This document shows positions 1 to 64,000 of a DNA stretch of 64,000 bases, one piece after another. This DNA is from Isoetes taiwanensis (lineage: Eukaryota; Streptophyta; Lycopodiopsida; Isoetales; Isoetaceae): assembly GCA_021234155.1 (NCBI GenBank), contig JAJEKV010000002.1, positions 43,327,203 to 43,391,202 on the forward strand. The letters are read 5' to 3'. The position numbers were made by a program, and so were the translations under genes. How positions within the stretch are numbered: position 1 is the first letter of the stretch; the number at the start of each line of letters is the position of its first letter. The notes beneath the pieces are model-generated. The model had not been told where the DNA came from. It was given only the letters and a program-made list of their open reading frames with translations, and ran no database searches.

Positions 1-330
1 ATCTATGGGATCCAACAAGATGGCGCAACAGACGTTTTGCTGTCCGGGTTAAAAAACTTCCACTCCGAAGGGTTTTCGGGGAGGAAAAATCATGACATAA
101 ATAAGAGTATGGTCAAACTATAGAAACACACACAATGAGAAAAATATATACACATCAGGCGAGTGCCAGAGGGCATTGCTCATCCCGTCGGTCCATGACC
201 TCTTGACAGTAGTTGCGCCAGGACAGACTTTGTCAACCCTGCCAAGTGGGAGAAGTGGAAGACGAATGTCACACCCTTCACAACTATCCAGTGCATGATC
301 AAATCCGGGCATGCTATGCTAGGTTGGTCA
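1..330 (-). mobile_element. 3' end of a GC-rich non-LTR retrotransposon (LINE), truncated by the window edge
   Basis: The first 100 bases closely match the 3' end of the LINE at about 6.97-9.49 kb (compare 6985-7085). Both carry 'CTATGGGA', a 'CCGGATTAAAAAAC'-type stretch and 'CCGAAGGGTTTTCG', which can fold into a small hairpin. An open frame on the - strand (118-312) contains a Cys-rich segment resembling the zinc-binding end of the LINE ORF2. The two copies are about three-quarters identical by eye, so they are separate old insertions of one family. The rest of the element would lie to the right on the - strand but is not found, so this is a short 5'-truncated copy, as is usual for LINEs. 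Confidence 0.6.
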
Positions 331-660
331 GGCCCGGCCAGCTGCTACCATGAGATGTTGAGCATGGCCTCAGTATGGATGCTAGGATCATCCCCAATCC
401 ATCGCCCCACCTCAATGTGTGTGCACCTATGCTAATTGAGGCGATGGATCCGCGCTTTTCCATTCATAGAACTTGAAGCTTGTGCCATTAGAAGCTTGAC
501 CAATCGTAGGTATTTGTTGATGAATGTTGGTAATAAAAGAACGGCTAATCCGAGCACTAAGGTAGAAAAATGAATTGATCTATAATCACATTAGCTGATG
601 CTAACTATATTACAAAATCAAAATATATAATTACCTGCTACTAATTGTGCATTGAATTGA

Positions 661-800
661 ATGCTTGCAAATGAATATCTAGCATTATAACAGGGGGTTG
701 CTTTTGTATTTTTGTACGTTTTTCCCTAAGGTTTTTATATGATTTCGTGGTGTATTGTCGTGGATGTACTAATGCGTACATCTAGAGTGCGCATACGCAT
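661..800. repeat. Dispersed direct repeat, copy A
   Basis: This block resembles 4113-4246 over about 130 bases in the same orientation. Shared landmarks are 'AGCATTATAAC' versus 'AGCATAATAAT', 'TATGATTTCGT', and 'TCTAGAGTGC' versus 'TCTAGGGTGC'. The two copies bracket the DDB1/ferrochelatase debris. I cannot tell whether they are decayed LTR parts, ends of a gene-capturing element, or an unrelated interspersed repeat. Confidence 0.55.
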
Positions 801-1057
801 TTCTTATTTTTTGTGGCACTTGCCAATGGTTTAACCCCTTAACCAAAAAAAAAAAAAACCAATTCATGGCATGCAAATCTCGAGAGGTTTTGCTTTAGGG
901 TTCCTTCCACTCTTCCACGGGGTATTTTAGCGTGCCCTTGATTTTCCGGCTCGAATAGCATGATGATCAATACGGCGGGCCTCTGGCAGATGAACAAAAT
1001 TGGAAGCCCCGAAATAGGGTTTCTGTCAGATTTCGAAGGAATTTTTCTGTCACGTTG

Positions 1058-1266
1058 GTTGTAGGTGCAGGTGCCTTATCTTCTATGTGCTCTTGGAGAT
1101 GGCCATCTATTCAATTTCATTGTTGATGTTGATACGGGACTTCTATCAGATAGGAAAAAGATATCCTTCGGAGCAACAGACAGGCCAACTGTGATTTATA
1201 GCAGCAATAAGAAGCTGCTTTACAGTAGTGTTAATCTAAAGGAAGTCAATCACATGTGCCCCTTCT
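1058..1266 (+). pseudogene. DDB1: DDB1 5' exon fragment (damaged DNA-binding protein 1), internally deleted
   Basis: DDB1 is a beta-propeller adaptor of CUL4 ubiquitin ligases. The frame from the ATG at 1065 contains [18 protein letters not shown], then [16 protein letters not shown] and [12 protein letters not shown], a well-known conserved stretch inside plant DDB1. About twenty residues normally found between the 'DRKK' and 'DRPTVIY' parts are missing, so this is an internally deleted exon piece. It runs straight into ferrochelatase sequence at about 1267, with no other DDB1 exons nearby. It starts right after a 'GTAG', compatible with an old splice acceptor. It is a captured or translocated fragment rather than a working gene. 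Confidence 0.8.
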
Positions 1267-2014
1267 TCAGGTGGACATCTTTCTTCAGTGCCCATGGCGT
1301 ACCTGTATCTTATGTTGAGAAGGCTGGAGATCCATACCGTACAGAAATGGAAGAGTGTGTACACATTATTATGAAAGAGTTAAAATATCAGGGAGTCAAA
1401 TCTGAGCACATTTTAGCTTATCAGGTAAGGAACTTGATAATGATTAAGTGCATATTCGACCAGAATTATTAAATGCAGAATCGAGTAGGGCCAGTTAAAT
1501 GGTTGAAACCATATACAGATGAGAAAATCAAAGAGCTGGCAAAGGAAGGCATTGAAAGTCTTCTTGCAGTTCCCATCAGGTAATTTCTTTAAAAGCATAG
1601 AGGTGCTCTTGAGTGTTAGACAAAGATTTGGATGCTAAGCCTGGGATCATATTGTGTTGGATGTCTGCGTAATTGTTGTTAGATGATAGTTGTAGGTGTG
1701 AGCTGTTAAGATGAGATTCTTATGTGTTTATAAGAAGCCCTTTGTGTTTGTGTGAGAACTTCTAGTGCAAATTATCAAAGCTTCGAATCTTATCTTATTC
1801 TATTTTTAATTGGCGACTTTGTCGGTGAGCACATTGAAACGTTGGAGGAGATTGATATGGATTATCGAGAGCTTGCCCTTGAATCGGGAATAAAGAACTG
1901 GGGCCCGCTTTTGATTGTGAACCAACATTCATTGCTGACTTGGCGGATGATGCGGTTATTGAAGCCCCTCCACATGTGGGTGCCATGGTGGTTCTCCTTC
2001 TCGAACATAAACAG
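1267..2014 (+). pseudogene. Ferrochelatase C-terminal exons, broken
   Basis: Ferrochelatase inserts iron into protoporphyrin IX to make haem in plastids. Three exon-like blocks are visible. Block one (1275-1424) reads [18 protein letters not shown] onward and ends at CAG|GTAAGG. Block two (1480-1579) starts after TGCAG and encodes [15 protein letters not shown]. Block three (about 1810-2014) encodes [19 protein letters not shown] and ends at a GT donor after CATAAACAG. The first SAHGVP segment is an active-site landmark of the family. The acceptor before block three is lost, and a small deletion after 'KNWG' shifts the frame, so the protein cannot be made. The exons before SAHGVP are absent; DDB1 sequence replaces them. 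Confidence 0.82.
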
Positions 2015-4112
2015 GTTGGTTAATCTTTGTTGTATGGTATATAGCTCCTTCCTCGAACGATTTCATGTTATGCAAATGGTGAGTAGCATTTGATGCAGAT
2101 CGCCTTGAACCATTAATCTATCGTGACATACCTTCTTGTGGTCCAAAAGAAGTACAAAGCCTTGTATATAAGCACAAAGAATGTAAAAGCGAAGCCAAAA
2201 CAATGCAAAAGGGAAAGAAAAAATTCAGGTGGTTCTTTTGTTGTTAATTTAGGAAGAGGTTTCTGTACCATTTTATCCTCTCAGCAAAAGATGAGGTCTT
2301 AATAGTTTCAAAATTTTATCCCCCTCAGCCTCTTTTCCAGATAGGTAGGTCCTTTTTTAAGAACTTTCTGTAATGCCACTTTCTTCAAATAATTTCACCA
2401 TCCGCTATCATTCATCATTTTCCAGTAAGCATGATTTGTTGCAGCATTTTTGAAAGCATCTAATATATGTTGTTCTGGTAGCTCCACATGTTTCATCTTT
2501 GCCATTGATCCATTGTTTCCTCGGTTTGCCATTACGCTTGTGGCTATCTTGCGAAATCATTGCACTACTAAGAGCATTGCAAATCATTGCGAGAATATCA
2601 AAAAGCGGGCATATGAAGGATACGCTCATAGATACAATGAGTTCTAAATCACGAAACTTGTTGTCTGATTGTGATTGTTGCTTGGTAATGAGACGAGTCT
2701 TCTCCAGCTTATTCTTCAATGATGCTAAAATCTGAGCAAGTTTAGTATGCAATGCATATTTGCCCAATATTCCAAGTATTGTTGCAGTAGAGGTGCATGC
2801 ACGGAAGTTCCATGAATCTGCATGTTAGAGCTGGGATACCTTGGTGCTATACTAGCTTTGGCAGATTAATATAATTCATAGAAGGAATAAAGAGGCTACA
2901 ACTGGAACTCGAGCAATAACTTTCGTGAATGAAAATGGTATGAGTTACCCTTTTGTTGCCTGTTATGTACGTAGATCATGTTCTTTGCTTTAGTTGCATA
3001 AATTCACAAGCAGATTTCAACTGCTGCTCAGCCATTCGCATTGCGCATGTCAAGCAAGGTTTTAACTCTTTCGTTATTTTTTAAACCTGTGTTCATGGTG
3101 AAACATGTATATCAAGAAATCTTCTATGCCCCAGATATATTACATGGCATTTTAAAAAGGGGATATGTTGGGCAAAGGCATTATTACTGTCCGTACCTCA
3201 TCAATATTATTTGTATGTTGCAATATCAATTTGTGTAGTACCTCATCCTTATTTGATGAAGATATAGCTGGTATGGTTTGGCAAGATTTAAGCACTACTA
3301 TTTTCCAAGGATGCATTGGTTTGAAGTCCCTATTTGTTCTTTAAACATCAAATTTGAAGCTTCACCATCTATGGTGGTTGCAATCTATGGTGGTTGCAAT
3401 ATCGATTCCTATGGTCCTATGGTATCTCATCCTTATTTGTCAAACATACAGGTGGTATAGTTTTGACAAGATATAGGCACTATGGCTTTGGAAGAAGCCC
3501 CATATTCTAAAGTTGCTATGTTCCATTGCACTTTTCTTATGTTTGTTCCGTTGAACTTTTCTTATGTTTAATGTCATCAATATTTTTCTACACAAGACAT
3601 GTTGCCATCTCTTTGTTTCCCTAAGGGCCCGAAGGGCCCAAAATTTTTTTTAATACAACAACCAATACATAACTATCATTAACATTAATTAACTTAAACC
3701 ATTAAACCATTGCATCTAACATTTTTAAATTACAATCCCCCTGAAACCCCCTTTGGTTTGGGTGCATATTCACACGGGGGGAGAAATAACAAGATTGAGG
3801 TAGCTAATAACAACTCCTAAATGAAAGAGGTCTCTGAATAGATTCGACATGGCCGTTTCGGATTCGGCACAGCAATGCTGTAGTCAATCTCACTAAACCC
3901 TAGCCGTCCAAAATTTTCTCCACTTTGAAATGATTAATTTTTTTCTCCTAAAAACTGACATTTATTAATTTTAGCCACAAAATTTGAATAAACGTTTATA
4001 AATTTGCCATTCAGTGACTTCTCCCCACTATTTAACACCTTGTTTCTTTGTAGTTCAATAAGTAGGTTTTGGTGATGATGACGACGATGATGATGGAATT
4101 TTAACGTCCACG

Positions 4113-4246
4113 GGAATGGAAATATTTAGCATAATAATAGGGATTACTTTTATATTTTATACGCTTTTTCGCATGATTTTTCTATGATTTCGTTGCTGTA
4201 TTCGTGCAAGTGTACTACATAGTATTTCTAGGGTGCACTCTTCCCG
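4113..4246. repeat. Dispersed direct repeat, copy B
   Basis: Partner of the block at 661-800, in the same orientation and 3.4 kb apart. It lies downstream of the ferrochelatase debris. Confidence 0.55.
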
Positions 4247-4310
4247 AGCCATTGATTTTTTAATAAGAAATGCAATCTTGTGGTTATGGTATCTCAAAGT
4301 TTCGAATCTA

Positions 4311-4428
4311 TGTAGATGTCCATCAAATTATTTTACGGTGTCAACAATAGCAATAGTCGGGCCTTAACAAAAAAAAATGGAGATGTCCATGGAATTGTTT
4401 TTGGGTTTCAACAACTAGCAATAGTCCG
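4311..4428. repeat. Two-copy tandem repeat of about 65 bp
   Basis: Both copies carry 'AGATGTCCAT', then 'GGTNTCAACAA' and 'TAGCAATAGTC', separated by a short poly(A) stretch. No function is visible. Confidence 0.6.
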
Positions 4429-5266
4429 GTAGGGGAAACCCTTCATCTTCAACTAGGGGATTAACTACATTTCATTTCATTTTTCACTTGCAGCACCATG
4501 TTTCAAGCCTTGGCCTGCAATGTTTGTGGCGGATGCACCCCTGTTCTTGCTAAATCGGCCCTGTTTACATAAATCTTGGCGATGGAGGCAATTGCAAAGG
4601 CCTCGTGGGACTATAAGATCGACAACTCTCATTTTTTTGTATATTTTGTTGTCCTACTAATTCCAAGATTTCGATTTATGCAGTTTTGTGGAGCCATAAC
4701 CAGACTATTTGGCCATGAGAGAAGCTAGTTATGGTCATGGAATATGAAAAATAGAACTCGTACCGTCTTTCACTAGCATCAAAACGAGGATGGCGGCTTT
4801 GTTAAGAGAAACATTCATCAGCAGGGTACCACTCCAGATCCGACAGGGAGGAATGTTGGTTCGAAGGCAAAGTTGCCATCCTGTTGCAAAGGTATTGGAG
4901 AAAACTGCAGGAAGGGGAAATGGTGAAGTCTAAACTTTTTATGCATATATAATAAATAATGGATTCCGTAAATTAGAGTATCTAGTCCATTTGAGAATGA
5001 TGTCTCTAGCAATGTTACATGCTTTCTACAGGTTTTAGAGTATCGGGAAGAGTTTATCTTCTGTATGCATCTCTGATATTCACAGCAACTGTGCAGCCCG
5101 ACTACATTTTTTCTGATGGTTAGTTTTTGGTAAGAGTTTGGGAAGATTACTAGACTCAAGTTATTGGTTAGATTGCAGGTTAAGGTTACATAATTAGTAC
5201 GTTCCAGACTGCTGTTCCAAGATATCACTCTCTAAATATATTGTATTATCATAGCAAATGAGATTC

Positions 5267-5812
5267 TGTTAAGATAATTATATGGTCATGTCACAATGCA
5301 ACAAAGGGCATGAATATTACACGGGTCACGCTATATGTAAACACCGACATTTAAAGGCATTATAAAAGTAAGAATAATTTCAGATTGGGATTGAACAATT
5401 TTACAAACAATTTTTTTTTATTGATCGCAAAAGTTTTTGCAAATCAATTTGGCCCGAGACAAGGCAAATCAGGTCTGGTCCAAACCTGTTCCAGATCTTT
5501 ACCACTCGTTTCTGCTGCTGAGTTTCGCCTGCACGATTGTTCTGCTATTCCTGCCAGTGATTGTGTTACAGTACAGATCCGGTTGTGAAAGATATATGTG
5601 AATTCATTCCTTACTGTAACGATCAGCTTGCTCTGGCTTTTTCTAGCCAGATATTATTGCTTGTTGTAGCAAATCGCTATCTTATGCTTGATCTGATTTT
5701 GTTTTTAATATGGCCAGAAATATTTGATGCAGTGAATCGCATTCACTTGATTGCAGTTGTGTTATATTGGTATTTGCTATGAGTTGAAGATAAAAAAAAA
5801 AAAAATCTACAG
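5267..5812 (+). repeat. 5' LTR of Copia-1
   Basis: Begins TGTTAAGAT and ends just before a tRNA-Met-type primer-binding site. Only the first 70-80 bases have a visible partner at the 3' end (about 13707-13785), so the 3' LTR is truncated or replaced by the following unrelated sequence. Confidence 0.6.
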
Positions 5813-5824
5813 TGTATCAGAGCT
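5813..5824 (+). promoter_or_regulatory. Primer-binding site of Copia-1 (initiator tRNA-Met type)
   Basis: TGTATCAGAGCT differs by one base from the usual TGGTATCAGAGC of plant Copia elements and lies 9 bases before the gag ATG at 5833. Confidence 0.65.
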
Positions 5825-5832
5825 AAATCAGC

Positions 5833-6700
5833 ATGGCTACTCGGTTCAGAGCTTTCTTGTTGAGTATAGTAGATGTGTATAATAGTGGGTCTAGATTTCA
5901 AGTATGGGAATCCAAAATTAAGAGAATTTTGAAGATAGGAGTATGGGATGTTGTGAAGCCTCCAAAAGAAGCAGATAAGTTGCAAGAAGTGATGGCAAGG
6001 CTTGAGAAGCTGAAACTGAGCGATGAGGAAGTAAAGAAAGAGAAGAAGTCCAAGGACAAAGCTGGAATGTCGGATACATCTGCAAAAATGGACGAGGCAA
6101 AAGGTATTATATGTAACAAGGCCAGTTCCAACATTCTATTGAGGGTACAAGGATTATCACCACAAGAGATGTGGTTGTACCTTCTCAAAATTTATGAAAG
6201 TAAGTTGTCTTCTCGTGTTGATGTTCTAGAAAAAGAACTAAGACGATTTAAATATCATGATGGTGATAATCTAGAAGTGTTTTTCAAATTTTGGATATGA
6301 TATTGTTTGATCTAAAAGATGCTAGGTGTTGTGTTGTCCAAATAAGCTGAATTATTAGCTATCTCAAGAGCTTTTTCAACATATGATGAGCAGATTGCAA
6401 TGTTTGTGAGAAATGTAGTAAAGAATCGTGAGCAAGCAGAAAGGATAGTTGGCGCAGAGATGAAGGAATTTTGTACTCTAGTCGTTCAAGTGATCGCAAA
6501 GGTTGAAGAGGTAAAATCGATCCATGTTATGGGCAAAGGACAACTGTCCAAAATTAGTCAAGGAAATTTCGTGTTATAATTGTAGTGGAAGAGGACATAT
6601 GTCTTCAACTTGTTCTAGTCCAAGAAACAGAGGAAGAATTGCAAGTAATAGAGGAGGAGCTGCATTAGGTAACAGAGGCAAAGGCTAAGGAAAATCAACC
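5833..6700 (+). pseudogene. Copia-1 gag (capsid and zinc knuckle)
   Basis: The frame from 5833 encodes a Copia-type Gag: an N-terminal part with 'W..KI.RIL', a Lys-rich linker, then the helical capsid segment 'SPQEMWLYLLKIYESK'. A stop at 6298 breaks it. The reading resumes in another frame to a CX2CX4HX4C zinc knuckle (CYNCSGRGHMSSTC) at about 6573-6615, followed by Arg/Gly-rich sequence. It would package the element's RNA in the cytoplasm. At least two disruptions make this copy dead. Confidence 0.75.
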
Positions 6701-6769
6701 TCTGTGAATTTTAGCTGTTGAACCAATTGACCAAGAAGAAGATACTGAGGTAATACCAAAAATTTGTAT

Positions 6770-6971
6770 TGGTATGTAAAGAAAATGCTCATGCTAATTC
6801 TCTTGTGATAGATAGTGGAGCTGAGCGATCCATAGTCAGGTCTCCAGATATGTTGGTTGATTGCTCAAGAACTGGATCAAGACAATATTCAGTTGGGCAT
6901 TGGGAGTTTGCAGCAAGTGGGGATGCTAGAGTTGTTTGATTTGGAGGAAGGAAGGAAGGTATTTTTATCGT
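6770..6971 (+). pseudogene. Copia-1 aspartic protease fragment, cut by a LINE insertion
   Basis: 'IDSGAE' (about 6811-6828) is the D-S/T-G active-site signature of the retroelement protease. The frame degenerates and is then interrupted at about 6971 by the GC-rich LINE. The downstream half resumes at about 9496 with a segment leading into the pre-integrase region. Confidence 0.6.
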
Positions 6972-9493
6972 CCACGGAGACCAATCGGTCTATGGGACCC
7001 AATACAAAAACGCAGCAAGCGGATTACTGCCCGGATTAAAAAACCCCCGCCCCGAAGGGTTTTCGAGGGAAAAACCGTGGCAGCAATCAGCCTACTGACA
7101 AACTGTCCTAACATATAAAATGCAAAAACACCCAAATATATACAGTCATGCACCGCACCCGTAGTTCCTAATCAGCGGGCAGCCAGGCGGGGGAAAAGGT
7201 GACCTCGCAGGTCCAGTACCTCCTGAATGTACGACCCCAGGGCACGTACTGACGGTGTGTTCATCAGCAAATGTAAGGGCAAGTCCGGCCGTACTAAGGG
7301 AGCGTATCTGGCCCGGATCTGACTGAACGCTGGGCAACTCTGGAAAGTGTGAGACTCATCCTCAATGGCACCCGCTTGGCAAGACTCGACAGAGCTCGTC
7401 CGGCGGGGCTCCCTTAATCCACCGCCCATCTCGTCGCGAAGATGGTGGGCACTGCGGCGAATGGAGGCAATGAGTCTGGCGCTTTTTCGAGGGGGTACCG
7501 GGAACGCGGTAGAGTCAGGCCCGGGCTAACACGGGGTTGATGTGCTCCTTGTAATGGGCCGTTTTGACCTGCTCTAGAGCGCCGGGGTCCCAGAGCTTGC
7601 CAAGGAAACAAGCGTCTAGGTACTCCCGCAGGCTGTCACGATCGGCCGCTGTGTCCACCTGCACGCATCTGTGCTCCTGCACGTTCCATCTGGCGAACCA
7701 CTGATCTCTCTTACCCCTCCAACAGGCCCTAAGCCGCTGCGGACCCATTGCCCGCGGTGTAAAGGGGTGCGGGGCCGAGCATCACCCATAGTAACCACTT
7801 TACGAAAATAGGCGATGTGTCTATCAAGGGCTGCCCGTGAAGCGGCAAGAATCGGTTTCTCTGCAGCAGAATCGATAGGGGACTGAAGGTTTCACCCCAA
7901 GTGCCCGTGCCAAAAATGCCTTCTGCACCTGCTCCAAGTCATTCCAGGTCGCCAAAGAGACGACCGGGCCCCAAACCTCGACCCCGTACAGAAGGACAGG
8001 CTCGACCAGTGCCCGGAACAGATGTGACTGATGGCCCCAATCATAGAGCTCACTTTGCCTTTGTTGTTCTGCATGGCATAAAGCTTTCCGGACTGCTTGT
8101 CACCCATAAGCGGATAGGCGCCCCCAGCCAGAGGCGAGGAGGGGAACTCCACCCCGTGTACTTGTAGGTGGGTGGCGTCCACCCAGTGTCCCCCGATATG
8201 TGAGTGCGGGGAGGCGCGGGGTGGCGTGAAGGATATGAGAACCACCGGTCTTGGTGATTCGCAGCATGTATGCGTGGCGTGGCAAAATGTGTCTAGGGCA
8301 TCGGTGAGATTGCATAGCTTACGGGTGTGGGGGCCAGCCAACATCGTCGCATAGATGATGAGCCCGGATGATCCGGTGCAAAAAGGCGTATGCCATCCCC
8401 CATGCTCGGTAAGCCGGGGCTCTAACTGATCAATGTAGAGGCCAAAAGTGTTGGCGAGGGGGCAACCTGCGGGACCCGATACTCTTTGGTAAATGTGTGG
8501 CCGTCGGACGCATCTGCCAAAACAACTCTCATACAACACGTGATATGGCATTACGCACGGGCAGGGAGCCCAGATTGACGTGATCTAGCCCACAGCTTTT
8601 CGGGAGGCAAGTATCAAAAGCCAGCGAAGTCCACAAAGCAAACAATACAAGTCTGCCGATGATTCCGCCGTCTTCAATCGGTGCCGCAATGTAAAGATAT
8701 GGTCAATCGTTGAGTGGCGGGGTCTAAAAGCACACGCCTGTGTGAGGGCTCGCGACATCTGGCGCCTCGCCCGGTGGTCAAGCTGCTGCTTCGAGAATGC
8801 CCGCCAGCAGTTTGGCAAAATCTTGAATCGACCATGATCGTCCGTAAGTGGCGGACGATTGTGGGTCGCCTGCCTTGTGAATGGGAACAACTTGTTGTCC
8901 ATTGTCGGGGAGACCTTCCGCAATGCTTACGTTGGCGAGTGGTAGTGAGGACCGGCACAAGCGGCTGCCCTGCCCATTTGAGTAACTCGGCCTGCATACC
9001 ATCGAGGTCAGCTGCCTTCCCATTAGCCAGCCGTTGCAGGCCCTCCTCAACATCCTCCTCCACGAGAACCAATGGGGGGCCATCCTGTGGGGGTATGGGC
9101 GTACGCGTCCCTGGCGGGTCATAGAGCTGCTGCAAGTACTGTTCCCACTGCCCGGGTGTGATGTCCCCTGTAGGCTGGGCTGGCCTTCGAAGCACTCTGC
9201 GCCAAAAGGTTCGAGGATGAGTGTCCAGCAGGCCGAACATCTCCCCCTGATGCCTGGCAAGGTACCGCGCCTTTGTCTCCTTCAGATGGGCGCGGTACTG
9301 TGTGGTGGCCTGCAAGCGGGTACCTGGATCCAGAATGTGACGGAGCTGCCGCTTGCGTTCTTTACACTCCGCATCAAACCATCGGTTACGCGGGAATGTT
9401 GCTGACCCTGAGCGGCGACGCGGGGGGGTCTGCCAAAGCACTGTCCGCGCATCCGTAAATAGCAAAGTCAGCTGGCCTGTCTGCTGCTCTAGT
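6972..9493 (-). mobile_element. GC-rich non-LTR retrotransposon (LINE) inserted in Copia-1
   Basis: The base composition changes sharply to GC-rich. On the - strand, reading right to left, pieces of an ORF2 follow in order: a linker with FPRNRWFDAECKERKRQLR (9.4 kb), 'VEEGLQRLANGKAADLDGM' (9.05 kb, the start of the reverse transcriptase), 'FAKLLAGILE' and 'FRPRHSTIDHIFTLRH' (8.8-8.65 kb), palm and thumb pieces with 'TFGLYIDQLEP' (8.45 kb), and a Cys/His zinc-binding tail (7.4 kb). Several frameshifts break it. The 3' end (about 6985-7085) is shared with window bases 1-100. It interrupts the protease region of Copia-1, whose frame reads on across the site. Confidence 0.8.
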
Positions 9494-9504
9494 GTGGAGG
9501 GCAA
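7172..9504 (-). pseudogene. LINE ORF2 (reverse transcriptase), frameshifted
   Basis: ORF2 of such elements makes the DNA copy during target-primed reverse transcription in the nucleus. Six or more overlapping open pieces on the - strand (for example 8674-9504, 8778-9260, 7892-8551, 7172-7429) together cover the fingers, palm, thumb and the C-terminal zinc-binding region. The linker motif 'GKAADLDGMQAELLKW' is typical of non-LTR reverse transcriptases. I do not see the endonuclease domain, so the copy is probably 5'-truncated. The palm YADD box is not clearly readable: the matching region near 8.35 kb reads 'IIYATMLAGP', which suggests decay. Confidence 0.7.
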
Positions 9505-10330
9505 ACATGTAAGCCTGAAAGATATGTTGTGTGTACTAAATTTAATCAGAAATTTGATTTATGTAAGTCAAATAATAGATCTAGGATTTAAGGTGGTGTT
9601 CGAACAAAAAATATGTAAGATAATGCGTGATAATAAAGTTTTTTGGCAAAAATAATTGAAGACTTGTTTGAACTAAGCAAAAGTAGAATGTTTAAAATAT
9701 ATGCTATACTGGTTCCGTCTGTTAAGTTATGGCATGAAAGATTAGCTCATATGTATGTGAAGAATGTTGAGCTTATGGCCAAGAAATGTTTAATAAATAG
9801 TTCAAAAGAAATTGTCAATTTGTTTGTTATGGATGTATGCTAAGAAAGCATACAAGGACACCATTTAAGAAAAACAATAAGGGTGCAAAGGATCTTCTTG
9901 AATTAGTGCATACTGAGTTGTATGGACCAATGAATATAGCAAGTATGAGTGAAGAAAGATATTATATTTCATTTATTGATGATTATAGTAGAAGAAATTA
10001 ATGCTGTTTTTTAAATGCAAAGCATCAAGCTCTGAAAGCATTTAAACAGCTTGTGAAACGGGAAAGAAGTCAAATGTATAAGATCAGATAGAGGTGGAGA
10101 ATATATGTCTAAGAAATTTGTTTAGAGCGAATAAGAAGGCAACTCACTTGCAGATATAGCCCTCGGCAAAATGGGGTTGCAGAACGCAAAAATAGAACAG
10201 TATTGGATGCAGCTAGGGCAATGATAAAGCATGCAAAGCTACCAAATTTTTTATGGGCAGAAACAGTAAAAACAACATTTTATATTCAAAACAGACTTCC
10301 TTCAGTCAATACATAAGGATATGTCCCTGA
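9496..10330 (+). pseudogene. Copia-1 pre-integrase and integrase
   Basis: The GAG-pre-integrase zinc region reads 'LWHERLAHMYVKNVELM' (about 9730-9780). The integrase core follows with 'ELVHTELYGPM', 'FIDDYSR' and 'IRSDRGGEY' (first and second catalytic Asp), then 'NGVAERKNRT' with the catalytic Glu and 'LPNFLWAE'. Stops and one-base shifts between these blocks mean the enzyme cannot be made. The role would be insertion of the cDNA into nuclear DNA. Confidence 0.78.
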
Positions 10331-10349
10331 AGAACTATAGACTAGTAAA

Positions 10350-11280
10350 AAACAAGAATATGATAAGTTTAAATTATATGGATGTTTAACGTATGTGCAT
10401 GTTCCAGAAGAATTACGGACTAAGCTCGAAGATCGGTCAACAGAAGCATTTCTAGTCAGCTATGATGAAGAAGCTAAAGGCTATCGACTTTATGATTTTA
10501 TTGAAAATTATACAAAATTTGAGGAGAGCCCAAAAACTCCTATAGATATTGATGAGGATAATGGTTCTATAGTCTTAAATGATGAACCAAATAAATGAAG
10601 CACTGTAACTGATACACATCTGCTTAAAAAACATAAGAGTGAAGTTGAGCATTTAAAAGAAATTTACAGGGGGATGAGGAACTATATGGTAGGCAAGAAT
10701 CAGGGAAAAGTTGACGGTAGCAAATGCTTTGGCTACCAGATAATGATGTTTCAGATCGTATGACATTATTTGAGCCGGTGTACCTAACAACTTTGATGAA
10801 ACTATTAGTGCAGGAGATGCAGATGAATGGAAAAGTGCAATGAAAGATGAAATGCAGTCTTTTTTGCAAAATAAGACATATGAGCTTGTAAAGCGTCCTG
10901 AAGATAAAAACATAGTAGGAAATAAATGGATTTTTAAATAAAAAAAGGTCCAGATGGATGCATGCAAGAATATAAAGCCAGACTAGTTGTAAAGCTTTTT
11001 CAGAAAAAAGGTATAGACTATGAAGAAACATTTCGCCCATTGTCAAACTAGCAAGTTTAAGGGCTATTTTAACATATGCAAACCCTAAAGATCTAGAGCT
11101 ATATCATATAGTTGTAAGCACAACATTTTTAAATATAGACATTGATGAAGAAATATACATGGAACAGGCTCGTGGATATGAGCAAGAGGAAGACATAGTA
11201 TAGAAATTAAAAAAAGCAGTCTATGGATTAAGGGAAGCTCCAAGACAGTGGTATATATATGCATGAACAACTACCTAAAA
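10350..11280 (+). pseudogene. Copia-1 reverse transcriptase, N-terminal half
   Basis: After an integrase C-terminal segment ('GCLTYVHVPEELRTKLEDRS', 10395-10598) come the RT start 'EWKSAMKDEMQSF', 'NKWIFK' and the 'LKKAVYGLREAPRQWY' box at about 11205-11255. At 11281 an L1-type LINE end interrupts the frame; the RT resumes at 12564. Confidence 0.75.
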
Positions 11281-12563
11281 ACAACTACATTAAATTTAGG
11301 CAGTTTTTCTCTGGTCAAAATCAAGGGAACTTGCTCCAGCAAATTCAAAATAATGATGCCTTTCTTAACACTATTGTTTTTACTGCCCTGTGGAACATTT
11401 GGAAGGCTAGAAATAGGATTGTGTATGGTAAAAAAATGTCTCCATTTTTTGGATTAAGATGAATTTCCAGTTAGATTTGGAAGGCTATGTTATTGCTCAC
11501 AAAAGTAAATATGGAGACAAGTATGACAGGAAATGGGATGCTGTTGGTAAATTCATTGGTGTTTTTAATTTCTTTAATTCCTTCCTCAATGTCATCAATT
11601 CTAATGCACCTTTCTCTGATGATTTTGATAGAATATCTGGAGTTCCTGAGAGGGGAGGGCAGGAACAAGTTTGACACCATGCTGACATATTAAGAAGCTG
11701 CACTATATTGCAACAGCACAGGGGTTTCAAACTTAGTACCACCAGGGCCACAAGCAACTTCAGATGAAATTAAGTTATACAAAGTCAGAAGCAATAGCAA
11801 TGAAGCATCATGGGCTAAGATCTATTGCAGGGAAGTCGTGCAGATGTACTGCTTGTTCAACTTTTTATTCATGTACCACTTCTCATTGACATATAGACAG
11901 CTCAGTAGGTACAGGGAATTATACTACTCTCATAAGATGCTGGCTGATCTATATGGTACACTGCTTCTTCTGATGGAAAAAGAAGACATTCACCAGCTGT
12001 TTATGGAAAATGGATCTGATTTCAACAGCTATAAGTTTGAGACTGACTCAGGCTTCTATTGGGTCTACAATGCCATCTTCGACCAAATCATGAACTCCCC
12101 ATCACATCCAACTTAGCCGTCACTCCTATTTCTTCCCTCAAACTTGATCTGCATCTCCATAATATCCTGATAATTTCTTTTGCTCAGTAATTAATCTTGC
12201 TTTTGTCTAACTTTTTGCTCAAGCACTTGGAAAGCAATTTTGTCCTTGCAGGAATTAAGGATTCGAATGGCCTGTTGTGATGTTTCTTCCATGCTAAGAT
12301 ATCAGCTCCTTCAAGTGGGGCAAAGCAGTATTTTGAGTATTTCCTCATGGAAATTCTACTACTTTGATCTCTTCTTGCAGTTGGTCTGCAACTGTGTTAC
12401 TTAAATAACTCTATGCAGCTTCATTTTAAATTTTATTAAATTACTATTAAGATGTAACTAATGAGGATGACTCTACTCTCATTAGATGCATACTTGTATG
12501 GCTTTTATTAATTAATGGAAAAAACATCTCTTACCTTCAAAAAAAGAAAAAAAAAAAAAAAAA
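11281..12563 (+). mobile_element. L1-type LINE 3' end with poly(A), inserted in the Copia-1 RT
   Basis: The insert ends with an A-rich tail (12541-12563) and contains 'FTALWNIWKARNRIVYGKK', a segment typical of the 3' region of plant L1-type ORF2. It starts exactly where the Copia RT frame stops making sense (after '..ACCTAAAA'). The Copia frame resumes at GAACAAGG directly after the A-tail, so the host frame is continuous without the insert. The target duplication would lie within the A-run and cannot be sized. This is a 1.28-kb 5'-truncated copy. Confidence 0.82.
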
Positions 12564-13700
12564 GAACAAGGATTCGAAAAACAAAAGTCTGGTGGTAATC
12601 TTTACGTTTTTCATGATGGAGATAGTTTTTGCATCATAGCTCTTTATGTAGATGATTGCATAATGGCATTAAACAATTCAGAGTGTTTGAGTGTTTGAGT
12701 GAGTGAGTATTAAATGCAAGACAGTCTTGAAGCAGAAGTTTAAGATGACGGACCTAGGTGAACTTCGACTATTTCTTGTTCAAAGAGAGAGAAAAAGAAA
12801 GAAGATGATTATTACACAAGCAAGAAACATTAGAGGTATTCTTGAAAGATTTAATATGCTGCTTGCAATTCTATAAAAGCACCCATGGTAGTTGGTGCTA
12901 AGTTACCAGATGAGATGTGCCCTAAAACAGATGCTGAAATAGCATGCATGAAAAAGGTGTTGTACAGAGAGCTTATTGGTTGTTGACGTTATGTAACTAA
13001 TAGCACATATCTTGACATTGCGTATGTAGTTAATTTTTTGAGTCGTTTTACAAATAATCTAGGACAAGCACACTGACTCCAACAAAACGAGTTCTCAGGT
13101 ACGTGAAAGGAACTCTTCATCATGGACTGGAGTATAAGGTGGGAAAGGAAACTGGTTTAGTTCTCAGAGCTTATGTCAATGCAGATTGGGCAGGAGATAT
13201 AGATTCACGGAAGTCAACCTTCGGATCACTATATTGGGAGGAGTTGCAATATCATGGAGAAGTAAAAAACAATCCTCAGTTGCTATGTCCTCGGCTGAAG
13301 CAAAATATGCAGCAGTGTCCCTAGTAGCAAAAGAAATAGTGTGACTCATAGGTCTGTTAGAGAAACTTAGAATTATACAGAATAGTGCAATAGAGATTTA
13401 TAGTGATATCATGAGCTGCATAGCTATAACAAAGAATCCTATAATGCACGAAAGGTACAAAATATATTGAGTTACATATGCATTTTGTGAGAGACTTGGT
13501 CGTAAAGGGATTGATACAGGTTCTATATATATCAACCAATAACCAAATGGCAAATTTATTCACGAAACCTATGCGAGAAGATAAGTTTAATAAATTTAAG
13601 GTTGAACTTAGCATTGGGAACCATTGTGACATGAAGATAAGATAAGATAAGATAAACTTAAACCTACGCGAAAACCCAATTGGGTTATGCAAAAGAAGAC
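12564..13700 (+). pseudogene. Copia-1 reverse transcriptase C-terminal half and RNase H
   Basis: The catalytic box 'IALYVDDCIM' is at about 12636-12665, followed by 'KFKMTDLGELRLFL', then RNase H landmarks 'YVKGTLHHGLEYK' (13103 on), 'NADWAGDIDSRKST' and 'MSSAEAKYAAVSL' (about 13285-13325). The D.D.E-type nuclease residues are partly readable, but multiple stops are present. A purine-rich tract near 13690-13705 precedes the 3' LTR remnant. Confidence 0.78.
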
Positions 13701-13789
13701 AAAGGGCATAATTATATGGTCATGTCACAATACAACAAAGAGCATGGATTTTGCAACAAAGAGCATAAGAGGCGAATAATTTTTTTTTC

Positions 13790-14100
13790 TTGTATAGGGG
13801 TTTCGATTTGGGACCCCTTTTCGTTCTTGGGGCAATTCGCTAACGGGCCAACCGAGCCGAAATTCCTTGCCAAGAAACGGGGACGAGACGGTTACCCCTA
13901 CAATATTTTTTGATCTCACTATTTCGTCTAATCTCTAACCAAGCACCGGTGATGCGTAATCTAAGAATACAACCGCAATTCCTCGATTTTTGGTCGAAGC
14001 GACGGTGGGCGCATCGAATGCACCACCGGAACGACCCGATTATTATGATATTATGCATTTATGTGGTCGGTACTTTCTTGCTTCGCTCTGGCTAAACTCC
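13790..14100 (+). other. Unidentified segment with a short ORF, possibly organelle-derived
   Basis: The composition changes abruptly at about 13790 to mixed, CG-containing sequence. A 61-codon frame (13910-14095) ends 'IIMILCIYVVGTFLLRSG', a hydrophobic C-terminal helix. The style is reminiscent of plant mitochondrial DNA, but I cannot name a gene. Confidence 0.25.
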
Positions 14101-15251
14101 GGTAGGGCGGCTATGGCGTCTTCAACCTTTGGCTATGGCGTCTTCAAGTTCTAAGTCGAGGCTCCTGCCATTTTTTTCTTGCTGCAAAGTCGCTCCTGCT
14201 TAGAACAATAAAAGATCAAGCGGATTTTCTTGCTATGTTTTCCTTTGCTGTATTTTCCTCAAATCAGTCTCTCCTACTTCGCCATAGTCCTCTTCTTGTT
14301 TTGAAGGCAGAGTATGCTCGATTCCTCGTAACCTTCTGTGAGGAAAGTGCCTTCTAAGCACCAATCTGCCCATAGGCGTCTTCGGCATCCACCATATCTC
14401 CTCTTTCCATACTTCTGCCGGATCTCCTCCACCATATCTCCTCTTTCCATACTTTTGCCGGATCTCCTCTTACATAGCTCTGCAAGAAGCGTTCAATGGC
14501 CTTGCAGAGTCATTCTAAAACTGCGGAGTATTCTTGCTTGCCTTGCAAATGCAAATCGGCCCTGGAAATCCGCCTTGGAAATGGCAAAATGGCTCTACAT
14601 AACAGTGAGACACAGAACAGAGAAGGCAAGAAATGAACGGGGACGACATTCTGCCATAGCAATGGTTCACGTGCATAAACTCATGGGCAGTTAGGGACCA
14701 TGGGCAGTTGGGGGTTTCCGGCAGGAAACCGGTTTCCGCCGGAAAGCCCCTCCTACCCATGGGTTCCCTAGCACAAAATGATTTTAAATAGTAAAGAGGG
14801 GCACAAATTTTAGGCCCAGATTTCCATCAGTCAGAAACAAGAAAACAGTAAAATTTTAGGAGCCGTGCGCCCTTTAGCAGAAAAATGGGTATTGCCTAAT
14901 TTGTTTTCTAAGAGAATTAAATGCTTCTTAAACGACACCTTTTCTTTTTCATTTATGACCTTGAAGAATGGTGCAACCTTACAGATCCTCATGCAGATCT
15001 GATGGCTGCTACTTGATATAGAATTTATTTATCGCTTGATCAAAAATGGTTGATTTACATTTCTGCAGTTCAATAGTGGCTCTTCCACAGAGCCCAAAAA
15101 ATTGTTCAGCCATGAAATGTCCTGCAGATCAGTAGAGCTCCCATGCTTGCTATCCTAAACTTCCCGTATTCACCAGTCTATTTTGCACTTAGTGCCTCAA
15201 TCTGTTGCGCCGCTATTGTTAAAAAATGACACATGCGGCACAATAATTGAA
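14100..15251. other. Spacer downstream of the golgin gene
   Basis: No gene recognised. It contains a two-copy tandem repeat of about 42 bases at 14389-14472 ('CCACCATATCTCCTCTTTCC' core) and a short CTATGGCGTCTTCAA duplication at about 14109-14148. The left part may include the golgin 3' UTR. Confidence 0.5.
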
Positions 15252-18200
15252 TTAAAATATCATGTTCCTTACCTGCCTTACAAGCATGTCAATCTGTTCT
15301 CTGTACATTTCTTTAACATCTGCCAAGTCAGCCCTCAGTTCTTCAACCTATTAAGTGCATTTCCAATATATCATTCTGGATTGATGAGTTCCTTTTCTAA
15401 ATTAAAAGCAAGTCAAATCCATTGGAGATGTTTGATCTATTTCATTGTCTGAGAAAACCCTTGAGTTCCATTACTTCATACACAACAAAGCAGGTCAGTC
15501 ATGGTGGAACTACACTTGTATAATTTTAGAAATAAACACCTGTTAATATGTCACTTAAAACATATTACGAATCACCTGTTCATCCCGCTCGCCCATTAGC
15601 TCTAGTGCAGATGTATGCCGACGACGCAAGGATTCAAGCTCAGCACGTAAACTGGGTAACGAAGCTGTGTCTGCACGTAGTTTTTCATACTGCATATATG
15701 ACACATAGCATTCATATTTTATAACAGTAGGGTCCAGATGTATAGACAAATATGTTTGTCATTACCTGCGTAGTAGTTCTTACAAGTTCCTCAGCTAATG
15801 AATCCCGGGTTGATTCAAGAGTTGCCTGTAGTTTAAAAAGCAATGATAGTAAGATACTCATTGCCTACACTATTAAGCCGTCCCATTTAAAGCTAATTGG
15901 ACTTGGGATTACCAGCCTGGCAGCGTAGGAAGCCAATTCTCCTTCTTTTTGACGTAAAAGAGACTCCAATTGTTCCAATGAAGCTGCAGTCATATGACTT
16001 TTCCCCCTTTGTGGGGAAGGTGGCGGTGGGTCATTACTCTTTGTCCTCTCTATAGTGGCATGCTCCCAAGAATCTAAAGATGCTTGTAAGTAATAACTTT
16101 CCTCAATATTACCCATACTGGCACTGTGAAGGTGTCTAGAATTTTTGTTTGCACCTGTCAATACACCATATAATCATGCTTCACAAACAAAGAACAAAAG
16201 CATGTAGACAGTGTTTGGCACTTACTATGCTCTGTCTGGATATGTTTGTGCACGTCCTGTTCACCATCCAAATGAGCTCGGTTTTTATATTCTGCCAAAG
16301 AAGCTCGTGCTTGTTCTAGTTCCTGAATAGTGGAATAAATATATGATCCCATCTTAGCTCTGAAACATGTATTAACGATGAACTAGAGGATTTCTGGTGT
16401 GATAATAAAAACTTTCTTTTGCATGTGCTTTCAATTCCTTTCCTATATGCTTTCAATTAACAGCCCCTGCACACTTCTGTGGATTCTAGTTCCTGTGGGC
16501 AGCTATACATACTCTGATGGATGGATTAACTAGAGCTTTTACATAGGCAGGTCATCCACATCACAAAACATGTCAGAAATCCTTGACATCAGAATAAACC
16601 ATAAAAGATTCTATTTATAGCAGCTTGGGACAGACTTGCTGAGTAATTACAAGGATAAAGCCATAAGGACAACTGATAAGACCACCAGAAATCAGCCTCA
16701 TCCATATTCAGGAACCAGTGAGATCTAAACTGAGTCCTTCCTCCACAGCTTAAAAGATTAAGTCTTGTGATGGCTCCAATTTTACCCTTCCGATGTTCTA
16801 TCCACCCTTCCCTCTGCATGAAAGATCCTGTGGCAGCTTTAGCTGTCCAATGTGGCCCTCTTGCGATAGAAACCTACCCTTCATCCAGTTCTTAAGTAGC
16901 CATACAACCTTTCCTAAGATAAGTTGAATCAATAATCCAGAAAAGAGGTGACTGACGTCAACCTGAAAGCAGATGATTTTTTGTGATGATTCTTGACACC
17001 AAACTGGGAAAGGAAGGTTATTTGCAGATTCTTAGGATTACCTATTCCTTGTTTGATTGTGGCCCAAACAAGCCATGTATGGCTGCTAATCTCAACACTG
17101 TGTTGAAGGAGAGCATATTCTGGAAGTAAGCATGAGTGCATGATACAGTCTCGTATGTCCAAAGGAAGAATACTATGAGCTCCAATGGAGATTAAGACAT
17201 TTGAATGGTTACATTCTTGAAAAGTTCATAAAGAGATGTAAAAACTTTTCGATCTAATACGTGAAACAATTTTATGTGAATTTCACTCAAATATGTGAAT
17301 GCCATGGTGGCACCCTAATTGAGATGGGATATATAAAACAAAATTGGGAATGCCTACCAATGTATATGTATGATTTAAACTTCTATGTTCCATGAATAGT
17401 CACTTCTTATATGAGCAATATTTATCTCTAAGGAACAAAAATATAACGCTTGAAGAAAAATGGCCAGCCTAAACATGTTAACAATAATAAGGAAAGAATT
17501 CATTGCAATTATATATACATCCTGCTCCAATCGCTAACCTGCCCAAGTAAGAAGATACGAGACTTTTCTTCTGCGATGTCTCGAGCATGTTCATCTGTCA
17601 ACTGTTTGACCTCTTCCTCCAACTGCTTCACACGACCCTCTTGAGTAGCTGCCATTTCCATAGCAGCAAGATAATCTTGTCGACTCTCTGCGGCCCGTTG
17701 TCTTTCTTTCTCGAGTGACTTTGTGAGTTGAGATTGCTCGGCTTTCAAGCAAGAAACCTGCAAAGAACAGCAAAATCAGAAAAGAACAGCAAAAAGGAAT
17801 TTAAGGATAAAAGAACCCTAACCTGGGCTTCCATAACAGCCATTCTTGACATTGCTTGTGATAGACGATCATTAATGGCCCTTTCTCTCTCTTGTGCCGC
17901 TGCAGCCTTTGCTTCTGCTTCCTGCATAAAATGGTCAAAATGCCTCTTCACTTCCAAAGCTGCATAATAGAATTTGCTTCTCTTCGATGCTGGATGAAAT
18001 GATTTCTTTATGGTATTGTAGGTAACAAACAAATAATACTGAATTACCAAGCAGGCTGCATAGGTTCTCAATCTTCCTTCGCATTCCAAAGATCGGGTGC
18101 TAGAAAATATTCTTACTTTACAAAATACAGCCTTCTAAAGGTATGAGCTAATGGACACCCATGAGAAGCAAATCTCCTGCTTTTTGCTGAGCTTATCAAA

Positions 18201-21200
18201 AAGACAGACTAATAACAAGTTTGTACACAAAAGAAATTTGTATCACTTGTGCAATCTTAACCATAATTTTCCTTTCTTTGCAAACATGTCTTTCATGATA
18301 AAAGCTTCCATCATGTGCATTCTACTTTCTCGCAAGTCTGCTTAGCAAACCCATTATCCTACTCATAGTACTTAAGGAAATTGTCCAAACCTGTAAGCGT
18401 GAATTTAACGAACGCTCCACTCCCATCCATGCATCTGCCCGCATATTTAAAGTGTCCTGCATATGAAGCAATATTCATTTGTTCAAACTTACGAGTCAGT
18501 GTTACAACTTAATTCAACACAAAAAAACATACTTGCAGTGCTTCAATTTGGCGGAGTAAAGGTCTTGTCGATTCTGGCACATGAGACACTAGTTCATCAT
18601 ACCTTGCTTCTGCATCCTGAAGACACATAAAAACCTTTTAACACTGACAAGAAATCATCTACGACAAAAAAAATGCATTTTATCAACCTGGCAACGTTTC
18701 TCTAGTACTTCAAGGTCCTTTCTCAACATATCCTCACGAAAAGCTGCCTGCAAAGTGAAATGAAGGAACAAACATGCAAGAACGGAATTCAGCAACACAA
18801 ATAACTTGACATGCTAATGCATCACCATTGGTTACCTGCTGTTCTGTCCGGCTTAGCCCTGTTCGTAGCTCGTCCAGAGTCTGTAGAAGGGCAGACTCCC
18901 GTTCAGAAGCTTCGCGGAGCCGCCTATCAAGGTCAGCTTTTGCCTCCGTATCTGCGCGTGCCTCAGCACGTGCTTGAGCCTCCTTTGCTTCATTCAATGC
19001 ATTGACATAAAACTCTTTCTGTGCTGCTAACTCAGAATGTCCCTTCTCGATAGTTTCCTGCAAAGCCTTTTCCAGAACAATTTTCTCCCTTTTCATATTC
19101 TCAACCTTCGCTTCTTCCACCTAGGGAAAGTGCATAGTTCACCAGATGATGAGCGCATAATTAACAAAGAACTCTAAACTTCTACAAGTTAAAGATTCGG
19201 CATATTCTAAAGATGGACAAGGAAACTGCTGATAGATTTTCCATGCACTTCTTTCATGAAAATTTTTCTACTCAATAGATAGAAGATCCTGTCACATGGT
19301 CAGCGTCTGCATTTTGGAGTCAGTTCTCATTTACAGCTGCCATAGAGACCTGGTAGAGAGCAGTTTTCATCACTCATCCAGAATGTCATAATCATAGTCT
19401 ATGCTTACAGAGATATGGTTCAGGTGGGCTACATAATCGGGCACGATGAATCCACAGAATCCTAGCAGCTAACTTAGAGAAAGTGCCATGTGGTACCTGA
19501 ACCTTGGAATTGAGACGCTGCTTTTCCTCTTCTATCTCTCGCACCTGCCCATTTGATAAATCCAACATTTCATGAATAACATCTCTCCTTCCCTGCAAAG
19601 CACTTTTAAGAAGGACCAGGCACCTGAGCACGTAGCTTCCTTATCTGGGCTTCTTGAGCTGCCTGTTTCTTTGAAAGCTCTTCACCTATATAGCATTGGG
19701 CAAAGAGATATTATAACTTCCCAAAGATTATAGCAATAACTAGCTGCAAGTATTGGAGAGAGCACCCACATCAAGCAAAGTTTTATCTTGTGTTACAAAA
19801 GGTCATAACCAGATATTTGGGACCCCTCATAGGTTACACTCTTAAAAAACATAGATTACAGCTCTAGGGAGGAGATATGCAAGTTAGTCGCAAATTTGCA
19901 TCATAAGATAATGTGACTGAGTCGGAAGCTTTATACTGCACAGATTCTAAACTCAACTCTGGAAAACAAGATTGGTTTTATGAACCCTGGATCTTATAAT
20001 ACCTTCGGCCATGACCTGCTTGATTATTTCATCCTTCTCCTTAAGTAATGCTGAAGAATCGCTCTTTCGTGCTTGGTCTCTTCGCAGCATGTCTCTTTCC
20101 TTTGTCAAAGCATATATCTGCAGAGATAGAAAATAGATACTTCAGACTTCAATTTCAAAGCAATCAAAGCATTCGGCTACAGTCCATAATAAAATTGAGG
20201 AGAAATGGTTAGACAATGATACTAATTAACACATTTGGCAAAAAAATTGCTTACTTTTCGCTCTGCAGCTCCAAGCCTCTGTTGATACTCTTCTCGCAAA
20301 GCATCATCATTAGAGCGTCTCTGTTAATAAGTTCATTGAAAATACTTTTAGTGGAACATTAACCTTCATGCTTCAATATGATGCTTAGGAAATCTGACAG
20401 GAAGAGAGTCTTCAGTAAATCTATGAACACTTCTTGTTTTCATTATTTTAAATAGCCTGAAAGGTTAACGAACGATGCAATAAGCATTAATTTTTTAATA
20501 TGACTAGCAAAGCATGGCACCTTCATAGAATCTAAGCATTCCAGATATATGACAAGGAACAATGCAGGGAGAGTGAGAGAGAGGTTAAGGTCTTGGGAAG
20601 AACAGTATTCAGTCTTGAACAATGCAGAGACCAAACCACGTAAGGTGGTAACTTAGATAAATGCAGCTGTAACCACAGAATCACCTGTCATTGAATTATG
20701 CCAATTGCAGAAAACAAGACATGACAAGTGGATGTGGGCTAGCGCAGCATCAAGATCATCTAAGCAGGCTTTATCGACCATTAGTAGAGCTGGCAGCAGC
20801 TAAAGCACTCCAATTATCATCTCCAACACATCTCTGCTAAGCTGAAACCAGTGGCATATTCTATAAGCTATAGTTTGTATTCCTTGTATGATTATTCATT
20901 TGCACAGCAGAAGTGTTCTACTTTCAGACTTTCTATATGTCTCTCTAATAATGACGGTATAAGCTAAAAAAATACAATGCATTTTGCAAAATAGACTTCA
21001 CGATCTCTAACAATCATGGTATAAGTTTAAAAAAGACATTTCATTTTGCAAAATAGACTTCACAACCCTCAAATAACATACAAGTATTCCAGACAACCTT
21101 CAAATCTTCAAATGCAGCCTTCAGTTGATCATTCTCTAGTAAGAGCCGTGAAATCTCATCAGCCTTCATCTGCATGGACAAAATAAAACTTAATATCTAA

Positions 21201-23495
21201 TTGACATAATATCTTTAAGAAAGTTGTTAGTTGAAATATAACTGCAAACTTCGTATCCTATGATGCTAGCAGAAACAGGCATCCTGGTCACTCTCTGCCA
21301 ACTTTGGTGGATATAACTGAGCTCAATCCTGCAGGAGAGACCACCATTCCAGGTATGAATGGATCGCAGATAGTTGGTTCGAAGATGGCATTGAATGGCT
21401 GGTGCATTTGGATGTTCCCACACAAAATATTACTGAACAATTGGAAGCTTTATATGATTTAGTCAGGTAATTGACAAGACGTGTATAAGACAAAATGGAG
21501 ACATAACAAAGATATATCAAACCATGATTATACATGTGACACAGCAATATCATCTACTAGTCGTTCTCCTCAACGTCATACTTCTTGAAAAAAAGGCACG
21601 TAAGGAAGTATTTGGTTCTCAGGAAATTGGGATAGAGAACATTTACACGTCCAAGTCAAACATTAGTTTTGTACTGCAAAGCTCACTAGTGCGTATATGG
21701 TTCTGCAGGTAACTAACTGGTCGGCAGCACTCCTACATAAATTGTTACGAGTACGAGATGCTCAGCTTATATTTTTCATAACCCCTATGCCTGAAGCCTT
21801 GTCATATTATTTAAAATTTAAGCCGTGACTATTGTTCAATTCAGTCCAATAGATGCAAGAAATTACTAGGAATTTAATAACATAGAGATGATGCAACAAT
21901 ACCAGCAGCCATAACAAAAAATTGTCTAGTTTAAATTTGCTGCCAGAACTATCAAGGCCCAGTTTTTCTAAGCAAAGATGCTGAACATGTTTACAGGGAG
22001 AAAGCTAAAAATTTAACTGTTTCTGAATTACAACATGATGCTCAAAAAATTAGCAAACTGAACTGATAAGGACCATCTAGAAGACCAAGAATGCCAAAAT
22101 CAGACAAGGAAAATAATAAGGATCAAAGACCCACAAATCCTGTAGGTCTTGCACCACTACAATGTCTTAAAATCTCTATGAAACACACAAAATTGGAAGT
22201 CGTGGAGTCAATTGCCTCATGTCTGTATCCCCATGCCTAGGATGGTTTATGTTTGCTTGTTGGAGAGAAGAAAGGTTATATTAATGTCTACAAGAGAACA
22301 CTTGATACTATAAGACCAGTTATTACATGCAAGCTAGGGGCGCATTTGCATCCTCTTAGATATGTGTTCAAGAATAAATAGCAAAGGATGCACGTTTTCG
22401 AGACTCATCTAGCAAATGCATGACAGCAGATGATTACCTGGATTCAATTTTTTTTACATAAAACAGTCTGCTAACCTCGCTAAGGTTCGATTTAAATACC
22501 TTTTGGCAACCTTGTACATGAATAAAGCAATCGTACCTACTTGCTGTAATCGGTGCTTGACATAGTAAAAAACGAATAGCATATGGGTTTAGAAGACACA
22601 TTACCAACCCCCTCATACCTGAGCTTGTTTTGCAGCTCCTTGTAATGCAGATTCCATTTGCTTCACATCTGATTTTAATTTTTCTGTTTCATCAGCACCC
22701 TTTAACACAGAATCAGATGCTGCCAATCTGTCTGGGATGGCACTATTGACTGGTGGCTCAACCATTTCACTTGAAACAACCTCCTGAAAACCTTCAAGAT
22801 CATCCCTACAAGAGCTTTGAGTTGAATCTTCAACTTCAGACGTGGATTCATGAAGGCCCTTGCTGCTATGATCCCCTGATGGAAGTGCCACATCAACATA
22901 TGTGCTGTCAATCTCAGGGCATGATTCCTGTTCCTTCAATCGATCAGTTTTTTCAGGTTGTTCATTATTCAAGCGTTTTATCTCCGTTTTATGCTTCAAA
23001 TCCTCCCAGCCTTCAAGATATTGAATCTCAGTTTTAGAGACATCTGGCAGTGTGGGAGGCGTTCCTGTCTCAAGGGATTCCATAATGTGAGTGTTTGATA
23101 CAGATTCAGCCTCATCAGCTTGATGCTCATTTTGTGATTCACCAGGTGTGGCGGTGGACACACTAACAATTGCAGTGGAACTATCATCATCCTTGCTGAC
23201 GGATAAGCCATTGGAATTTCCATCAAGTGGTTCTTTTGTTTCTGCGACAGATGTATTCTCTGAAGTGCCTTGGAAGTCTAGAACAAATCAAATCACATGA
23301 ATTTAGGTCTGGTTATTGACAGACTCTATAGGTTAAGAAAAGAGAATAATTACCTTCCCATGTTGGATATTTGTGTTCAAAACCCAGGGCAGTATCAAAA
23401 TTTTTCTCTATGTTTTTCACACTTTCGCTCAACTTGGTTACAGCCCCCGCAATATCACCTAGATTCCCAAGTGACACTTTCCCCAGCCACGCCAT
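15252..23495 (-). CDS. GC5: Golgin candidate 5 / TMF homologue, intact 18-exon gene
   Basis: This is a coiled-coil tethering protein of the Golgi that in plants and animals binds RAB6-type GTPases through its C-terminus. Exons inferred from GT-AG sites (5' to 3'): 23354-23495, 22619-23277, 21098-21169, 20255-20320, 20003-20117, 19624-19685, 19497-19544, 18836-19120, 18688-18747, 18533-18616, 18391-18456, 17823-17921, 17539-17757, 16226-16322, 15913-16154, 15766-15825, 15576-15689, 15252-15347. All phases join in frame, giving 861 codons plus TAA; Arabidopsis GC5 is somewhat longer. The N-terminus shows 'MAWLGKVSLGNLG' and 'ESVKNIEKNFDTALG'. Exon 2 encodes an acidic low-complexity region. The middle is coiled coil ('YALTKERDMLRRDQ', 'LKEKDEIIKQVMAEG'). 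The last 110 residues form the TMF-type RAB-binding domain ('RQKEGELASY', 'ALELMGERDEQVEELRADL'). The start is fixed by the conserved N-terminus. The last exon may splice once more at CAG|GTAAGG (15271), which would change only the final residues. Confidence 0.93.
16590..17162 (-). mobile_element. Possible LINE-like remnant in a golgin intron
   Basis: This long intron (16323-17538) has two open - strand pieces (16589-16819 and 16929-17162) that read like one degraded protein with 'HSVEISSHTWLVWATIKQG' and 'WSYQLSLWLYPCNYSAS'. The style matches downstream parts of plant LINE ORF2, but there is no diagnostic motif. It does not disturb the splice sites. Confidence 0.3.
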
Positions 23496-24330
23496 TCCCA
23501 GTTTCTAAGGCCGAATAGAAGCTGATTTGTCCATCACATGATCAAAATGAAACATGCATAACTTGGGATTTACCAGATCTTTAACTTCAATCCAGTCAAT
23601 TATAAATGGCAGCTAAAGTAGCTGGAATCCGTATTTTGACAGATGAAGAATGCCATTTCAAAAACTGGACCTGTGCTTTGCAAGATCTGCACATACAAGA
23701 CCTTACCTTGAACACGTGAAGTGTCCGAGCTGAAAAATCCAGCCCAATTAAAATAGACGTCCCGACGGAACTGAACTGAAGATGAATGTACCAAACTACT
23801 CTGAACACCGTGTTTTCTACTTGATGTATGCGTATATTGGCCGTATGTATGAACAATATAAAATTTGGAAGTCGTGTGTGCTTTATGCTCTCCTTCACTC
23901 GGGCCAAAACTTTTCCCCCAAATACTAGCAAATACGTTCCGGAAATGACCAGTTTCCTAGATTTGGCCAAAGGTTGGGCTCTTTTTTTTGTGTTTGGGTT
24001 TTGGGGGGGGACCTTTTTTTTTTTTTTTTTTTCTTTATGGTTGGTGTTCGTGGCCATTTTTTCTCACATTTGTGCACGGGCACAGAGGGCAAGTTCCCTC
24101 TTCACGGGGCCTGCTAAAAGCAGCCCGACCTTGGTGGGCAGCGAAGCCGGACTGGGGGCTGGGTTTGCGCCCCTACTACTGTGGCCTCTGGTGGAAGGAA
24201 GGCGGGTGTGGTGTTGTCCTTGCAGCTTCTGTTGTCTTGGGAAGAGCTCGGTTACAGGTTATCTTGGAAGGTGTAGGTCATCTATGCAAGGGGCCGCCAG
24301 GTAATTGGTGGCAGGAACCCTGAGATGGGA
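23496..24330. other. Upstream region of the golgin gene
   Basis: This presumably holds the golgin promoter and 5' UTR on the - strand. A T-rich run at about 24013-24032 and a G-run just before it are the only marked features. Open frames on both strands (23596-24057, 23828-24304) are not recognisable proteins. Confidence 0.4.
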
Positions 24331-24749
24331 ATGCCCATGTCTGACTGTTGCATTCTGTCTACGTCGGATGTGAAGAGGTTCGTGTTAATCAAGAGGGAGT
24401 ATGTGTTTGATTCTAGTTTTGTAGCATGTGGATTGCTGGAAGGTTCCTCGGCTTTGCTTTTTGATTGTTTGATGGTTGGACGATTTCTTCCGGAGTCTCT
24501 TTTCTCTGTGCTGGAGATTAAAGTAAAGCGGAAAACAATATCAGAGAGAAGTCGCCTTTGATTAATCAGAAGAATATCTTTATACAGCATTGTGGTTCTA
24601 AAATTAGAACTCTCCAGAATAGGAGGCAACCGACTTCAGACTTCCTACGGTTGCTCCACTAACTTCGGCAACCGTTCAATGACAAAACCTAACATTAGGG
24701 ACAATGAAAGACACAGATGATGACAGTTGTCAAACCTTGTATTCCAACA
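24330..24749 (-). repeat. 3' LTR of Copia-2 (inner edge firm, outer edge approximate)
   Basis: It starts TGTTGGAATA directly after the polypurine tract. A TATA-like 'GTATAAAG' lies at about 24573-24581 on the - strand. No second LTR copy is present in the window to fix the outer end. Confidence 0.5.
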
Positions 24750-25008
24750 CTCCCCCTCAAGGTTGACACTGTCTTACTTCTCCTACCCAATACAAACTAC
24801 AAAAACAATTGCTGAACATGAAATTTGCGGAACATTTCTCCTACCCAAAACAAACTGTGAAACAAATTGTTGAATCACGAAATCTGCTGAACAAACCTGC
24901 TATTCAGTGCTGCTCCCCCTCAAGGTTGGCTCTGCCCTACTTCTACTGTTGCAAAACAGATTGCTGAACATGAAATCTGCCTTATTTTCACATTGATCCA
25001 GTCATACA

Positions 25009-26649
25009 TCAAAGTCTGGTCATTCCCATTTCTTCAAGGCATTGAACAAACCTTTTTCTAGGAAGTGGTTTAGTGAACACATCTGCTGTCATCATGTGAG
25101 TCCCCAGATGCTTGATCACGATTTCTCCTTCTTCCACTTTTTCTCGAGTAAAATGAAATTGTACCTCAATGTGTTTGGCTTTCGTGAAGTTGCATGGATT
25201 CTTAGCCAAACTAACAGCAGCTCGGTTGTCATTCAGGATCAATGTTGCCCCCTTTTGAGCAATGCCCAGGTCTGATAAGAGTCTTCTAAGCCAAATGGCT
25301 TCTTTTGTGGCTGCACATATGGCCATATATTCTGCTTCACAGGTGCTAACTGCAGTTGATCTTTGTTTCCTGCTACTCTAGCTAATGACTCCCCCTTGCA
25401 GCCTAAAATAGAAGCCAGTTCTAGACTTGCGTGCAGTGGCATCCCCGTCATAGTCAGCATCAACCATACCTTCAAGAGTCATCTCCGCATGGCGTGTAGC
25501 TCTGTAAGTAATCCCCATACAAGATGTGGATTGCAAATAGCGCAAAATTCTCTTAACAACCTGCCAATGTGAGGGAGCTGAATTTTCCATGAATTGACTG
25601 ATGGTAATGACGCTTTCAGCTATATCTGGCCTTGTGCACACCATAAAGTGCATCAAAGAACCTACCACACTTCTGTAGGACACGCCAAACATGTATGGCT
25701 GGGTTTCTGCTCCTGGGGAAGTAGCAACAAGACACAAATTTGAAGAAACAGAGGGAGTGCTTACCTCTCGTGCGTGAGTCATGGTGCATTTCTGCAAAAG
25801 AGAGTCAATGGCCTTTGCTTGATGTATGGTAACAGTTTTGCGCATGGGATCATGGACCACCTGTATCCCAAGGAAATACTTGAGGGGACCCAAGTCTGTC
25901 ATGTGGAACCGTGCTGCCAGAGAGGCTTTAGTTTGGTTCATCAGCATCGAAGAGTTAGATGCTAGAATCAAGTCATCGACATAAAGGACGACATAGACGA
26001 CAGATGAACCGAGATGCTTTGTATACACATTCCAATCTGCATGGCTGCATGTGAATTCCTGACTGGTGAAGAATGCATGTATGGTCTTATACCAAAGGCG
26101 CGGGGATTGCTTCAAGCCATATATGGCTTTCTTAAGTTTGCAAACATGTGCTTCAGATCCAGGAGAAACATACCCTTCTGGTTGCTTTAAGTAAACCTCC
26201 TCATCTAGTTTGTCGTGCAGGAAAGCGGATTTAACATCCATCTGTTGAATATCTAGGTTCATGGCAGCTGCCAAGGCCAGTACAGCCCGGATAGAGGAGA
26301 GTCGGGCCACAGGAGCATACGTCTCTTGAAAATCAACGCCGGCCTTTTGGGAGCAACCCCGAGCAACTAACCGAGCCTTGTACTTTGAAATACAATTATG
26401 CTCATCATATTTAAGCTTGAAAATCCACTTACTAGAAATGGCTGTGCGCCCTGCTGGAAGTTGGCAGATCTCCCAAGTATTGTTCTCCAAGAGCGAGGCG
26501 TACTCTTCATCCATAGCCTTCTTCCAGAGGTGCTGTTGTGGACTGCGCATGGCTTGTTGAAAGCTGGCAGGTTCTGCAATGGAGGCACTGCTGTGCAGAG
26601 CAATGTAAGCAGACCCCTTTGGTCGTTTGCTTTGTAAGTACTCCATCAT
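25009..26649 (-). pseudogene. Copia-2 reverse transcriptase and RNase H
   Basis: The 423-codon frame (25378-26649) has all RT blocks: 'LWKKAMDEEYASL', 'SSKWIFKLKYDE', 'KARLVARGCSQKAGVDF', 'MDVKSAFLHDKLDEEVYL', 'LKKAIYGLKQSPRLWY' and the catalytic 'VLYVDDLILAS', followed by the RNase H start 'MVDADYDGDATARKS'. A frameshift near 25380 moves the rest to the 25009-25326 frame with 'EAIWLRRLLSDLG', 'NDNRAAVSLAKNP' and 'KHIEVQFHF'. Apart from this shift and the one near 26648, the enzyme looks intact. Confidence 0.9.
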
Positions 26650-28445
26650 CTTTGCAGTGGGCTTGATAGCCGTCTCAGATGTGGCACTTCCTGATTTTCT
26701 GCGCTACTGTCATCTTCACCAGACTCTGGTTCAGAGGGTATCTCAAATTCTTCACATGGCACATTGTCTTGACCTTGGTCTAGGTCTGATTCAGATTCAC
26801 TGGCAGTGTCCAGAGAATCACCGTCATCGGGCACAGATAACATTGGATCACCTGCGGGTGATTTCCCGTCTCGTTTTCCCAGGGTATAGTCTTCTTCATC
26901 AAAGATGACACTCCTGCGTGTTATAATTTTGCCTGTGGCTGGAACAAACAATCTATAACCCTTCATGGTTTCACTGTACCCGACAAACATACATGCAACA
27001 GCCTTGGGAGAGAATTTACCTGCACGTCTTTCAGCCTTTGACAAATGTGCATAGGCCTTGCAACCAAAGATCTTAAATCCTTCCACGTTTGGCCTTTGAC
27101 CCGTCCATGCTTCTTCTGGTACGCAACCATCCAGAGCCTTGGTTGGTACCCTATTTATGATATACACTGCTGTGTGAGCAGCTTCTGCCCAAAACCGAAA
27201 GTCTATGCCTTTTGATAGGATCAGCGCCCTTGCACACTCAAGAACAGTTCGGTTCTTACGCTCTACAACCCCGTTTTGTTGATGTTCATGTGCAATGGAG
27301 GTCTCATGCCTGATTCCACAATCTTGCAAATATTTTATGAACACGTTGCTAAGGAACTCACCCCCTTGGTCTGTTCGAATAGCTTTGACTTTCTGGCCTT
27401 TGAAGTTTTCAGCTGCATTCTTCCACTGTTTAAAGTACTCAAAAGCCTCTGATTTGTGTGCAAGGAAAAAGATCCAATTCTTTCTGGTACAATCGTCAAT
27501 TACCAACAAGAAGTATTTGGAACCTCCCAAAGAGGTTACTCTTGCTGCATCCCAAATATCCATGTGTGCCATATCTAGAGGTGATGTAGCACGTGTGCTC
27601 GGTTGCTTTTTATAAGCCTTTCTGCTCAGCTTCCCTAGGGCACATCCTTCACACAATCCCGTGGGCGACTTTAATTTGGGAAGTCCAAAAACATAGTTCT
27701 GCTCCCTCATTCTTTTCAGAAACTGAAAGTTGGCGTGTCCCAACCGCTCGTGCCAAACTTGATTTATATCGGTTGTAGTGGCACTTAGAGCAGTGCACTG
27801 CCCCCTGCACCAACTCAGTTTATACAATGCTCCCTCTCGTTCACCTTGTGCCACAATATTTTGATGACTGTCTTTGACAATGCACTTGCCATTTCCAAAA
27901 GTTGCAATCAGTCTGGCATCATCCAATTTGGAGACTGAAATGAGATTTGGCTCGAGATCAGGGACATACAAGGCCTGCTCCAATATTATTGTGCCTGTAG
28001 GTAACTTTAGGCTGACAGTACCCTCTCCAGAGATAGTAAGAAGCCCCTTTCCTATTTTCACCTTGCGATTCCCTGGAATGGACTCAAAGCTCTCAAACAG
28101 TTCTCGCTGGCCTGTCATGTGGTGACTGGCTCCTGAGTCAAGGTACCATATTCTGTGAGTGAGTTTTGCAACAAAACTTGTGGCAGAAACCTGTCTGTTA
28201 GTCCAGGGATCATCATCTATAAACATTTGATAGAAAATTGAAAGGAGCCTGTATATGAACTCAAGTATCTTACCAACCCATTTGAGAGACAGTCTGGAGG
28301 CCCTTCTATATTCCATTTGTGTTCCAAAGAAGGCTCTACTTACAGAAACCATTGAGTCACTGGAAGAACTATGTTCAGATTCACTTCTTTCCTTAGTTTT
28401 GGCTGCTTTGTGCCCCTGAGCATATGGAGCATCCTTTTTGTGCAA
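26646..28445 (-). pseudogene. Copia-2 protease and integrase (599-codon open frame)
   Basis: The protease signature 'WYLDSGASHHMTG' is at about residue 97. The pre-integrase HHCC region is 'VWHERLGHANFQFLKRM' to 'LCEGCALGKL'. The integrase core has 'HMDIWDAARV', 'FLLVIDDCTRK', 'RTDQGGEFLSN' and 'NGVVERKNRT' (D, D and E residues present). An acidic linker with 'ESESDLDQGQDN' ends the frame. A one-base shift at about 26648 separates it from the RT frame. Gag is absent, so the 'start' is only the first ATG left after truncation. Confidence 0.88.
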
Positions 28446-29440
28446 TTGTGTTTCTGTGATGACTATTTTGTAATCGAATTCATTAGCTTACATACGGCCA
28501 CGGCCCTTGCATTGGGGCGTGCTCGCTGATCTGTGAATGTTTGGTAGGGAAATAAAGTGTTCATGTCGACACCTTAGTTGGTATTCCTTTTTATGTGTTT
28601 CTTATTACATGGCGTATGGGAAGCGTCCTGCTATACGGGGGTGTGAGGTGTAAAATCCCTTGCCCTTGATTTGGCATATTCACACCTTTATGCTAGGATC
28701 CAATGGTCCTTAAAAAATATTAACACTTGAGCAAGGTCATGTGCTTATATGGCCTTTGGATTGATAGCATGGTTTTGTTATTATGTTTCTCATCAGCAGC
28801 TTCAGTGACGCAAAACATGATGGTTGGAGCACTAAAAACAAAAGCAAATGGGAGGCCCATTATCTTAATCCTTCAAAATCTTGCGATTGTGCATGACGAA
28901 AATTCATCCATTCGAGTATACATCATGGAGAACATAGTTGAACACACATAAAGTTTTCTTTTAAGGATGAGAACCCCATTAAACATAGTCACAAATGCAC
29001 ATGTTGCTATATGGTATAACAACATCTCCACGTCCAAATTAGATCATGAATGGATAACTAAACAGCAATTAGTATCTACACTAGAACCAACTAAGGTGGT
29101 GGTCCGCTTTCTTGTGCAATATTCTTCTCTACCTCCACACAACTCATGTGTTTAGGAAACTTCACTCTCAACGACCTCAACAAGCTGAAAGTGTAGAGAA
29201 TTTGTCTCTGAAAAGTAAGGAAGAGTCTCCATCTACTCTTCCACACATACTATCATATCCATCCTTTATCTATGAATAGCTAATTTCATCAAGGGAGATA
29301 ACACGCATTGTAGTATTTCTTTATCACCAATCCTTCAACGAGATAGAAGTTTGAAATATCTCTCTAAACACGTACCATATTTATTGAATGTCCAAACAAT
29401 AGATGTTCTAAAGTTTATTCTGCTCTCGCACACACAAGGT
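28446..29440. other. Spacer, no recognised gene
   Basis: Open frames at 28727-28951 and 28967-29155 (+) are short and match nothing I know. Confidence 0.45.
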
Positions 29441-31000
29441 AAGATGTACTCACATCATTTCTGAAATTATGAATCACCATGTTCACCCTCAACGATCTAT
29501 GCAAAATCTGCCATAACAATGTGCAAATATTTGGTGCAACAATTTTTCCAAGCCCATTTCCATATAGTGACCAATTCCTCTATATTCACATTAACATCCC
29601 ATTTCATCGACAAATGAAGAACTTCGTCTCGGGCAAGTAATTTGTAGCACATAGAGACAAACTGGCCTTCTGTAAGACATTGATCCACTGACCAAAACTC
29701 TCTCACGAGAGGATGTGCAAACCCTCTCTTATCATGTTCCTTCAATGAGAAGGAATCCCTTACACATGCTAAGGGACTAATCGTCCTGATTGGTACCAGC
29801 TTCCGACAAACTCGACATCGGCTTGCTTCAACCTCCTTTGTACACTTACATCTACACTATAAGGTTTAAGCATTCCATCTACATTCATAGAAGACCACTA
29901 CACGAGCATAAAGTCTAAACCATATACATCCTCTCTTAGATGAAAACGAAATTTAATCACAAACCATGCTTTACGTAATCCCTTCAAAAATGAAGATGCT
30001 CCACCATAAGGCTTTAGCTCATAAAATAAAACCCATGGTAATTCTGCTTTGATAGATGTCGTACTATTAGATACACATAAGAGTAATGATTGAGCAGGAA
30101 GTTTTAGAACCTGCCTTACAATGAAGGTCAATGTTTACCATTCCCAAGCCTCCATTCCAAATACAGTCTCTCACTTCTTCCCTGAGGGAGGAAGAGTCAT
30201 AAGCCATTAGTTACTTAGCTTGGGCTACAGCAATGACTCTACGAACATGTGAATAAATGCCTTGGAAAATGTGCAGCCTATATGATGCTCCCAAATTGAC
30301 CACAGTAACCAACCAGATCCGAGATGAAATGCTTTCCCTTTATATGGGGCCCATGCATCTGGGTAGGATGCTAGAAGAATAGATTGGCAATCCAGTGTAC
30401 TATTTAATTCTACTTAAAGCCAGGATCATGCTAGTTGGACTTTTGGACAAGAAAAGAGGCAATGCTCAAGTGTTTCAACATCTGAAAGGAAAAGTGGGCA
30501 TATATCAGAGTCGCGAGGATCATATTTATGCCACAAGGCCTTTACATACAAACACGTATGTAGGACTTGCACCCAAAGCACAAAAACTTTAGGATGGAGC
30601 AACTTATCCCAAAGCCAGTGCCATGTGCGAGCCCACATGGGTTCTGGGATCTGTAATTGCCATCCATTTGGCAATGGAAGGGAACATGGAGCTAATAGCT
30701 GATGGTATATAGAGCGGACAAAGTACTTGTCTTTATGAATATCCTCGTGATAATTCCATGGCACCCTTTCCGTGACACCGACTTCTACTATGAGAGGGAA
30801 GTTCTCTGCCACATCCCAATATGAGAGTAAGAGCCGGCCATGACAAAAGGCGGCCACCTTCATATCATGCTTCAATAGAGATATCTGCTAGGGCCCATTG
30901 TCTCTGCATAAGGGGATGAACAGATGTAGTGAGTGGAGGTGCTAAGGGGTCTGATGGCAATGGTAGCTGTTGCACTCAGAAGTGTGTACCTCAGTACAAC
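29440..31000 (-). mobile_element. Degenerate L1-type LINE ORF2, 3' half
   Basis: The frame at 30426-30875 (-) contains the zinc-binding reverse-transcriptase domain typical of plant LINEs: 'YFVRSIYHQLL', 'WARTWHWLWDKLLHPKVFVLW' and the C..C/H region 'SDICPLFLSDVETLEHCLFSCP'. Further left, 29497-29745 gives a similar 'WKWAWKNCCTKYLHIVM' block, perhaps a second overlapping copy. Many stops are present. Confidence 0.65.
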
Positions 31001-31314
31001 ACCTAGTCCTAGACTATCGGACAGTTTCTTGAATGAATTCTTCTCTCCTGTATTTAAGCTGAAGTGTATGCAAAGTGGTATCCCAACACAAACGAGTTAG
31101 CCCTCCCTCGTAACAATTCTACCATCAACAACCAACAACAAGCTTATAGAATTTTTTCTTCAATTTGCATCACACATTTATTTTTTTTCAAACAAATCTA
31201 TTACACAACTATAACCTCAATCGATCTCCACAAATTCTTTATTGCTCATAAAGGATTGCCCAAACAAAATATCTATTCATGTTCCAAATTGACAAATGTT
31301 TTCACTTCCTAATC

Positions 31315-31318
31315 GTCT
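31315..31318. repeat. Target-site duplication of E1, left copy (GTCT)
   Basis: GTCT lies directly outside the left inverted repeat and recurs at 55167-55170 outside the right one. It is only four bases, so it is supportive rather than decisive. Confidence 0.6.
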
Positions 31319-31343
31319 AAGTCGTATTTAATTAAAGTGGGAC
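31319..31343 (+). repeat. E1 left terminal inverted repeat
   Basis: This is a 25-base exact reverse complement of 55142-55166. Just inside, the similarity stops. Confidence 0.8.
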
Positions 31344-31524
31344 AAATCTTGAATTTTGGGACTCGGACTGAAAATGGGACTCACACATCATAAAAGAAAT
31401 TTCTGAATTGATTGCTTGAATAGAATTACACATGACACACATAGAATTGGGTTACTTGTTTTCCTCATAAATTTTACAAACCACTAGTTGAGATAGTTTT
31501 CAAACTTCTCAATATTATGTGCCC

Positions 31525-34460
31525 TCATACAATGATATAGCATGGAGGTTGCTCATGGCCTTGTCCATCTCCCTTCTTGGGATCTTGTGTGTGTTGTCCT
31601 TTGCAACGTGAGAACTTGGATATGACCATACCACACACTCCACCAATTCCCTCCTTTGAGGGGGGGCATAATTGCCCTCCACTTCTTCTCCCGCCCGATG
31701 CGGTGTATTGCTCCTTCAAGTTGCCCTTCTTGTGTCTCCCAATGGGCTCCCAATATTGAATTTGGAATCCGGGACTTAACTCCTCTCCATCGGGCATAGT
31801 GGTGGTTACATCGAGAGAGTGCCACCCCTAACCATATTGACAAATCGTCATCATCAGGCCTTACTAGCACAAAGTATCCTTCCTTGATGTCCTCAAAGGG
31901 ATCCCACTCAGGAAGATCAAACCACTTCGGCTTTGAGGCCTTACTTCCCACAAACCACTTGGAACCCTTGTTGGGACCCAAGTGAGCATTCTTAGACGTG
32001 CTTGCACCTTGAGAACCCTCCCATCTTGACTGGCAAGAACCGTCTCTTAGCTCCCTCCCACATGGTCGCTTGGGTTTCCAAGCATGTCACAACTTTCTCC
32101 CAAGTACTTGATTAGGGAGTCCATTTGATTTTTCTTAAGAGTGGAGGTGTGCTTTCCATTTCGAACATCATCCCAGTGTGTTATGTAATCCTTGATGCCC
32201 TTCACCAGTTGGCTAGAGTCTTTGACTGTCTTGAAGGGAGGTAGTGGTTTTGGTTGCCCTTTAGGAATGAGAACTTCACCAGCAGCACCCCTTTGCCACA
32301 ACTCGATACCTTGTACAGGCATCCACAACTTGTCACTGGTCTCCACTTATATTGCATGATTGGTATTCCATCCCTAACCCAAAACTTGAACTGAAGTGGC
32401 TTTGTGTGTCTGTCAACCGGGTCCTTACCATCTAGCAAGTATCCTTCTACAAATGATTTCCAATCGCAACCTCATCCATCAAGAAAGCCATTGGGTTGGG
32501 GTCAATGCAGCTCTCAAACACATCCATTAGTTCAGGGAGAGTGGTCACGTTTTCTCTCTTGAGCTTGGTGGAGAAAGTTCCAAAGAATCCATCTATATCA
32601 TCATGCGTATGCCCAACCATCATGAATCCCACTTTCACAACTTTGAATACTCCCACTGCTGTCAAGTATGACATTGCCCCAAACATCCATCTATTCTTGT
32701 TTTCTTTCCAACAGTTGTCCAACCCAACACATAGCTCCTCGAGTGCATTGATTTCTCAAGTAAGGGGAAATCATCCCAAGTCCTCCTTGATTCACTAGAC
32801 ACCTTGGATGTGAGCTTTTTTATCCGCCTTTGGTAACAAAGCGGTTGATCATCCATCAAAGCCTCAAAAATGGGTGCTTTGAAGGGGAATACCTCCTCCC
32901 TTCTATCGATCCTTTCTCTAGTGTTCTCGAGGCACTTGAAAATAGAGCTCACATGGAAGTTTGGATCATCTCTCCATAGATCAAGCACAAAATGACCATA
33001 TGTTCCAGTTCCATGACCATGTGTTAATACACCCGCCGGACTTACTTTCATCCGAAAAGCGTTTTGACAACGCTTGGGTAAAGGATCTAGCTTTGGCAAG
33101 AAAGTCTTATGTTGGTCCATCTTATCATGAATTATACACAAAAATTTGTCCTATTTTGCATCTCGGAAAATGTTCTCCACTTTGCCAATACAACCTGCTC
33201 TACATGATATTTGGTCCCTTTGGTGATCGCAAATTGCTCCCTAATTGCCATTCTTTCTTTCTCTATTGCGGTTGATGCAAGTGTATCCTTGAGTTGAATG
33301 CAAGTGTTGCACTTTGAGAATGGCATGTGTTGTAGGACACTCACGCGTCCAGAAGTGAGTGCTCCATAAACCTTGAAATGTGATTGAGAAAGAGGCCTAC
33401 CTCCAGTGGTTTCTAGGATGGAGTTGACCTCCTTAAGGCACTCCTTACGGATATAGTGTTGTGGCAACACTCTTTTGCACCACTCGCGCACACCGTGCTT
33501 TCGTTCACCTTCGACTTGTGAGGCATAGATTGAGACATGTATCTCACAAAGCTCTCAAGACTGCAATGGCCTTTAGAGTATTTGCTCTAGTTTTCAAAGT
33601 GAGTGCATTACCATGTTGGAACAAAGTGTGCCATTTTCTAACCTGCTCTCGATTATACGTAAAATGAAGACTTGCTCACCCCAAGAATCCATCTCAATGC
33701 TCTCATACATACCTTCATGCCCCTCAATTGATATAGTAGCCGAATCCCTGTGTTTTCATCATAGCTGGAATTCCTACACGAGGAGTAAATGAAATTAATC
33801 CTATCTTTTTTGAAGTTTGTCAATGTATTGGGACCTTATCTCGCCGCGAGGTCATCCACATTGTAATCTTTGACCGTGCGATCTAGGTTGCAACACTCTT
33901 GTCCCCTAATTGCCTCGGGTTTTCTTTGGTTGGTGCCATACTTTCCATCCTTTCTAAATATTTGTCACTTCTAGGCCTCTTGGGCACCTTTTGGTCGCCT
34001 TTTATGAAAGACATAGCGTCTCTTCCTTGTGATCAAAGGATGCTCATCGACCACCAAATCTTCCACATGGCCTTGGGTGGGCCTTGGGGTGTGTAGTTCA
34101 ATAGGGCAATCTAGAGTATCACCATTCTTGTGTGTAATATATCTAATTGGCCATCTCAATCTGAGCTTGGGACTCCGGCAGCCCAGCACACAATGCAATC
34201 ACTAGAGCTTCCACAGGACATGATTGTATCAACTTCGATAAGAAGCTTCACAATGCCAACTCCAAGATGTTCATCTCCCGACCTCTCATCATTCACACTA
34301 TCAAATGGATCAACTGCTAGGTTATTATACCCTCTGCAAATACCGGGTGCAGTTGCAAGGGTGCAACAAAAGGCAACCATCTTCCTCTATTGGAGCCTAG
34401 GGCAATGGCCTCCTTTGGACTTCCACGGCTCCATTTTACTCATCTCACATGTTCCCCTGA
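31525..34460 (-). pseudogene. E1 transposase, DUF7869-like, frameshifted
   Basis: Reading right to left, several open pieces form one protein of roughly 900 residues. They are an N-terminal region (34.4-33.55 kb), 'CNTCIQLKDTLAST' (33.38 kb), 'KMDQHKTFLPKLDPLPK' (33.12 kb), 'MDNCWKENKNRWMFG' (32.72 kb), 'VGHTHDDIDGFFGTFS' (32.61 kb), and a C-terminal part with 'EDIKEGYFVLVRPDDDD' (31.88 kb). The spaced acidic motifs (Asp in MDQHKT, Asp in MDNC.KENKN, Asp in GHTHDDID) resemble the RNase-H-fold transposase family I know as DUF7869, seen in algae, animals and seed-free plants. That assignment is from memory and cannot be searched here. Five or more shifts or stops show it is inactive. Confidence 0.65.
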
Positions 34461-34958
34461 ATGAAAAAGCTCACATTAAAACCATATAGCCCCAAACACC
34501 ACAAATATGACCATATGAACCATATAAAACCATACAAACATATTAAATATAATCATATTAAATCATACAACCATATGTAAACATTGTAAACATATATAAC
34601 CATTGAAACTATTCAACCATTGAAACCTTATTAAATACATAAGATAACATATATAAACATATAACCTACCCTTTCATATCTTGTCATGTCCACGTGGCGC
34701 CTCTTGATTTGAAACCGTGGGCCATGTCAACAATCCGCGACTTGCCACGTCATGGAGGGCATGGCCCTGCGTGACAATGGTTTTATTATTGCACTTTTCA
34801 CGAGGTTCGAGGGTGCGGCCCGAGAATTAAGCGCACCCTCTTCCTCTCCCCAGACCATTCTTCCTCCCCGTTTTCTCTCGATCACTCATCCTCCCTGTTT
34901 CCTTAGGGCGCTTTTACCGTCGGTGATCGATCGAACCGAGCGATTCCAAGGCCATCTT
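34461..34958. promoter_or_regulatory. Divergent intergenic region inside E1
   Basis: It lies between the 5' end of the - strand transposase and the + strand gene. It contains an AT-rich ATATAAACATATAACC-type stretch (34500-34670) with repeated 'ACCATATAAA' words, then CG-rich sequence. It is plausibly a bidirectional promoter, by position only. Confidence 0.35.
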
Positions 34959-35252
34959 ATGACAGCAGCTTGGTCGACGGATCAGGACGCTTCCAGCGCC
35001 GAAGTTCTCGCGCAGATTCATTGTTCGAGCGGGCGTTACCGCCTGAGAAGAAAGTGAGGCCCTTTTTAGTGCTGCTTTTTAGTTTTCTGTAAGTCCTTTA
35101 GTGCATTTTTACTTATATTCTGTTGTTAGAGGCTCTTATTGATCCCTGATACAATTTACAGCCCGAGAAATCCTTATTCACGCTTTGCCAACGACTATAC
35201 CCACATGGAAGCGAACTCGGAAGCCTCCTCCTCATCCAGCAAATCTTCCAGG
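34959..35252 (+). pseudogene. Possible 5' exons of the E1 + strand gene
   Basis: The frame from the ATG at 34959 (MTAAWSTDQDASSAEVLAQ) ends at a GTGAGG donor (35054). A second piece (about 35160-35252, 'NDYTHMEANSEASSSSSKSS') ends at CAG|GTATG. Neither is recognisable; the Ser-rich end is low-complexity. Confidence 0.25.
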
Positions 35253-35639
35253 TATGTTTTTGTAATATCATACCCTTTTTTAATCTCATTTCTCTGTACT
35301 GTTCTCCACTGTTCTCTGTACTCTTCTCCACTGTTCTCTGTTTTCTCATTGATCTCTGTTTTCTGTTTTTGTTATCTTTTTCTTGCTTGTGGTTGAATTG
35401 AATACATTGTACAGGCACAAGTGAGAATAGTGGTTAGAGTAGTAGCAAGCAACCGAGATAGAAATCATCAGAGACTGGTGTTATGAACTAAGATATTGCG
35501 TGAGCATTAATGTGAACATAACTAGGAATGTCTTTCTCCCAAAGAAGAACTAAGAATAGGAATTTGCTTCACGTAATCTCCATTTCTAACTCACAAAGAA
35601 ATAACCCAGAGACATGCAGGAAGGGAGTGGCGAAGTTGG

Positions 35640-37065
35640 GAATATTGCCGCCAGCGGTCAGAAGTACAAGGCCGCTTTCTCGACTGCGCCGTTCGAGAAC
35701 TTCCGACAGCGAGGCGAGAAGAGGGAGTGTACACTCGACCGCTGGTAGGTTGAGGGATTTCGACTGCATGATTCGGGATTGCACCCGGCCACCAATGTCT
35801 TCACATTCTTTAGAACCTGCCGGTAGCCTTCTCGACTGCGTGAGTCGAGAATGATACCATGCCAATGGCTCTTGTAATGCGATCGTTGGTGCCTCCCACC
35901 CGGTCGAGCCACTCTCCCTTCAACCATGCTCATCTAATATTGCGAAGAGGATCGGCTCCGCCCGGGTGGGAGGCCTCGGGCTGACTTCAACCACAGTTCG
36001 AAATACGCTTCACCTCGTGAGTCGAGAAAACGCAGTTCTTAGTGTACTTAGAGCTGGCCTCCGGGGGCGATCTTTTAACCACTCTCCTTCTATCTTCCCG
36101 GACATTGCGAAGGGAAGTGGTTTCCTTTGTCTGGCAGCCAACTCTAGCAACCCAATTCTCTTTGTGTGGTGTGGCCTCTACCCAATCAAAGACCGTCTCC
36201 TTCAACCATCTTCGCCGACATGTGCGAGAAGGGGATGGGCTCGATTGGGTGGAGGGCACCTCGGCGACTAACTGAGAGGTCTTGGCCGCTTTCGACTCGT
36301 GAGTCGAGAAAAACGGCCACCGCACTTAGCTGGCCGCTGCAGACAGCCTTAACAACCTCCTTCTATCTTCCTGTTGGACATTATGAAGGGAAGTTGTTTT
36401 GTCTGCGCGGGAAACTCAAAGAACCCGCGAGGGGAAACCACATTGCAGTTTGTCAGATGCATTCTCGGCCAAGGAAGCTCAGAATGCCTTACCCAACCGG
36501 CACTCCATGTGTACCATCAGGAGTTCGATGGTTAAGGCATTCTCGACTTGCGAAGTCGAGAATATAGACACTTTCGGCCAAACCAACTCTCGCGGCAAAC
36601 CATAGAGCTGCCGCCCCCATTCTCGCCAAGGAAGCTCCGGGAATGCCTTAACCAACAGGCACTTTCAGGTGGTACTAACCCGGAGTTTCGATGGTAAAGG
36701 CATTCTCGACTTGGCGAATCGAGAATGTAGACAAACTAATAATGATTGCATTCTCGACTCGCCAAATTCCGAGAATCCTTTAGCCACCAATTCTCCGGTA
36801 TGGTAGCGGTGGCCTCTACCCGTTGAGTCACTCTCCCTTCAACCATCTTCGCTTCAGCACAAGTGAAGGGAGGGGCTCCTGACCGGTGGAGGCCTCTACA
36901 ATAACCATTGTGGAACCTCACGTAGAGGAAGCCAAGGCTTGCATTTCTCTACAAGTCTTGCACTTTCTATTCTCCCTCGCTTTTAGTCCCAAGTGCCTCT
37001 AGCCTCATTCGAGCCACTCTCCTTGAACCATCTTCCTCGAATATTGAAGAGGAGTGGTTAGGACA
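35640..37065. repeat. Hairpin-rich repeat field in E1
   Basis: Three kinds of imperfect palindromes alternate here. (1) The TTCTCGACT/AGTCGAGAA palindrome at 35829, 36291, 36540, 36703 and 36751. (2) A 'CACTCTCCTTCAACCATCTTC ... GAAG(G)GGA..GG' hairpin at about 35909, 36077, 36198, 36353, 36829 and 37015. (3) A 'CATTCTCG..CAAGGAAGCTC' block repeated about 158 bases apart (36464 and 36621). Open frames crossing this field change phase constantly, so it is more likely intronic or leader sequence than coding. Confidence 0.65.
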
Positions 37066-37279
37066 GGGCGGAAGAAGAGGATGCATTTGAACCCGATCTC
37101 ACGGGCCTTAGTCCTAGCCTGATCTATGTACAACATTCCAAGTAAGCAGGTCCATGAAAAAACACACCTAAACGGGCCTGTTTCTTTACCCCGATCCATT
37201 GTTTCCTTGCCGAGAGCATCTCTCAACCCGAGAGAGTAAATCATCTCTCGAAGCTGAAAAATCTTTGGACAAGGAAACG

Positions 37280-37660
37280 ATGAATCCGTCGAGCTTATCG
37301 GCGGTTCCATTATTTAAACATATACGGCATGTTCTACAAGCTTTAAATAACATAGGCATCTACGAAACTCACCTCTTCACGGTGATTCCTTTGGGCCATC
37401 AGATATCCACGGATCCCATGACCTCACCTAGAGTCTTTGCTTTTCGGCCGGTCTCTTCAAGAGTGTATTAAAGATCTAATACTTGTATCAACTGCGATTC
37501 TCAAGCGTATCCCGTTCCATGGCGCCCGCAGTTGTAGAGTTCCAGTGTTTGGCAGCTCCTCTCCGCTTCCTACCTTAGCTCCGTGCTCATCGATCAAATC
37601 AATCGCTTGCAATAGGGCTAGCGGTGAAAAAAACACATATGCAAAGTATTGTTAGCAAAT
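37280..37660 (+). pseudogene. E1 + strand gene, unrecognised coding piece
   Basis: The frame MNPSSLSAVPLFKHIRHVLQ continues with 'NNIGIYETHLFTVIPLGHQ'. It then continues in a shifted frame with 'CIKDLILVSTAILKRIPFHG' and 'FGSSSPLPTLAPCSSIKSI'. Conservative-looking helices and the lack of stops suggest former coding sequence, but I do not recognise a domain. Confidence 0.35.
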
Positions 37661-37979
37661 TTTAAGGTGTCAGCGGGCGCCATTTCGAAATCGCTAACGA
37701 TCGATGCTCCCCTCGAACTTCGAGGTCCCCAATGCAGCGAGGGAAGATAAACTACGCTCCGCTCACTTAGTCCCTTGATGTGATTAAATTTCGAAATAGT
37801 GTTTGGGCGGGCTAAAAGCCGACCGTCTTTGCACTTTAGCCCGCTTTTTTCATAAATGATTGCATGTCCTTAACTTCAAATTAAAGAACACGCCCGATCT
37901 TTTTACATGCGGTCCTAAAACTCACAACGTATGGAGGAGACTTAATTCTGAGGGGTCCGAAGAGGATGAGAGGGCATCT

Positions 37980-39230
37980 TCGACATGACTCCGCCCAAGA
38001 AGCGAGGCGCGGAGGGGATGCTTCTACCGGTGGCAAAGAAGAAGAAGAAGACAAACACCCCGTGTGAGCTCGAGGTTTTTCTTTTGTCGGAATACCTTAA
38101 TCGATCCATCCTTTCATCTTGCAAAGCATTCACCGCGGACTCATCGGGTGATCATCGGGCGAACTCCATTCTTCGCCATCGAGGGATCGGAGACAGAGCT
38201 TCTTGAAACAAAGGTAGATTCTGGTGGTATGTCGAGGTATCGACAAGTGGGAAGGAGAAAGATCTGTTTCTACACCAAAGGGACAAGAAGAGCTCCGGAG
38301 ACAAGTACAAGAAATGGGTGTTGTGCTCTCCGCCTCTGCGCTGAGATTCAAAGCATTTAACACTACATGTCGAGGACTGCCGGAAAGAGTAAGTTCTATC
38401 ACACCAAAAAATTAGCAAGTTTCAAATTATTCTCACTCTTCCATGAGCAAGGCTAAGGGCATCGAAAAAAGGCCGCGCCTTTAAATTGTCGAGGAACCTT
38501 GGGTGGAAGGATCCGAAGGGATGAAGGAGGCCGGAACCCTAACATCCGAGGGGAGCTTGGTATGGAGATTTCCAGAGTCGGGAAAAACTGTTCAACACGG
38601 GAGCTTCACTTCTACCGTCTTTGAAGACTCTACAACACTCTACAAATTGGGGAATGAAGTTGTGGTTCATACACAAAAAGTCCACCAAAACAAAGATGGG
38701 GATGATGACACCCACGGGAGGAATCGTGATGACGAAGGAGACGAAGATATGGTCGAGTCCCCAAACCTCGATCCAGATGATCGATCAGGATTTCACAGAG
38801 AGAGGGGCATGTAAAATGGAGCCGCCTAGCTCAAGATTATCCGTTGGGAATATCACACAAGCCTTCAAAGGCTGGACATTAGGACGGCTGAAGGTTTGCA
38901 CGGGAGATGCCGCCTTGTTCAACCATTGGAATTTAATCCAAAGACACATGCTGGAGATTCTGAATCGATGGTGCGACATCCCGTTGCAGATCCAATGCCC
39001 TGCGGATGTCATACCTTTAGCGATCGACAGTGAGTTGTTCACCGAAGTCCGAGGGAAGATCCAAGGGAAAGACGCCCTGGCTTCCAGGTTGTAGACACAA
39101 GACTCTGAGGGCTCAAGTATTCGTAGACGGAGAAGGAGGTGCCGCAAGGATCAGGATAGATATGCCAAGCGAGAGTGCAGAGTTCTTTCTACGGAGACGC
39201 CAAAGAACCGAACGGGCCAAAGATTAGCCA
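37980..39230 (+). pseudogene. E1 + strand gene, Lys-rich and acidic coding pieces
   Basis: The pieces start with MTPPKKRGAEGMLLPVAKKK, a basic run that could be a nuclear localisation signal. Then come an acidic segment 'NRDDEGDEDMVESPNLDPDD' (38700-38790) and a globular-looking part 'SVGNITQAFKGWTLGRLKVC' to 'WCDIPLQIQCPADVIPLAID' (38830-39095). The frames are shifted relative to each other. No family recognised; neighbouring pieces suggest one large spliced gene. Confidence 0.35.
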
Positions 39231-39289
39231 CCGCTGTAACACAATAGCGCGAAAGTGCCGCCTACGTAAGATAAATAACTCTCGGTTTC

Positions 39290-39690
39290 CATTTCTCGCG
39301 AAGTCGAGAAAGCCCTCGCCATCCTAACATTTCGCCGATTATCATCGGGGTTTTCGACTCGCGAAGTCGAAAGCCGTGGTAACACGTAAAATCAAAGGAT
39401 GCGGAGCTTTCATTCAGCGAAGTCGAGAAAAACCCTTAGCCAAGTAAAAGAAAATTAGACATTCAAGGGATTTTTCGGACTGAAGTCGAGAAAGCCCCGC
39501 CATCCTAACATTTGCCGACATATCATCGGGTTTCTCATTTCGCGAAGTCGAGAAAGCCAGGGTAACACAGAAAATCAAAGGATGCAGAGCTTTCTCGACT
39601 CGCGAGTCGAGAAAACCCAGAGAAGTAAAAGAAAATTAGACATTCATGGGACTTTCGACCAAGGAGTCGAGAAAACCCGGCTACTATTTA
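39290..39690. repeat. Two-copy 181-bp tandem repeat carrying the E1 palindrome
   Basis: The repeat word GCCATCCTAACATTT starts at 39318 and 39499. Each unit contains two palindrome copies, including the perfect one at 39591-39614 (TTTCTCGACTCG followed by its reverse complement). It lies between coding-like pieces, so probably in an intron. Confidence 0.7.
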
Positions 39691-39959
39691 ATTGCTTATT
39701 AGGGTGTTTGTAGATACTTTCATGCTCGACATTGGTACATTGTCCAATGCGCCCCTTTATCCCGACCGGATCATACACGCCTAGGCAAATTGGAAAGCAT
39801 TGGGTTGTCCTCGGCCCTAAAGGGAAACGTGGCTCCCCGGGATAAGTGGAAGACCTTTGAGAAACTATGCGCATATGTTCTCACTGAGGGACAGGAAGAT
39901 GACGAGGGAGAGGAAGAAGAGGAGAAGAAGAAGAGAACACCAAGGAAAGGCAGTGGAGT

Positions 39960-40223
39960 CTCTCGCACCAATATGACCTCATTCTTAATCGAGGCTGGTG
40001 GGAGAAATGGACTGACATATGGGCTCAATGGACAAGAGGCAAAGTCAAGGACAGCAATGGAGAATTTCCAAGCAGGCCGGACCCCAAGTTGTTTGACAAG
40101 CAGTTCATGAAGAGGATACAGGGCCTCACGGACAAAGAAACGCTTGACCTACAAGGCAAAATCTTGGAGGGAACAATCCTGCTAAGGAAGATCAGGCGTT
40201 CTAAAATGCAGGACGCAAAGGAT
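39960..40223 (+). pseudogene. E1 + strand gene, piece upstream of the E2 insertion
   Basis: One frame reads through 'SLSHQYDLILNRGWWEKWTD' and 'FDKQFMKRIQGLTDKETLDL' up to '..KMQDAKD' at the last base before E2. The upstream part (39720-39960) contains an acidic Glu-run and 'PRDKWKTFEKLCAYVL' in a neighbouring frame. It is not a family I know, but the Trp-rich, stop-free reading looks genuinely protein-coding. It continues in frame at 49439. Confidence 0.55.
40214..40223. repeat. E2 target-site duplication, left copy (CGCAAAGGAT)
   Basis: An identical ten-mer sits at 49429-49438. The bases on either side differ, so the duplication is exactly 10 bp, within the 8-11 bp range typical of Mutator-like elements. 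Confidence 0.88.
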
Positions 40224-40283
40224 GGGGAATTTTTCTTGGAGGGTTTTTTCTTGACTGGTTAAGAGGGTTTTTTTTATTTCTAG
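40224..40283 (+). repeat. E2 left terminal inverted repeat (imperfect)
   Basis: It begins GGGGAATTTTTCTTGGAGGG. It aligns to the reverse complement of 49370-49428 with roughly 70% identity by eye and one or two gaps. Confidence 0.75.
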
Positions 40284-40571
40284 TAGACGAAATTGTGAAT
40301 TTTTTGGTGGCATTAACATGTAAATAGGATCTTTGGTGCCTAGGATTAGAACTTGAATTGGACAGTTGATTTAAATGGAGAATAACTTGGCACACATTTA
40401 TTTAATAAAGTAATTGAAAGAAAACATAGAAAACGAACATGTTTCAAAGGATTGATCGCAGGACATCATCTGTAACTACAGGTTGGATGATGTCAATAGT
40501 CAATCTTGGATCTTGGTTTAATAGCCTTGCAAAGACATACATTATATGCTTGCATGGAGTATATTGCTTCT

Positions 40572-43500
40572 TCATTGTTCTAGCTCGAAATCGACGGTGC
40601 ATGTTGGATATTTGCAAATGCTTACCTTGTAAGTTTCGTTTGGCCTTCTAATACAATACTCAACATGTAAGTGAGGTATGATGACTCTCGTTGAAAGCAG
40701 TTCACATTCCAAATGTAGAGCTTGTTCAAGTCTGATTTCTGCATCCTTCCCCAATTTTGTCCTTCTATTCATGCGTTTTCCAAACCGCTCCATAACTGTC
40801 ATGGGCTTACTTGTCATGGGCTCACTAGAAGCTGTAGCATTGCATGAATTGATCCCTCTAATAGAGAAACTTCCTCTCTCCAATATTCCCAACTCTTGGC
40901 TGTTTAGATTGACCCCAGTACATACTGGCCAATCAACAGGTCTAACTGGCACATGTACTATATTGGTAGAGGGATACCATGTGTGTTGCATATGATCAGG
41001 GCAGAACCAAAATTTTTGTACGACCTCCCTTCCATTTGCTTTCCTTACCCCTGTAAAACATGGTGCTGCAGTGGATTTGGTTATAATCTTATTGATATAG
41101 GAATTACATTTCCTACCATTCGGCCCCAATCTTCCCTGGCACTTCACTCTACTACCTGGCTCAGTTCTTCTTATTGCCCACTCTTCGTCAGCCACATCAA
41201 ACTCATGAACAACATATACTGCTTCATCAAATACTATGTTACGCCTTCGTGATGCATCCATTCTAACTCTAGCTTGCGTATGAGCTCGCTTATCTGGACG
41301 ATGACTTCCTGATCCCATGTCTCTGTTGTACTCAGAACTGTCTCTAGTTCGCTTAAGAACTGTTTGGTTGTTTCCTCCGGAACCTGGATCTATGGGGCGG
41401 ATTCCGGTATGCAACACAGCTGAATTGACTGCATTAACACAAACTGAAGGACTTACATTGCTAGTAGCGGGAGTACCTAATCTTCGAATCAATGTAGCCA
41501 ATCCAGGACCCGTGCCAACAAAGTTATGTTCTCTATGTGCTTTACACTTTGCACTTTGTAATACAGCTTCTGTCAGATCATGTAGACAAGCGTCATACAA
41601 GCTTATCTTATTGACGTAACCTCTTGATGCTAACCAGCTGGCATGTCTAGATTCAGATAAATTTGTGTTTGGTATCTGAGCTGCTGCAACTAGATCAACA
41701 CCATCATGCATGAAATTACCCCATCTACTAGCTCTTTGGTGCCACCATGCAAGCCAAGATCCCAATGCTGGTAAATCTCGTGGATTAGCTTTTCCTGGCC
41801 ACCAAGAAATAATATTTTGATATGCCACTTCAGCTTCTTCCACAGAAGCTGCTGATCTCCATGCCCTGCATAAAGTTAAATGTTCTTGCCTATGCTCATG
41901 AATAATGAGTTTATTTGTATGTCTCTGTAGACACTGCTCCCAATGAAATTTACAACCACGTTCTCTTCCTTCCATTGGTTGTCCATCATTGAATACCAGA
42001 CGAATGGCATTCCAATTAGCTTGAGCTTCGTCAGCCATAAATCCTCTAAATTGGGCCGGCTTAAAGCTCTTCAACATCATTACATTATTAAGCTTCTTCC
42101 AGAACTTTGCTTGCGAGGCAGTATCTTCAGTTTTCATCTCACAAGTTGCTATTGTCAATAGACAACGCATACTGAAAATTATAGAGAAAAGAAGTAAATA
42201 TGTGTCATTAAAATGAATAAAATAGAAGTCCAATGAGTACCTAGGGTCATAAACATGACAAGCCAAAGTTGTCCATCCAGGGATACGTTTAACATGATCA
42301 AAATGAACCCAAGAATTTTCTAAGTCACCTCCAGGGCGCATTCTGTTAACAAGCTCCACTCCAGATCCAGGACCAGTTGTGGACATTTTGAATATATAAC
42401 ATCGACCAGTATGTTCATTGTGAAGTTGGTAGGGAAACTTGGATCCATGAAAGAATTGATATCTGCAGTACTGCTTCAGGTAAAGAATCTTCCCAATCTC
42501 ATCTTTTTGTGTGGTGCGACACTCCAATGTCTTATTTATCCATTGACGTATCCTTTAGAACCAAGAAAATTGTCAAAAGACAAAAGAGATATATATTAAT
42601 AGCAATATCTACATTAAGAAAAGTACCTTCGCTTATTGCAAAGGGGCTCCAATTGTCTCAGCAACCCGTCAATTTTATCTCGGTCCCACATGTGAATGTC
42701 AGAAGCTTCCTCTGTTGATATCAAACTATTGATTGTTATTTCCATGGCAATCTCTTTCTCTATTTCTTTTGGCCCTTTCCTAGCAACAGATCCACTGGAC
42801 TTGGATTGAACCATTTGCTGCATTTGCACTAGTTCTTCACGACTTGGTAGTGATCTAGCTGGGTGTTCATGCCTGCCAATATGAATGGCCAATCTAGTGT
42901 ACCTGAAATTGTCAGGCAATACGTAATAGATTATACATTGGCATAGCTCGATGCATGAAGGTTGTTCATCACAATATTCACAAGCCAAAACACCTGCATC
43001 CTTAGACAATGGACCAATAATAGGTTGCCTTTTCAGAGTTCCCTTCCATTGAACATCATTTGCAAAACCTCTAGAAGAAAATAATCACAAGTAGGATTCA
43101 TGCATCTTATGTGCCCACAACATTTGGAATACTTAACCACGCCATCAAATGCTTGACTTGTTTTCTCTGGCTTGCTCCAGATGTATGGATCAACTTTGCG
43201 TTCCATTCCAGACATGGACTTGAGTACATCAGGAGGCAACTCAAATACTATAGTATCATTATACTGAGATGGTAAATATTCCACTCCTTGTGCTATCTCT
43301 GTCTTGGATGTGATTTTTTTCAACTTACTAGTTCCAACGCTCCACAGAATTGACTCAAAAGTTGATAAAGGTTTCTTGGACACATCTCGATTAGGACTTT
43401 CAATCAATATTGGGGCATCAGGAGTGCCGATACAGATGGGTGCGCCTTCTACAGAAATAAAGTGACCATTTACTGCAAAAGCTCTATAGACAACTTCACC

Positions 43501-43816
43501 TCTGTCATTGGTAATCTCCGGGAGTCGTAAGGTTGGTAATCTCCGGGAGTCGTAAGGATCTACCTTCTCGACCATTAGAAGATTGAATTACACATAGCCC
43601 CGCTGCTTTAAATTGGAAACTATCACAAAGCCATTTTCTACTCATACAACATTCTCCATTTTCAAAAGTAGCAAAGATTCTCAAACGCTTTCCTGGTGAA
43701 GTGATGATAACATCAGTTTTGGTGAAGGCCAGAATATCGCATTCGCCTAGATCCATGTCAAAGATGAATAAAAACTTGAATCTAACGAGCCGGTTTAAAA
43801 AGATGAAACACAACAT
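40572..43816 (-). pseudogene. E2 MULE-type transposase with N-terminal zinc fingers
   Basis: Exons read right to left. The first (about 43816-43070) holds 'GECDILAFTKTDVIITSPGK' and ends in a zinc-finger start 'CGHIRCMNPTCDYF'. Next (43010-42620) come 'CEYCDEQPSCIELCQCIIYY' and 'IHIGRHEHP'. The catalytic exons are 42527-42241 and 42171-40626, with a clear GT-AG intron between. The core reads 'HVYDP', 'TIATCEMKTED', 'FMADEAQANWNAI', 'GCKFHWEQCLQRHTNKL' (a C/H motif after the second Asp, as in MULE transposases) and 'NLSESRHASWL' (candidate Glu). It would cut and paste the element in the nucleus. A 25-bp tandem duplication at 43508-43557 and a one-base loss near 43080 destroy the frame. Confidence 0.72.
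43508..43557. repeat. 25-bp tandem duplication that shifts the E2 transposase frame
   Basis: Positions 43508-43532 and 43533-43557 are identical. With one copy the protein reads straight from '..NGREGRSLRLPEITN' into 'DRGEVVYRAF'. With two copies the phase is lost, because 25 is not a multiple of three. Confidence 0.9.
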
Positions 43817-44309
43817 GCTTGAACGTTCTTAACAAAATTTTGTCATAAATGCATAACGTTGTAGTTATGAGTGCTTGCCATAATCATAAAACCAAACATT
43901 ATGAATGCCAATAGAACACTATCTATATCATAATCATAAAACGTTAGCATTAATTGTCATAAAACGTTAGTGGGGGTGCAAATGTGGGGCAAAATATTAA
44001 AACGTTAGCATTAACGTCATAAAACGTTAGTGGGGGAATGTGGGGTATTGGCAAATGTGGGGCAACCCGTTAGAATTTTTTGAGGCAAAAATTTGAGGCA
44101 ACCCGTTAGAACGCAAAAATTCCTAAAGCATGTCTATTGCCCGCAAGCATTCCTAAAGGCAAACATTCTTAAAATAAAAAGACAACTTTGCTAAGACATG
44201 ATATTTTTAAAAGTATATTGATCATCAAAAGTAACGAAAGAAAAAAAAAGAAGCAAGAAACGAAAGAACTTTTTCTTATGCGACGGCGCGTTTAGTGACT
44301 CTGCCAGAT

Positions 44310-45125
44310 GCTGCTCCAAATCGAACTCGCACGCCAGATCACCCAGCGGTAGCCAGTCCTCCACTAAATTTGTAAGTATTTGTTATGTTGCCTTCTCTTT
44401 CACCATTTTTCGCAGATCATTTCGCGGATCATTTTTTGATTTTTCGCGATCTCCTCGGATAGAACTCCTGCAAATCACCCCAGGCGGCGCCGTCCTACCC
44501 AAAATCTGTGAGTATTTTGTAAGTTGTCTTCTCTTTCACCCTTTTTTTTCCCAGATCATTTAACTGTACTCGAACTCCTCCAGATCTTTTCGATGTCTTG
44601 GAACTCCGAAAATCAACCCAGCGGCCCTCCCAAAAAATGTTAGTATTTTGTAAGTTGCCTTCTCTTTCACCGTTTTTTTTTTTTTTTCATTTTGATATCT
44701 TTTCTTAGATCATTTAAGCGTACTCGAACTCCTCGGATCTTTTTAAGCTCTCTTGGAACTCTTGCAAATCACCCCAGGCGGCGCCGTCCTCCCCAAAATT
44801 TGTAAGTATTATGTAAGTTGCCTTCTGTTTCACATTTTTTTTTCATTTTCATTATCTTTTTGCGAGCATTTAAGCGTACTCGAACTTCTCGGATAAAGTC
44901 GCTCTATTGGAACTCCTGCAAATCACCGTAGGCGGCGCCGTCCTCCCTAAAATTTGTAAGTATTTTGGAAGTTGCATTACGTTTTTGAGAGCATTTAAGC
45001 TGTACTCGAACTTCTCGGATAAATTTTGTTTGCTTGAACTTCAGAAATCACCCCAGTAGCCGTCCTCCCCAAAATTTGTAAGTATTTTGTAAGATGCCTT
45101 CTGTTTCACAGTTTTTTTTCATTTA
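44310..45125. repeat. Six-copy imperfect tandem repeat between the two E2 genes
   Basis: The recurring core is 'CAAATCACCCCAGGCGGC.GTCC' followed by 'AAAATTTGTAAGTATTTTGT' and 'AAGTTGCCTTCT'. The GTAAGT-like part occurs at about 44371, 44507, 44641, 44800, 44956 and 45078, a spacing of 122-159 bases. It lies in the divergent promoter/leader region. Each unit brings a consensus-like splice donor. Confidence 0.8.
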
Positions 45126-45540
45126 CATTATCTTTTTGCAAGAGAATGAACGTGTGTCCACTTTGAAAAATAAGATTGTGGACCTAAGCCCTTTGCTCTG
45201 TGAACCTAAGCCCATTCATTTTTGAGCATTAGCATTTCATTTTATTTGAGTGGCATTGTATTTTATCCTTCAGGCTTTGTTTGTTATGTCCGATTTGGGT
45301 CTGTTCCTTGTGTCAGATTTGATTCTTTATGCGGTTATCCTCCCCATTCTTTACACATACATTCCAATCCCACATCCTTGTGCGTGCAACATAGCCATTT
45401 GCATCTTCTAATAATCTACACCTGTCCTATTTTCCTATCAGTTGTTGCGTGAAGCTAAAGTAGTTCTCTTTCATTCTGCAGATGTAAAAGTTGAAGGTCA
45501 GATGTAAAATTTGAAGGTTTTGCAAGATAGTGAGGTTGTT

Positions 45541-48500
45541 AATGGTTCAAACTAGAGGCAGGAATCTAGATTTTCAGCCTATCGTTTGGAGTCCCCTAAA
45601 AGCGGAATAGAGGAAAAGCAAATAAAATTATGTCTAATATTCTTGGCGGTCGGGACCATGAAACAATAGAAGAAGAGGATGAGGATAAAAATGAGGAAAT
45701 GGAAAATGAAGACGATTGATGGAATTGATGCATCAGGAAGCGGATGTGCAACAATGTCATAAGCTTGAAGATCAATTTCAAAACCCGAAGGTGCCCGCAT
45801 GCAGAAAGAAACAACATAAAATCAAGACAACATGAAGCAAAACCAGCCACATATGAAAGTTTGGAGGATGATATTAATGAAGATTTTGATGCAACCTTCA
45901 CGATGGAAATGATTTCTGAGACCCTTGATCAACTCAGGTTAACAAGACCTACACCACCACCATTGATCCCTCCGTAGAATTCTTAGAAATGAGGCAGTGA
46001 GAACAGTGACTAGTTCTACTCAACAGATGCGAGAAGTATTTCGATCTGATGGTTATATTCAAGAAAAAGGCTCCTTCATTTTATCAATGCAAACTTTGAG
46101 GAAAGATGATGTTTGGCTTGATGACACCATAAAGGCAAACTGGGATCCCATCTGGAGACAAATAATTGAAGAGTTCGAATTAGAAGTTGCAAATTGAGGA
46201 GGATTGGAAAGATTTGAGTGGTCGCATGTTCTTATCTTTGGGATGGGAATCATCGTCATTGTGGCATGGATGGAGGAGATTGCATCCAATTACACATTCA
46301 ATAGGTCGAGACATATTCGAGTATTGGCATCATTTGTGGTTGTCGATCGTGATACAAGAAGGTCCATTGATATCATCATTGAATCGCATTAATGAGTATG
46401 TATTGCCTTCTTGCATATATAATCACTTAATTTATGTATGTAATCAACGATGTTGATTTAAACTTATGTAATGTATTCTGAGGTTGAATGAGGTTGGAGT
46501 TGTCAAAAATACTCTAAAAGATACTTTGTATAGTGTATACAAAGTGGCAACATCTAATCCTGAAAAGTACACAAGTAGATTAGAACCTTCATATCTGAAA
46601 TCATTGAAGCTAAAGGATTCTAGTGGCATTCTTTGGTGACCAATGGTATCCATTACCAAGACTTGCTTACTGCAAAATATTGTTTCAGGTAATTATTTTT
46701 AAATTTTGTTATGGTAATGTATAAGATGTATTGATTAGTTGTTTATTGCATTGGTCTATAGCGTGCCATTGATAGAGATATAGAGCAAGAAATCAAGAAG
46801 ATTGGACAATCGATGATCTTTGAGACAATGAGATCAAATGCCAAAAGGAAGGTCCATGAAAAGTGGATAGCAAAAATGGGGAAGTATCTTGGAATTGTGA
46901 ATCCATCTTTAGGAAGTAGTTGGTTGCATGCTGTGACTCGTCTTGACTTGGAAACTAAAAGCATGAACATTACAGTAGAAAAGTTGATTGAAATGGTTAA
47001 AGCTAAGGTCCCAAATCACGTTAGGGACAAATGGATTCATTGGATGTCTTCTGGTGTTGCAATTATAAGTACTTATGGCATTCCAACTAATGATAAAGAT
47101 TTTAGAGATTGGGTAAAAAAGAAAGTGTGGTTGGAGCATTTACTATCCCGTGCAAAGGAAATTTTTCTAAGAACATCAGAGGACTTCAACATTGTTATTG
47201 AAATCCATAGAGGCGATGACCTAGAGAGTTGGTTTCGTCAATTCAAATTGGAAAACAGAAAAATGATGTTCAAGAACTATGAGAAGGAGATGATACTTGG
47301 TTCTACAATGCATGATGCATTTGAAATTGAAAAGTCTGCTACAAGGGTTTGCCACAGGTACATCCTATTTTTCTTTATCAAGTTTACTTGTTTACGTTTG
47401 ACACTAACTTCTTTGTCTTACACGAGATATTATAAGTATCTCGTGAAGCAAAATCTTTTGCATCAAATTCCTATCCGGATCAAAGTATGGTGCAAAAAAA
47501 GGCGAGCATGGCATGTATTCAGAGAAGGGCAATATGGATCGACCGGGAGGCATGGCGATTATGAGGAAATCCATTGTCCTTGGTGGTTGGATTTTCCAAT
47601 CAATAGTTATCCAAAGAGGAGAAGGATGAATGGCATAAACATCAAAAGGCGTTATGAAAGCAAGTGATCCTATCCCTTCCGTCACAAAGGTTAGATGTAC
47701 ATGGTACTAAAAGCGATGAAAAGAAAAGGAAGAAAGTAAAGCACAAAGATGTTGATGTATCGATGAGGAAACTATAGAGGTTGGGTGTGGAGCATCCATG
47801 TCCACAACCTTTTGAAATTATGTGCAATGTTGCTATTGAAATTCATTGTGCTGATGTTTGTCACATATCGGAAGATTTAAATCGTAAGATAGAAAGCAAA
47901 TCTTTCAAAGAATTAAGGGGAGTTTGCCGGGTCACACGCATAAAGCCATTGGCGAGGTACATGCATTTGGAAAAGAAAGGGATTGGGGATTTGACGTACT
48001 TCTAATGGATTTTTCCGACTAATGACTTCCTTTTCTTTGGTATTTGTCGGAGATACCGATTGGAACAAATGTCCACAAACATTGATTGAGGCGGCCTTTG
48101 CTCTAGGTAACTTATGTTTGGATGATGGTGTTTGGATAGTAGCTATTTGTTCTTGAAGCAATGCAAACAAGTCCAAAGGGCTGGAAAATTGAGGAACATA
48201 GAAATTATGAGGACTTACACCCTCGTATCTGATAAACCTTTTGGGTTCAAGATAGATAAGCTTGGCACTTTCGCTCAACTTTCTTTGCAGGTTTATGTTA
48301 TGGGCAGAATTGGCACAACACCGCGCATTCAAGGATCAGCAAGTAAGTTCTTCTTGATTATTTTCTTGCTTATATAGATGTCACATTTTGTTTAAGGATG
48401 TCTCTTTCTTTTGTTTAAGGATGTCTATTTCTGTTTATAAAAGTTAGATGTGTTTTGCATTGCCTCATTTCTTCTCTTGTTTCCTAGGTACAGATTATGC

Positions 48501-49087
48501 AAAATCTATCATTCATCATCATCATTTGCAAGCCACCAAATCTTTGGCAAGCCCAGAAAGACAATGCCTTTGAAAAAAAATCTATTCAGTTCATGGAGTA
48601 TTTGTTAGAAATGCTTTGCCCAGAAGGTGGTGTAGTCCTAGATTTATTTGCAGGAACAGGCTCAATGTTAATGGCTTGTGCTATTCGTGGATGTCATTGT
48701 TTTTCATTTGTGGTGATCCTGTTTTTATGTGATCTTGTGAAAGCTAAGTGCATATCAAAATTTATGAAGCCAAATGCATTGATTTGGAGAACAAGAATGA
48801 GAAGTATGATTCGAGTCCGAAGATGAGCGATGTTGTAGGACAAGATGTTGAGGAGCTGGGAGGAATAGTAAACTCTCACTCTTTCAAGAAATATTGTATG
48901 CATTTATAGCTCCATGCAAGTAGTTGTCAAATAGTTCTTAATATTGCTACATGTTTGCAGTGCATTACCAGACTATGCTGAGAAGATTGCTATGGAGCAA
49001 GCATCACAACCTTCACCTATTATAGTCGTTTCGAAGAGAAAGAAATGCTTATTTGTGGACGATGAATCTAGTGAAAGTTTGAGGTAG
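45541..49087 (+). pseudogene. E2 cargo gene: ParB-like segment plus N4/N6 DNA-methyltransferase-like domain
   Basis: Coding pieces follow in order. The first starts at the ATG at 45541 and carries an acidic N-terminus. Next is 45980-46390 with 'TLRKDDVWLDDTIKANWDPI' and, in an adjacent frame, 'DGNHRH' (about 46250) then 'VAWMEEIASNYTFN', resembling the DGNHR core of ParB/sulfiredoxin-fold domains. A long helical part follows (46765-47357, exon end CAG|GTACAT), then a basic region (47430-47670). A catalytic-like segment 'FVGDTDWNKCPQTLIEA' and 'DDGVWIVAIC' (48035-48155) precedes 'KPPNLWQAQKDN' and 'VVLDLFAGTGSMLMACA' (48530-48685), the SAM-binding motif. Catalytic region before SAM motif is the order of beta/gamma-class amino-methyltransferases. 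The usual DPPY is not seen. The C-terminus (48960-49087) has 'SKRKKCLFVDDESSESLR'. Frameshifts are visible. Confidence 0.62.
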
Positions 49088-49369
49088 ACATAGCAAATTG
49101 CTATCGAACTTGTGTCCTTCTATAGTCAGACATTTAGTTCGTTCACTTGTGGTACCTACAAAAACTATGGCTGCTATTGTTTGACATTTTCCGGCTTAAC
49201 TATGCTTTTGCATTTTTTATTAGTTTCTACAAACTACCTTTTCATAATATTTTGGATACTTGATTGAAGCAAAGGGAATGGTTTATGTATTATAAGATTG
49301 TATAATTAAATCAAAGTTAGGTACTAAGAAATACCATAGGAAGATACACGCCAAGGATTAAGCTGAAGT

Positions 49370-49428
49370 AGACAACATAGAAAAACCCTCTAAACCATCC
49401 CTAAAAAAACCCTCCAAAAATTTGCACT
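49370..49428 (-). repeat. E2 right terminal inverted repeat (imperfect)
   Basis: The reverse complement begins AGTGCAAATTTTTGGAGGG and parallels the left end. It is followed directly by the second CGCAAAGGAT copy (49429-49438). Confidence 0.75.
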
Positions 49429-49438
49429 CGCAAAGGAT

Positions 49439-50237
49439 TATGCCACAGTCCTAAAGCGACAGCGTGCGTTAGAAGAAGGCATCACGGAGTTCTGCAACGT
49501 TGCATCTAATGAATACCATGATTTTGATTATTACAAGGAAAAGGCTGCCCTTGATGAGGAAGACATGAAGGAATTGAACCGTCTATGTCAACCCTACATC
49601 AACACCAAGTCAAGCGTAGCACGTCAAAACCCTTCCTTTCCCCGAGCGTGCTATGGCACCACGAAAAAGGAAGCTTGGATTAAGGGTGGTCCCATTTAAA
49701 GGCGTGCACGATAGCTCCCCCCATTTCGGGTTACTTTGGGACACAAGGGATTTGGTGGTGCAGGCCTTTGGACCCGTGGCACTATTTGCCATCAATATGA
49801 TCGAAGACCCCACCCTTTTTATGACAAAGCCGACATAGGCGATTGGTACAAGGCGTGTTCTGGACATGACCGACTGGATACTTTCGGTTTCCTTGTCTTT
49901 TGCATGCTTAGGGCAATCAAACAGCCGCATTGTCTCCCAATAGGCGGTGATATTAACTTCACCAACAAGATCATGCACTCCATATACGAACTTGATCATG
50001 AGTGCAGACTTGGCTTGCCGAAGGCATCAAGCTTTGCCAACATAGTTTTGGTTTTGATTTCAAGATCGGCGGTCGACCTGGATAAGTGGTGGTCTAGCGA
50101 GCATCATTATCTCGACAAGTTCATGATCTCTCAAGAGCAGATGGAACCCTGGAAGGGGGGCAGGTTTATGGAGGATGTTCCATCGATGGACAAGGTCAGC
50201 AAAGATGGTGCGACCGGTCCTATACATAGAATTCCTA
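49439..50237 (+). pseudogene. E1 + strand gene, piece between E2 and E3
   Basis: In frame with the piece ending at 40223 it reads 'YATVLKRQRALEEGITEFC', then 'EYHDFDYYKEKAALDEEDMK', until a stop at 49698. A shifted frame (49736-50237) continues with 'GDWYKACSGHDRLDTFGFLV', 'GGDINFTNKIMHSIYELDHE' and 'KWWSSEHHYLDKFMISQEQM'. Long stop-free reading with balanced composition argues for a real former exon. No family recognised. It is cut at 50237 by E3 and continues at 52570. Confidence 0.55.
50232..50237. repeat. E3 target-site duplication, left copy (TTCCTA)
   Basis: TTCCTA recurs at 52564-52569. Because neighbouring bases also agree, a 4-bp TCCT duplication with a one-base-longer inverted repeat at each end is equally possible. 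Both give the same empty site. Confidence 0.8.
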
Positions 50238-50851
50238 ACAAAGTTTAAAATGAAACGCACTTATTTGCTGCAAACGCACTTCAAAAGGAATCTTTGAAAG
50301 ATTCCCTAAAATTCCCTTAAAAAATGCCCTTTTCTTGGTATATTTGTGACAAGTGTGACAATTTGAATATTTTAGGCACCATTTTTGGATGGGAATTTGA
50401 ACTCAGCTTCCATTCAAAATTGTTTGGTACCATTTTTTGGCCCCCTAGTTTGGTTTGAGAAATAGTAATATTTTTAAGGACAAAACAAAATAGACATTGA
50501 AAAAAAAAACAAAGAAGCTAAAGAGTGCCCAAAAACGTATTTAGTTCAAAGTTTATAAATTCACTACAAAATTATGAACAAAATTGCAAAAAATGCAACA
50601 CATTTTGATATTGCCTCAATGAAGCAAATATTGTCACCTTAAAGTATGCCTCACACGCGAGGTGAAGTCGAAGATGCTTGCGCTTTGCTTTATACACTTG
50701 CTCTTATTTGCTCCTCCCAACTTGCTATAGACTTCAGATATCTGCTTGATGGCGGCATTATGTATCAATCCGGACTTTTTAAACTTTGTAATTTATTTGT
50801 TCTCTGTAGTCTTTAGTTTCTTCCAAATAAATTTCAAGATGGTATAAATTT

Positions 50852-51073
50852 ATACCTTAATAGATAGTAATATGTGGACATAGTATGCTAGAGAGTTCGC
50901 GGTATAAATTTATACATAAAGAAGACTTGATGGTATAGATTTATACAACAAAAAGAACTCGAAGCGGTATAAATTTATCAAACAAAAAGGACTCGAGCGG
51001 TATAAATTTATACCCAAGAGGACTTTTGGTATAAATTTATACCGCAAGAGTTTTCTCGGTCTAAATTTATACC
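50852..51073. repeat. Cluster of GGTATAAATTTATACC palindromes in E3
   Basis: Copies or near-copies occur at about 50854, 50901, 50931, 50966, 50999, 51029 and 51058, spaced mostly 30-47 bases. Weaker ones lie near 51247, 51278, 51410 and 52045. The consensus is a perfect 16-base palindrome. Confidence 0.85.
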
Positions 51074-51075
51074 AA

Positions 51076-51076
<1 letters not shown>

Positions 51077-51171
<95 letters not shown>

Positions 51172-51360
51172 TATATAAATATATAATATATATATATAAT
51201 ATATATATTTACATATATATATCCAAAAAAAAGAGAATCTCTTTGGGTATAAATCTATCTGTGAGACTTCCTCATGATATAAATTTATCTGGTTTTTTTT
51301 TTTTTTATATATACAAATATGTGAGCGATATATATATTGAATATATATATATATTAACAT
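51077..51360. repeat. TA dinucleotide microsatellite in E3
   Basis: About 88 bases of (TA)n at 51078-51165, followed by interrupted TA/ATA stretches. It lies in the middle of the palindrome cluster and may have grown from it. The open frame read through it is an artefact. Confidence 0.95.
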
Positions 51361-52569
51361 GTATAAGATGTATATAGATATATATATACATAAAATATGT
51401 AGTCCAGAGTATAAGTTTATATCGCGGCAAAATCTTGTGGGGTCTTTCTTGCTCCCAAAGGTTTTTGCAACTTAATCTTGTTGAAATAACACACTCAAGG
51501 GATAATTTTATGCGTTTTCTTAGTTTTTAGTTCAAAAGTTCTAAAATAGTTCTAAATTCTCGACCTTGTAATGCAATGTTAGAGCATAAATTAGTCGAAT
51601 CCCGTTGTTATTTTTATTTTTTTTCTCTACACACATGCTAACTTCACTTTAGGAAGCTCAAAAACTGTTTCTAAAGGCAAAGGACCCCAAAATGTTATGG
51701 AGACACATGTGTTCAACGAGAAGGAAACTATGTAGTTTGTCCATAGGGGTGCGAGGAGTAGCAACCCCTCAAAGTTTACCTATTTCTTTGCAAAAAGCGG
51801 AAAAAAAAGCAAGATAGACAAATACTTCTCTGTGGAGAAATGCAATGGATGCTTCACTTTTCTGAGATGATGGAATTGTCTTTGAAGACTCTCAACATTG
51901 ACAAGGAGCTTGACTATCTTCTCAACATCACTATATTGTGGATTGGTATTGTGCAAGCCCAAAGGCATGATGAATACATCTCAGAGAACAACAAAGAAGG
52001 CCATGTAATCACGAGAGCTTCACTACTTCAACTTTTTTTCCCTCGGTATAAATTTATCTGACATCGTCGGTTGGAACTTCAACTAAGCGCATGATTTCGT
52101 GGATGTATTATCATTTGTAATACCATATGATGCAAAAACAATAATTTTTCATTCAAGCAGTTTGTTCAACTGTCTCCCAATGTCTTTTAAGGTCAATTAG
52201 GATGTTTAGCCAAAATGGTTGTGAAATAATAATTTTTTTGTCTTTTATAACAGCCAATATAAACGTTCTAAGGGATAAGATACAAAAGCGTCTAATTTTT
52301 TCATATGAGTTTGCCCCATAATAAATCTTTGGCTTTTCGTAGTGGTCCTTTTCCCCTCTAAAATGAGATATTTTTTTTTTGTTGTTCTTCTCCTTAATGT
52401 TAAGTCTTCCTAAAATGTCTGTTTTCATGAGCAGCGGTTTTATAAATCTTTAGACACAAGATAGTAAAAGAGTCCTTTTAGGGTATTTTAGAATTTTGTA
52501 AATTTTTAGAAGGAATCTTTCAAACGCACTTCTTAAATAAGTGCGTTTCATTTTAAACCTTGTTTCCTA

Positions 52570-52905
52570 TCCGGCCAAGAGTTATCAAGTACTTCATAAC
52601 CAGCTTGGTCGAGGAAGATCAAATTGTATCAAAGAGTGGTACATGAATGGCTGTTTCTCTCAGGGGGCTATGCCGTTTGGAATGAAACCTATATCCGTGG
52701 TTGGAAATAAGGACATGGTTGAAACCATTCAGTCATACACGGATCCGCTTCATGAGCATTTCAAGGGGAGGAAGACAAATGGAAGCAAGAAAAGCGGCGA
52801 GAGGACGAGGGAGACAAAGGCGGCGCGGAGACGAGGATGTCGAAGGTTTGGACGAGAATGCTGCCGAAAACATTATTGAAAACCCGGAGACAAGAGGTGA
52901 GTTTA
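52570..52905 (+). pseudogene. E1 + strand gene, piece downstream of E3
   Basis: It continues from 50237 as 'IRPRVIKYFITSLVEEDQIV' to a stop near 52650. A shifted frame then gives 'GMKPISVVGNKDMVETIQSY' and a basic Arg/Lys-rich stretch 'ARKAARGRGRQRRRGDEDVE' (52780-52840), perhaps a nuclear signal. It ends at a GTGAGT donor (about 52897), followed by an intron-like stretch with palindromes at 52922. Confidence 0.5.
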
Positions 52906-53089
52906 CTTTGCTCTATCGGTGTTTCGACTTCGCTGAAGTCGAGAAAACGTTCCTTTCAATACCTTTTTTTTCATTTTCACTTCACTGCGGTCGAGAAAAA
53001 CTCATTTCCTTTCGGCCGGATGTCATCACTTTCGTGGAATTCCTTGTCAACGACTCCGCATCATTGTCATTGGAAAGCATCGGTTCACT

Positions 53090-53890
53090 TCACGAGGAGG
53101 AGAATGCAATTCCCAAAGACAATCCACAGCGAGACACCGCTATGACCCGGAAAGGACCGGGAGAAGATAATGATCCCGCGATTTGGATCCCGATGAACCG
53201 GAAATATGGTCGAGCCAAACTCCAACTGGGATCCAGCTGGTCCCACCAAGCTTGTAATATTTGACGTCAATGGAGTATTAGCTGCAGTATACCACGACAA
53301 AGACGTCCCCGAGATTAACACCTCGCAGATCCCAATGAAAACAGAGCATAAAATAGTGTATCCGAGGGCCTAGAGCTAAGGAAATTATTGAATGGTGCCA
53401 CAGAAGGGGATTGAAGTGGGCATATGGTCTTGTATGGCAAAGAAAAATATTGTCAATGTTCTTGGTGTTCTCGGCATTTCAGTTTTGAAGTTCAAGTTCG
53501 TTTGGGGAAACGAAGGGTCGAGCATGTGAAGGACCTCGATCCAGCCATCACAAAGGGGAAGCCTATAATGGTGAAAAGCTGGATAGGGTTTATGAGCAAT
53601 TCGGGACTATGGCAAACACAACACGGCGATCATAGGCGACTCCGCCTACAAGTGCTATCATAACGCGCAAAAATACAATCATTGCTAAGCCATATCGACT
53701 GAAGAATATGAGGCGGATAGGTGGTTGTCCTTCGGACTACTGTCTGTCTTGGCGGAATCCCTCTTTGCCATTCTTGTCGCCCGATGTGCTTACGAACTAT
53801 CCGAGGCCTCACGGAACCCGATCCGAGAGAGCAAAGCCGATCATGAAAGCTATGGACGACAAATACTTTGGTGAACAAGAAGAGTGACCC
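53090..53890 (+). pseudogene. FCP1/NIF-like HAD phosphatase domain in E1
   Basis: The HAD superfamily signature reads 'LVIFDVNGVLAAVY' (about 53242-53285). It is followed by 'RPRAKEIIEWCHRRG' (53367 on), 'VGIWSCMAKKNIVNVLGVLG' (53417-53476), 'FKFVWGNEG', 'KLDRVYEQFGTMANT' (53578-53622) and 'IIGDSAYKCYHNAQKYNH' (53630-53683). This order matches NLI-interacting-factor-like/FCP1 phosphatase domains, where an Asp-x-Asp motif carries catalysis. Here the second Asp is Asn (DVNG), which I also recall from a plant-specific branch of this family. At least two frameshifts are present. A captured host domain or a cargo gene of E1 are both possible. Confidence 0.68.
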
Positions 53891-53965
53891 ACGCTTTCGG
53901 ATAGTCAAATTGTGTGAATATTGTAATCGAACGTGAACACATGTATTGACCATTTTGTAATGAAT

Positions 53966-54290
53966 ATACTTGTATATTGAGTTTTCGATGCCTTTCTCGA
54001 CTCACGAGTCGAGAAAGGCATGCTTGTCGTGTTGATGAAACCATTTGTATGTTTGATTGTGTGACTGGATGCAGCCACAATCTATTATGATAATGCTTGT
54101 ACATTGGGTTTCCTGGGCCTTTCTCGACTCGCGAGTCGAGAAAGGCATGCTGGTTGTCTCGTTGACAAAAGCATTTGTATGCTTCCGTGTGTGATTGGAT
54201 GCAACCATATTCTAATGAGAATGGTTGTACTTTGACTTTTATGGGCCTTTCTCGGCTCATGAAGTCGAGAAAGACACTACTTCCCACGCC
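53966..54290. repeat. Three tandem units of about 127 bp with the E1 palindrome
   Basis: The palindromes are at 53993-54016, 54120-54143 (perfect) and 54248-54272, each flanked by 'GGCCTTTCTCG' / 'GAGAAAGGCATGCT'-like sequence and 'CATTTGTATG', 'TGGATGCA.CCA'. They lie just after the phosphatase domain, in 3' UTR or intron position. Confidence 0.8.
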
Positions 54291-54419
54291 ATTGGATGCG
54301 TTGTATGGAATGAATGTTCTCCGTTGTAATTTGATTTCAACATTCTTTTCTTCGTTTTGACTAATGGCACCGTGAATTGTTAATCATACTCTCCTTGCTC
54401 CGGTGGTTTAGGCACGGAT

Positions 54420-54830
54420 CCGACACCGATTGCATCCTTTCGGGCATCACAGAGACCGCTCCAGGCGACACAGATCCAGCTCAAGGCGGAAGAAATACCG
54501 TTCTGGCACAGATCCCGGTCACGCTACACTCTTGCCCGGCCTTTGGGACAAGGTTGCTCGCTACACCCTGGGGATAAAGAACAGGCGAAGAACAAAGAGA
54601 AAGTCCAGGAAGCTCAAGGCATCTTGCAAGCATTGCATAACATCCACGGAGGTTGGGGAAGGAGCATATTCGATGAAAGGCTGCGGGAGGCGAGTGGAGA
54701 AGTCGGGTGGGCAGGGTCGGTAGGTAGCTCGAGGCACCTCCACGTGAGGCATTCCACACTCTTCAGGTTGCCCCCAAGGCTTACAGACGGCATGAAGAAG
54801 CGCCACAAGTTAATCCCCTAAGGTGGACCA
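54420..54830 (+). pseudogene. E1 + strand gene, last coding-like piece
   Basis: It reads 'QATQIQLKAEEIPFWHRSRS' in one frame, then a mixed-charge helix 'KEQAKNKEKVQEAQGILQAL' (54585 on) and 'RSIFDERLREASGEVG'. No known family. An AATAAAA near 54920 could be a polyadenylation signal. Confidence 0.3.
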
Positions 54831-55141
54831 CCTACCAAGATGATGTAACTGTAGTGACAGCAAGACCGCCATGGTCTCTGCGTCCGATGTAAAATACATT
54901 GTATCTGTTCAATTTATTAATAAAAATTCATTTTCAACTAGATCTTTGGTTTCAAACTTTAATGAATTTCCTTTGTTTCAGTTGCATTGTTTTTGTTCTC
55001 GACTCGCGAACCTGGGAAAACTGCAGCACAGCTCGGATTCAGAGTTTTATTCAAAAATTCGAATTAAGGATAGTTTTCGGGTCGGGGTGCTACTTTTTAT
55101 GTAAATTAACCGGGTTCCGAAAAAAATTGGGAATGGAATGA

Positions 55142-55166
55142 GTCCCACTTTAATTAAATACGACTT
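55142..55166 (-). repeat. E1 right terminal inverted repeat, followed by GTCT
   Basis: Exact reverse complement of 31319-31343; GTCT at 55167-55170 matches the left flank. Confidence 0.8.
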
Positions 55167-55170
55167 GTCT

Positions 55171-56155
55171 CAACATCTCAAGTTTTCACAAAATCTTAAT
55201 GGTTGATTAACCTTCATATTCTTGAATAATTTCGAGTTCACCAAGTCGCCACTTCAAGCTGCCGGGAACTGAACTTCTTCTGCCGACTCTGCATCAGATA
55301 TTCCCCCGAACCCATTTCCAATCGGTCCGGCACTTCTTCAGCATTCAGCTAATAGATTTAGAAACTTTCTACTTCAAATACTTAGAATCAGACATTTACT
55401 GTAGCATTTTACTGTAGCAATGAGATATACGTTACTGTAGCTAGGTTCCTTAGTTTCATTTTCATATTTTATTTCAATGGTCGTTCATCCATAGTAACTC
55501 TAAGACCATTGAAAATGAGAACTTCTTTCTCAAACTTAGAGTCTTCTTCAACTACGGACCTTGCATTGGCTCACGCTGTAAATAACTCAGAAATGTCTAT
55601 AGGGCAACAACAAGGCTGAGCATCATGAATGTATTAGTATCACAACTGCATTTCCTTCTCTGTAGATGTAGCGAACTTGATGTGTCATAATTATCAACTT
55701 GGCAAAATGGAATTGCTCACTCTGACCAACTGTCCATGCACTCATCTTCTGTCATTTATTTTAAACTGATAACGCAGATTCTGTTGAAAGGATGATGTAA
55801 ACATTGTCTGATGTAAGCAAACAGCATGTTTTCTCAAGTCCAAACCTGTTTTCTCAAATCTCCATAATTAAACAACATACCTAGCTACAGAAACTCAACC
55901 ACTTGCCTGCACCTTGCTATGTTAACCTTCTCATCTTTTGGCTGCTGTTAAGATTCTGCACCATGATAGCTATTAAGATTCTGCACCATGATAACTCCTT
56001 CATGGCCAAGGTGTGTTCATAAACACACCAAGAGGTGTTCCAACACACCAGGCCTTCTTGCAAACTCATGGCTCTGCTCCCAATTAACTCTAGAAAATGA
56101 CTTACCTGCAAAAACACACAACATATTAGATTAAAAAAGACTTCTGCTCAAATGT
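55171..56155. other. Spacer right of E1
   Basis: No gene recognised. A short tandem duplication of 'TATTAAGATTCTGCACCATGATA' type lies at about 55947-55991, and several 'ACACACCA' words follow. Confidence 0.5.
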
Positions 56156-57900
56156 TGCACAGAGTGCAACAGTAGCCGCCACCATGGAATGTCTAGAAGA
56201 GCATGGGTGGATGGATATGGCCAAAATAGATGTCTGACTGCATCCCATGCTGCCAATAGTCCTCGAAGGAAAGGAGATGCATTTGGAAAAGGCTCAAAAG
56301 GGTGAAATAGATCCTAAGGAAGAACTGGTTTGACTGCTTTCTTGCCTAGAGGAGTACGATGGCCGAGAGATTGTTTGAGAAGGCGAAGACTAGGAGAGTC
56401 ATCTTCACCATTCAGGAGCCTCCAAATGAATTTTGAGATGAGGACTTTACTCTGCAATAAGAAGCCCAGTATATCCACGCCACCTGCCCACTTAGAGGGG
56501 ATGCATTTAGACCAGGCAACCTTAACCACGGCACCCTCCTCTGTGCCAACCCATATAAAATTTCAAATTATTGCAATGAGCTTCTGTATTTTAACTGTGG
56601 GACTAGCAACAAGGAAGCCATATATATATATGGATACTGCTGAGCATTGATTTAGCAACTGTAATGCGACCAACGAGGGATAGCTTTGCAGTTGACCACC
56701 AGAATAGGTGTTTCTCCAAACCCTTTATAATTTTTGCCTATGCTGCTCCTGCACCAATATGAATGCCAACAGGAATTGCAAGTAGCTTTGTGGCCTATCC
56801 ATGAGCAAAAAGCTTTCATGGATAATTATGAAGTCATGCCGGAATTGGAGTGTCCAATGTCCATAAGGCCATATACCTTTGCCAATCCACCAACACACTA
56901 ATAGCTTCAAGGTTCTCGGAGTTGGAGACAAGAAAGAGGAACGTGTCATGAGTATATTGATTGCGAACTTCCTGTGTGTACCATCCTCCATAGCGAGGCT
57001 CTGAAGGATCGTCCCCTGATGTAACATCAAATAACTGCGATCGCATCTTCGCGACAATTGTGAAAAGGAGTGGCACTAAAGGGCATCCATGACGAATACC
57101 TCGACTAAGTGTAAAGACCGTTGTCGGGTCACCATGAAAGAGAACAGCAGCTCGGATAGAGACATAGGCAACTTCATGACGTCGGATGTAAATTGTTGTC
57201 TGAATTCCAATCTGAGCATACGCAAGCGCATGCACTCCCAGTTGACATTGTCATATACTTTCGCAAAATCTAGCTTAAGATACACAACGGGATAATTTCG
57301 CCGATGTGCTTAATAGATCCCCTCATATGCAACAACCACATTATTAAGAATGCATCTTCTCAGAAGAAATCCTGACTGAGTTGTAGAAATGGACTCAGCC
57401 AAAATACCCTTCACTCTCCCCTGCAAATGCCTTGGCAAATATTTTATATATAGATGATTATAAAGTAATGGGTCGCCAATCTGCAATAGTTTGGGGATCT
57501 TTGCTATTGGAGATCGGCGAGATGGCACCTGTATTCAAAATTTTGTCCAGGGGAGTAGACCGACGAAAGTAAGCGTCAAATACATCTGGCTCCAACCATT
57601 CCTAAAATTCGTCAAAGAACGCAATTGATATACCATCCAGCCCTGGGCACTTGCTCTTTTTAAGTTCAAATACTGTCGAACTCAGTGCAGTAATAGTTAT
57701 TGCAGCCTTTGCCGATAGACGTGTTCTTCAGAAATGATGGAAGATATCCTAGATAGGACTGCATCTCGCATTTTTTACTGAAAGGACGGATGCTTCTCAG
57801 CAAGAAATGCTTGAAAGTAGTCATGCAGATGCTGCTTGAGCTCTGTTGGCTGCAAGAGTACTAAGTCATCTGACAGATGCAAGGATGATATGGCTGACGT
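56156..57900 (-). mobile_element. L1-type LINE ORF2 fragment with reverse transcriptase, degenerate
   Basis: Reading right to left: 'PLDKILNTGAISPISNSKD' (57.55 kb), 'GFLLRRCILNNVVVAYEGIY' (57.36 kb), 'YLKLDFAKVYDNVNWE' (57.28 kb, catalytic Asp region), 'SRGIRHGCPLVPLLFTI' (57.1 kb), 'THDTFLFLVSNSEN' in place of the YADD box (56.95 kb), and thumb-like 'KVAWSKCIPSKWAGGVDILG' (56.5 kb). These are the ordered blocks of plant L1 reverse transcriptases. Frameshifts separate them. Neither the endonuclease nor the zinc-binding end is visible here. Confidence 0.78.
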
Positions 57901-58174
57901 CACGCGGCGCCGCTTAGCTACGCGAAAGAAAAAGCCCCTACAATGGTCTCCATATAGACTTTCATTCCAATCCTATTAGAAATGGTCTCAGTTCCTTTAG
58001 AGGTCTTTCATCTCATTTCTGTTAGAGATGGCCTCAATCAAGCCAGTTAGAGGACTGATATCTTTATAATCGTGAATAAAGAATTTAAAGTATCAATTTC
58101 TTAATAAAGCAAGTGCAACTTTAATATTAAAGAATCCCAAATACAAAAAAATGAATGTCTCCTAACTTTGCTTA

Positions 58175-58582
58175 TTATTCTTGCAAAGTTCGTTCATATT
58201 CCTCCACAAGTGAGCTGTATTCTTTAAGTTGGAACTTAGAATACCATACTGCATCAGAGGGTTGATGAAATTTGAATTTCACAAGATAAATTTGATAGGA
58301 GAAACTTCTAGTCTTCTTATCTTGGCGCATGAGTATTTTCTCTGGTTCAAGCATTTCTTCATCACCCTTGATGTTGGGAGGCTCTGAATGTTCCATTTTC
58401 TGCAAAATCTCAGGAGAAATTTCACTTCCCTTATAGGGTTTTAGTATTCCCACATTAAAAACTGGATGCAAGTTAGTCCATTTTCCATATAAATGTAAAC
58501 GATAAGCATTTTCACCAATTTTGTCATCAACTTGAAATGGACCATAATACCTAGGTGCCAGTTTTACATACCGATTACCCAT
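58175..58582 (-). pseudogene. Gypsy integrase C-terminus with chromodomain-like end
   Basis: 'KLAPRYYGPFQVDDKIGENA' and 'VFNVGILKPYKG' are the usual C-terminal integrase blocks. 'EKILMRQDKKTRSFSYQIYL' and 'DAVWYSKFQLKEYSSL' match a chromodomain, which would guide insertion into marked chromatin. The open frame ends with a stop at 58175. Confidence 0.8.
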
Positions 58583-58810
58583 TTTCCGTAAGCGCTTATT
58601 AGGAAGATGAATCCAAACCCATTGATCTTTTTTGTAAACGACTTTACTTTGTTTCTTTGCAAGTCTAGAAATTATTAACTCTTGGCTCTGTTGGATTCGT
58701 GATTGTATCTCCTATAAGATATCTGCAAAGTCTGCATTTGCTTCGTCTGAAGCGGGTACTTCTCCTCCAAGCTTCGCAATCGGGGATTCCAGGGAGTATC
58801 TATATACTAC

Positions 58811-59400
58811 CTACAAAGGAGTTCTCTGGGTAATAGAATGGACGGTGTTATTGTAGGCAAATTCCAAGAGATAAAGGTACTCTTTCCATCGACTTTGTCT
58901 TTTGGCGACATAAGCTCTCATCATATCTTTAATAACACGATTCACAACTTCAATTTGGCCATCCGTTTGGGGATGATAGGCTGTGGAAAACTTTAAAGTT
59001 GTCCCTAGATTTTTCATGAGTCCGAACCAAAACCTGCTGCAGAATAAGGGATCTCTTCCGTTATGATTGCATCTGGCATTCCATGGATCCTAAATGTCTC
59101 CTTTAAAAAAATCTTGCTTGCTTGCGGTGCCAGTCATGTTGGACTTATTTGGAATAAAATGAACCTGTTTAGACAACCTGTCTACCATTGTCCAAATCTG
59201 GTTATTCTTGTGAATGGTCTTTGGTAACCCCTGAATAAAATCCATGGTAATATGCTTCCATAGTTTTTCTAGAATGGGAAAAGGTCGTACCAGTCTGGCA
59301 GGCTTACCGGTAGAAGCTTTCATTTGTTGATAGATAAGGCATGCTTCTACATACTTTTTAACATCTCTTTCAAGTTTTGGCAAAAACAATGTTTAACGTT
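58811..59400 (-). pseudogene. Gypsy integrase core
   Basis: 'CLIYQQMKAS' is a damaged zinc-binding region. 'ITMDFIQGLPKT' holds the first Asp; 'FSTAYHPQTDGQIEVVNRVI' holds the region with the last catalytic Glu. The second Asp region falls in a stop-containing gap (59020-59090). Confidence 0.8.
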
Positions 59401-60600
59401 GCCAAAGTAGCTTGAGTTCCTCTATGCTCGGAGTATGGAGGTTCATGACATTCTTGTACCACTTTCTGTATTCTGTATTCTGCCAAAGAATCTCTATCAT
59501 CCTTTTGTATCTGTGCATACAGAGCAGCAAAAGAGGGGTCGTTCGCATATTCCCCTTTCATTGGTTCCAAGTCAACAATTTCTGCTATGGATATGGCTTG
59601 AATATTTACTCGGCTTAGTGCATCAGCAACCTGATTCTCCTTCCCCAGTTTATACTCAAGCTGTAACCTTTCAAAATCCTTTATTGAGTCAATGAGCTTT
59701 AACTGTCGCGCATTGATAATATCCTGTGTTCGTATATGTTTCAAACTCTGCTGATCAAAACGGGCAACAAACTTTGACCCTATAAGATAATGTCTCCATT
59801 TCTTTAGTGCATGAACCAAGCAATCAATTCCTTTTCATAAGTGTGATACTTTTGCTCCAATGATTTGAGCATGCGACCAACATAAGCTAATGGATGCCCG
59901 TCTTGCATAAGTACTTCACCAATAGCATTTCCACTAGCGTCAGAACATATGGTAAAAGGCTTGTTCCAATCAGGCAGTATTAATACTGGTTCAGTTGCCA
60001 TTTTCTCTTTCAGAATTTGAAAAGCTTCATCGGCTTTCACATTCCAAACAAAGGGTATGTCCTTCTTTAAAAACCTGCTAAGAGGAAGAGTTACTTTTGT
60101 AAAATCGTTGACAAATCTTCAATAGTAACTGCATAACCGTAAAGAACGTAAATCCTTGAGGTTTTCAGGTTGAGGCCAATCAATAATAACCCTAATCTTT
60201 TCAGGATCCATCCTTATGCCCTATTTGGATACAATATGACCCAAATATCCAACTTCTTGCATAAAGAATCTACTCTTGGACTCATTAACAAACAACTTGT
60301 TCTGCCTGAGAAGATCAAAGTACTGCTGAAGATGTTGTTTGTGCTCCTCAATAGTTGTACTATATATAAGGATATCGTCAAAGAATACTACAACACTTTT
60401 CCCCAATACTGGTGCTAAAACTCTTCCCATGAGATGACAAAATGTTGCCGACGCATCGGTCAGTCCAAAAGGCATTACACGAAACTCATAATGACTAAAA
60501 GTTGTTCTGAACGCTGTCTTACCAATGTCCTCATTCTTTATTCGAATCCGATGATATCCTGATTTTAAGTCTATCTTGCTAAAGATGCAAGCACCTCATA
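59370..60600 (-). pseudogene. Gypsy reverse transcriptase (C-terminal part) and RNase H
   Basis: The RT box 'VVVFFDDILIYS' is at about 60370-60390, with 'MPFGLTDASATFCHLMGRVL' before it and 'GYLGHIVS' after. RNase H shows 'FTICSDASGNAIG' (60.0-59.94 kb) and 'KYHTYEKELIA'; the frame continues as 59370-59819 with 'KENQVADALSR'. A gap with shifts lies at 60050-60220. Confidence 0.83.
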
Positions 60601-61848
60601 GCTCATCAAATAAATCGTCAGCTCTGGTACTGGAAACTTATCCTTAATGGTCAGCTTGTTGAGGGCTCGATAGTCTACACACATTCTATATCCCTTGTCT
60701 TTCTTTTTTATTAGAATGACTGGTGCACCAAAAGGTGAACAGCTCGGGCATATTAACTGATGGTCTAACATCTCGGGCGTATTAACTGACGGCATTTCAA
60801 GCCCCAGTTTTTCAAAATGGCTAACTCGGTAAGGTGCCCTATTTGGAGGTTTTGCATTTTCTTGCAAGTGTATCGCATGATCTTTTGGGCGATGAGGAGG
60901 TAGATCTAAAGTTTCCTCATCTTTGAAAAGATCATCAAATTGCCTGAGACAGCTATACAATTCAAGAGGCACCTGTGGTTGTGGATCCGAGTTCCTCGAG
61001 TAAATGAAATACGACTCTGCTTCACTTTGTATTAACTTCTTAGCTTCCGAATATGTCAATGAGGGTTCAACCTGAGATGCAAAATCTGAGTGCAGTTTAA
61101 AAGGTTGACGTTCAATAGTAATTAGGTCATCAAATTGTTCTCGCCATCCAATTCCTAATATCACATCCATAGATCCTAAATGAGTTAGAATCAAAACTTT
61201 TTCTTCCGAGTACTGCTCTATTTGGATAGGAGCTATCATATATTTATCGCACTGATTCTTGGGCCCCTTCAAACCTTGCACAACTATGATTTTAGTTTGT
61301 AAATCACAAATAGGTAATCCTAGTTTGTACACCAAGTCCTGCGAAATAAAATCATGTGTTGCTCCATCGTCAAGTAAAGCAGTCACTTCATGACCTTTTA
61401 CTGAACCTTTTATTTTAAACAGCCATGTTTCTGGAGATCCTGTATCTACTCCAGACAAATTCTTTAGGTATGGTATTTGCAGTCTCCATTTTTCTTGTTC
61501 AATAGCCGCGGGCTTTCCTTTACTCCTTTCTTCCCCTTCCCTAGACGTTTCTGGTCTGTCCTCCACATGATGAGATTGAGCAATGGGTCGTTCTTTAGGT
61601 ACGGGCCCTTTGAAATGTACTTTCTTCAGGTTCTTATCCGCTGAAGCCGAATTCTTTGGACAGTTAGATTGATAATGCGGTCCTCCATAAATATAACATC
61701 CAGTCTTTGGCCCTTTATTCTGCTTTTGCTTGGCCTTCTGTCCATTATTTGAGCGCTTTCCGTTTCTTCCATTAAACCTTGACGTACGCTCATCGCGCCC
61801 TCTTTTATTTTTCTTATCCTTCCTATTTTCATATTTTTCACACTTCAA
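60571..61848 (-). pseudogene. Gypsy zinc knuckle, protease and N-terminal reverse transcriptase
   Basis: A 425-codon open frame. The zinc knuckle reads [13 protein letters not shown], with Tyr where the second Cys should be. The protease active site is '[13 protein letters not shown]', with Asp in the usual Ser/Thr position. The RT starts '[21 protein letters not shown]'. The length is close to that expected, but the altered zinc and protease residues suggest decay. Confidence 0.85.
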
Positions 61849-61973
61849 TCTTTTCTGTTCCCGAGAAGGTGCTCCTTCCCAAATAACTAGTTTGCGGGCC
61901 TTGGGATTTAATTTTCATTCTGAGGCTCATGCTTTCTGAATTGCATCTTTCATATTGATTGATTCAATAAGAT

Positions 61974-62723
61974 CTAGTTCTCCCTTAAACCATTCACAAA
62001 CTTTCTTAGAAGCTTATTTTCACCCAAGTTTCTAACTTGTGAACCCAAATGACTGAATTTCATATAATAATCGGACACAGTTTCTCCGTCATCCTGTTTA
62101 ATAAGATCCCACTCCTTTTGCAATATTCTATGATAATTTGCGGGCAAGTAATGGGCTTCGAATGCGCTACGGAATACTGTCCATGAATTAACCTCAGGTT
62201 GCATCAATCTGCGGCCTTGCCACCAAACTTGTGCTTGTTCATCTAGATAAGTGTCCATGGCTTGCAGTTTCTCTTGTTCAGTTGCGCTTACTCTCTTAAA
62301 GAACTTCTCCCAAATTCTAAGGAAACTTATCATCTGCATTGGTTTAACAGCTACTCCGCCACTAAAGTATGGCAAATCCACTTTTTCTAACCATTTAGGA
62401 GCCTTATTCTTCTTATTTTGAGAGTTAGTTTCTACAGCAATCATAGGATCTGGGTTGGAATTAATTAGTGGTGGATTTACGGGTGGCAAGCTTTCAGGTG
62501 GTGGCGGATTAGCAGGTGGAGGTTCACTTGGCAGTGGAGGCTGCTGAGCAATACTGGGTAGAAACCCATAAAGTAGAGCGATCTGCTCTAGTTTATGCTG
62601 ATAATCTTTTGGAGATGAAGGCGGTGGCAGTGCTATCTAATTAGCAATTTCTTTTGCTATAAAATCGGCAGTTCTTAATGCCTGCTGATACTGGCTTTCA
62701 GGGATATTAAATCGACGAGCCAT
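61974..62723 (-). pseudogene. Gypsy gag
   Basis: The likely start is ATG at 62723 (MARRFNIPESQYQQALRTAD), broken by an in-frame stop near 62640. A Pro-rich linker follows, then the retrotransposon gag domain 'WEKFFKRVSATEQEKLQAMD', 'QAQVWWQGRRLM' and 'LIKQDDGETVSDYYMKFSHL'. Confidence 0.8.
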
Positions 62724-62748
62724 TGACACAAGTTTCCGGAAAGACCTT

Positions 62749-62760
62749 GCTCTGATACCA
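62749..62760 (-). promoter_or_regulatory. Gypsy primer-binding site (tRNA-Met type)
   Basis: The reverse complement reads TGGTATCAGAGC, complementary to the 3' end of initiator tRNA-Met. It lies about 25 bases upstream of the gag ATG on the - strand. Confidence 0.8.
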
Positions 62761-62763
62761 AAT

Positions 62764-63240
62764 TTGATACGGTAACAACAAACTTAGAAATACAAACAAC
62801 AGAAACTTAAACTGAGATCCTCCAATCTTTAGGAGATAATTCGCCTCCCAACCAGGCTCAGATCCAACTTGCCAGCTCAACAATCATAAGAGAATTCTTT
62901 ATCTTTAACTTCAATCAGATTAGATCAAGGGCAAGTAATGACGTAGAGTTCAGCGCTAGAGCAGGAAAGCTTAGATTTAGATAGGAAGAACAACAAATAT
63001 TTATAACGGGTGGAAAATACCTTTTTCCTGAATTCCCTTTTTGGCTGCGAAAGGGCTAATAGGAGTGGCTGACATGGATTCGGCTCAAGAATAGCTGGAT
63101 TTGGCCCTTTTTGATCAGATCAACCCCCCTATTAACAGAACCATTGAAGCTATTTTAGCTTTGATACCTTTTTTGATTAAAGGATCGATGACCTGTTATC
63201 AGCCGCACAATATCTTTTAAGCATAATTTTCCCATGGTTG
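62764..63240. other. Probable Gypsy 5' LTR remnant and spacer
   Basis: By position, just upstream of the primer-binding site on the - strand, this should be the 5' LTR. No second copy is seen at 57.9-58.17 kb to confirm it. Confidence 0.35.
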
Positions 63241-63560
63241 GACCTTTAAAACATTTACACCATATGGTAAGCTTATAAGTTGTTCTTTGTGCTAAATAGC
63301 TAGATAAACTATTTCAAAGCTTTCTGGTGTTCCCGGGATTAGTAGAGCGGAAGTTTGCCATTTGGCGGGACTTCTTGGATGTTGTAGATGGTGATGGTCG
63401 GTTTGTACAGCAGTAGAGTTGCAGTTTTTCTGTGAGTTTATTGTGGAGTGTCGAGGTATCGCTGTCTCTTTGGGGCAGTTCTCCTTCCTCCTCACTTGCT
63501 TTGTAACATTACCATTCTTTTAATATATTGATGACACAGTTCTTCAAAAAAAAAAAAAAA
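63241..63560 (+). mobile_element. LINE-type 3' end with poly(A)
   Basis: A run of 17-18 A (about 63545-63562) follows 'CTTTTAATATATTGATGACACAG', the usual look of plant LINE 3' ends. Upstream 250 bases have no recognisable coding piece. Confidence 0.4.
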
Positions 63561-63599
63561 AAATGTATTGAGCCTGAGCTGCTTCCCCGAGCCGATCTT

Positions 63600-64000
63600 A
63601 AGCCGTAACAGAATCTAGAGGGATTTAACGTAATTTCCATAAAAATTTTGAAAATCTAGAGGAATTTTGATGGAATCTTAGAGAATATAAGCAAACTTTA
63701 GAAAATGTAAGAAATCTAAGGGAATCTCATAAAATCTAATAAAATCTAAAGGGAATCTTCATAAAATCTTAGAGAATCTCTCCATAAAATGTAAGGCAAT
63801 CTCATAAAATCTAAGGGAATTTATGGGGATCTTCGTATAATCTTTGAGAATCTAGTGGAATCTTGACGTCGGTCCAAACTTGCGTACTAGGAACTTGGGC
63901 TGCAAGACGTATATAAGTAACATGGGATGTATTCTAGATTGTTTTAAAATGTTCTAGGATGTTCTCAATATTTTGGAATGTTCTAGATGCTCATAGATAG
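63600..64000. repeat. Degenerate short-period repeat field
   Basis: Variants of AAATCTAAGGGAATCT with 'CATAAAATCT' recur about every 20-40 bases from 63615 to 63870. From 63930 a second word, 'ATGTTCTAGGATGTTCT', starts and runs off the window. Confidence 0.75.

Follow-up and report, generated by a model that had tools for sequence, protein, structure and literature searches.

The locus lies within a plant-type genome, in a stretch of DNA of 64 kb that was analysed as a whole (the window), and consists of a single mobile unit of 9,205 bp, E2. The element carries two genes that start divergently from a common noncoding centre, a transposase gene on one strand and a decayed second gene with a methyltransferase-like end on the other (Table 1).

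Table 1. Features of E2 and its insertion site, in window positions (TSD, target site duplication; TIR, terminal inverted repeat).
Feature	Position	Strand	Description
Left TSD	40214..40223		10 bp, CGCAAAGGAT, identical to 49429-49438
Mobile element E2	40224..49428		Delimited by TSD, TIR and a 193-aa frame that is open across the empty site
Left TIR	40224..40272	+	40 aligned nt (40233-40272), 83% complementary to 49381-49420
MULE-type transposase gene	40480..43756	-	Six pieces, two intron-size gaps (74 and 81 nt), three frame changes; relative P0001
Exact tandem duplication, 25 bp	43508..43557		Tandem Repeats Finder, 2.0 copies, 100% match; within the transposase gene at a frame change
Four clustered AAACGTTAG words	43939..44030		Noncoding centre; no others in the window on either strand
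Six diverged tandem copies	44318..45146		123-158 bp as cut here; between the two divergent genes
Decayed second gene	46012..48709	+	Recognisable coding pieces: DGNHR segment, middle with no known domain, methyltransferase end
DGNHR segment	46242..46256	+	ParB/Srx-like signature from motif search; upstream of DLFAGTGS on the same strand
Longest open piece of second gene	46762..47358	+	199 aa, inside ORF 46762-47667; no known domain
ORF with N6_N4_Mtase motif-I region	48488..48826	+	DLFAGTGS; PF01555
Right TIR	49381..49428	-	Pairs via 49381-49420
Right TSD	49429..49438		10 bp, second copy of CGCAAAGGAT

The boundaries first proposed for E2 proved to be exact. The TSD is perfect, and at its spacing of 9,215 there is one identical 10-mer pair among 54,700 positions. 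Target duplications of Mutator-like (MULE) elements measure 8-11 bp, and classical Mu TIRs are longer than the 40 nt aligned in E2. The TIR alignment begins 9 nt inside the ends, the outermost 9 nt giving no gap-free alignment, and its local score of 45 was equalled by one of 19,874 random 60-nt pairs drawn from the window. The TIR core, GAGGGTTTTTT/GGAGGGTTTT, has five overlapping matches on both strands of the 64 kb, falling at three sites, all of them at the two ends of E2. When E2 and one TSD copy were removed in silico, the flanks joined as one open frame of 193 aa, indicating that the insertion had hit an open frame; the next ORF after this target frame (49715-50248) has no Pfam match. 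The duplication, the related inverted repeats and the single transposon that the first-pass annotation had described are therefore all confirmed. An assembly artefact, or a juxtaposition of two unrelated halves, was considered and rejected, since the TSD and the restored target frame speak against it. The window also holds Copia-type and retroviral-type protease ORFs; together with the intron-size gaps, these led us to reject bacterial contamination.

A protein search with the E2 transposase returned, among 6,109 candidates, one relative, P0001, a protein of 1,058 aa that covers 98% of the query at 32% identity (E 5e-157); when the two were aligned separately, identity was 35%. In the alignment of these two sequences, D436, D502, C528-x-x-H531 (CSFH 528-531) and E627 (P0001 numbering) are invariant, the blocks around them are strongly conserved, and a set of N-terminal Cys and His residues is conserved as well. 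MULE transposases are marked by a D-D-CxxH-E order and by a SWIM finger at the terminus, and on this pattern we take D436, D502, CSFH 528-531 and E627 to be the catalytic residues. P0001 carries the C-terminal SWIM finger (PF04434, E 6.8e-5). In E2 the first Cys and the C-x-H are kept across a frame change and the second Cys of the CxC is lost, and E2's own transposase pieces gave no SWIM match in the Pfam search. The Pfam MULE and transposase_mut profiles match neither the pieces of E2 nor P0001, which points to a divergent branch that these models may not cover. A structure model of P0001 with E2's pieces (four sequences) was too poor, with a mean pLDDT of 35; its strands at 432-468, around D436, resemble the opening part of an RNase H fold and carry no weight at this pLDDT. 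Taken together, the D-D-CxxH-E order, the SWIM finger and the 10-bp duplication underlie the assignment of E2 as Mutator-like, and, judged by motif and homology, we accept the minus-strand gene as that of a divergent MULE transposase. The MULE-type transposase claimed earlier thus holds through the homology to P0001, the SWIM finger of P0001 and the D...D-CxxH...E residues, without a Pfam MULE match.

The second gene sits within the ends of E2, no second strong inverted-repeat pair surrounds it, and it has in common with the transposase gene the noncoding centre that holds the six tandem copies and the four AAACGTTAG words. A scan of 39500-50200 gave 23 inverted-repeat pairs, of which the outer TIR is the only strong one, the other 22 measuring 18-27 nt at 75-89%. 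Its confinement to one continuous half of E2 would fit a nested insertion, in which the gene arrived with a different mobile element that had inserted into E2. We regard this as quite improbable, because no internal strong inverted-repeat pair marks a later nested insert, although an element with short TIRs or none would escape such a scan. The second gene would belong to E2 and would have moved jointly with it over many transpositions.

The coding pieces of the second gene were picked by eye and then mapped to the DNA, and further exons are likely on either side of the recognisable part. The longest open piece yielded an uninformative structure model (mean pLDDT 36). It is the downstream end that identifies the gene: translated from the window DNA alone, the ORF with DLFAGTGS matches the PF01555 (N6_N4_Mtase) profile with E 1e-6 and 29.3 bits (curated cut-off 26.7), over 47 residues at profile positions 157-203 of 221, with the SAM motif I (D-x-F-x-G-[ST]-G) present. 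This bears out the divergent gene with an N4/N6 methyltransferase SAM motif that the first-pass annotation had noticed. Three profiles of phage DNA methyltransferases (phrog_498, phrog_3008 and phrog_67) match the read-through of the second gene with E 7e-9 to 6e-8, and two methyltransferases of the PDB match a shorter piece of it with E 7.5e-4 and 9.6e-4; in both comparisons one guessed residue lies at the match edge and strengthens the match a little. In a tblastn search of the methyltransferase ORF against phages, which gave 728 records, the best E value among the best 10 of the 728 was 5e-3, nine of these ten being annotated as methylases or methyltransferases and one as hypothetical; these matches are consistent with the domain, with no close source among the matches listed. 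The catalytic motif IV, [DNS]PP[YFW], does not occur in any of the six frames of E2, so it has been lost or is unrecognisable. Since this copy is decayed, its second gene cannot be classified as a working enzyme, which passes no judgement on intact relatives.

Upstream on the same strand, the DGNHR segment is present, as the first-pass annotation had noted for the second gene. Neither DGNHR nor the pattern DxFxG[ST]G[ST] was found in 300 order-1 Markov sequences of E2's length or in the other 54,775 bases of the window, and a looser ParB-like pattern appeared in one of the 300 random sequences. Three frame changes within about 46195-46264 interrupt the DGNHR region, and this broken region matched no ParB profile or fold in Pfam, PHROGs or the PDB. 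From the motif and its place, an N-terminal ParB/Srx-like segment is plausible, so that motif and position make the ParB-like part of the earlier claim plausible, with no profile match behind it. Among the Pfam models that had been named for checking, N6_N4_Mtase matched, whereas those for MULE and ParB did not. The shortness of the PF01555 match, and the position of DGNHR between two frame changes with no ParB match, could also be read as a chance likeness, the second gene then being an ordinary MULE accessory gene of another kind. We consider this highly improbable, given that the PF01555 score obtained from window DNA alone exceeds the curated cut-off, that three phage methyltransferase profiles reach E < 1e-7 on the same stretch as the two PDB methyltransferases, and that both motifs are absent from the random sequences.

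E2 is known from one broken copy. A tblastn search with both read-throughs revealed no further copy in the window; of its 22 rows, 12 lay outside the element, with a best E of 1.5. The read-through of the second gene, compared with 5.8 billion proteins, produced 5,412 candidates and none at E up to 10, in a word-based search that misses distant relatives; a second query, rearranged to centre on DGNHR and DLFAGTGS and run against the same 5.8 billion proteins in the same word-based manner, produced seven candidates and no relative. Scans of viral contigs gave no relative of P0001 or of the second gene and, for the transposase pair, 14 pattern matches and no relative; among prokaryote genomes, scanning for the second gene gave ten pattern matches and no relative.

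With the pieces as chosen, the second gene contains eight frame changes that have no intron-size gap, against three in the transposase gene, one of these at the exact 25-bp duplication. It also has five intron-size gaps, three of which pass a crude GT..AG test. Neither protein is made whole by this copy as it stands, and, the methyltransferase gene being broken in eight places, the copy cannot now mark its DNA. The larger number of frame changes in the second gene is what would be expected of a passenger on which selection is weak, and this heavier decay favours what we see as the main rival, namely a Pack-MULE-like capture in which a methyltransferase gene of the host, or one acquired horizontally, was taken up once, with no role in transposition. 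The intron-size gaps and the lack of any other known E2 copy point in the same direction. Seed-free plants have N4-cytosine methylation enzymes of their own. In addition, N4-cytosine methylation has been reported in Marchantia sperm (reference 72 of PMC8885841), which also favours capture. On the other hand, the pieces extend over a large part of a gene, the divergent intergenic region is common to the second gene and the transposase gene, and the two-gene layout is like that of a published algal transposon (PMC12477816). On balance we judge a capture somewhat unlikely.

In our view, E2 is best explained, with a probability of roughly two in three, as an inactive Mutator-like transposon of autonomous type, whose second gene would be an N4/N6 DNA methyltransferase accessory gene, probably with a ParB/Srx-like N-terminus, devoted to self-directed marking or anti-silencing. 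Reading the second gene as an accessory module rests on the order of DGNHR and then DLFAGTGS on one strand, on a two-gene layout similar to that of Sola1-1_Ec32 (PMC12477816), and on the matches to PF01555 and the phage methyltransferase profiles, fusions of ParB and PF01555 being known (PMC12704722). Against this explanation weigh the single copy, the lack of a relative of the second gene, of a ParB profile match, of motif IV and of a Pfam MULE match, and the more advanced decay of the second gene. The layout of E2 points to a second protein that worked on the element's behalf. In such a scheme, the DDE transposase would bind the inverted repeats and move the element, leaving the 10-bp duplication, and the intact second protein would bind E2's own DNA, for which the central tandem repeats would offer a natural docking place, by analogy with the targets of VANC. 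It would then methylate the promoter region or the ends of E2, and this methylation might keep the promoter open or help the action of the transposase. Docking on the repeats is proposed because the diverged central copies resemble the regions targeted by VANC (PMC10398659).

A more specific version appears unlikely to us as it stands: that a branch of plant MULEs uses a phage-like ParB-N4/N6-methyltransferase to clamp the central repeats and write a mark other than 5mC, leading to active chromatin or to recognition by the transposase. Such a protein would be the writer counterpart of VANC, acquired separately by MULEs, by Sola1 and by other algal transposons. If other copies of E2 agree with the accessory-module reading, the ParB-methyltransferase module would have passed between transposon superfamilies that are not related to each other, with plant Mutator-like elements among its carriers. 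Such a spread would hint that self-marking of DNA is selected for, and would open an entry route for writers of N4-methylcytosine or N6-methyladenine into plant genomes.

VANDAL elements are themselves Mutator-like. They encode VANC proteins that lift silencing at the elements' own tandem repeats, which diverge rapidly (PMC10398659), so that in Arabidopsis, as proposed for E2, a protein of the element acts on the epigenetic state of its noncoding tandem repeats; VANC induces the loss of silent marks, with no methyltransferase mentioned in the accessible text of these sources, whereas E2 carries a methyltransferase-like gene (PMC10398659, PMC5735166). DNA methyltransferases are likewise encoded by other eukaryotic transposable elements, the retrotransposons of Symbiodinium and charophytes, for some of which de novo activity was shown, but these DNMT enzymes are C5-cytosine methyltransferases of host origin, and their carriers are retrotransposons (PMC5890265). 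Fusions of a ParB fold with PF01555, the domain pair proposed for E2, occur more often in phages than they do in bacteria, and the phage genes come without a transposase; that survey of ParB folds, which includes eukaryotes, contains no word beginning with 'transpos' or 'plant', a point against the reading of E2 preferred here (PMC12704722). A bacterial ParB-methylase with nicking activity has also been described (PMC5512222). The first-pass remark that no described plant Mutator-like element with such a gene was known agrees with the literature matches listed, a set outside which most subscription papers fall: none of those matches shows a ParB-methyltransferase gene in a MULE or in any plant element, and algal transposons do have the module. 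As reported in the accessible portions of PMC12477816, transposons of green and red algae carry ParB-methyltransferase-like proteins (Iyer 2011; Petroll 2025, as cited there), accessory proteins similar to that of E2. What we see in E2 is thus most likely a known accessory module of algal transposons that has a MULE of a plant-type genome as its new carrier, represented by one broken copy. Its closest counterpart in layout is Sola1-1_Ec32, a Sola1-family DNA transposon of the brown alga Ectocarpus, which combines ParB-like and N4-cytosine/N6-adenine methyltransferase domains in one protein and, like E2, encodes its second protein and its transposase on opposite strands; Sola1-1_Ec32 is a 21.5-kb Sola1 element of a brown alga, whereas E2 is a 9.2-kb MULE of a plant-type genome, with a broken gene and a putative ParB segment (PMC12477816).

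Joining the sequences that flank E2, the Mutator-like element, without one copy of its target duplication (39903-40223 joined to 49439-49699) restores a 193-aa open frame, which is the target into which E2 inserted. The ORF that comes next after this frame (49715-50248) had no match in Pfam.

Between the divergent transposase and methyltransferase-like genes of E2 lies a noncoding stretch of tandem copies (see table), several of which contain the core GGCGGCGCCG, and in which the donor-like word GTAAGT recurs. These copies could serve as docking sites for a protein or as first exons used alternatively.

Repeats within E2 and retroelement ORFs elsewhere in the window
Feature	Positions	Strand	Content
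Copia-type retrotransposon ORFs	25378-28487	minus	reverse transcriptase (RVT_2), integrase
Six diverged tandem copies	44318-45146		between the two divergent genes of E2
ORF	60571-61914	minus	retroviral-type aspartic protease

At 53951-54165, an 88-nt sequence occurs twice in direct orientation, and both copies enclose an inverted repeat (GCCTTTCTCGACTC and GAGTCGAGAAAGGC) with arms 2 bases apart.

Among the retroelement sequences, the aspartic protease ORF probably belongs to a Gypsy element, a label that we infer. A zf-RVT zinc finger was also matched on the minus strand at 30426-30887 (E 1.7e-5, slightly under the curated cut-off), a domain typical of plant LINE-type elements.
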